A stretch of DNA of 29,654 nucleotides from a virus, in IMG/VR virus record IMGVR_UViG_3300046642_000300, positions 1 through 29,654 of that record. The stretch is one strand, 5' to 3'. The notes under the pieces were generated by a model. That model was not told the DNA's origin and made no database searches. It was given only the letters and a program-made list of their open reading frames with translations. This document shows positions 1-29,654 of the stretch, piece after piece (positions within the stretch are counted from its first letter, which is position 1; every line of letters begins with the position of its first letter). The position numbers and the translations under genes were made by a program.

Positions 1-558
1 CAGATGCAGGTTGAAAGCGAGTTTCCTGACAAGTTGGTGTTACCACGCACTTTTGTCGAACAGATTACTGAACAACTAACAGGTATCCCTGCCAAGTTGT
101 TTATATTGTCTGATTGTTTTGCCGCTATTGGTGATAATGGCACCCAAATATATTCTAACTTGTTAGGTAATGAAACAATTGAGGATACCCCCGGCAGGGG
201 TCTTCGCGGCATGGTGGCACGCATCACTAATGATAGCAGGGCGGGTTTTACCTTACCTGAAGGAGTGGGTGAAGCATTAGCTCGTGCCGAATTGCTATCT
301 GGCAGCGAGAAAGGCCCATTGATTGACCTAGCGTTGGTAGGTGGTGAGCTAGTGATATCTGGTAAGTATAAGTTAGGTGAAGTGCGAGAAGCCTTTGAGT
401 TGGCACCGGCACCCGATGCTGAAACCGAAATCACGGTTGAATTAGATCAGGTGCGGCTGAAGGAAGCTAAATCCTTTGCTATATTGGCCAAGGCGTTGGT
501 GCTGTTTGGTGACGGTGGGTTTACCTGTCTTATAGCAGGTCGTACAGGCAAGCAATGA
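1..558 (+). CDS. DNA sliding-clamp-like protein (5' partial)
   Basis: The frame is open to the window edge. The first ATG is at nt 4, but the true start may lie upstream, so this is given as a partial gene (184 residues from that ATG). The C-terminal half has the alternating pattern of a beta-clamp domain III: a helix EALARAELLSG, strands IDLALVGGELVISGKY, then the short GEVREAFEL segment, then a second helix/strand repeat ending in FTCLIAG. Bacterial clamps run about 370 residues and T4 gp45 228, so a missing N-terminus is likely. A clamp-loader gene (4065), polymerase (1379), ssDNA-binding protein (6131) and recombinase (7096) in the same direction support a processivity-clamp role. The assignment rests on fold pattern, not on a signature motif. 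The stop overlaps the next start (ATGA). Confidence 0.5.
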   Translation, partial: QMQVESEFPDKLVLPRTFVEQITEQLTGIPAKLFILSDCFAAIGDNGTQIYSNLLGNETIEDTPGRGLRGMVARITNDSRAGFTLPEGVGEALARAELLSGSEKGPLIDLALVGGELVISGKYKLGEVREAFELAPAPDAETEITVELDQVRLKEAKSFAILAKALVLFGDGGFTCLIAGRTGKQ

Positions 559-1316
559 AAGCGCACCAACGCGTTATCAGGGAGCATCGTGAGGCTTCCG
601 GCGCGGACGCCGAGTTTAATCTGTTCGGCAATTGGTGGGAGACTATCGACAAGTCGTTGGATAAATCTGACGTTAGGCCTATTAACTTTACCACAGCAGC
701 GTCCTTTGTGGAAAAGTATGAATGGTTAGAGGTTATGCCTGCCGTTGGGTTGCATGCATTGGGCCATTTTTTCAGCGGACATTTGGGTGGTATGTGCATT
801 CTTGGCGATACAGGGTCACCGGTCGCATTCACTAAGATGTTGCCTACGGCGAAAGTGATTTCCTTGCAACGAGGTATTCATCTGTGGTGGACGCCGCCGA
901 ATAGTGCTAGTTACTTTACAGCGCGAGTATGCCGATGGCTGAAGGAAAATACTGATTACAACGTTATCACTGCAACGTGTGATATTGAAGCTGGTGAGAT
1001 TGGGACGATTTATCAGGCACTAAACTGGAAGTATACCGGGGATGTCTTAGAGAAAGGTCGGCCACACTTCTTCGTCAATGGGAGGTTGATTCATCCTAAG
1101 TCACTGTACAATAAGCATGGCACATCATCCGTCGAAAAGATTAAAGCGATTTACGGCGACCGGCTTACCTTGAAGGAACGTCAAATCAAGTATCGGTATA
1201 TGCATGCGCTCTACCGTTCTATTAAGATAAAAGGTCTGCCTTATCCCAAACGTGCGGAGCAAGTATCAAGCAGCGATACGGTCGGTACCCCCGACAAGGC
1301 TAGGGGCAGTTCCTAG
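555..1316 (+). CDS. Mom-like GNAT-fold DNA modification protein
   Basis: 253 residues, starting in a 4-nt ATGA overlap with the clamp-like gene. The core reads as a GNAT fold. It includes PPNSASYFTARVCRWLKENT (about 114-133), then DIEAGEIGTIYQALNWKYTG (about 143-162), then a basic C-terminal part ending in LPYPKR. The NSAS helix, the GxIGTIYQAxNW loop and the late LPYPKR match my recollection of the Mom family, whose Mu member converts adenine in DNA to N6-carbamoylmethyladenine and protects phage DNA from restriction. The position between clamp and polymerase suits a DNA-modifying enzyme acting at or after replication. Which base is modified, and whether the enzyme is active, cannot be told from sequence. 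The alternative is a GNAT acetyltransferase with a protein or small-molecule substrate. Confidence 0.6.
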   Translation: MKAHQRVIREHREASGADAEFNLFGNWWETIDKSLDKSDVRPINFTTAASFVEKYEWLEVMPAVGLHALGHFFSGHLGGMCILGDTGSPVAFTKMLPTAKVISLQRGIHLWWTPPNSASYFTARVCRWLKENTDYNVITATCDIEAGEIGTIYQALNWKYTGDVLEKGRPHFFVNGRLIHPKSLYNKHGTSSVEKIKAIYGDRLTLKERQIKYRYMHALYRSIKIKGLPYPKRAEQVSSSDTVGTPDKARGSS

Positions 1317-1331
1317 GCTCCGCTCCAAACT

Positions 1332-1350
1332 TTCCGTGACTGTCACGGAA
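1332..1350 (+). promoter_or_regulatory. Perfect hairpin ahead of the polymerase gene
   Basis: TTCCGTGA (1332-1339), loop CTG, TCACGGAA (1343-1350): an 8-bp perfect inverted repeat in the 62-nt gap between the Mom-like gene and the polymerase. No T-run follows directly (the next bases are TCTAGCATCC), so it is a poor intrinsic terminator. It lies 29 nt upstream of the polymerase ATG. It could be an operator, an mRNA processing site or a translational control hairpin. Confidence 0.45.
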
Positions 1351-1378
1351 TCTAGCATCCCTTTTATTAGGAACTATT

Positions 1379-3898
1379 ATGGGCTTCTTGCTATTGGCCG
1401 AATCGGCTGGTCCCGCAGTACAGAAACAAGAAGATGCCGTCTTTCATAGGATGGGCTGCAAGGTATGCCCATTGAACCAATACCCCGGCAGGATGGAGCC
1501 AACCGGCGCAGCGCATCCCTTAGTTTACTGCCTTGGTGAGGCCCCCGGTGTCACTGAAATAGAACAGGGTAAACAGTTCGTCGGAGAAAGCGGCCAGATA
1601 TTACGCGATGCAATCCCACGCGAATACCGTGATAAAATACGTTGGAATAATGTGGTGCGCTCGCACCCACCGAAGAACCGCAACCCCGAACATATCGAGA
1701 TTGAATCGTGCCGCCCATCTATCATTTCGGATATAGAACAATCCAAGCCGAAGGCAATCTTCGGGTTTGGCAATGTACCGTTGCGTTGGGTCAGTGGGTT
1801 CAGCAATGTTACTTTATGGCGCGGACGCAAGATGCCGGTACAGGTGGGCAAGCACACGTGTTGGTACTATCCGATGTTGCACCCGGCATACCTGCTTTAC
1901 CCACATTACCTAATGGAAGAAGATGAGCGCATGTTCCAACTCGATTTGGACCGTGCCTTTGCTGAAGTGCCTAACTTATCCGTCCCTGAAGTTCATACAC
2001 CTGAGCAAGCATATGCTGGTATTGAGTTAGTTACTGACCCTTGGCAGTTGGGAGTGCTGCTGTCTGATGCTATTTATGCTGATGCTGTTGGCATTGATTA
2101 TGAGACTAAAGGACTGCGTCCTTATGCTAAGGATGCCAAGTTGCTGACTGCGGCCGTTAGCACGGCAAGTAATTCCTTTGCCTTTCCGTTTAATACTAAC
2201 ACACAAGAGTTGTGGTGTGCTTTCTTGCGTCAATGTAAAGGCCCAAAGGTAGTCCATAATTTAGCCTTCGAACTGGAATGGACCGGCGTTATGCTTGGGC
2301 AAGACCTAATACGCGCCGGGCGTTGGGAAGATACCGCAACCCAAGCCGCTATTCTTGACGAGCGCACCGGCAAGTCTAAGCCGGGTTGTTTCAGCCTTGA
2401 GTTCTTGGTGCAGAATTATTTCGGCTTCAACCTTAAGGACTTGTCTAACCTTGACAAAGCGAACTTAGATCGTGAGCCGCTTGCCGATGTGCTGCGCTAT
2501 AATGCGGCCGATGCTAAATACCACCTGTTGTTATGGCGTAAGCTGCGCGACGAAATCAAGAAGCAAAAGCTAGAACAAGCCTATGAATTAGCCTTGCGTC
2601 GGGTGCCTACCGTAGTGCTGACCCAAATCAAGGGTGTGCCGGTTGACCAAACCGTGGTGGCACGACTGCGTAGCAAATACAAGAAGCGCGTTGGCGTGCT
2701 GGAGACTGAGATTAAAGCACACCCTACCGTTGCCAAGTTCAAACGTCATGCTGGCCACGACTTTAATCCGGGGTCACCGGACGATTGCAAAGAGTTGTTC
2801 TATAAGATGTTGGGTTGCAAGGAATGTGAGGTAGCTAAGAAGCGTGGCAAGCGTGATGAGATAAGAATATCAGTAGAAATCGACGTATTAGAGAAGATTG
2901 TTCCACGTGAACCTTTGGCGCGATTGGTCATAGACTTGCGCCACGTTATCAAGATGTACTCGACTTACCTTGGCCCGCTGTCCCCGCCTGCCCCTGATAA
3001 CCCTAACTCGACACTGTGGCCTGATGGCTTGTTACACGCAAGATTCAATACCTTCTTTGCTGAGACTGGCCGTCTGTCGATAGATGAGCCTAGTCTGCAA
3101 AACTTCCCTAAGCGCAACGATGAGGCCAAGGAGGTGCGCCGCCCAATCCGTGCCCCCGCTGAACATTGGATTCTCAGTGCTGACTACGGCCAAATCGAGA
3201 TGCGGGTATTGGCCATGGCGACAAAGGCTAAGGGCTTTGTGAATGCGCTATGGAAGGATTTAGACGTTCACATGGATTGGGCGCAGCGGTTGGCTAAAGC
3301 ATACCCGCAACGTATCGGCGGCGAACAATACCTTGATGATAAGAAGGTGATGAAGGCTTTTAGGGTTGATATAAAGAACCAATGGACGTTTCCATTAGTC
3401 TATGGCTGCTCCCTATCGTCGGCCGCTGGCTATCTTAATATCCCTGAACGCATTGTGAGACCACATTATGACCTCTTTTGGGATGAGTTTGCCGAAGTCA
3501 AGCGGTGGCAGCAAAAGCAAGTTAGTTTCTACCAGAAGTATGGTTATGTAGAGGATTTGACTGGTAGAAGGCGACATGGGCCGCTGAGTAAGAACATGAT
3601 TTTCAACACGCCAATCCAATCCACAGCGACAGGGATTGCCATAGATGCAATGGGTCGGTTGTCGGAAACAGGCGACCCTGAGTTACAGGCAGAATTGATG
3701 ATACATGATGACTTGACTTTATTGCGGGTACCGAAGAAGCGGTTCGATGATGTTGTGGAAAAGTTGCTGAGTATTATGCTCGATGTGCCATTTGAGTGGG
3801 CCAAGATTGTGCCGATTACGGTGGAGTTAAGCGTAGGTACGGATTGGAGTAAGTTAGAAGACATTGGGACAGTACGTAGCAATGAGTGGTTCAAATGA
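1379..3898 (+). CDS. Uracil-DNA glycosylase / DNA polymerase I fusion
   Basis: 839 residues; start chosen by the upstream TTAGGA. Residues about 25-180 are a family-4 UDG-like domain: GEAPG (53-57), FVGESG (67-72), PPKNRNP (97-103) and HPAYLL (168-173). Of the four Fe-S cysteines of family 4, C27, C30 and C111 are present, but the third is Ser95. Next is a 3'-5' exonuclease: D240/E242 (Exo I), N294-x3-E298 (Exo II, Glu in place of the usual Asp) and Y374-x3-D378 (Exo III). The A-family polymerase follows: TGR at 563-565, motif A DYGQIE with D602, motif B R662, K666, F671 and YG 675-676, motif C HDD 776-778 (usually HDE). In motif B the K-to-F spacing is five residues rather than four. The layout resembles the SPO1-type phage polymerases whose N-terminus gave the UDG family its old name. 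This is the replicative polymerase. Confidence 0.93.
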   Translation: MGFLLLAESAGPAVQKQEDAVFHRMGCKVCPLNQYPGRMEPTGAAHPLVYCLGEAPGVTEIEQGKQFVGESGQILRDAIPREYRDKIRWNNVVRSHPPKNRNPEHIEIESCRPSIISDIEQSKPKAIFGFGNVPLRWVSGFSNVTLWRGRKMPVQVGKHTCWYYPMLHPAYLLYPHYLMEEDERMFQLDLDRAFAEVPNLSVPEVHTPEQAYAGIELVTDPWQLGVLLSDAIYADAVGIDYETKGLRPYAKDAKLLTAAVSTASNSFAFPFNTNTQELWCAFLRQCKGPKVVHNLAFELEWTGVMLGQDLIRAGRWEDTATQAAILDERTGKSKPGCFSLEFLVQNYFGFNLKDLSNLDKANLDREPLADVLRYNAADAKYHLLLWRKLRDEIKKQKLEQAYELALRRVPTVVLTQIKGVPVDQTVVARLRSKYKKRVGVLETEIKAHPTVAKFKRHAGHDFNPGSPDDCKELFYKMLGCKECEVAKKRGKRDEIRISVEIDVLEKIVPREPLARLVIDLRHVIKMYSTYLGPLSPPAPDNPNSTLWPDGLLHARFNTFFAETGRLSIDEPSLQNFPKRNDEAKEVRRPIRAPAEHWILSADYGQIEMRVLAMATKAKGFVNALWKDLDVHMDWAQRLAKAYPQRIGGEQYLDDKKVMKAFRVDIKNQWTFPLVYGCSLSSAAGYLNIPERIVRPHYDLFWDEFAEVKRWQQKQVSFYQKYGYVEDLTGRRRHGPLSKNMIFNTPIQSTATGIAIDAMGRLSETGDPELQAELMIHDDLTLLRVPKKRFDDVVEKLLSIMLDVPFEWAKIVPITVELSVGTDWSKLEDIGTVRSNEWFK

Positions 3899-4068
3899 AA
3901 CGTTTTCTTTGTTATACTGAGTGGTACCCAGTTTATTCTCTTCGAGTAGATGGCGGAACTGAATCTAGGGAATTTACTGAAGAAGAGTTAGCAGATTTAG
4001 CCCGAGTTGAAAGAGAGTTTCAGGTGTGGCAACACAAGTTAGTTGAGCGTTTTGAGCCGAAAAAATGA
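3895..4068 (+). CDS. Small hypothetical protein
   Basis: 57 residues, starting in an ATGA overlap with the polymerase stop; an in-frame ATG at 3886 is less likely. Begins MKRFLCYTEWYPVYSL, then an acidic helix EFTEEELADLARVEREFQ. Its last 4 nt overlap the clamp-loader start, so the three genes are translationally coupled. No family recognised. Confidence 0.7.
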   Translation: MKRFLCYTEWYPVYSLRVDGGTESREFTEEELADLARVEREFQVWQHKLVERFEPKK

Positions 4069-5006
4069 CTGACTCCTTACTCACACGTTACCGTCCGCAG
4101 TCCTTCGATGAAGTGTTGGGCCAAGATAAGGTGGTTGCCTCATTGCAGGAAGCCATTAAGCAGAAGCGTGGCCGGGCCTTCCTGTTCACAGGCCCTAGCG
4201 GTGTTGGCAAGACCACCTTAGCCCGTATTACTGCTAATGCCTTAAGTTGCCACCCCGCCGATTTAATCGAGGTTGACGCCGCTACGAGAACTGGTGTTGA
4301 CGATATGCGTCAGGTAGCCGATGGCTTGTTGTATCGTCCATTAGGAGAAGGCACTATCAAAGCTATCATTGTTGATGAATGCCACATGCTGTCTAAGTCG
4401 GCATGGAACAGCCTATTGAAGATTATCGAGCACCCACCTGAATGGGGTGCGTGGCTGTTTGCAACTACAGAACCGGTGAAGGTCCCTAATACTATCCGCA
4501 CCCGCTGCTTGTGCTATGACCTGAAGCCGGTGTCGCAGACCGATTTATACGCGTTGCTAGATACGGTGGCCCATTTAGAGAAGATGAAGTTAGCGGAAGG
4601 TGTGGCGGTTCTATGTGTTAAGGAAGCCGAAGGTTCGCCACGGCAGGCGCTGGCTAACCTAGGGATATGTGCCAATGCCAAAAGCCGGGCTGAAGCTGCT
4701 GAGATGTTACGGTCGGCTAGTGAGAAGGCTGAGGCTATTGACTTGGCGCGGGCCTTAGTAGGTGGTGCCCCATGGCCTGGGGTTCAGGCTTTGTTAAAAC
4801 TATTGTCTGACACTAACCCTGAATCTATCAGACATGTGGTCAGGGCCTATGTGACTAAGGTTATATTGGACACCAAATCCATGGATAATGCCGGTCGTGG
4901 GCTTGAGATATTGGATGCGTTTAGTGAACCATTCCACGGCAGTGATGGCATTAGCCCGGTGTTGTTGGCCTGTGGCAAGGTATTGTTGGGGGAGAAAGGT
5001 GGATAA
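4065..5006 (+). CDS. DnaX-like clamp loader ATPase (AAA+)
   Basis: 313 residues. Opens with LLTRYRPQSFDEVLGQD, the classic start of DnaX and RFC small subunits. Walker A GPSGVGKTT is at 43-51, Walker B IIVDECHML at 101-109, sensor 1 around FATTEP (132-137), and the arginine-finger motif (SRC in the family) is TRC at 146-148. Compared with bacterial DnaX, the Cys4 zinc module between ALSC and the DLIEVDAATR segment is absent: the chain goes straight from ALSCHPADLIEV to DAATRTGVDDMR. At 313 residues it also lacks tau-like C-terminal domains. It should load the clamp-like protein at the window start to give the polymerase processivity. It could form a homo-pentamer or use host delta subunits; no second loader subunit is visible here. 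Confidence 0.93.
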   Translation: MTDSLLTRYRPQSFDEVLGQDKVVASLQEAIKQKRGRAFLFTGPSGVGKTTLARITANALSCHPADLIEVDAATRTGVDDMRQVADGLLYRPLGEGTIKAIIVDECHMLSKSAWNSLLKIIEHPPEWGAWLFATTEPVKVPNTIRTRCLCYDLKPVSQTDLYALLDTVAHLEKMKLAEGVAVLCVKEAEGSPRQALANLGICANAKSRAEAAEMLRSASEKAEAIDLARALVGGAPWPGVQALLKLLSDTNPESIRHVVRAYVTKVILDTKSMDNAGRGLEILDAFSEPFHGSDGISPVLLACGKVLLGEKGG

Positions 5007-5280
5007 TCATATCTGTCCACACTGCGGTCAACGAATGCTGTTGCGGCACGGCGTGAAGCTTTCCCCCAAATTGGCTGACATATTTGATATGATAAACCGT
5101 ACCAATGGAATAGATACTGAGACTTTGTGTTGGTTGTTCTACCCCGGCAAACCTAGGCGGGTTGCGGGCCAAGCCGTAGCGGTTAGTATTAACCATTTGA
5201 ATGACCTGCTGGAACCAACTGACTTTGTCATTCGTATGGAGAATCGTGGTGGTCCATATCGCGTTACTTCTAGAGTATGA
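4999..5280 (+). CDS. Zinc-knuckle / winged-helix-like small protein
   Basis: 93 residues from a GTG at 4999 preceded by GGAG at 4991-4994 and overlapping the clamp-loader stop (5004-5006). Upstream in-frame ATGs lie inside the clamp-loader gene and would add an implausible N-terminus. The chain starts DNHICPHCGQRMLLRHG, a single CxxC knuckle. An L-S-P-K-L-A-D-IFDMI helix, a second helix SINHLNDLLE and a terminal GGPYRV hairpin then resemble a winged-helix domain. A DNA-binding or regulatory role is an inference. Confidence 0.65.
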   Translation: MDNHICPHCGQRMLLRHGVKLSPKLADIFDMINRTNGIDTETLCWLFYPGKPRRVAGQAVAVSINHLNDLLEPTDFVIRMENRGGPYRVTSRV

Positions 5281-5291
5281 TTAGGACATGA
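5273..5291 (+). repeat. Shared gene-junction sequence, copy 1
   Basis: GAGTATGATTAGGACATGA: stop of the winged-helix-like gene, a 7-nt gap, start of the UvsY-like gene. It matches 25292-25310 at 17 of 19 positions. Confidence 0.6.
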
Positions 5292-5767
5292 ACAAGCTAA
5301 CCTTAGACGAAGCCCGTAGGGCGTTGGAGATTGACCCTGACGACCTGTACACCTGTCTGGTCGAACAGCCGGAATGGTATTATCACGTGGCCGAACAGAA
5401 TGAGTATGCTGAGGCTGACCGTGACGCCATCAAGTTGAGCCTGGATGAAGCCATGGCCGAGTTGGATAACCAGTACAGGTTACAGGCGGTAGAGACTAAG
5501 GAAAAGCTGACTGAACCAATGTTGGAGAATAAGATACAGGTCGCGCCAAAGGTCAAGGAGCTTAATAGAGATTATCTTGGAGCTAAGAAGCGTGCGGGGC
5601 TTTGGGCTGCTATGAAGCATGCCTTCGACAAGCGTGCATCCAGCATTAATAAGATAGTCGATAAGGAAGGCCAGGAGTTGTATGCTTTAGGTCTAGAACG
5701 CGGTGCGGCTAATACCAAGTCAAGGCTGGCTGAGAACATGCGACAGCGTCGGGAGCAGGATTTATGA
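5288..5767 (+). CDS. Possible recombination mediator (UvsY-like)
   Basis: 159 residues, mostly helical and highly charged. An N-terminal DLYTCLVEQPEWYYHVAEQ segment is followed by a long helix (about 40-75), a KEKLTEPMLENKIQ segment (71-84), and a second helix containing AFDKRASSINKI (112-123). The layout, and the position just before the ssDNA-binding protein and recombinase, recall T4 UvsY (137 residues). UvsY loads UvsX onto gp32-coated DNA. I see no diagnostic motif, so the function is inferred from context. The AGGA at 5283-5286 is only 1 nt from the ATG, so start selection probably relies on coupling to the upstream stop. Confidence 0.5.
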   Translation: MNKLTLDEARRALEIDPDDLYTCLVEQPEWYYHVAEQNEYAEADRDAIKLSLDEAMAELDNQYRLQAVETKEKLTEPMLENKIQVAPKVKELNRDYLGAKKRAGLWAAMKHAFDKRASSINKIVDKEGQELYALGLERGAANTKSRLAENMRQRREQDL

Positions 5768-5928
5768 GTACCGGGGAAGTTTGGCTGTGGGTGTTGGTAT
5801 GTAGCCCATTTTTTATCATTGTTATGGCTTATGGCGTAGGTCGGGCTTTTGCCATAGGTCATTTCAAGACCAAGTTAGAGTATCTTCGCAGTATGATTAA
5901 GGAACTGGGCGAAAGTCACACTGAATAA
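5764..5928 (+). CDS. Small single-pass membrane protein
   Basis: 54 residues, starting in an ATGA overlap with the UvsY-like gene. One hydrophobic segment (about 7-30, WLWVLVCSPFFIIVMAYGVG) is followed by a charged tail FKTKLEYLRSMIKELGE. It sits inside the recombination block. No family recognised. Confidence 0.65.
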   Translation: MSTGEVWLWVLVCSPFFIIVMAYGVGRAFAIGHFKTKLEYLRSMIKELGESHTE

Positions 5929-5938
5929 GGAATGCATC

Positions 5939-6118
5939 ATGTCAGACAAACTGCCTAAGGAAATTTTGGTATATCAATGCCATGAACATGGGGAATCTTA
6001 TTTTGTTGTCGCCCAGGATGTTGATGAGATATTAGAGGAACAAGACGGCAATAAAGTTGGTGTCTACACTCTCAAGCGTGTTGATACATTCCGTGTAACC
6101 CGCGAATTGAAAAAATAA
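5939..6118 (+). CDS. Small hypothetical protein
   Basis: 59 residues with AAGGA 5' of the ATG. Acidic and basic mix, containing the segments YQCHEHGESYFVVAQ and DVDEILEEQDG. It directly precedes the ssDNA-binding protein gene and is probably co-transcribed with it. Function unknown. Confidence 0.65.
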   Translation: MSDKLPKEILVYQCHEHGESYFVVAQDVDEILEEQDGNKVGVYTLKRVDTFRVTRELKK

Positions 6119-6130
6119 TAGGAGAACGTA

Positions 6131-7096
6131 ATGGGAAGGTTTGTTTACGAGAAGCGCACGGACGAGGATAACGCGCGTGCTACCCGCAAGGGTGGGGTCT
6201 ATGACTCCTTTATCAGTACCGACTTCAAGCTGTTCAAGCCTAAGGAAGGCGAGAACATAGTGCGGTTGATGCCTAAGACTTGGCCCAAATCCGACAACGA
6301 AAGGTGGGGCAAGTATTGGAGCATTGCTGTCTACGTGCACTATAACGTTGGCCCGGATGAGGCGGCTTATCTGTGCCTGAATAAGATGAAGGGCGAACGT
6401 TGCCCGATCTGCGAAGCCCGTCTTGCAACAAGGGATCAGGACGAACGGCAGGCGCTTGCATTGTCGGAAGTCCACCTTGCATGGGTTATCGACCGCAACA
6501 ATGAGAAGATTGGACCGCAGGTTTGGCGCGTTCCTAGCAAGAAGATTAGGAATGAGGTAGCCAACCGTGCCAAGGATAGGAAAACCGGGCAGGTGTTGGA
6601 CGTAGACCGTGAGGATGAAGGTTACGATATAAGTTTCATCCGTGAAGGCGAAGGTCTTAAGACTAACTACACGGCGGTTGAAATCGACCGCGACCCAAGC
6701 CCACTGCATGATGACCCTAAAGTCATGGATAAGTGGCTTGATGATATCATGGCGAACCCGCTGCCGACCGTGCTGAATTACTATGAAGCCGACTATATCG
6801 AGAAGGTATTAGGTGGGCAGGTCAGCCGCGAAGATAAGGAAGAAGAGGCGGAACAGGAAGCCCCGCGTCCTCGTCGCTTCCGTGCTGCCACGGAAGAGGA
6901 AACCCAACCCGTTCGGCCGGAACGTGGTATGTCAGTAGGCTTAAATAAACGTCAAGTTGACGACGAAGAAGAAGCCCCATGGGAGGAAGAAACCAAACCG
7001 GCGCGTCGTCCTGCCCGTGACGATGGCGGTGACAGCGACCCGTCTACCACTGGCCGTGCAGCGTTACAGCGGCTTAGGGAGCGTCGGGGGGCCTAA
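6131..7096 (+). CDS. gp32-like single-stranded DNA-binding protein
   Basis: 321 residues preceded by AGGAG. The zinc-binding pattern H70-x11-C82-x8-C91-x2-C94 (the last three in LCLNKMKGERCPIC) closely parallels T4 gp32 (H64, C77, C87, C90). The preceding EGENIVRLMPKTWPKS region matches the start of the gp32-type OB fold. After about residue 225 comes a low-complexity tail rich in Glu, Pro and Arg. This is where gp32 carries its partner-binding tail, although the extreme C-terminus here (RLRERRGA) is basic, not acidic. It should coat ssDNA and organise recombinase and polymerase. The stop overlaps the recombinase start by one base (TAATG). Confidence 0.85.
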   Translation: MGRFVYEKRTDEDNARATRKGGVYDSFISTDFKLFKPKEGENIVRLMPKTWPKSDNERWGKYWSIAVYVHYNVGPDEAAYLCLNKMKGERCPICEARLATRDQDERQALALSEVHLAWVIDRNNEKIGPQVWRVPSKKIRNEVANRAKDRKTGQVLDVDREDEGYDISFIREGEGLKTNYTAVEIDRDPSPLHDDPKVMDKWLDDIMANPLPTVLNYYEADYIEKVLGGQVSREDKEEEAEQEAPRPRRFRAATEEETQPVRPERGMSVGLNKRQVDDEEEAPWEEETKPARRPARDDGGDSDPSTTGRAALQRLRERRGA

Positions 7097-8211
7097 TGAC
7101 ACGCTTCGACCCAAAGCCTGATGCTAAGCCTACTATAGGCAAAATACCGGAGAAGAAGGGCCGAATTGAGGGCGGCAACTATTACCGCCCGCATAATATC
7201 ATGTTTATCCCCACCGGCTGCACGTTGGTTGATTGCATCGTCGGTGGGGGATGGCCGTTCGGGCGGGTGGTTAACATTGTTGGTGACAAGTCGGTAGGCA
7301 AGACCTTGTTCGCTATCGAGGCCGCCGCTAACTGCGTCAAGACCTTCCCTAAGGCCAAACTCTGGTATCGTGATGCCGAAGGCGCATTCGACGTGGACTA
7401 TGCTGCGTCCATAGGCATGCCTGTTGGTAGGGTGGATTTTGGTAAGAAGGGTATTGATACCCAATGGGATACCATCGAAGATATCTTCGAAGACCTAAAG
7501 ACCGTGCTAGACGATGCCGAACAAGATTCGGAATGGGTTGGTGGGCTTTATATTGTAGATTCCTTGGATGCACTTAGCTCTAGGGCGGCATTAAAGCGCA
7601 AGGTTGACGAAGGTTCTTTCGGCCTGGAGAAGGTTAAGATACTGACCCAGATGTTCAACCAACTTTGTCGCCGCTTGAAGCAGGCTAGGATATGCTTAGT
7701 GCTGATATCCCAAGTGCGCGAGAAGATTGGCATGGTTATGCCGGGCGACAAATATACCCGCACAGGCGGCAAGGCGTTGGGCCATAATGTAGGTGTGGAG
7801 GTTTGGCTAGCGCAGATTGGGCAGGAAAAGAAAACCATCAAAGGTGTTGAACGGGTGGTGGGCACCTATGTCCGCGCCCATTGCAAGAAGAACAAGGTGG
7901 GTGGTGCACCGTTCCGTAAGTGCGATTTCTTGTTGCGTTTTGGCTTTGGGGTGGACGATCTTGAGACTAACCTGAATTGGTTGGTAGAAGTTGGCAAGGT
8001 GGACCTGCTTTTGGACGTTGCTAAGGCGGGGTCAGCCAAGGTCGTTGATAGTGTTGTGCGCAAGTATATTACAACCGTTGATGCCCTGGAACCAAAGGCT
8101 TATGTGGCCGAATTGGAAAAGGTTCGCAAGGTGGTGTTGGACAATTGGGAAACTGTGGAAAGCAGTTTCCTGCCACGACATTCAAAGTATGGAGTAATGG
8201 CGGATGCGTAA
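7096..8211 (+). CDS. uvsX: UvsX/RecA-like recombinase
   Basis: 371 residues. Walker A GDKSVGKT (63-70), the catalytic Glu of RecA as E95 in RDAEGAFD, Walker B LYIVDS (151-156), and a RecA-type L2 region starting SQVREKIG (205-212) and running to about 230 with TGGKALGH. The order mediator candidate, ssDNA-binding protein, recombinase matches the T4 uvsY/32/uvsX toolkit. The gene is therefore assigned to strand invasion during recombination-dependent replication and repair. Length is near T4 UvsX (about 390) and E. coli RecA (353). The C-terminal 110 residues are family-variable. The gene symbol is by analogy. Confidence 0.9.
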   Translation: MTRFDPKPDAKPTIGKIPEKKGRIEGGNYYRPHNIMFIPTGCTLVDCIVGGGWPFGRVVNIVGDKSVGKTLFAIEAAANCVKTFPKAKLWYRDAEGAFDVDYAASIGMPVGRVDFGKKGIDTQWDTIEDIFEDLKTVLDDAEQDSEWVGGLYIVDSLDALSSRAALKRKVDEGSFGLEKVKILTQMFNQLCRRLKQARICLVLISQVREKIGMVMPGDKYTRTGGKALGHNVGVEVWLAQIGQEKKTIKGVERVVGTYVRAHCKKNKVGGAPFRKCDFLLRFGFGVDDLETNLNWLVEVGKVDLLLDVAKAGSAKVVDSVVRKYITTVDALEPKAYVAELEKVRKVVLDNWETVESSFLPRHSKYGVMADA

Positions 8212-8785
8212 GGCAGGAATGGGGAAGCGAAAGGGAAGTGCCTTTGAGCGCAAAGTGTGCGAGCAGTTATCCCTTTGGATTACCAACGACAAAGACAAGG
8301 ATACCCTTTGGCGTAGCTCTATGAGCGGTGGCCGGGCTACAGTCCACTTGAAGAAGGGTAAAACCAACCAACAGGCAGGCGATATTTGTGCTGTTGCTGT
8401 GGAGGGCCATCGGCTTACGTCAATATTCTATGTCGAATGCAAGCATTATAAGGATTTAGCCATTGGTAGCTTCTTTACGATTGGCACGGGGAAGCTACGT
8501 CAGTTCTGGGACAAGACCATAGCCGAAGCGGCAAAGCACAACCGCAGGCCCATGCTTATTGCCAAGCAAAACAATGTGCCAGCTATGGTGCTGATTCGGG
8601 CAGGCGAACTGTTTGCTGAGGGCCGTTATGCTTTGCTTAAAACAGGTGATATCGTAACCGAAGTTTGGATATTAGATGAGTTGGTTAAAAGCCCATTTAC
8701 CGTTGCCCCACCAAAGGTGTATGGTAACATCATTACATCGGCTGAAGGTATTAACGTTCTCAAGAAGAATGCAGAAAATGTCTAG
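8204..8785 (+). CDS. PD-(D/E)XK nuclease, Holliday-junction-resolvase-like
   Basis: 193 residues, overlapping the recombinase stop by 8 nt; an in-frame ATG at 8219 is an alternative start. The order KGSAFERKV (10-18, E15), QAGDI (57-61, D60) and YVECKHYKD (76-84, E78 and K80) is the E...GD...ExK pattern of the PD-(D/E)XK fold used by Hjc-type resolvases and restriction-like phage nucleases. Next to the recombinase, resolution of branched intermediates or end processing is the likely job. Substrate preference is not visible. Confidence 0.72.
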   Translation: MRKAGMGKRKGSAFERKVCEQLSLWITNDKDKDTLWRSSMSGGRATVHLKKGKTNQQAGDICAVAVEGHRLTSIFYVECKHYKDLAIGSFFTIGTGKLRQFWDKTIAEAAKHNRRPMLIAKQNNVPAMVLIRAGELFAEGRYALLKTGDIVTEVWILDELVKSPFTVAPPKVYGNIITSAEGINVLKKNAENV

Positions 8786-8966
8786 GAATAGTGCAGTTCT
8801 GAGTAGTTTCGTAGAGTATTGCGAAACCCACCCTAGCGAGCGCTTTTGGCAGGCCGTGCGGAATTGGTCAGAACAGAACTACATCCTGGCGGTTCATAAT
8901 AAGGACTATCCTACTGATTATGAGGACACCTTCTATTGGGAAGGGCGCAATAAGGGAACCGTTTGA
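8769..8966 (+). CDS. Conserved small phage protein (ERFWQ motif)
   Basis: 65 residues; starts inside the nuclease gene (ATG 8769; ATG 8778 also possible). The segment ETHPSERFWQAVRNWSEQN (about 20-38) is a motif I associate with short phage proteins of unknown role. It belongs to the replication operon by spacing. Confidence 0.65.
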   Translation: MQKMSRNSAVLSSFVEYCETHPSERFWQAVRNWSEQNYILAVHNKDYPTDYEDTFYWEGRNKGTV

Positions 8967-9020
8967 CCTTGGCCCCGATTAAGACTATGTAGGGGAGTTG
9001 AACTAGGGCTAGGACCTTAG

Positions 9021-9524
9021 ATGGATGTCCACGCGTCGGCATGTATAGCTGGCAGTGCTTGGATAGTCGCGAGGACGAAACCGCGACAGGAAACCTATGC
9101 CTTTGACAACGTAGCCCGTCAGGGCTTTGAATCTTATCTCCCCAAATGTATTGACAACCAGACGCATAAGGTAGCCGTGTTATTCCCCGGTTACCTGTTC
9201 GTGCGCGAGGTAATGCAATGGTCGTGGCTAAAATCAACTTATGGCATATTAGACTTGGTTTATGGGAGTGTGGGCGCACCTGCAAAGTTATCCGATAAGG
9301 TTGTCGAAGAGATTAAACAGCGAGAAGGCGACAACGGCCTCGTGGCCTTGCCGTTAGAACGCTTCAGGCGTGGTCAACGGGTGCGGCTGCTAGGCGGCCC
9401 GTTCTTCGGTATGCTAGGACTGTACGAAGGCTTGAGCGCCCGTTCCCGTGTCACGGTGCTGCTTAGTCTGCTAGGTGCTTTGACTCCGGTCACGGTGCCT
9501 GAACGCTTGGTAGAAGTGGCCTAA
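9021..9524 (+). CDS. NusG/RfaH-like transcription factor
   Basis: 167 residues; CTAGGA lies 7 nt before the ATG. Residues 12-85 fit the NGN domain: SAWIVARTKPRQE, then a Tyr/Leu strand and VAVLFPGYLFVRE, the usual PLFPGYLF block. Residues 115-165 fit a KOW domain: FRRGQRVRLLGGPFFGMLG, then RVTVLLSLLG, then VTVPERLVEV. Such proteins bind the RNA polymerase clamp and suppress pausing or termination, or couple transcription to translation. A phage copy at the end of the early block could switch transcription toward downstream operons. It is followed at once by the structured non-coding leader at 9525-9763, which could be its own or its target's control element (inference). Confidence 0.85.
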   Translation: MDVHASACIAGSAWIVARTKPRQETYAFDNVARQGFESYLPKCIDNQTHKVAVLFPGYLFVREVMQWSWLKSTYGILDLVYGSVGAPAKLSDKVVEEIKQREGDNGLVALPLERFRRGQRVRLLGGPFFGMLGLYEGLSARSRVTVLLSLLGALTPVTVPERLVEVA

Positions 9525-9763
9525 AATCTATGGATGGGCCACTAAGGTTTTGATGGGACTAAAGTTTCGGCAAAAAACTGGCCGAAGCTTTGGGCGGTAG
9601 CGTGCCTAACCCCCTGTGGTGATAGAGCACTAAGCACCTTGGACTCCACCGTGAGGTGGGCATAAGTCGGTACAAGCCGAAACGGCTCAAGGCCAACGGG
9701 GGGTAACTTTTAAGAAACCTTGGGGAGGTTGTACTTAAACCCCTAGTCAAATAGGAGGCTGCC
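9525..9763 (+). ncRNA. Candidate structured 5' leader RNA
   Basis: 239 nt without a plausible gene. Pairings read by eye: hairpin 9559-9571 with 9581-9593 (13 bp including two G-U, loop 9572-9580); 9609-9615 with 9698-9704 (CCCCC/GGGGG core) enclosing 9617-9621/9628-9632, and 9637-9641/9688-9692; the latter encloses CCACC-GTGA-GGTGG (9646-9659, GNRA-type tetraloop) and AGCCG-AAA-CGGCT (9675-9687). Near the 3' end, CCTA (9742-9745) can pair with TAGG (9752-9755), covering part of the Shine-Dalgarno. The same C-run can instead pair with GGGG (9722-9725). That is the layout of a switchable expression platform. The first 40 nt hold a near direct repeat, GATGGGCCACTAA (9533-9545) / GATGGGACTAA (9552-9562). 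No known RNA class recognised. Confidence 0.55.
9753..9758 (+). promoter_or_regulatory. Shine-Dalgarno that points to an ATC start
   Basis: AGGAGG, a perfect anti-16S match, is spaced 5 nt from the in-frame ATC at 9764 but 23 nt from the first ATG at 9782. It therefore decides the start of the following gene. It overlaps the possible CCTA/TAGG hairpin at the end of the leader RNA. Confidence 0.7.
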
Positions 9764-10180
9764 ATCTGCGACTATAGCCTTATGCACCTTCAATCACGCC
9801 CTGCCAAAGTCAGCGACAAACTGACCTGTGGCAAGATCACTGGCGATGCTGGCTTTGCCAGCTACACCAACGGCCTGTTCGATGAGAACGACCCGACCGT
9901 TGCGGTATGCTTGCTTCCTGGCAGTGAAATCGCCTTCGAACGCGCCCCGGTAAAAATCCTGGGCATCAAGTTCGCCCGTAAAGCTGCTACAGCCACGTTC
10001 CGGCAAATCAACAAAGATGAGCTTATGAAGCATCATGATGCGCTGGAATTTGCTGACGGTGATGTGCGGCTAGTCCATGACCTTGAAGAAGGTCAGCGGA
10101 TGACCGTGCTTCAGCTTCCGGCAGCGCCGAAAACTGAGAAAGAAGCGGCGGACCAGAAGCGCCTTGAAGGCGTGGTCTAA
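9764..10180 (+). CDS. Conserved MCDYSL-family protein with an ATC start
   Basis: 138 residues if translation begins at ATC 9764 (132 from ATG 9782). The six extra codons read ATC-Cys-Asp-Tyr-Ser-Leu. The resulting N-terminus, initiator followed by CDYSLMHLQSRPAKV, is one I recall as the conserved start (MCDYSL...SRPAKVGDKL) of small proteins in Rhizobiales and relatives. Further family-like blocks are AVCLLPGSEIAFE, ATFRQINKD, HHDALEF and GQRMTVLQLPAAPKTE. Cysteine, Asp and two adjacent His residues could bind a metal, but the function is unknown. AUC initiation is inefficient and IF3-sensitive, as AUU is in infC. Together with the folded leader this suggests deliberate translational control. 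The gene is followed by a strong terminator, so it may be a single-gene unit. Confidence 0.75.
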   Translation: MCDYSLMHLQSRPAKVSDKLTCGKITGDAGFASYTNGLFDENDPTVAVCLLPGSEIAFERAPVKILGIKFARKAATATFRQINKDELMKHHDALEFADGDVRLVHDLEEGQRMTVLQLPAAPKTEKEAADQKRLEGVV

Positions 10181-10211
10181 AGTTATATGCAGTTTGCGGA
10201 TTGCGTATAAC

Positions 10212-10241
10212 GGCGAAGCGCGGTCTTTTACGCGCTTCGCC
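10212..10241. terminator. Bidirectional intrinsic terminator
   Basis: GGCGAAGCGCG (10212-10222) pairs perfectly with CGCGCTTCGCC (10231-10241): 11 bp, 8-nt loop, followed on the + strand by TTTGCTTGT. It lies between the convergent MCDYSL gene and the minus-strand HEXXH gene, whose stop codon (10228-10230) falls in the loop. It probably ends both transcripts, but the T tract is imperfect. Confidence 0.8.
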
Positions 10242-10674
10242 TTTGCTTGTCTAGAAAGCGTGGCGTTGCGGCTAGGTTATACTTTACGCCTGCTTCTTTC
10301 AGACTGTACATGGTCAGCGCCAAGGGAATATCCAGAACCTTGTCTAGCAGCTTGATGTAAAGCCCGACAAAGTCAGGGCCGTGGGCGTCGGTATCGCCTT
10401 CGATAGTCCCGTTCAGGGCGTGGGCCAACTCGTGCAGGATAACCCAGGCGGGGGTCTTTTTCCGTAGTCTTAGTTCCATTCGAGAGCCTGTTGCCCAAAT
10501 TCGTGTGGCTTGTTTGGGCATAAGCGCAACCTGTGGCGGGTACTTCAGGCCTAGGCTTAGCCATACGCCGTCAACGAACATCTGCGCCTGCTCGATTAGC
10601 ACTGTGCGCAGGGCGCGGGGAGCAACTACGTGCTGCTCCCACGCATAGACCTTGGATTTCTGAAAGTCTCTCAT
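10228..10674 (-). CDS. HEXXH zinc metalloprotein (SprT/TIGR04338-like)
   Basis: 148 residues. The zincin motif H81-E-L-A-H85 sits in a helix, with a likely third ligand H98 in AHGPDF, 13 residues after H85. The start MRDFQKSKVYAWE and the spacing HELAH...HGPDF resemble the short HEXXH putative metallohydrolases (TIGR04338) and SprT-like proteins. Third of three genes in a minus-strand operon, with a 4-nt overlap to the gene upstream. A role in cleaving host proteins or DNA-protein crosslinks is possible but unsupported. The stop lies within the shared terminator hairpin loop. Confidence 0.75.
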   Translation of the reverse strand: MRDFQKSKVYAWEQHVVAPRALRTVLIEQAQMFVDGVWLSLGLKYPPQVALMPKQATRIWATGSRMELRLRKKTPAWVILHELAHALNGTIEGDTDAHGPDFVGLYIKLLDKVLDIPLALTMYSLKEAGVKYNLAATPRFLDKQRRSA

Positions 10675-11543
10675 GTGATGTATCCTGCGGTCTTGTTGCC
10701 GTTGCTGATAGGCCGGGACAGGTTGACGTTGTCTCCTGCTACGAAACCCTTACTAAAGGCGTTGTAGTCATTCCGGCGAATGTAGCTGTGAACCGAGTGC
10801 AACCGGATGCCGGTCTTTTTGAACTCTTGTTCGGTCAGTTGACCCTTGAGGACTATCAGGTTGGTGCCTGTGGGCTTGCGGATAGTCTCGCCGTTTACCA
10901 CGACGGCTTCGCCGGTCGCCCTAAGGGCTTCCTCGTAGACCTTGTCGTTCTCGCGTTTCATTTCGCTAAGCCGTTGTGAAAGCCGTGTTCCCATGCCGCG
11001 CAGGAAGCTATTGAAGGCTCGCTTGCGCAGGTTCCGGGGGTTGACGGTGTAAGCTTCGGTCCTTTTGAAGGCTTTGGACTCGGTCACAACAGCATTGGCA
11101 ATCACGTTGAACAGGTACTCGACCAGTTCCAAATCGTGCTCTGCGCCGAAGAAGGCATAACCGCCGCGCTTTTTCCAGTTGCCGTTGGCTTTGTATGCGT
11201 ACTTGCCGTTTGTGTATGTGCCATCAGCGTTCTTGCTGTTCTTGACTAGTTCCTTATGGAACCAAGTCTTGCCGTCGATCAGTCTGGCTAAGGAGGTCGC
11301 CAAGGCGTCGAATGTTGGGTGCCGGTTCTCGCGATCCTTAACGAATAGATTAATGGTCTTGAACGCCGACTGTCTAACGTCCAACTCGTTCATGGTTAAG
11401 TTGTACTGTCGCAACAGCTTGCCAACCATGCCCATGGCTGACATTGCCTCGGCTTCGGTCGCGCCGTTTTCGACGGTCTTGTTTGTCAAAGCTTTGATCT
11501 TAAGCTTGACGCGGTCTAGTTCGGTATATTGTGAGGTATTCAT
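10671..11543 (-). CDS. DUF2786-domain protein
   Basis: 290 residues. The N-terminus (about 10-55) reads VKLKIKALTNKTVENGATEAEAMSAMG and on to LLRQYNLTMNEL, the hallmark of the DUF2786 helical repeat found in phages and bacteria. The rest is Lys/Arg-rich with an AFNSFLRGMGTRLSQRL helix and could bind nucleic acid. AGGAGA lies before the ATG. Middle gene of the minus-strand operon. Function unknown; the domain call is firm. Confidence 0.8.
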   Translation of the reverse strand: MNTSQYTELDRVKLKIKALTNKTVENGATEAEAMSAMGMVGKLLRQYNLTMNELDVRQSAFKTINLFVKDRENRHPTFDALATSLARLIDGKTWFHKELVKNSKNADGTYTNGKYAYKANGNWKKRGGYAFFGAEHDLELVEYLFNVIANAVVTESKAFKRTEAYTVNPRNLRKRAFNSFLRGMGTRLSQRLSEMKRENDKVYEEALRATGEAVVVNGETIRKPTGTNLIVLKGQLTEQEFKKTGIRLHSVHSYIRRNDYNAFSKGFVAGDNVNLSRPISNGNKTAGYIT

Positions 11544-11560
11544 AACGTGTCTCCTATGAT

Positions 11561-11758
11561 TTATCTTCGTGTCATACGTTCGGCCCTACGGCGCAGTGCA
11601 GCCTTGTGACGTTCACGGTATTCGTGGCGCTTACCCTTGCAGGCGTAGCCGTCTTTAGGGTAGGGAATCTTTGCAGTGCGTGTCCTATGAACGGGCACGG
11701 GTATAATCTCAGACGGGTCGCGCCTGAGAAAGTCTGGAATGTCTAGGTTGTGGTTCAT
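11561..11758 (-). CDS. Small basic hypothetical protein
   Basis: 65 residues, first gene of the minus-strand operon, with GGAG before the ATG. Contains VPVHRTRTAKIPYPKDGYACKG and an Arg-rich tail RERHKAALRRRAERMTRR. A nucleic-acid or host-protein binder is plausible for a leading early gene, but no family is recognised. Confidence 0.65.
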   Translation of the reverse strand: MNHNLDIPDFLRRDPSEIIPVPVHRTRTAKIPYPKDGYACKGKRHEYRERHKAALRRRAERMTRR

Positions 11759-11781
11759 TGGTTTACTCCAATTACTATACT

Positions 11782-11810
11782 AATATATAGTCTTACCAAT
11801 ACATTGTCAA
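11782..11810 (-). promoter_or_regulatory. Near-consensus sigma-70 promoter
   Basis: On the minus strand, TTGACA (11810-11805) is separated by exactly 17 nt from TATATT (11787-11782). Transcription would begin about 15-20 nt upstream of the ATG at 11758, giving a very short leader with GGAG. It should drive the three-gene minus operon using host RNA polymerase. Confidence 0.82.
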
Positions 11811-11825
11811 ATCGAGAAACCAAAA

Positions 11826-11854
11826 AGGCGCATGAAATCAACGATTTAACGCCT
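11826..11854. promoter_or_regulatory. Inverted repeat in the divergent intergenic region
   Basis: AGGCG (11826-11830) pairs with CGCCT (11850-11854), and AAATC (11835-11839) with GATTT (11843-11847) around AAC. The sequence GCATGAAATCAA at 11830 recurs as GCATGAAATATCAA at 11860, exactly 30 bp (about three helical turns) downstream. It is placed between the minus promoter and the cold-shock gene, so it could be an operator or part of the cold-shock mRNA leader. Confidence 0.45.
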
Positions 11855-11929
11855 AAAATGCATGAAATATCAATGTCACGAAGAGTTTATCGGCACGTAT
11901 TAACGAAACCAAACAGGACTGTAAACCAA

Positions 11930-12142
11930 ATGAGTAGCGAGCGGATTATCGGTATAGTTAAGTGGTTCAACCGGGCTAAGGCGTGGGGCTTTATCGAAAG
12001 ACCGGGTGACAGAGATGTCTTCGTTCACATACGCGACTTGCCGCACGGCATTCAGGAAATGATGCCGGGGCAGAAAGTTTCGTATGTATTAGAGGACAAC
12101 CATAAAGGCCCACGAGCAAAGCAGGTAGAGTTGTTGCGATGA
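11930..12142 (+). CDS. Cold-shock domain protein (CspA-like)
   Basis: 70 residues from ATG 11930, with AGGA upstream. IIGIVKWFNRAKAWGFIERP followed by DVFVHI gives the RNP1 and RNP2 aromatic patches of the CSD beta barrel, although RNP1 has KAWGFI in place of KGFGFI. Longer in-frame versions starting further upstream add a non-homologous N-terminus and are rejected. It should bind single-stranded RNA or DNA as an RNA chaperone. Phages use such proteins to favour their own translation or antitermination. It overlaps the next gene by 4 nt. Confidence 0.88.
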   Translation: MSSERIIGIVKWFNRAKAWGFIERPGDRDVFVHIRDLPHGIQEMMPGQKVSYVLEDNHKGPRAKQVELLR

Positions 12143-12534
12143 GAAGAAGAAAGCCGGATCATGAACTTATAGTGCATTTTACTATCGTGTTTACTGTGTT
12201 CGTGATTATTGTGGCATTGATGACGATACTGTCAACGGCTTATGCACATGATGAGCACCAATTTGTGGCCGATAAGATGTTGCGTGACCCAGTAAGTGGT
12301 GCATTTTGCTGTGGCCCAGTGGACTGCCATGTACTTGGGGATAATGATGTTAAAGAAGTCAGTGGCGGCTTTGCAGTGCACATGAAGACTGATGTAATTG
12401 ATTTTGACGAAACTATACCATATAATCGCGCGATGCCGTTCTCCCCAGATGGACGCTACCATGCTTGCGTAGGTTGGACTTATCCTAACATCCCAAAGAT
12501 TAGATGCTTTATAATCCCGTTGCCAAATAGTTGA
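12139..12534 (+). CDS. Membrane-anchored or secreted Cys-rich protein
   Basis: 131 residues. A basic N-terminus is followed by a hydrophobic stretch (about 12-35, FTIVFTVFVIIVALMTILST) ending near AYA-HDE, so either signal peptide or anchor. The exported part has DPVSGAFCCGPVDC, then FSPDGRYHACVGW and RCFIIP. This five-cysteine layout is one I recall from small rhizobial secreted proteins. The cysteines could form disulfides in the periplasm. Function unknown; a host-envelope or superinfection role is possible. Confidence 0.7.
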   Translation: MRRRKPDHELIVHFTIVFTVFVIIVALMTILSTAYAHDEHQFVADKMLRDPVSGAFCCGPVDCHVLGDNDVKEVSGGFAVHMKTDVIDFDETIPYNRAMPFSPDGRYHACVGWTYPNIPKIRCFIIPLPNS

Positions 12535-12674
12535 GATAAAGGGCTGCGGACGCGCGGTCCAATAGATGACGCAGCGGGCACGCGCTGGCTGCTTGGGGTT
12601 GCGTCATAATCAGAAAGTCCCTTAAGTGGCCGTTCCGGTGGCCGCCGCGCATATGGTTAGCAAGGGGATAACCG
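12535..12674. other. 140-nt intergenic spacer with inverted repeats
   Basis: No gene seen. ATGACGCA (12566-12573) and TGCGTCAT (12600-12607) form a perfect 8-bp inverted repeat. Between them CAGCG/CGCTG (12572-12576, 12583-12587) is a competing inner stem. No T tract follows, so this is not a convincing intrinsic terminator. A CGGTGGCC stretch follows near 12640. Confidence 0.4.
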
Positions 12675-12923
12675 ATGACCATAACCTTAGTCGCTGTTAT
12701 CTGTGCGCGTGTGCTTTGCCAAGATGTGGTCGTGCCCACCGATGACATGGTGGCTGGCAAGGCCGTTGATCCTATCCCAATGCAGTACACCGAGATTATG
12801 TGCCGCGCGCACGGGTTCTCAGATGCTATTGATTGGCTGAGACAGCAACAACAGTATGAAGGTTGGCGCGTCACCGACATTAAGTGTGTCCCTGGAAAGT
12901 ATAGTCCGCCTGGAGCAGCGTAA
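12675..12923 (+). CDS. Small secreted hypothetical protein
   Basis: 82 residues beginning MTITLVAVICARVLCQD, a short hydrophobic start with two cysteines that may be a weak signal sequence. It ends in a helical WLRQQQQYEGWRVTDIKCVPG segment. AAGGGGA lies upstream of the ATG. No known family. Confidence 0.6.
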   Translation: MTITLVAVICARVLCQDVVVPTDDMVAGKAVDPIPMQYTEIMCRAHGFSDAIDWLRQQQQYEGWRVTDIKCVPGKYSPPGAA

Positions 12924-12925
12924 AT

Positions 12926-13093
12926 ATGATATGTGATAGATGTGATGGTAAAGGCGCGGTTTGGGCAATGTTAGAACTGGTCCCAGGACCGCAAGTGCTG
13001 CACTGGCGACCATGCCCGCATTGTATCGGTGGTATAAGTTATTGCTGTGATAGCCTGAAAGAACAACCTGAGGAAGAAACCAATGCCCCGTGA
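12926..13093 (+). CDS. Small zinc-ribbon protein (two CxxC plus CCD)
   Basis: 55 residues. CDRCDGKGAV near the start and CPHCIGGISYCCD in the second half give the paired CxxCxGxG layout of DnaJ-type zinc ribbons. It starts 2 nt after the previous stop and overlaps the next gene by 11 nt, which supports it being translated. Function unknown; likely protein or RNA binding. Confidence 0.6.
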   Translation: MICDRCDGKGAVWAMLELVPGPQVLHWRPCPHCIGGISYCCDSLKEQPEEETNAP

Positions 13094-13949
13094 AGCCGGT
13101 AAATATGGAATGTTGCCGCTTCAACCTGATAAGGTGAAGCTTAAGTTCGGCAATTATCTAGTGCCTGCAAAGTTGCCGCCGTTGCCATCAGTCTTCGGGC
13201 ACGTCACTAACATACCGCCGCCCGGTGGCTGGGGTATGTTGGGGAATGCTACATGGGGGTGTTGTGTTGTATCTGGCCGTATGCATGAAACTAAACTGTA
13301 TCGTTTGGCAACGGGAAAATCTATCCCAAGTTTTAGTGATGATACTGTCGGCACTCAATACTTCCAGCAGACTGGCGGCGCTGATACCGGATTGGACCCG
13401 GTCGCCTTTGCTAGTTTCTGTAGAAAGACAGGTATTTATGATGACGCCGGGACTTATTACAAAATCAAGGCGTTTGGTTACGTGAGCAACCTTAATGAAC
13501 TTGGTTATGCAGTTTATCTCTACGGTGCAGCGGCTATGTGCTTTGCATTACCAGATGGCGCACCACGGAGGTTCGAACAACATTTGCCGTGGGATGATAC
13601 GTCAGAAGATGCCAATCCTAGCAACGGTCACTACGTGCCTATCTTCGGCAAGAACCACAGAGGTATGTGGATAGCTTCGACGTGGGGCGACTTGCAAGGT
13701 ATATCTGATGAGTTCATGCAGAAGTATAGCTTCGACGCTAGCCAAGGTGGCTTAGTATACTTCAGCCGTGACTATTTGTTGGCTACAGGCAAGTCACCAG
13801 AAGCAATCAATGAAGCCCAACTAGATGCGGACCTAACTGCAATCACTAATTTACCTGACGCTAGTGCACCACCACCTGTTGCACTTGTTGCAACACCTGA
13901 ACCTAAACCTCAACCCAAGCCCCGTAAACACGGGTTTATAGGAGTCTAA
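13083..13949 (+). CDS. Papain-like (C1/C39-fold) phage protein
   Basis: 288 residues. GGWGMLGNATWGCCVVSGRMHE (about 48-69) has the GN-x-x-x-GxC-V context of a papain-like nucleophile (C61). SNGHYVPIFG supplies a candidate catalytic His at 183, and IASTWGD (about 197) a third position. A Pro/Lys-rich tail (about 260-285) follows the fold and may tether or secrete the domain. I know this arrangement from phage and actinobacterial proteins of unclear role; a peptidase or transglutaminase-like activity on cell-wall peptides is possible. No signal peptide is seen. Confidence 0.6.
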   Translation: MPREAGKYGMLPLQPDKVKLKFGNYLVPAKLPPLPSVFGHVTNIPPPGGWGMLGNATWGCCVVSGRMHETKLYRLATGKSIPSFSDDTVGTQYFQQTGGADTGLDPVAFASFCRKTGIYDDAGTYYKIKAFGYVSNLNELGYAVYLYGAAAMCFALPDGAPRRFEQHLPWDDTSEDANPSNGHYVPIFGKNHRGMWIASTWGDLQGISDEFMQKYSFDASQGGLVYFSRDYLLATGKSPEAINEAQLDADLTAITNLPDASAPPPVALVATPEPKPQPKPRKHGFIGV

Positions 13950-13950
13950 C

Positions 13951-14403
13951 ATGACACTATCTCGCAGAACCTTACTTATGAGTGGCGCTTCAATCAGTGC
14001 AGTAGCAATGGCTGGGTGCTCTGGCACCGACCCAGTGGCTGCGTGGACTGCCTTTATTGACCAAGTATCGGCAATCGTCGCTAAGGGTTGTGGTATTGTC
14101 AGCGGCTTCGTGCCGACAGCCAACACCATTCTGGCGATTGTCAATGTACTATTCCCCGGCGTTGGCACTGCTGTTGTAACCATAGCCAACTCAGTCGAAT
14201 CCGTCGCTAGCGCGATATGTTCGTCAGTGACACCAACCCCGAAACTCGCCGCAGCTATTGAAGCGGCAACACCATTGGTGCCAGTGCACATTGGTGACGT
14301 AACTATCAATGGCAAGACGGTTACCGTGATTGGCTATAATGCTAAATACGGCCCGTCGCCAACGTCACTCGCAGAGTTGAAGGCAATGGGCTTGGTGAAG
14401 TGA
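13951..14403 (+). CDS. Tat-type lipoprotein
   Basis: 150 residues. SRRTLLMSGASISAVAMAGC is a twin-arginine signal (R5, R6) ending in a lipobox, with C23 as the likely lipidated residue. The mature part has two hydrophobic helices (AIVAKGCGIVSGFVP and TILAIVNVLFPGVGTAVVTI), then a compact VTINGKTVTVIGYN strand pair. It should be anchored in the host inner or outer membrane. A phage lipoprotein at this position could act in superinfection exclusion or lysis (spanin-like), but neither is shown. It lies 1 nt downstream of the papain-like gene. Confidence 0.75.
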   Translation: MTLSRRTLLMSGASISAVAMAGCSGTDPVAAWTAFIDQVSAIVAKGCGIVSGFVPTANTILAIVNVLFPGVGTAVVTIANSVESVASAICSSVTPTPKLAAAIEAATPLVPVHIGDVTINGKTVTVIGYNAKYGPSPTSLAELKAMGLVK

Positions 14404-14519
14404 GACTTCACGCTGAGGCTTACCGCGACGATGTTTTTATTTACGGAAAGTCGTGGGATATCACAGCCTTTGAAGATGGCGATGTGACTTTTTGGGGTTG
14501 GTGGATGAAACCACTTTGA
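14400..14519 (+). CDS. Very small hypothetical protein
   Basis: 39 residues from GTG 14400, overlapping the lipoprotein stop by 4 nt (GTGA). Sequence features: HAEAYRDDVFIYGKSWDIT, acidic middle, Trp-rich end WGWWMKPL. No other gene fills this gap and the junction is typical of coupled translation, but a 39-codon frame can occur by chance. Confidence 0.45.
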   Translation: MRLHAEAYRDDVFIYGKSWDITAFEDGDVTFWGWWMKPL

Positions 14520-14534
14520 AAGGAGATGTAAAAC

Positions 14535-14768
14535 ATGCCTAGCAACCTTAAGTCGGCAAGCCATGCCGAGCAGGCCGCAGCACTAGCTGCGGTCATGCCG
14601 GATATACGCAGGTTGATTGGGGAGTATGTGCCTTATATGTTCCAATATCAGATTCTGCAAAAGTTGGAAGACCCTGCTACTAAGGCACAGATACTTGCCG
14701 TGATTGACGATGCCCTGAATGCTGCTGAGAAGGTTAGGGACGCACCTGTCACGCCACCTCATGCGTGA
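14535..14768 (+). CDS. Small helical hypothetical protein
   Basis: 77 residues with an excellent AAAGGAG 8 nt before the ATG. Ala-rich helices (AEQAAALAAVMPDIRRLI, ILAVIDDALNAAEKV) and a Pro-rich end. Probably translated well. No family recognised. Confidence 0.65.
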   Translation: MPSNLKSASHAEQAAALAAVMPDIRRLIGEYVPYMFQYQILQKLEDPATKAQILAVIDDALNAAEKVRDAPVTPPHA

Positions 14769-14940
14769 AGATGACCCACGATTTAATGAACGCCTTCGTT
14801 GCGTGACTATTGTTGAGAAATGGACTAGGCGAGACTTTCGTTCTCTTCATGCTGGTGAAATGACTGCTCAAGAACATAGAACAGTTGTTGCAATTCTTAA
14901 GGCAATCCTAACCGAAATAGTCGGTGGCGCGGATGACTGA
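14761..14940 (+). CDS. Small hypothetical protein
   Basis: 59 residues from ATG 14761 (overlapping the previous stop by 8 nt). Contains VTIVEKWTRRDFRSLHAGEM and a terminal amphipathic helix TVVAILKAILTEIVGG. A longer version from 14719 would overlap the previous gene deeply and is rejected. Confidence 0.6.
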   Translation: MREDDPRFNERLRCVTIVEKWTRRDFRSLHAGEMTAQEHRTVVAILKAILTEIVGGADD

Positions 14941-15502
14941 CCAACTTGTCTTGCAGTTCTCGACAACGCAAGACAGTTTCGCTAATTGGGCTAGTGCGGC
15001 GATACGTCGCTTGTGTCATAGCCCATTCAGCCATGTAGATTTCGTTCTGCCTGATGGCAATATGCTAGGTGCTAGCGACCAAGGGCCTCACTCGCCTTGC
15101 ATTGCTGGCAACCCGCAAGGTGTAGCGATCCGCCCTCCAGACTATCAAATATTTGGCACACGACGGCGTATGATTCTACGTACCGACCGTGCTGATGTCA
15201 TTATTGCTAGGGCCAAGGAAGACTTAGGCAAGCCTTTCGATAGCAGTTCGCTATGGGCGTTTGTCGGTGATGATTGGCCCGGTGAGCGTGACTGGCGTAA
15301 CCCAGATATGTGGTTTTGTGCCGAACATAAGGTTTGCAAAATGGAAGATGGCGGTTATTGGCCCCACAGACTGTTGTGGCCGAAGAACCGCGTCAGCCCC
15401 ACAGATTTATTGTTATTGTTGCTTATGGATGAACGTTGGATCAATCGTGACACTTTTTGGCAACCTGTAGCAGGCTTAACACTTAGTCAAGGAGAGAAAT
15501 GA
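14933..15502 (+). CDS. Permuted NlpC/P60-like (YiiX/LRAT-type) protein
   Basis: 189 residues from ATG 14933; GTG 14924 is an alternative start. The catalytic His comes first (H34 in FSHVDFVLPDGNMLGA) and the Cys late (C129 in MWFCAEHKVC). That order defines the circularly permuted NlpC/P60-like fold rather than the standard Cys-then-His order. GKPFDSSSLWAF at 99-110 fits the middle helix. Such proteins cleave or transfer acyl or peptide groups, and phage versions may act on peptidoglycan or lipid. It sits in the envelope-active cluster. Substrate not predictable. Confidence 0.65.
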   Translation: MTDQLVLQFSTTQDSFANWASAAIRRLCHSPFSHVDFVLPDGNMLGASDQGPHSPCIAGNPQGVAIRPPDYQIFGTRRRMILRTDRADVIIARAKEDLGKPFDSSSLWAFVGDDWPGERDWRNPDMWFCAEHKVCKMEDGGYWPHRLLWPKNRVSPTDLLLLLLMDERWINRDTFWQPVAGLTLSQGEK

Positions 15503-15729
15503 TGTCATTCCAATCATCTGCTTTAGGCCGTCCAATGGAGTACCGCGACTATTGGTCTGACCAAGTTGGGCTTGTGCTTAGTGCCAAGAGTGGCAACGGC
15601 GGTAAGATTGCGTGCCGTGAGGTTACTGGTCCTTATTCGGATATCTATCACACTCATGAACAAGCTAGTCAGGTATTGCTTGACTTTGATACACATGAAC
15701 TCAAGTCACGGCACAGCGTATTAACATGA
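15499..15729 (+). CDS. Small hypothetical protein
   Basis: 76 residues (75 from the second ATG at 15502). AAGGAG stands upstream. Contains YRDYWSDQVGLVLSAKSG and GPYSDIYHTHEQASQVLLDF. The stop overlaps the next start by 4 nt. Function unknown. Confidence 0.6.
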   Translation: MMSFQSSALGRPMEYRDYWSDQVGLVLSAKSGNGGKIACREVTGPYSDIYHTHEQASQVLLDFDTHELKSRHSVLT

Positions 15730-16253
15730 CAAACAAACGTATGGTGCTCATGGGTGGGATGGGATACCCTGCAACCGAAACTCCGGGGGGTATGCCCAGA
15801 CTTAAATCCCGGCTTGAAGCCATAGGATTTGAGGTTCTCTTGATTAGCTGGAAGCAGCGGCAAGAGGCTTACAACTTCATGTACGGCTTCGTTGGGTGGC
15901 GTGGCTACGCAGGTGATAGCCTTGGTGCTGGTTCGGCTGGGCAGTATCCCGGTGATATCAAGGGCGACATCAATTTTGCGGCTGGGTTCCAACCGTCAGA
16001 TTACGACATTCGTACAATAAAGGACGATCAAGGTAATCACATTCAAATCATCGCCGCAAATATTGTTCGTGCGCACTGTATTTTCGACCCCAATTGGATT
16101 GACACTCTCGGTTTGGGGCAAACGCAATGGGCTACAGCACACGGTGCCAAGACAATCCTTTCAAACACTAAGCATCCGGGTGCACACCCTGACGATTGGG
16201 GGTACTCGCAGGATATGATATTCAATGAAATACAGGGTCAAACAGCAGTATGA
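15726..16253 (+). CDS. Putative alpha/beta-hydrolase (esterase-like)
   Basis: 175 residues. After an N-terminal strand-loop MVLMGGMGYPATET, the segment GYAGDSLGAGSAGQYP contains G63-D-S65-L-G67, a GxSxG nucleophile elbow. AAGFQPSDYD follows and may hold an acid, and a late His-rich part (KHPGAHPDDWG) could give the catalytic His. The protein is shorter than most esterases. A lipase or esterase acting on envelope lipids, or a PGAP1-like fold, is my best guess. Confidence 0.5.
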   Translation: MTNKRMVLMGGMGYPATETPGGMPRLKSRLEAIGFEVLLISWKQRQEAYNFMYGFVGWRGYAGDSLGAGSAGQYPGDIKGDINFAAGFQPSDYDIRTIKDDQGNHIQIIAANIVRAHCIFDPNWIDTLGLGQTQWATAHGAKTILSNTKHPGAHPDDWGYSQDMIFNEIQGQTAV

Positions 16254-16372
16254 ACAGATGGAATGGGTATCACATCGGTGATGTGTTAGTCACTCTATTT
16301 GCCCTTATGATGCTTGGCGTTACTGGATTAATAGTGTGGAAATTTGTGTGGTTACTAATACAGGTGTTCTAA
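16250..16372 (+). CDS. Tiny membrane protein
   Basis: 40 residues in an ATGA overlap, ending directly before the muramidase ATG. One transmembrane segment (LVTLFALMMLGVTGLIVWKF). Position before the endolysin suggests a possible lysis accessory. Confidence 0.6.
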   Translation: MNRWNGYHIGDVLVTLFALMMLGVTGLIVWKFVWLLIQVF

Positions 16373-17329
16373 ATGCGTATCGTAGGTAAGTGTTCGTGGT
16401 TTGGTGGTCCGCACGATTTAACCGTGCAACCAGATGAAGGGTTGGCCTTATGTAGTGACTTGGAAGTGGGCGAGTTTGATTCCGAGTTGTTCTTACCACA
16501 CCAACCCCCAGGCACCACAGGTTTAGCGCGCCGCTTAAATCCCGATGCTTTGTATATTGCTTGTAGATGGGATTATAGGGTTACGCCGCGAGATTGGTTG
16601 CAAAGCCATGGTGTGACAGTGGTTAACAACCACACTGGTGCCTCGGTTGGTGGTGTCCAGCCTATAGATTGGGGTCCCAGTGAAATCACTAATCGCATTG
16701 CTGATTTATCTCCTGGCGTCCTCAAAGCTATTGGTTTGGTTACTGACAATATTTGTGCAATTGATATTCCTGTTCCACATTTGTCGTTGGGCGATACGCC
16801 AACGGGCTTTGCTACATGGATACCCTTTATCCTTGAAGATGAGGGAGCCGAAGTTAACGAAAGCCCCGATGAACCCGGTGGTATAAGCAAGTATGGTGTT
16901 AGCCTCAATGCAATGGCGGACTATTGCAAGGCAAACAACTTACCACCACCACTTATCGACTATATCCGTAACCTGACTGAAGACAACGCTAAGTTATTTT
17001 ATGCGTGGTTCTTTGCGCCTATGATGCTCGACCATATGCCTGATGCTATCGCATACCGTATAGCCGATTTGGTGGTTACCCTAGGACGAACCGGCGCTAT
17101 AGAAGCGGTAAGCGTGGCATTGGGTATATGGCCAATACCAACCACTATGGCAGGCCTGTTCCCTGACATTCTAAAGGCTAACCAGACGGCTTTGATATGG
17201 GGACTGTCGGGAGTGTGGCTAGCCACGAAACGCGCCCAAGGCGGCCCGCTTGGTCGCATGAAGTACGCTCACGGTTGGACTGTCAGGCGTAACAAGGTTC
17301 AAACGCGTTCCTTAGCAATGGTGCTGTAA
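16373..17329 (+). CDS. Endolysin with GH108-type muramidase domain
   Basis: 318 residues, two domains. The N-terminal 1-145 (GKCSWFGGPHDLTV, EGLALCSDLE, IDWGPSEITNRIADLSPGVL) resembles the double-psi barrel module of rare-lipoprotein-like phage proteins. From about 150 it reads WIPFILEDEGAEVNESPDEP followed by GGISKYGVSL, the GH108 signature (E-G-x ... D-x-GG-x-T/S-K-Y-G-I/V). Its catalytic Glu is probably E157. YAWFFAPMMLDHMPDAIAYRIADLVVTLGRTGAIE follows in the family order. It should cleave glycan strands of host peptidoglycan for release or entry. No signal peptide is seen, so a holin is needed. Confidence 0.75.
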   Translation: MRIVGKCSWFGGPHDLTVQPDEGLALCSDLEVGEFDSELFLPHQPPGTTGLARRLNPDALYIACRWDYRVTPRDWLQSHGVTVVNNHTGASVGGVQPIDWGPSEITNRIADLSPGVLKAIGLVTDNICAIDIPVPHLSLGDTPTGFATWIPFILEDEGAEVNESPDEPGGISKYGVSLNAMADYCKANNLPPPLIDYIRNLTEDNAKLFYAWFFAPMMLDHMPDAIAYRIADLVVTLGRTGAIEAVSVALGIWPIPTTMAGLFPDILKANQTALIWGLSGVWLATKRAQGGPLGRMKYAHGWTVRRNKVQTRSLAMVL

Positions 17330-17442
17330 TGACTGCAACCGAATGGTTTGCCTTTGTCTGGCTACCGCTGGGCCTCGCCATGATTGGCGTTATTTGTGGT
17401 GAGTGGTTTAGGTGGACGAACCGCAACAGGAAAGACACATAG
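17329..17442 (+). CDS. Tiny membrane protein
   Basis: 37 residues starting in a TAATG junction. A transmembrane segment FAFVWLPLGLAMIGVICG is followed by a basic tail RWTNRNRKD. Immediately downstream of the endolysin, so a holin or spanin component is possible. Confidence 0.6.
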   Translation: MTATEWFAFVWLPLGLAMIGVICGEWFRWTNRNRKDT

Positions 17443-17444
17443 TC

Positions 17445-17672
17445 ATGACCAAGAATGAACACATCGAAGCGTTGACGCAGCGTATTACGAAACTGTCAGA
17501 ACTATTGACGAAGTGGAGCGACCAATCGCGCGAAGCCGCTGCATTGATCCGCCAACGTGCTAAGCAGGGCAAGCAAAAGGCCCAGGCTGCACAACGTGGC
17601 GCAAAGCTGCATGGTTTCTTGCGCGATTTCCCCGAACATACGCATTTGTTCGGCAAGAAGGATGAAGCGTGA
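17445..17672 (+). CDS. Coiled-coil hypothetical protein
   Basis: 75 residues from ATG 17445 (GTG 17412 would overlap the preceding gene). Residues 4-60 form one long heptad-like helix (EALTQRITKLSELLTKWSDQ, then Ala/Gln/Lys-rich AKQGKQKAQAAQRG). No membrane segment. Could pair with the adjacent tiny membrane ORFs. Function unknown. Confidence 0.6.
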   Translation: MTKNEHIEALTQRITKLSELLTKWSDQSREAAALIRQRAKQGKQKAQAAQRGAKLHGFLRDFPEHTHLFGKKDEA

Positions 17673-17797
17673 TAATAGAGCCGGGCGAAGAGCCGCACGC
17701 CATAGCTGACTTCTTTTTCTATGTGCTTTTGTTTGCATTCATTGTTGCGGTGTCGTTCGGCCTGCTTGCGGTATTGCATATAGTGGGGATGATGTAA
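17669..17797 (+). CDS. Tiny membrane protein (GTG start)
   Basis: 42 residues from GTG 17669, overlapping the previous stop by 4 nt. The acidic start EPGEEPHAIAD leads to a transmembrane helix FFFYVLLFAFIVAVSFGLLA. It ends in TAATG with the M15 peptidase gene, again a lysis-cassette position. Confidence 0.58.
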   Translation: MIIEPGEEPHAIADFFFYVLLFAFIVAVSFGLLAVLHIVGMM

Positions 17798-18372
17798 TGA
17801 AGCGCAAACGCAAGATACCTGTTCTAAAGGATAACGACGATGTCTTTGTCTTTCCTGACATTGACGCTATCAACAGGTTAGCTGAAGTACCGCCAACTTG
17901 GCCGTTGCAAAGGGATGCAACAGCCTTCTATGGTAACCCATATCAAGTGGGTTGGTATGAAGCTAACATGACCCATGTTGTTTGCCCGTGGCCGTTAGTT
18001 ATTGGAACTACACCCTTGCGAAACATTGCGATTCATAACAAATGTGCTGCCAGCTTGACACGAGTGCTTAATACTGTTTGGGACCAAGTAGGCCACGATG
18101 TAGATAAGATAAAGGCACTACATTATGATCAGTATGATGGTAGCTATAATTTCCGCAACAAGCGTGGTGGCGCAAGCCTATCTATGCATGCTTATGGGGC
18201 TGCCATTGATTGGGACGCTGCCGATAATGCACAGCATGATGTACATCACCTATTTACTGATAACAGCCCACTAGTGGTTGCCTTCAAGGCTGAAGGTTGG
18301 ATATGGGGCGGTGATTGGAGTGTTAACAGTATAGATTCAATGCACACACAAGCGGCGCGCGTGCACGCATGA
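17797..18372 (+). CDS. M15-type D,D/L,D-peptidase endolysin
   Basis: 191 residues. GSYNFRNKRGGASLSMHAYG ending in AAIDWD gives the M15 zinc site with H131 and D138, and SIDSMH supplies H183; GWIWGGDW lies between. This matches phage VanY/M15_4-like peptidases that cut peptidoglycan stem peptides. R120 corresponds to the substrate-binding Arg. It is the second wall hydrolase within 1.5 kb of the GH108 enzyme, attacking peptides rather than glycans. No signal peptide. Confidence 0.82.
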   Translation: MKRKRKIPVLKDNDDVFVFPDIDAINRLAEVPPTWPLQRDATAFYGNPYQVGWYEANMTHVVCPWPLVIGTTPLRNIAIHNKCAASLTRVLNTVWDQVGHDVDKIKALHYDQYDGSYNFRNKRGGASLSMHAYGAAIDWDAADNAQHDVHHLFTDNSPLVVAFKAEGWIWGGDWSVNSIDSMHTQAARVHA

Positions 18373-18776
18373 AGCGACCTTTTTCAACTAAAAACCCAAT
18401 CACTCAGACTTTGAGGGCTGCGTTTGAGTATTATGTTCGGCGCAGCGATGATTGTTGGTTATGGACCGGGCCGGTTTTTAAGTTTCGTTGTGGTTATGGT
18501 TGTTTTACTGCACGGCCATTTGGAGTGGTCCAACGGCGCGCTCACCGTGTAGCATGGGAAATATACTGCGGTGAGATACCTAATAATCTTCATGTGCTTC
18601 ATACTTGTGACAACCCACTTTGTGTTAAACCAGACCATTTGTGGTTAGGTACACAAGCGGACAATATGCGTGATAAGGCCCTTAAAGGGCGGCAACGTCC
18701 TGGGTGGGAACACCCTAGTGTTAAGCATGGCCGCTACATCGGGCAAAAACAAAACCCGGAATACCATGAGCGATGA
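18369..18776 (+). CDS. HNH homing-type endonuclease
   Basis: 135 residues. VLHTCDNPLCVKPDHLWLGT then QADNMRDKALKGR (76-108) is the standard HNH block of phage homing nucleases with H78, C80, C85 and H90. An N-terminal CWLWTGPV and RAHRVAWEIYCGEIP region completes the family layout. It is wedged between the M15 peptidase and a small gene with ATGA overlaps on both sides, so it is integrated into the operon rather than inserted in an intron. Free-standing mobile-element behaviour is likely. Confidence 0.85.
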   Translation: MKRPFSTKNPITQTLRAAFEYYVRRSDDCWLWTGPVFKFRCGYGCFTARPFGVVQRRAHRVAWEIYCGEIPNNLHVLHTCDNPLCVKPDHLWLGTQADNMRDKALKGRQRPGWEHPSVKHGRYIGQKQNPEYHER

Positions 18777-18961
18777 ACCCCGGCGCATCGCAAAAGCCAA
18801 CTACGTTGCAGCGTGCGATGGCATTCCTTGCAGCCAAGGATGAAGTCTTGGACATGAAGCTGCATGGCGTTGGCCATTGGCGAGAGTTTCCTGTTAGCGA
18901 TGACGAGTTACACAGGATTGCGGATGCGGTGGCCGCCGCTGTTGTATTGTGCCACGAATAA
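18773..18961 (+). CDS. Small hypothetical protein
   Basis: 62 residues. TTLQRAMAFLAAKDEVLDMK is followed by an acidic helix SDDELHRIADAVAAAVVLCHE. Starts in an ATGA overlap with the HNH gene. Unknown function. Confidence 0.6.
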   Translation: MNPGASQKPTTLQRAMAFLAAKDEVLDMKLHGVGHWREFPVSDDELHRIADAVAAAVVLCHE

Positions 18962-18976
18962 CCCAAGGAGATTACT

Positions 18977-19204
18977 ATGGATAATGTAAAGCCGTTTTGG
19001 GCCTCGACTACACTGTGGTCCGCTGTTGCTGTCTTCGTAGGTATCTTGATGCCCGGCTTTGGTGTCAAAGTAGACCCAAACGCTGTTACTAACTTCTTCT
19101 CGTCTTGGCAGCAGATGCTTGACAGCATTCTGACGTTTGGTGGCCTTGCTGGTGTAGTGTATGGCCGCTTCACAGCCAAGAAACAGGTTACCTTAACTCG
19201 CTAA
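18977..19204 (+). CDS. Holin-like membrane protein
   Basis: 75 residues with AAGGAG before the ATG. VKPFWASTTLWSAVAVFVGI starts the chain in the style of a common phage holin family (K-x-FWASRT-x-WG). Two hydrophobic segments (about 13-30 and 54-66) flank a short polar loop, and the tail is basic (RFTAKKQVTLTR). Location after two endolysins supports holin function, i.e. membrane permeabilisation that frees the signal-less lysins. Confidence 0.65.
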   Translation: MDNVKPFWASTTLWSAVAVFVGILMPGFGVKVDPNAVTNFFSSWQQMLDSILTFGGLAGVVYGRFTAKKQVTLTR

Positions 19205-19205
19205 C

Positions 19206-20282
19206 ATGAATCCTAACATGATGAAACTCTACAGACGTGTAGCTTTGGCTAAGGCTAACTTGGTCAAAGTCTACACGCCTGCCCAACTCAAAGATGTACA
19301 TGGCCCATGGTCGGCAGGCCCACAGCCTACCGCTGCCGGTGAACCTAGGAATGCAGGGTCAGAAGGCGACCGCAGCCGCTTAGGACAGATAGGGGGCAAT
19401 CAGGTCAGGCACCCACGCGCAGGCATGGAAGATGAGTATGAAGACCAACAGCCGTCAGCGCGCCGTGATTTAAGGTATGAAATGTCTAATAGGCGTCGGC
19501 TTTCACCCGGACAACGGCAGATGGCTAGCGATGCATATAAGATGTTGGATAGAGTGCAGAAGGCTAAAGACGCATTAGGTCATGGTAGCGAACCTCATGG
19601 TGGTGCCCCAAGCTTCGTTGACTTTGCGCGCCAACACCTTGGCAACTATGTCATTGCCCACCACTCACCAAGTAACGATGCGCGTTATCCTGGCGCGAAC
19701 TTTATCACTCATAAGCAGCATGAAGCAGTCCAACGGCGCTATCAGATGCTTCACCCCGAAGCAGCAAGAGCATATTTTGGGATAGGCAAAGCTAAAGATG
19801 CATTAGGGCATGGTAGTGAGTCTCGTGCACCAAGTTTAAGCGGAAAGTTTTATGTTAGAAAGACACGGTTAGGGTTTGTGGTTCTTAATGCGCGAGGTGA
19901 GCGTGTCAGTGTTCATATGCAGCGTGAACAAGCAGACCAAGCAAAATCACATTATGAAAAGGTTAACAAGTTCCAACCTGACCCACCTAAATACCGCACC
20001 AAGGATCAGAGCATAAGCCAATGGACTAATGACCAACTCAAGGCGGGCACGCCATATAACGAGTTCGATGACCCTAACATAACAGAGCATACCCGCAGCA
20101 ATGATCCAGATACCTTTGCAACACACGGCCTCGAAGGCAATAAAGGTAAAGATTGGGATAAAGACATTGGTAATAGCTTTAGCGCTGTCCATAACCGCAT
20201 CGACAATCTACGCCGCAAGACGGCTGAGTATGGTAGGCGTAAAATGGATAAGCCACCTGCTAAATCTACGGCGACCAAATGA
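19206..20282 (+). CDS. Low-complexity protein with KAKDALGHGSE repeats
   Basis: 358 residues, polar and Gly/Pro/Arg-rich, no transmembrane segment. The 11-residue module KAKDALGHGSE occurs at about 119-129 and again at about 195-205, each time followed by PSF or PSL. Between and after lie compact segments (GNYVIAHHSPSND, KFYVRKTRLGFVVLNARGER) that look like separate small domains. I recall this module from rhizobial phage proteins of unclear function, perhaps as a linker in virion or injected proteins. Start at 19206; ATG 19218 is an alternative. Confidence 0.6.
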   Translation: MNPNMMKLYRRVALAKANLVKVYTPAQLKDVHGPWSAGPQPTAAGEPRNAGSEGDRSRLGQIGGNQVRHPRAGMEDEYEDQQPSARRDLRYEMSNRRRLSPGQRQMASDAYKMLDRVQKAKDALGHGSEPHGGAPSFVDFARQHLGNYVIAHHSPSNDARYPGANFITHKQHEAVQRRYQMLHPEAARAYFGIGKAKDALGHGSESRAPSLSGKFYVRKTRLGFVVLNARGERVSVHMQREQADQAKSHYEKVNKFQPDPPKYRTKDQSISQWTNDQLKAGTPYNEFDDPNITEHTRSNDPDTFATHGLEGNKGKDWDKDIGNSFSAVHNRIDNLRRKTAEYGRRKMDKPPAKSTATK

Positions 20283-20452
20283 CAGCCCTTGAACAGGACG
20301 GCATTAACCATGTTTTACTATTCGTAGCCGCCTTTGTTGGCGGTTACTTTGCTGTGCGTGCATGGCAGTTAATCATGAAGTGGCATAAGCACATAAAGGA
20401 TGAACGTATCAGGCTTGCACGCCTAGATTGGTTCAAGCGGAGGGATTACTAA
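20279..20452 (+). CDS. Small membrane-anchored protein
   Basis: 57 residues in an ATGA overlap. Transmembrane stretch HVLLFVAAFVGGYFAVRAW, then a basic tail KWHKHIKDERIRLARLDWFK. Ends one base into the next start (TAATG). Unknown function. Confidence 0.6.
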   Translation: MTALEQDGINHVLLFVAAFVGGYFAVRAWQLIMKWHKHIKDERIRLARLDWFKRRDY

Positions 20453-20529
20453 TGGACCCCGGCATTGGACGCATATTGATATGGGTTATTGTAATTCTAC
20501 TATTGCTCATGTTGTTTGGGCATCTATGA
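20452..20529 (+). CDS. Very short hydrophobic peptide
   Basis: 25 residues, almost entirely one membrane helix (ILIWVIVILLLLMLF). TAATG on the 5' side and ATGA on the 3' side. The coupling supports translation, but the shortness limits confidence. Confidence 0.45.
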   Translation: MDPGIGRILIWVIVILLLLMLFGHL

Positions 20530-20600
20530 CCAAGACCGATAAGGCTATCATAGACTTTCTCTTGTGGGTGTTAAGACAACCCAAGGAAACAAGGCATTGA
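20526..20600 (+). CDS. Very short hypothetical peptide
   Basis: 24 residues (MTKTDKAIIDFLLWVLRQPK...), an amphipathic helix, starting in an ATGA overlap with the peptide upstream. May be real or a coupling relic. Confidence 0.35.
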   Translation: MTKTDKAIIDFLLWVLRQPKETRH

Positions 20601-20737
20601 TAGTTGACCTTACCAAAGATGAAATCAACCTAATGCTAACCTGCGTTGGGATAGCGCTGACCATAGTGTTGGACACTATGCCACGTGAACAATTGCTGGC
20701 ATTGCAAGACAAGCTTATGAAAGCGCGTGATGGCTGA
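20597..20737 (+). CDS. Small hypothetical protein (TTG start)
   Basis: 46 residues from TTG 20597 (overlap TTGA). LTKDEINLMLTCVGIALTIV then MPREQLLALQDKLMKARDG, a two-helix layout common among short phage ORFs. Overlaps the phosphatase start by 8 nt. Confidence 0.5.
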   Translation: MIVDLTKDEINLMLTCVGIALTIVLDTMPREQLLALQDKLMKARDG

Positions 20738-21176
20738 CTTCAATTACATAACCGAACGCCTAGTCTGCGGTGCACAAATCAATGGTGCCGACGATATGCA
20801 GACTATTATCAATGCGGGTATTACTCACATTATCGACGCGCAAATAGAACGTAATGACCTGCCATTCATTGTCCCTGCCGTTAAAGCCTATTGTTGGGAC
20901 CCAACAGCAGATGATGGTCAACCTAAGTCAGCCGACTGGTTTGAGAAGGCAATAGCCTTTGCCATGGATGCATTATACAGCCCCGGCAATGTTGTTATGT
21001 GTCATTGTGCGGCCGGTGTTAATCGCGGACCATCATTAGCCTATGCTATTCTACGTGTACAAGGAGAGTCAGCCGATGAGGCGTGGGCACAACTTAAGTT
21101 CAAGCGCCCACAGGTTGGTATTAGGTATGCGCCCGATGCCGAGTTAGCCCTTAAAGCATTAGGATGGACGAAATGA
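20730..21176 (+). CDS. Dual-specificity / tyrosine phosphatase
   Basis: 148 residues from ATG 20730 (GTG 20727 adjacent). The P-loop H92-C93-x5-R99 reads HCAAGVNRG, followed by PSLAYAIL, giving the nucleophile C93 and R99. WDPTADDGQP (57-66) carries the general-acid Asp on the usual loop. The short length matches atypical DSPs. It would dephosphorylate Tyr/Ser/Thr or a phospho-small molecule or RNA 5' end (some DSP-like enzymes are RNA triphosphatases). Target unknown. Confidence 0.82.
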   Translation: MADFNYITERLVCGAQINGADDMQTIINAGITHIIDAQIERNDLPFIVPAVKAYCWDPTADDGQPKSADWFEKAIAFAMDALYSPGNVVMCHCAAGVNRGPSLAYAILRVQGESADEAWAQLKFKRPQVGIRYAPDAELALKALGWTK

Positions 21177-21325
21177 GTAAGTCTAAGGCTATATTAGCGT
21201 GTGCTCAGTGGTTAAGTTATTGCTTATCTATTGGTTGGCCAAAAACTGATTTAGATGAGTTAGAAAGGTTGTGGTATCAATACCACGACGATAATGGCAA
21301 ACTGATAACCCTCATTGATAAATAA
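21173..21325 (+). CDS. Small hypothetical protein
   Basis: 50 residues in an ATGA overlap: SKSKAILACAQWLSYCLSIG, then DLDELERLWYQYHDD. Helical, with a phage-like style but no family recognised. Confidence 0.55.
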   Translation: MSKSKAILACAQWLSYCLSIGWPKTDLDELERLWYQYHDDNGKLITLIDK

Positions 21326-21350
21326 AGGCAAAACCGAAAGACTATCACTC

Positions 21351-21377
21351 ATGACACGCTATATCCCCATAGGTTAA
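21351..21377 (+). other. Duplicated start region / 8-codon mini-ORF
   Basis: ATG-Thr-Arg-Tyr-Ile-Pro-Ile-Gly-stop lies just upstream of the next gene, which itself begins Met-Ala-Arg-Tyr-Ile-Pro-Lys-Gly. CGCTATATCCC is identical in both copies, 32 bp apart. It is either a recent tandem duplication or a leader peptide. Confidence 0.5.
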
Positions 21378-21382
21378 TCATC

Positions 21383-21865
21383 ATGGCGCGCTATATCCCT
21401 AAAGGTGGTAATGGCGGCAAGCGTGAAGGCGCAGGCCGCAAAGCGGGTGTACCCAACAAACCAACTTGGTCACTCGACCTAGCTAAGCGAGAAGCCCGCC
21501 TGCAAGGTAAGCTGCCGCATCTGCTTATGCTTGAATGGGCGCAAGATGGCGTCATGCCAATCGTCAAGAAGGATAAGAAGGGTAAGCCAATGAAGCTGCC
21601 CAGTGGCGAGTATGATTATGAGGAATGGCCATTGGACGGCCCAACACGTCACGCCATTACCAAGGATTGCGCCCACTATTTCGAAGCTAGGAAGGTAGCC
21701 ACCCAAGTAACCGGCAAGGACAACGGCCCTATCCAAACCGTCAATGTCAAGACAGACGCTGATTGGGTAAGAAACCGCCTCATGGCACCGCTTAGCGTAG
21801 AGATAGAGGACTTGAGAGACCCGATGAAGCTAATCGAGCTATTCCCACCGAAGAAGGTGAACTGA
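21383..21865 (+). CDS. Possible small terminase-like protein
   Basis: 160 residues. GGNGGKREGAGRKAGVPNKP (8-27) is the basic start common to phage small terminase and DUF5681-like proteins. LPHLLMLEWAQDGVMP and RHAITKDCAHYFEARKVATQ match the later helices (usually P-x-x-ML and R-x-x-AA-x-x-AAPY). It ends in a charged tail. If it is the small terminase, it would recognise packaging sites and hand DNA to a large subunit, but no large terminase lies in this window, which weakens the call. It could be a general DNA-binding protein. Confidence 0.45.
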   Translation: MARYIPKGGNGGKREGAGRKAGVPNKPTWSLDLAKREARLQGKLPHLLMLEWAQDGVMPIVKKDKKGKPMKLPSGEYDYEEWPLDGPTRHAITKDCAHYFEARKVATQVTGKDNGPIQTVNVKTDADWVRNRLMAPLSVEIEDLRDPMKLIELFPPKKVN

Positions 21866-22081
21866 ATGCAATACGTGTATCGTTGGGATAGAACTAAGCA
21901 GCCACCCGATAAGAAGTTGTTTGCCGTGTTTATGACTGATGCTGACGCCGCAACCTTCGTGGCAATGATGCGATGGGGCACTGGTGACAACAGTTGGTTT
22001 GGTTGTGATAACCCACAGTTGGGGGACTGTTGGTTTAGTCCATACGGCCCCACGCTTCCTGGCAATGAAACCACTGCATAA
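21866..22081 (+). CDS. Small hypothetical protein
   Basis: 71 residues starting directly after the previous stop. Begins MQYVYRWDRTKQPPDKKLFA; contains MRWGTGDNSWFGCDNPQLGD. Its GC-poor aromatic style matches the neighbours. Unknown function. Confidence 0.55.
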   Translation: MQYVYRWDRTKQPPDKKLFAVFMTDADAATFVAMMRWGTGDNSWFGCDNPQLGDCWFSPYGPTLPGNETTA

Positions 22082-22105
22082 GCCGGAAGAACACATGAGC
22101 CACAT

Positions 22106-22312
22106 ATGGCCAAGAAAGAGTCTCGCCTGTGGATACAGTTTCGCCCAGTGGCAGACATAACCGCGTATGAGTTGGCAACCATCATCAATCATGTGGAGCA
22201 TGCTGAACAAGGTGCCCTGTATGTAGACCATAAGATTTTAATCAATCGTCAGAACTGGGATAGTATGCCCGCAGAGATACAAAGGCATTTCGCACTTTTG
22301 GAGTATCATTAA
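22106..22312 (+). CDS. Small hypothetical protein
   Basis: 68 residues: SRLWIQFRPVADITAYELAT, a His-rich HVEHAEQGALYVDHKIL and a helical end. GGAAG lies about 17 nt before the ATG, so the ribosome site is weak. No family recognised. Confidence 0.5.
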   Translation: MAKKESRLWIQFRPVADITAYELATIINHVEHAEQGALYVDHKILINRQNWDSMPAEIQRHFALLEYH

Positions 22313-22317
22313 GCCAG

Positions 22318-22428
22318 ATGAATGACGAATATGCATGGATAGGATGTTTGGCCTTCGTTACCGGGCTTATCGTAGTAGTAGGCCTTGTGGCTTTTATTGC
22401 GCGGTTAGCAGTCCTAGGACACCCATGA
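22318..22428 (+). CDS. Tiny membrane protein
   Basis: 36 residues with one transmembrane helix (CLAFVTGLIVVVGLVAFIAR). The stop overlaps the next start (ATGA). No family recognised. Confidence 0.55.
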   Translation: MNDEYAWIGCLAFVTGLIVVVGLVAFIARLAVLGHP

Positions 22429-22634
22429 CCCCACACAAAGTCATATGGAAAGGCCCTGTGAAGGTTGGCTCATTGCACCTTGAGTGTATGGTATATGATG
22501 ATGGTACACGCACATTCGAACCAGAGTCATGGCGCAACGTCATGGATGCTGAAGGTACGGATGAGGTAGACCCTGACACATGGTTGGACCTAGCTTACTT
22601 TCTCAGTTTAACAGGTATCCCACGTGCACACTAA
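22425..22634 (+). CDS. Small acidic hypothetical protein
   Basis: 69 residues from ATG 22425. KVGSLHLECMVYDDGTRTFE strands then DEVDPDTWLDLAYFLSLTG. Unknown function; the overlapping start supports it. Confidence 0.55.
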   Translation: MTPHKVIWKGPVKVGSLHLECMVYDDGTRTFEPESWRNVMDAEGTDEVDPDTWLDLAYFLSLTGIPRAH

Positions 22635-22645
22635 AGGAGTGAACA

Positions 22646-22795
22646 ATGAGTAACAAGCGGCGGACTAGAAAGCAGATTAAAGCTGAGATTGTCGTGCTAG
22701 AACGGCTGGCATCTCAGTATCATCATGACACGCTGGCGCGTGCATCCATCGTGGGCCAGATCAACGTATTATGCTGGGTGCTACGCGAACTATGA
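22646..22795 (+). CDS. Small basic hypothetical protein
   Basis: 49 residues with AAAGGAG before the ATG. NKRRTRKQIKAEIVVLERLA is a basic coiled-coil-like helix. Unknown function. Confidence 0.6.
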   Translation: MSNKRRTRKQIKAEIVVLERLASQYHHDTLARASIVGQINVLCWVLREL

Positions 22796-22914
22796 TTATC
22801 TTCTGTTGGCTGTTCGGGCATGATTGGGCGTTTCGCTATCATAATGATGGTCATTCACACTATCGTTGCCAACGCTGCAAACGTTGGAGAAGTGATGACT
22901 ACAGGAGGTTGTAA
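22792..22914 (+). CDS. Small zinc-binding protein (DUF1660-like)
   Basis: 40 residues. CWLFGHDW then YRCQRCKRW gives C, H and CxxC spacing like the short prophage DUF1660 family, where a single zinc is held by C-x3-H...CxxC. ATGA junction at the 5' end. Function unknown. Confidence 0.55.
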   Translation: MIIFCWLFGHDWAFRYHNDGHSHYRCQRCKRWRSDDYRRL

Positions 22915-22917
22915 TTA

Positions 22918-23193
22918 ATGACCAAAGTACCAAAGCCGCTTGGACGTGTAGCCTTCCGTGTCGAAGGGACGATGTGGAATGCCTATTTTGCCGTAGTTGA
23001 CTCAATGAAAGATGCAATCTTGCTTGGGTCTATTGCTATGGGCCTTGTCCTAGACAACCCCGAACGCAAGCGTGCCTTCATGGAGTTGATGAAGGGTGCA
23101 GTAGGTGAAGTCTTAGAAGAACAGACCGGCGCTTTGGTTGAAGGGTGGGAAGAACGACCCGGCCCTGAGCATGAACGCGGTGGGCACGGTTAG
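22918..23193 (+). CDS. Hypothetical protein
   Basis: 91 residues preceded by AGGAGG. A beta-rich start (RVAFRVEGTMWNAYFAVVDS) precedes two helices (MKDAILLGSIAMGLVLD; KRAFMELMKGAVGEVLEEQ) and an acidic tail. No recognised family, but a strong ribosome site. Confidence 0.6.
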   Translation: MTKVPKPLGRVAFRVEGTMWNAYFAVVDSMKDAILLGSIAMGLVLDNPERKRAFMELMKGAVGEVLEEQTGALVEGWEERPGPEHERGGHG

Positions 23194-23199
23194 CAAACG

Positions 23200-23313
23200 A
23201 TGAGATGGCGAATGGAAAGAATTACATTTATCCTATGGCTAATGATGGCCTTCGGTTTAGGCGGTATCATGCAAACATACATTCTAACAGGCCATATCGT
23301 TATTATACATTGA
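23200..23313 (+). CDS. Tiny membrane protein
   Basis: 37 residues with one transmembrane stretch (ITFILWLMMAFGLGGIMQTY), 6 nt after the previous stop. No family recognised. Confidence 0.5.
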   Translation: MRWRMERITFILWLMMAFGLGGIMQTYILTGHIVIIH

Positions 23314-23379
23314 CGCTGCCCGAACCCGCAGCGGCAGGTTGGTTAGAGTAATAAGACCACATAAAAGGCGGTCAATGTC

Positions 23380-24519
23380 ATGGCTGTCAGTATCGCACGC
23401 GATCAAGTCCATGAACCGCTGTTCGCGGTTGTCCCATACTTCAACCCATGGCGGTGGAAGTCTAGGGTTAAGCATACCCAACGTGCACTCAGGCATTTCC
23501 ATGATTCAGGTGCAGTTATTGTCCTAGTCGAGGTTGGCCTTAATCGACGTGACCTTGTGTTTGCCGATTCAGGTTTGGATAGTATGGTTGCCAACTGTGG
23601 CATCCACGGTGAGTTCAAGCATAAGTATATCGGCTTACATTCCAAGGATGAGTTGTGGCTGAAGGAAAACGCTATCAACATCGGCGTGCAATCCTTACCT
23701 TATGACTGGCAACAGGTATGTTGGTTGGATAGCGACGTGTTGTTCATCAGGCCTAATTGGGTTGGCGAGGCTATCCACAAGCTGCAACAAGGCACGCAAA
23801 GCGGCAAAGCGTTTCTACAGATGTTCAGCCATGCACGTGATGTCAGCCCCAACTACGAACTGTTAGACCAGAACTACAAGCATGCTAATGGATTAGGTTT
23901 CGTCCGTGCATGGAAGGATGGCGCATTAGTCAGCACGATGACGCCTGAAGTCATGGCCGACATGAAAGCATTAGGGCAGGATATCCTAATCAAGAAGGAT
24001 ATTAGCCTATCGTCCAAGGACTATAAGAAGCTCGCCACTGACTTGGGCTTTACCTATTACGCGGGTAGAGTGTTCCCAGGCCTAGCGTGGGGTTGCACAC
24101 GTTCGGCTTGGGATGCAGTCGGTGGCTTGATTGACATAGCGATATGGGGTGGCGGCGATTGGCATATGGCACATGCACTAATCGAAAAGACTGAGACTAT
24201 GATGCGGACAGACCTGCACCGCAACTATCAGAAGATAGTCAATCAATGGTATCAGCGTTGCCGTACTCATATCCGCCATAACGTATTAGTCATGGAAGGT
24301 ACGCTATTGCACTTCTGGCATGGCAAGAAGATAGATAGGGGTTACAACGCAAAGCACGCACTCCTAGCCGATATGGGCTTTGACCCAATGCGGCATCTGA
24401 CTAAGGACAGCCAAGGCTTGTGGCAACTGCACGACGACCGCAGCACAACGTATGTTAAGTTACGTGATATGTTCCGCAGCATCGCACATGAACGCAATGA
24501 AGATAGCATTGACGTATGA
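23380..24519 (+). CDS. GT-A-fold glycosyltransferase
   Basis: 379 residues. AVVPYFNPWRW and a following strand AVIVLVEVGL set the nucleotide-sugar fold. CWLDSDVLF holds the metal-binding DxD motif (D117-S-D119). IWGGGDWHMAHAL (about 255-267) is the usual acceptor-side GGxD/W region. It resembles polypeptide or sugar transferases of the galactosyltransferase type. Acceptor options are phage DNA hydroxymethyl bases, virion proteins, or host LPS. A CDP-sugar-epimerase-like enzyme at 28135 suggests a sugar pathway in the same phage. AAAGG upstream of the ATG is the modest ribosome site. Confidence 0.78.
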   Translation: MAVSIARDQVHEPLFAVVPYFNPWRWKSRVKHTQRALRHFHDSGAVIVLVEVGLNRRDLVFADSGLDSMVANCGIHGEFKHKYIGLHSKDELWLKENAINIGVQSLPYDWQQVCWLDSDVLFIRPNWVGEAIHKLQQGTQSGKAFLQMFSHARDVSPNYELLDQNYKHANGLGFVRAWKDGALVSTMTPEVMADMKALGQDILIKKDISLSSKDYKKLATDLGFTYYAGRVFPGLAWGCTRSAWDAVGGLIDIAIWGGGDWHMAHALIEKTETMMRTDLHRNYQKIVNQWYQRCRTHIRHNVLVMEGTLLHFWHGKKIDRGYNAKHALLADMGFDPMRHLTKDSQGLWQLHDDRSTTYVKLRDMFRSIAHERNEDSIDV

Positions 24520-24617
24520 TGGATTTAGAAGTGATAGAGAAGGTAGCGTTGGTGGCACTTATTGTATTGAGCCTGTTCATCTACTTCGTCATTCCGTGGT
24601 TAATAATAGTGCATTAA
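24516..24617 (+). CDS. Tiny membrane protein
   Basis: 33 residues (32 if starting at the second ATG, 24519), an acidic start then one transmembrane helix (VALVALIVLSLFIYFVIPWL). Overlaps the glycosyltransferase stop. Confidence 0.5.
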   Translation: MMDLEVIEKVALVALIVLSLFIYFVIPWLIIVH

Positions 24618-24642
24618 CCATGAGAACATCTGGTGGCCATTG

Positions 24643-24702
24643 ATGTCTAAAGCCGCTGAACTGTTGGCACGCATTGCCAAGGCAAAGGACGCATTGGGTT
24701 GA
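24643..24702 (+). pseudogene. Orphan KAKDALG peptide
   Basis: 19 codons: MSKAAELLARIAKAKDALG-stop. The last seven residues repeat the KAKDALGHGSE module found twice in the protein at 19206-20282, but a stop codon replaces the HGSE part. Looks like a truncated or spilled copy of that module rather than an ordinary gene. Follows a 7-codon ORF at 24620. Confidence 0.45.
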
Positions 24703-24708
24703 AACACG

Positions 24709-24918
24709 ATGAGAACAGCCGTAACCCAAACACTGTTGTATGTCCCTGGCGAATGGTATCGTTGGTATGCATGGCGACCAGTGCGAGCAGATTGTGGTGA
24801 ACACCGCCATTGTTGGGTATGGCGTGAATACGTTTGGCGTGCTTATGGTGTAATGGATTTCACGTGGGGATACATGACTGACGAATGGTACAAGGAATGG
24901 AGCAATCAACATGGCTAA
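24709..24918 (+). CDS. Trp-rich hypothetical protein
   Basis: 69 residues with nine Trp (for example GEWYRWYAWRPVRADCGEHR and FTWGYMTDEWYKEW). No signal sequence. No family recognised. Confidence 0.5.
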   Translation: MRTAVTQTLLYVPGEWYRWYAWRPVRADCGEHRHCWVWREYVWRAYGVMDFTWGYMTDEWYKEWSNQHG

Positions 24919-25126
24919 TGGCACAATCAAAGTAGGTGATATGGTGCAGCTTAACTCTGGCGGTCCACGCATGACTGTTAACTATGTCAATGTCGATAGC
25001 AGCATAGATGTTCGGTGGTTCGATAATGCGGGCACCCTGCATCAAGGTAAGTTAGCGGCAGGGACATTCGTCGTTGCGCTTCCTTCGCCTTCGCTCGCAT
25101 CAAGGAGAACGCCGAAGTGGGTATGA
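24911..25126 (+). CDS. YodC-family (DUF2158) protein
   Basis: 71 residues. IKVGDMVQLNSGGPRMTVNY is the DUF2158/YodC signature (GDxVxLxSGGPxMTV), with a DVRWFD strand later. The family is small and uncharacterised, found in phages and enterobacteria. Overlaps both neighbours. Confidence 0.75.
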   Translation: MANGTIKVGDMVQLNSGGPRMTVNYVNVDSSIDVRWFDNAGTLHQGKLAAGTFVVALPSPSLASRRTPKWV

Positions 25127-25299
25127 TTGATAGGTTTCGTACTTGGCTTGGTGCAACACTGATTACTTGTGGGGTTGCCGTCATACCATCGCAGGTGCGA
25201 AAGCTAGTACGCGATATCCTGATGTTTCATGTTCCTGGCGCACTAACCGAGGTAGAAAAACGTGGCGTGATTGAGAGCATGAAGGATTCGGGAGTATGA
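25123..25299 (+). CDS. Small amphipathic/membrane-edge protein
   Basis: 58 residues from ATG 25123 (GTG 25117 alternative). IDRFRTWLGATLITCGVAVI is a membrane-proximal helix, and FHVPGALTEVEKRGVIESM follows. I recall the RFRTWLG...FHVPGA arrangement only as phage hypothetical proteins. The stop lies in the shared junction sequence described under repeats. Confidence 0.55.
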   Translation: MIDRFRTWLGATLITCGVAVIPSQVRKLVRDILMFHVPGALTEVEKRGVIESMKDSGV

Positions 25300-25310
25300 T
25301 TAGGTTATGA
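25292..25310 (+). repeat. Shared gene-junction sequence, copy 2
   Basis: GAGTATGATTAGGTTATGA at the junction before the GcrA-like gene. Same arrangement as at 5273-5291: upstream stop inside GTATGA, then the next ATG. Confidence 0.6.
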
Positions 25311-25951
25311 CCTATAGCATAGAGATACGTGAAACGTTTTGGACACCAGAGCATTTAGACTTGCTCAAGCATCTGCATGTTGCAGGTAAAAGCATCTTCG
25401 AGATAGCCGCTGCATTCGACTATGCAGTTACGCCACGCCAGATCAAGCGCAAGAAGTATGACCTACGCTTGGGCGTAGGTGCGCAGTTCGTGTGGATCAA
25501 TAATCCTGAATCAGTGGCGATGCTGCGCGAACAACATACACTTGGCAAGTCATCCAGTCAGATAGCTAAGGCTATCAATACAGCCTTTGGCTTGGAGCTT
25601 ACCCGTAACGCCATCATTGGCAAGTTAACAAGGTTAGGCTTAGGCAAAGGTAGGCAAACAGGTATTCATGCCTCGCTGCCTAACCCTGCACGCAAGCTTA
25701 AGGCAACAGACCCTATCAACAAGCCGTTCACGGCGCGGGCCAAATCCAAGAAGATATTCAAGTGGATTGACCTGCCGCAAGCGGAAGCTGTTGTTAGCGA
25801 ATCCGTGCACCTGCTTGATATACGCTTTGGTCAATGCCGCTATATGGCTAGCGAACCCAAGGACGGTTGGTTTTGTGGACAGCCCACAGTCGGTAGATGC
25901 AGTTGGTGTGATAAGCATCTGAGGGTGGTTGCTCAGCCAAGGCTACGATGA
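25307..25951 (+). CDS. GcrA-like cell-cycle regulator homologue
   Basis: 214 residues. GKSSSQIAKAINTAFGLELTR followed by NAIIGKLTRLGLG (80-113) matches the DNA-binding helix of GcrA (TRNAVIGKvHRLGL). The C-terminal GQCRYMASEPKDGWFCGQP...CSWCDKHL (176-205; C177, C190, C198, C201, H204) matches the GcrA C-terminal domain (C-R-W-P...FCG...YC-x2-H), which contacts RNA polymerase sigma-70. Unlike cellular GcrA it has a second, divergent HTH copy at 11-55 (FWTPEHLDLLKHLHVAGKSI...IAAAF...RQIKRKKYDLRLG). In Caulobacter GcrA works with CcrM methylation at GANTC. A phage copy could redirect host cell-cycle promoters or drive phage genes. Confidence 0.85.
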   Translation: MTYSIEIRETFWTPEHLDLLKHLHVAGKSIFEIAAAFDYAVTPRQIKRKKYDLRLGVGAQFVWINNPESVAMLREQHTLGKSSSQIAKAINTAFGLELTRNAIIGKLTRLGLGKGRQTGIHASLPNPARKLKATDPINKPFTARAKSKKIFKWIDLPQAEAVVSESVHLLDIRFGQCRYMASEPKDGWFCGQPTVGRCSWCDKHLRVVAQPRLR

Positions 25952-26166
25952 ACGGTAACTTTGCTTTATACATTTTACGCACTCTCATTGCTGCGGCTAT
26001 TGTGGCTGCTATAACTATGCTGTGGAATCTGGACCGTCAGGTGGCGTTAAATACCGATAAGATAAGCCAAGTGTTACAGCAATCGAACAAGCAGGATACA
26101 TTGTTCGAAACCAAGCTGTCACAAATAGAACAAAGCCTTAACGAACTTAAGAACAGGAACAGGTAG
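25948..26166 (+). CDS. Membrane-anchored coiled-coil protein
   Basis: 72 residues. One transmembrane segment (ALYILRTLIAAAIVAAITML) leads to a long coiled coil (VALNTDKISQVLQQSNKQDT ... LSQIEQSLNELKN). This topology resembles i-spanin-type or holin-associated proteins, though it lies far from the main lysis cluster. Confidence 0.6.
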   Translation: MNGNFALYILRTLIAAAIVAAITMLWNLDRQVALNTDKISQVLQQSNKQDTLFETKLSQIEQSLNELKNRNR

Positions 26167-26179
26167 GGAGTTTGTAAAC

Positions 26180-26530
26180 GTGCTGACGTTAGACCTAGAC
26201 CTAAACCCGCGTGTACGTGACATCATCAAGGCTGCACTTAAGGAAGCCAAACCTGTCTGGGTTGGTATACTTAGTGGCCCCAAGGAAGTGTGGGAACGAC
26301 GCGCCTTGTGGATGATTGCGATAGGCCCTAATCATTTTGAGAATGGCAATCGCGTAAGTTGGGAATGTAGTGAGAGGGTCACTGCTGATGGTGCTACCTT
26401 ATCCACAACCAAGAATGGTGTGGCGTTTTGTGTTGCCCCGCTTACGACGGCCTGTGATGTACGTCCCATGGATGCGTTGGTGATTGCTGAAGGTGGAATA
26501 GTGTTTACAGGTACAATCCCATGGCAATGA
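26180..26530 (+). CDS. Hypothetical protein (GTG start)
   Basis: 116 residues from GTG 26180 with GGGAG upstream. LTLDLDLNPRVRDIIKAALK starts the chain; later strands RVSWECSERVTADGATLSTT and CVAPLTTACDVRPMDALVIA suggest a compact beta fold. No recognised family. Confidence 0.55.
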   Translation: MLTLDLDLNPRVRDIIKAALKEAKPVWVGILSGPKEVWERRALWMIAIGPNHFENGNRVSWECSERVTADGATLSTTKNGVAFCVAPLTTACDVRPMDALVIAEGGIVFTGTIPWQ

Positions 26531-26730
26531 TATTACCTAAAGGTTTGGACGCTATTGATTTGCTTTACGCTGTAAGCAGTTTGTGTACGTTAGAACCATT
26601 ACGTAAAGCCGGATTGAACAGGCGTGGATATCGAGGGGCTAAACAGGCACAAGCGTGGTTCTTGGAAGAAATGGCTAAAGCAGTGGATGTGCGCTGTAAG
26701 AAAAGGATAAAGCGTAATGGCAATAGGTGA
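26521..26730 (+). CDS. Small basic hypothetical protein
   Basis: 69 residues overlapping the previous gene by 10 nt. AIDLLYAVSSLCTLEPLRKA, then a Lys/Arg-rich end (VDVRCKKRIKRNGNR). Unknown function. Confidence 0.55.
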   Translation: MAMILPKGLDAIDLLYAVSSLCTLEPLRKAGLNRRGYRGAKQAQAWFLEEMAKAVDVRCKKRIKRNGNR

Positions 26731-26785
26731 TGTTCTTCAGTTAGTCGCCGTGTTGGGGGTTATCGTGATTATGTGGGCAGTATGA
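26717..26785 (+). CDS. Very short membrane peptide
   Basis: 22 residues, one membrane helix (DVLQLVAVLGVIVIMWAV). Overlaps both neighbours (14 nt with the previous gene, ATGA with the next). Confidence is limited by size. Confidence 0.4.
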   Translation: MAIGDVLQLVAVLGVIVIMWAV

Positions 26786-26919
26786 CAATAGAACAAAAGC
26801 CTAGGCGGTATGATTACAACAACCGCAGAGATTACCGGATGGACTTGGGTAAGTGGCGGCGCAATTGGATGAACAAGGCGTGGCGCAAGCAGCATTTGGC
26901 ACCGAAGGAGAAAGCGTAA
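26782..26919 (+). CDS. Small Arg/Trp-rich protein
   Basis: 45 residues (RRYDYNNRRDYRMDLGKWRR NWMNK). Strongly basic and aromatic, possibly nucleic-acid binding. It ends in a TAATG junction with the next gene. Confidence 0.5.
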   Translation: MTIEQKPRRYDYNNRRDYRMDLGKWRRNWMNKAWRKQHLAPKEKA

Positions 26920-27317
26920 TGTATCTAGATGAAAAGCGCACAGGCGAAGTTCATACAATCCCACTTGAGATGTGGCGGGTTTATTTGCGGAATGCCGCGA
27001 ACCTGATTGAGTCACGTGGTCATTGCAAGGGTGTGCTCGAAGACTATACAGGTCGCTTATGCTTGTTGGGTGCTATCTCAACAGCAGCGTTCGGTCGAGC
27101 CACCAATGACAAAAACGATGATATGCTTATAGCCTTGGTGCAAGTGGCAAAAACTATATGGGGAGATAAACCCGGCATGAATAGCGTTATCTCATGGAAC
27201 AACACCGCTGAGCGTACCGCCGAAGAGGTTGTCACGGCATTACGAAGTGCGGCTAAAAGCGATGTGGACAAGGAGGTTTTGAGCTATGTATCTCTATGGA
27301 GAGTTAGCTTCAAATGA
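26919..27317 (+). CDS. DUF6197-like protein
   Basis: 132 residues from ATG 26919; a longer in-frame version overlaps the upstream gene and is rejected. RGHCKGVLEDYTGRLCLLGA then ISWNNTAERTAEEVVTALRSAA matches the pattern C-x-G...G-x-x-C-x-x-GA and the WND/N-x-x-x-RT-x-x-EV helix of DUF6197. The family is known mostly from actinobacteria and phages and has no established activity. Confidence 0.6.
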   Translation: MYLDEKRTGEVHTIPLEMWRVYLRNAANLIESRGHCKGVLEDYTGRLCLLGAISTAAFGRATNDKNDDMLIALVQVAKTIWGDKPGMNSVISWNNTAERTAEEVVTALRSAAKSDVDKEVLSYVSLWRVSFK

Positions 27318-27619
27318 CCCGGTGGTTCATAGATCATATGTTGGTTTATGTGGGCGCTGCCTTAGGCAGTGCGGTGTTGTTCTTGGCTTGCACCGATGTG
27401 TATTCAGCATGGACTACGTTAACCTTTGCTGACCGTTGGTCGCCTGCTGTTGCACTGCTAGATATGCCACCGCTGCATGAGAACATCATCATTAAGATAA
27501 GGCCATTGCCGCCTGTTGGTGATATGCCGTCACAGGATAAGATTGAACACTGTGTTGGGTCTGTCCTAGGCATGGACTTACCACCTAATCATAATCATTT
27601 GTTCTGTTGGAGTTTGTAA
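27314..27619 (+). CDS. Membrane-anchored or secreted protein
   Basis: 101 residues. FIDHMLVYVGAALGSAVLFLACT is an N-terminal hydrophobic segment ending in a Cys; the lipobox-like LFLAC lacks the preceding Gly or Ala, so lipidation is uncertain. The rest has a Pro-rich IIIKIRPLPPVGDMP part. Unknown function. Confidence 0.55.
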   Translation: MTRWFIDHMLVYVGAALGSAVLFLACTDVYSAWTTLTFADRWSPAVALLDMPPLHENIIIKIRPLPPVGDMPSQDKIEHCVGSVLGMDLPPNHNHLFCWSL

Positions 27620-27813
27620 TGAAGATACTGACGTTGACTGATCTTAGTGGTAACAAGGTGCTGATTGCATCGACTTGGATACAGATGCTAAGCAAACCTA
27701 TTCCCGGTACGTGGGCACCAAACGCAAACACTATTGTAACCCTTAGCGGCGAACATATTGCAGTGCAGGAAACCGTAGAACAGATACAACCAATGTGGAC
27801 GCCATATCTATGA
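27619..27813 (+). CDS. Small FlbD-like hypothetical protein
   Basis: 64 residues from ATG 27619. ILTLTDLSGNKVLIASTWIQ and NTIVTLSGEHIAVQETVEQI follow the strand order of the short FlbD family (LT.L.G..V.....I ... T.I.L..G....V.E....I). The similarity is by pattern only, and a flagellar role in a phage would be surprising. Confidence 0.5.
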   Translation: MKILTLTDLSGNKVLIASTWIQMLSKPIPGTWAPNANTIVTLSGEHIAVQETVEQIQPMWTPYL

Positions 27814-28034
27814 GCAAGTTCGTATCCTATAAGTTTGCGTCCAAGGTGTTAGGCGTCGAGCATAAGCACAGGGTTGTCAGTGCATCCAAGGTCGGTGAAG
27901 ATATTAAGACGACAACAGAGGATTTAGGTTGGTATGTACACTTGGAAGGTCACATCTCGTTTTATGTAGGCAATGAAGAGCCAGATTTGGCTGCGTATGA
28001 TAATGTAATCGTAACTATAGAGAAGCAATTGTGA
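27810..28034 (+). CDS. Small hypothetical protein
   Basis: 74 residues from ATG 27810 (ATGA overlap). FVSYKFASKVLGVEHKHRVV then GWYVHLEGHISFYVGNEEPD, mostly beta. Unknown function. Confidence 0.55.
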   Translation: MSKFVSYKFASKVLGVEHKHRVVSASKVGEDIKTTTEDLGWYVHLEGHISFYVGNEEPDLAAYDNVIVTIEKQL

Positions 28035-28138
28035 GTGTGCAGTGGAATCATTGGATGGATGGATTAACATTAGTCGGTTGGTCGGTAGCCCTACTTGGGG
28101 TCATAGGGTGTATCATTAAGTCGTATATTAAGTCATGA
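28031..28138 (+). CDS. Tiny membrane protein (GTG start)
   Basis: 35 residues from GTG 28031. Transmembrane helix [24 protein letters not shown] overlap at its start, ATGA at its end with the epimerase. Confidence 0.5.
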
Positions 28139-29241
28139 CCGTAGCCATTGTAACAGGTTCGGCGGGCTTGATTGGGTCGGAAGCCGTCAAGCTGTTTGCA
28201 TCTAAGGGCCTCGACGTTGTCGGTATCGACAACAACCTGCGTAGGTACTTCTTTGGTGACGATGCAAGCACCTTATGGCGGCGTGACCAACTCAAGAAGA
28301 CAGTGCCTAGGTATAAGCATGTCAGGGCCGACATACGCAATGAAGCGGTTATGGAAGATGTGTTTGCCAAGTATGGCAAGGACATTGCTGTTGTCATTCA
28401 CACTGCCGCACAACCGTCACATGATTGGGCAGGACGTAACCCGCTAACCGACTTCGATATCAACACCAAGGCTACAGTCAACCTGTTAGAACTAACCCGT
28501 AAGCATTGCCCTAACGCACCATTTATCTTTTGCAGTTCTAGCAAGGTTTATGGTGATAGCGTCAATCGTTTGCCGCTAATTGAGCTTGAGAGTCGTTGGG
28601 AGATGTCGCCAGCTATGGCTTCTGCTTATGATTATGACGGTGCTGCAAATGGTGTAGGTGCTGCTGGCATAAACGAGTTCATGAGTATCGACCATTCCAC
28701 TCATAGCTTATTAGGCGCGTCCAAGGCTGCGGCTGATATTATGGTGCAAGAGTATGGCCGCTATTACGGTATGAAGACGGTTTGTTTCCGTTGTGGTTGT
28801 CTAACAGGTCCCGGTCACTCTGGCACTGAGTTGCATGGGTTCTTATCGTATCTCATGAAATGTGCGGTTAGCGGCAAGCCCTATAGCATCATGGGCTACA
28901 AGGGTAAGCAGGTCAGGGACAACATACACAGTTACGACTTGGTCAATGCGTTCTGGCATTTCTTTCAAGGTCCCGGTTGGGGTGAGGTCTACAACATTGG
29001 CGGTTCGCGGTTTGCTTGTTGTTCGATACTAGAGGCTATCGAGCAGTGCGAGAAGTTAACTGGGCGTAAGATGAATACGGTTTATGTCGATACGCCACGT
29101 CTAGCTGACCATATCTGGTATATCAGCGATGTCCGTAAGTTTCAGTCGCATTACCCTGATTGGCAATTGACGTATGATATACCAAGGACGTTGGCTGAGA
29201 TGTCGCGAAGTATCTCAAGCGCGGCAACTAATAGGGAATGA
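28135..29241 (+). CDS. CDP-paratose/tyvelose 2-epimerase-like SDR enzyme
   Basis: 368 residues. TGSAGLIGS (7-15) is the Rossmann GxxGxx[53 protein letters not shown] and HIWYISDV follow the order of CDP-sugar 2-epimerases (RfbE type). In ordinary SDR epimerases the catalytic Tyr lies in YxxxK; here the lysine is K197 (GASK) but the Tyr position is L193. I recall relatives having Phe at that site, so the whole branch may be unusual. It would supply or alter a nucleotide sugar, perhaps for the glycosyltransferase at 23380. Confidence 0.83.
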
Positions 29242-29244
29242 ACG

Positions 29245-29451
29245 ATGAGCGCAGAAAACCCAACACTGGAAGATTTTGGCTTCGACTCGCGGGAACTTAT
29301 GATTGAGGTTCAACGCGAAACAATGGGTAAGCTCATAAAGGCAGAAGCTAAGATCGCCAAGCTGCGCGCGGCGCTAGAGAAGTGTCAACACTGTTTTACT
29401 TGCGGCCCGTTTGTTCGTGAAGCCCTCGCTAATGAGCAGGAGGGGAAATGA
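29245..29451 (+). CDS. Coiled-coil protein with a CxxC knuckle
   Basis: 68 residues. A long helix ETMGKLIKAEAKIAKLRAAL leads to CQHCFTCG, which could bind zinc. The codons are more GC-rich than those of its neighbours. It shares an exact 18-nt repeat with the next gene. Unknown function. Confidence 0.55.
   Translation: MSAENPTLEDFGFDSRELMIEVQRETMGKLIKAEAKIAKLRAALEKCQHCFTCGPFVREALANEQEGK
29358..29375 (+). repeat. 18-nt repeat, copy 1
   Basis: CAAGCTGCGCGCGGCGCT is identical to 29549-29566 in the next gene. Both copies encode KLRAAL in the same reading phase. Confidence 0.85.
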
Positions 29452-29654
29452 TCGCGATTGAAGCACTTCAATTTTGGAGAAACGAGGACCAAGAGGACAG
29501 CATCGTCCTTAACCGTGGCGAGGTTTGCGCTTTGCTTGACGAAGTTGGCAAGCTGCGCGCGGCGCTTAGCGCACCTACACGATGGGACTTGGCAAAACTC
29601 GACCTCGGCCCTGTTGTTATTTTCATCGCTGGCTTTCTGTGCGGTGTGTTCGTT
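29448..29654 (+). CDS. Hypothetical protein (3' partial)
   Basis: 69 codons to the window edge, from ATG 29448 with GGAGGGG upstream. IEALQFWRNEDQEDSIVLNR, then EVGKLRAALSAPTRW, then a hydrophobic C-terminal start of a membrane helix (GPVVIFIAGFLCGVFV). Unknown function; the end lies outside the window. Confidence 0.5.
   Translation, partial: MIAIEALQFWRNEDQEDSIVLNRGEVCALLDEVGKLRAALSAPTRWDLAKLDLGPVVIFIAGFLCGVFV
29549..29566 (+). repeat. 18-nt repeat, copy 2
   Basis: Exact match to 29358-29375, 191 bp apart, in the KLRAAL-coding part of the adjacent gene. Confidence 0.85.

Follow-up and report, generated by a model that had tools for sequence, protein, structure and literature searches.

When a strong Shine-Dalgarno (SD) sequence holds the 30S subunit, translation can be initiated with fMet-tRNA at AUU, AUC or AUA, codons against which IF3 discriminates. 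The E. coli pcnB gene starts at AUU, and this rare start codon limits its expression. The infC gene starts with AUU in E. coli and with AUC in Streptomyces, where sigR has a GUC start that is repressed by IF3, a factor that represses non-canonical starts (PMC5472188). In S. aureus, AUA and AUU starts were described behind an extended SD in infC, cvfC1 (AUU) and ccpN (AUA), and the AUU and AUA sites tested gave about 10-30% of AUG output (PMC13009471). Gene finders usually accept ATG, GTG and TTG only, so that AUC and AUU starts (AUY) are invisible in phage annotation; we found no earlier report of such starts in phage genes in the open-licence literature searched. The locus described here appears to be of this known kind, combining a non-canonical start with a strong SD, in a gene family and a setting (phages, recurrence, alternation with AUG) on which the literature searched had no earlier report.

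The start site of the window gene and its leader

The window, i.e. the whole stretch of DNA analysed, is a virus record of 29,654 bases. Around the start of the gene under study (Table 1) it reads CAAATAGGAGGCTGCC-ATC-TGC GAC TAT AGC CTT-ATG and, from position 9750, AATAGGAGGCTGCC-ATC-TGCGACTATAGCCTT-ATG; the six codons 9764-9781 correspond to I/M-C-D-Y-S-L. The initial annotation had proposed that an AGGAGG with a 5-nt spacing points at the ATC at 9764, which is exactly what the window sequence contains, and had taken this ATC as the start. This assignment held: the ATC matches the ATG position of homologues, and the in-frame TAG closes the frame above. Only GAG GCT GCC lies in frame between this stop and the ATC, and because of the stop no canonical start exists above ATG 9782. 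The gene therefore combines a strong SD at a suitable spacing with a start codon other than AUG, GUG or UUG, and no canonical start would give the full protein. A search for a near-identical sister of the window found none, the window's own ATC being read in one contig of one assembly. At the level of sequence, a genuine AUC start of the window gene is well supported.

Table 1 Features at the start of the MCDYSL-family gene in the window
Feature	Position	Strand	Remark
Leader (239 nt) from the NusG/RfaH-like gene to the ATC	9525..9763	+	moderately structured
In-frame TAG, overlapping the SD	9752..9754	+	ends the frame 4 codons ahead of the start
SD AGGAGG, context ATAGGAGG	9753..9758	+	5 nt before the window ATC
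Spacer CTGCC	9759..9763	+	
Start codon ATC, presumably decoded as initiator Met	9764..9766	+	aligns with the ATG of homologues
MCDYSL-family CDS, 138 aa, ATC as residue 1	9764..10180	+	
Codons 2-6 (CDYSL)	9767..9781	+	conserved at the protein level
Rejected start ATG (Met7)	9782..9784	+	no SD; internal Met in several ATG-type members

The start had also been described as lying behind a folded leader. Moderate folding was confirmed in the window (z = -2.6, with the SD predicted to be mostly paired), but this property is not general, since the other AUY loci have short leaders; the distance from the upstream stop to the start is 31 bases in phage locus L046 and 16 in the tail-collar gene described below. 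Folding predictions suggest that the leader may add control in the window, outside the arrangement shared by AUY genes. The leader contains a long hairpin (9558-9593) with a 13-bp stem and no U tract after it. The gene directly upstream (9021-9524) encodes a NusG/RfaH-like antiterminator, for which the structured leader could be a target. Elsewhere in the window, the protein encoded at 555-1316 matches Mom-like DNA modification proteins (phrog_1384), and a cold-shock-domain-like protein with an N-terminal extension was recognised by eye at 11750-12142.

The MCDYSL family and its start codons

Homologues were identified by tblastn on Bradyrhizobium and Nitrobacter plasmids. In all three plasmid homologues an ATG sits exactly at the window's ATC codon and the protein reads MCDYSL; the annotation of the two Bradyrhizobium copies, as hypothetical proteins, begins at that ATG. 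Scans with the single protein against viral contigs and annotated phages returned no MCDYSL homologue, and alignment-based scans were needed, which yielded 15 phage loci at first, 54 and 58 later on, and 362 matches in cells, 80 of which were kept. The unnamed MCDYSL family is common in Hyphomicrobiales and their phages; within one bacterial family of this order, MCDYSL genes were found in 27 of 61 genomes, with up to 9 copies per genome. The cellular hypothetical proteins are homologous to the window protein over nearly their full length (about 39-55% identity) and, unlike it, start at ATG. The statement of the initial annotation that CDYSL...SRPAKV is a conserved N-terminus of rhizobial (Hyphomicrobiales) proteins proved true, and none of the homologues read started at the equivalent of 9782, the six codons upstream being conserved. 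Further blocks present in the window protein are VC-x-LPG[TS]E in its central part, HHDALEF-x-DG and GQ-x-x-TVLQLP. No model in Pfam, PHROGs or NCBIfam matched the protein at E up to 0.1, and Rfam had no match at the locus. The predicted fold is beta-rich and of high confidence (mean pLDDT 88.5), and its comparison with the PDB and with viral models gave no convincing match.

The codon preceding CDYSL was read in each distinct copy; as a control for bias, later queries started at codon 2 and the last scan used internal motifs only. Codon 1 is ATC in the window and ATG in 138 of the 144 other copies. Among the 104 cellular copies, 103 had ATG, one had AAG and none had AUY. The 40 phage copies other than the window comprised 35 with ATG, three with ATT (L039, L055 and L273), one with ATC (L046) and one with CTG (L035); L047-L049 carry ATC as in L046. 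Including the window, AUY starts were thus found in five different phages (AUY in phage versus cellular copies, Fisher p = 0.005), which with the single CUG phage stand against 35 phage and 103 cellular copies with ATG. Neither GTG nor TTG occurred at codon 1 in any of the 40 phage and 104 cellular copies. AUY therefore recurs at codon 1 in a minority of copies, all from phages. Since ATG is present in most homologues, including L015, the closest to L046, AUC is not essential for function. The CTG of L035 (L035:2998) occupies the start position of a phage MCDYSL gene whose relative L273 has ATT.

Several other rows were set aside. L018/L070 has ATC before CDYSL and yet, four codons earlier, an ATG in the same frame (MCTAICDYSL), the 'non-ATG' rows L197 and L198 are chance internal matches, and L111 (L111:1998, from a Tardiphaga MAG), where AAG replaces ATG and another ATG lies upstream in frame, looks decayed or extended. 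Scanning the viral collection for AGGAGG-N4-7-ATH-CD[Y/F]SL retrieved 6 contigs, every one of them from the MCDYSL family. A looser AGGAGG/ATH scan added only L273 and four AUA matches in 10-codon frames unrelated to the family. The AUY pattern had no match in 397 genomes of the host order. In the tree, AUY members were scattered and a single AUY clade was unsupported, at low resolution; with five independent cases and a poorly resolved tree, the number of AUY origins is uncertain. We propose from these sequences that Hyphomicrobiales phages carry AUY at the MCDYSL gene in several separate lineages.

The AUY copies were associated with a strong SD. The site reads GATAGGAGGCTGCC-ATC in L046, AATAGGAGGCTTCC-ATT in L055, TATAGGAGGGTGTC-ATT in L039 and AGAGGAGTACGTGCC-ATT in L273, the last of which lacks the TAGGAGG-N5 layout. 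A ATAGGAGG-N5-ATY arrangement is common to L039, L046-L049, L055 and a second gene of the L055 phage, and TAGGAGG-N5-AUY is present in four of the five AUY phages, window included. The expectation that SD-N5-AUY followed by CDYSL would recur in other genomes was thus borne out in three further phages, the fifth AUY phage having a different spacing. AGGAGG was found upstream of four of the five AUY members and of 3 of the 32 members with ATG in phages (Fisher p = 0.0025); it also precedes 12 of 78 cellular ATG members. The AUU tail gene and four of the five AUY members have an in-frame TAG at the same position. In L046 the first in-frame ATG, GTG or TTG does not occur before codon 57, and in L273 the first canonical codon is a GTG at codon 9, without an SD, with none in the upstream frame; in the absence of a usable alternative, AUY is the only sensible start of these two genes. 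Of the ten TAGGAGG occurrences in the four AUY phages inspected, five are followed by N5-AUY, four precede ATG and one precedes no start. Among 50 further related records, TAGGAGG-N5-ATY was found only in contigs of the L046 phage. Across 1.37 Mb of contigs from related phages, a survey too noisy for a firm reading showed no clear general excess of AUY starts. ARAGORN, run to look for a special initiator tRNA, identified a tRNA-Gly as the sole tRNA of G006 and none in the window, G005 or G007.

Codons 2-6 behave as translated sequence. Four residues of CDYSL (C, D, S and L) do not vary in an alignment of 58 sequences, and Tyr/Phe is the sole amino-acid variation in this motif among AUY members, although their codons vary (Ser AGC/TCG/AGT, Leu CTT/CTC/CTA, Cys TGC/TGT, Asp GAC/GAT). 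This synonymous variation indicates that codons 2-6 are translated and that initiation occurs at or upstream of the AUY codon; given the in-frame stop, hardly any place but AUY is left for it. Pairwise comparisons gave dN 0.08 and dS 0.40 for L046 versus L015, and dN 0.23 and dS 1.63 for L273 versus L035. Four samples yielded the L046-L049 contigs, and despite 58 differences in 2008 nt between L046 and L049, TAGGAGGCTGCC-ATC is retained in both, which argues against a sequencing error. L015 is orthologous to the L046 locus, with 92% identity from about codon 8 on and 84% in the upstream gene. Start codon and SD strength differ together in this pair, L015 having ATG with AAAGGA and L046 ATC with AGGAGG. 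An HNH endonuclease-like gene, recognised by eye, lies in the MCDYSL leader of L015 (L015:250-755) and is absent from the L046 leader.

A second AUY gene was identified in the L055 phage (101 kb). The gene for its 326-aa tail-collar protein (PF07484; L174:9919-10899 on the minus strand, L182:1998) starts ATAGGAGGCGACA-ATT-TCA-GAT-CCC and has the ATAGGAGG-N5 layout. Its homologue in the L035 phage (L183) has GTG at the same codon.

Alternative explanations for the AUY codon

A start at ATG 9782, giving a protein without its first six residues, is very unlikely. Although this codon is the first canonical in-frame start of the window gene, and ATG is also found at codon 7 in L055 and codon 9 in L039, no SD lies ahead of it and Met7 is internal in ATG-type relatives (L005/L020, L006/L026, L013/L041 and L014/L042). 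In addition, C, D, S and L are invariant, with only synonymous changes at these residues among AUY members, and L046 has no alternative ATG before codon 57. We give equally little credence to a broken start codon, in which the true codon would be an ATG lost by mutation or sequencing error, or the gene a decaying pseudogene. A single change turns ATG into ATC, the homologues have ATG, and the cellular L111 copy with AAG may be such a case. However, the AUY codon class recurs in five phages and the L046-type contigs are four in number and from different samples; AUY copies have a strong AGGAGG and intact ORFs (dN/dS about 0.1-0.2), and a second gene of the L055 phage has the same layout. For the AUY group, sequence comparison largely refutes this explanation. 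Entry into the frame by another route, namely read-through of the TAG, reinitiation after a short upstream ORF or a frameshift from the upstream gene, is hardly credible. The TAG is identically placed in four AUY copies and the AUU tail gene, and in L046 it ends a frame of 36 codons that contains an ATG. Yet a T followed by AGGAGG at a 5-nt spacing produces this TAG automatically. In addition, little open frame lies above it in the window, L039, L055 or the tail gene, and none of these has a canonical start there; L273 has no TAG at that place, and the upstream gene of the window ends 239 nt before the start.

The remaining alternative accepts the AUC start and denies its regulation: a strong SD would offset a neutrally drifting codon and output would be ordinary. 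The co-occurrence of strong SDs with AUY fits this explanation, as does the contrast between L015 (ATG with AAAGGA) and L046 (ATC with AGGAGG) after insertion or loss of the HNH-like gene. Drift, however, should yield GTG or TTG first, and both codons are absent from the phage copies and from the 104 cellular copies, in contrast to the recurrent AUY; moreover, strong-SD AUU/AUA sites of S. aureus give only about 10-30% of AUG output (PMC13009471). We consider an unregulated AUC start unlikely, but by a good deal less so than the three explanations above. In contrast, it is very probable that the window gene has an AUC start under a strong SD, of the infC/pcnB/sigR type, which would hence be weak and probably IF3-sensitive.

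Comparison with infC and implications for Hyphomicrobiales phages

How such a start would work can be outlined by analogy. The near-perfect SD at ideal spacing would keep the mRNA bound to the 30S subunit, where AUC would pair imperfectly with initiator fMet-tRNA to give fMet-Cys-Asp-Tyr-Ser-Leu... As AUC is not AUG, GUG or UUG, IF3 should discriminate against it, so that output would be low and would rise when IF3 activity is limiting. From the infC, sigR, cvfC1 and ccpN precedents, together with infC of the host clade, we infer low-output, IF3-sensitive initiation; fMet use, IF3 control and a benefit to the phage are likewise suggested by analogy.

The infC gene of the host clade has AUU as its first codon in each of the 33 genome hits that were read (L343-L371, n = 29; L186-L189, n = 4), a likely annotation trap. 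Its sites resemble those of the phages in having a non-canonical AUY start after a strong SD, often with CC immediately before the start (in nearly all host-clade infC genes and four of the five AUY phage members), and the ribosome sites of infC L371 (ATAGGAGCTGTGTC-ATT) and phage L039 (ATAGGAGGGTGTC-ATT) are near-identical. Comparison of the window gene with infC is thus plausible as an analogy, but the product of the phage gene is a small, unrelated beta-rich protein, the comparison carries no implication of a feedback loop, and AUY is confined to a minority of the family. As in cvfC1 and ccpN of S. aureus, where the arrangement is conserved across relatives (PMC13009471), a weak start codon appears to be offset by an extended SD; those genes are cellular and experimentally proven, whereas the phage genes are described here from sequence, and different family members have different start codons. 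In Streptomyces sigR, repressed by IF3 (PMC5472188), and E. coli pcnB, a rare start codon limits expression, as is proposed for the phage gene, but these are single host genes with measured regulation.

The alternation of AUG with AUC or AUU and the matching change of SD make L046 and L015 a natural pair in which to study the trade-off between SD and start codon, and natural AUG/AUY pairs also allow asking whether phages exploit IF3 control. As a tentative idea, to which we give somewhat less than even weight, Hyphomicrobiales phages may have adopted an infC-like AUY site repeatedly for the MCDYSL gene, and on one occasion or more for a tail gene, with translation that would track host IF3 activity, i.e. 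an IF3-sensing switch. Collectively, the data presented suggest that phages with AUY starts use a weak, possibly controllable start signal.
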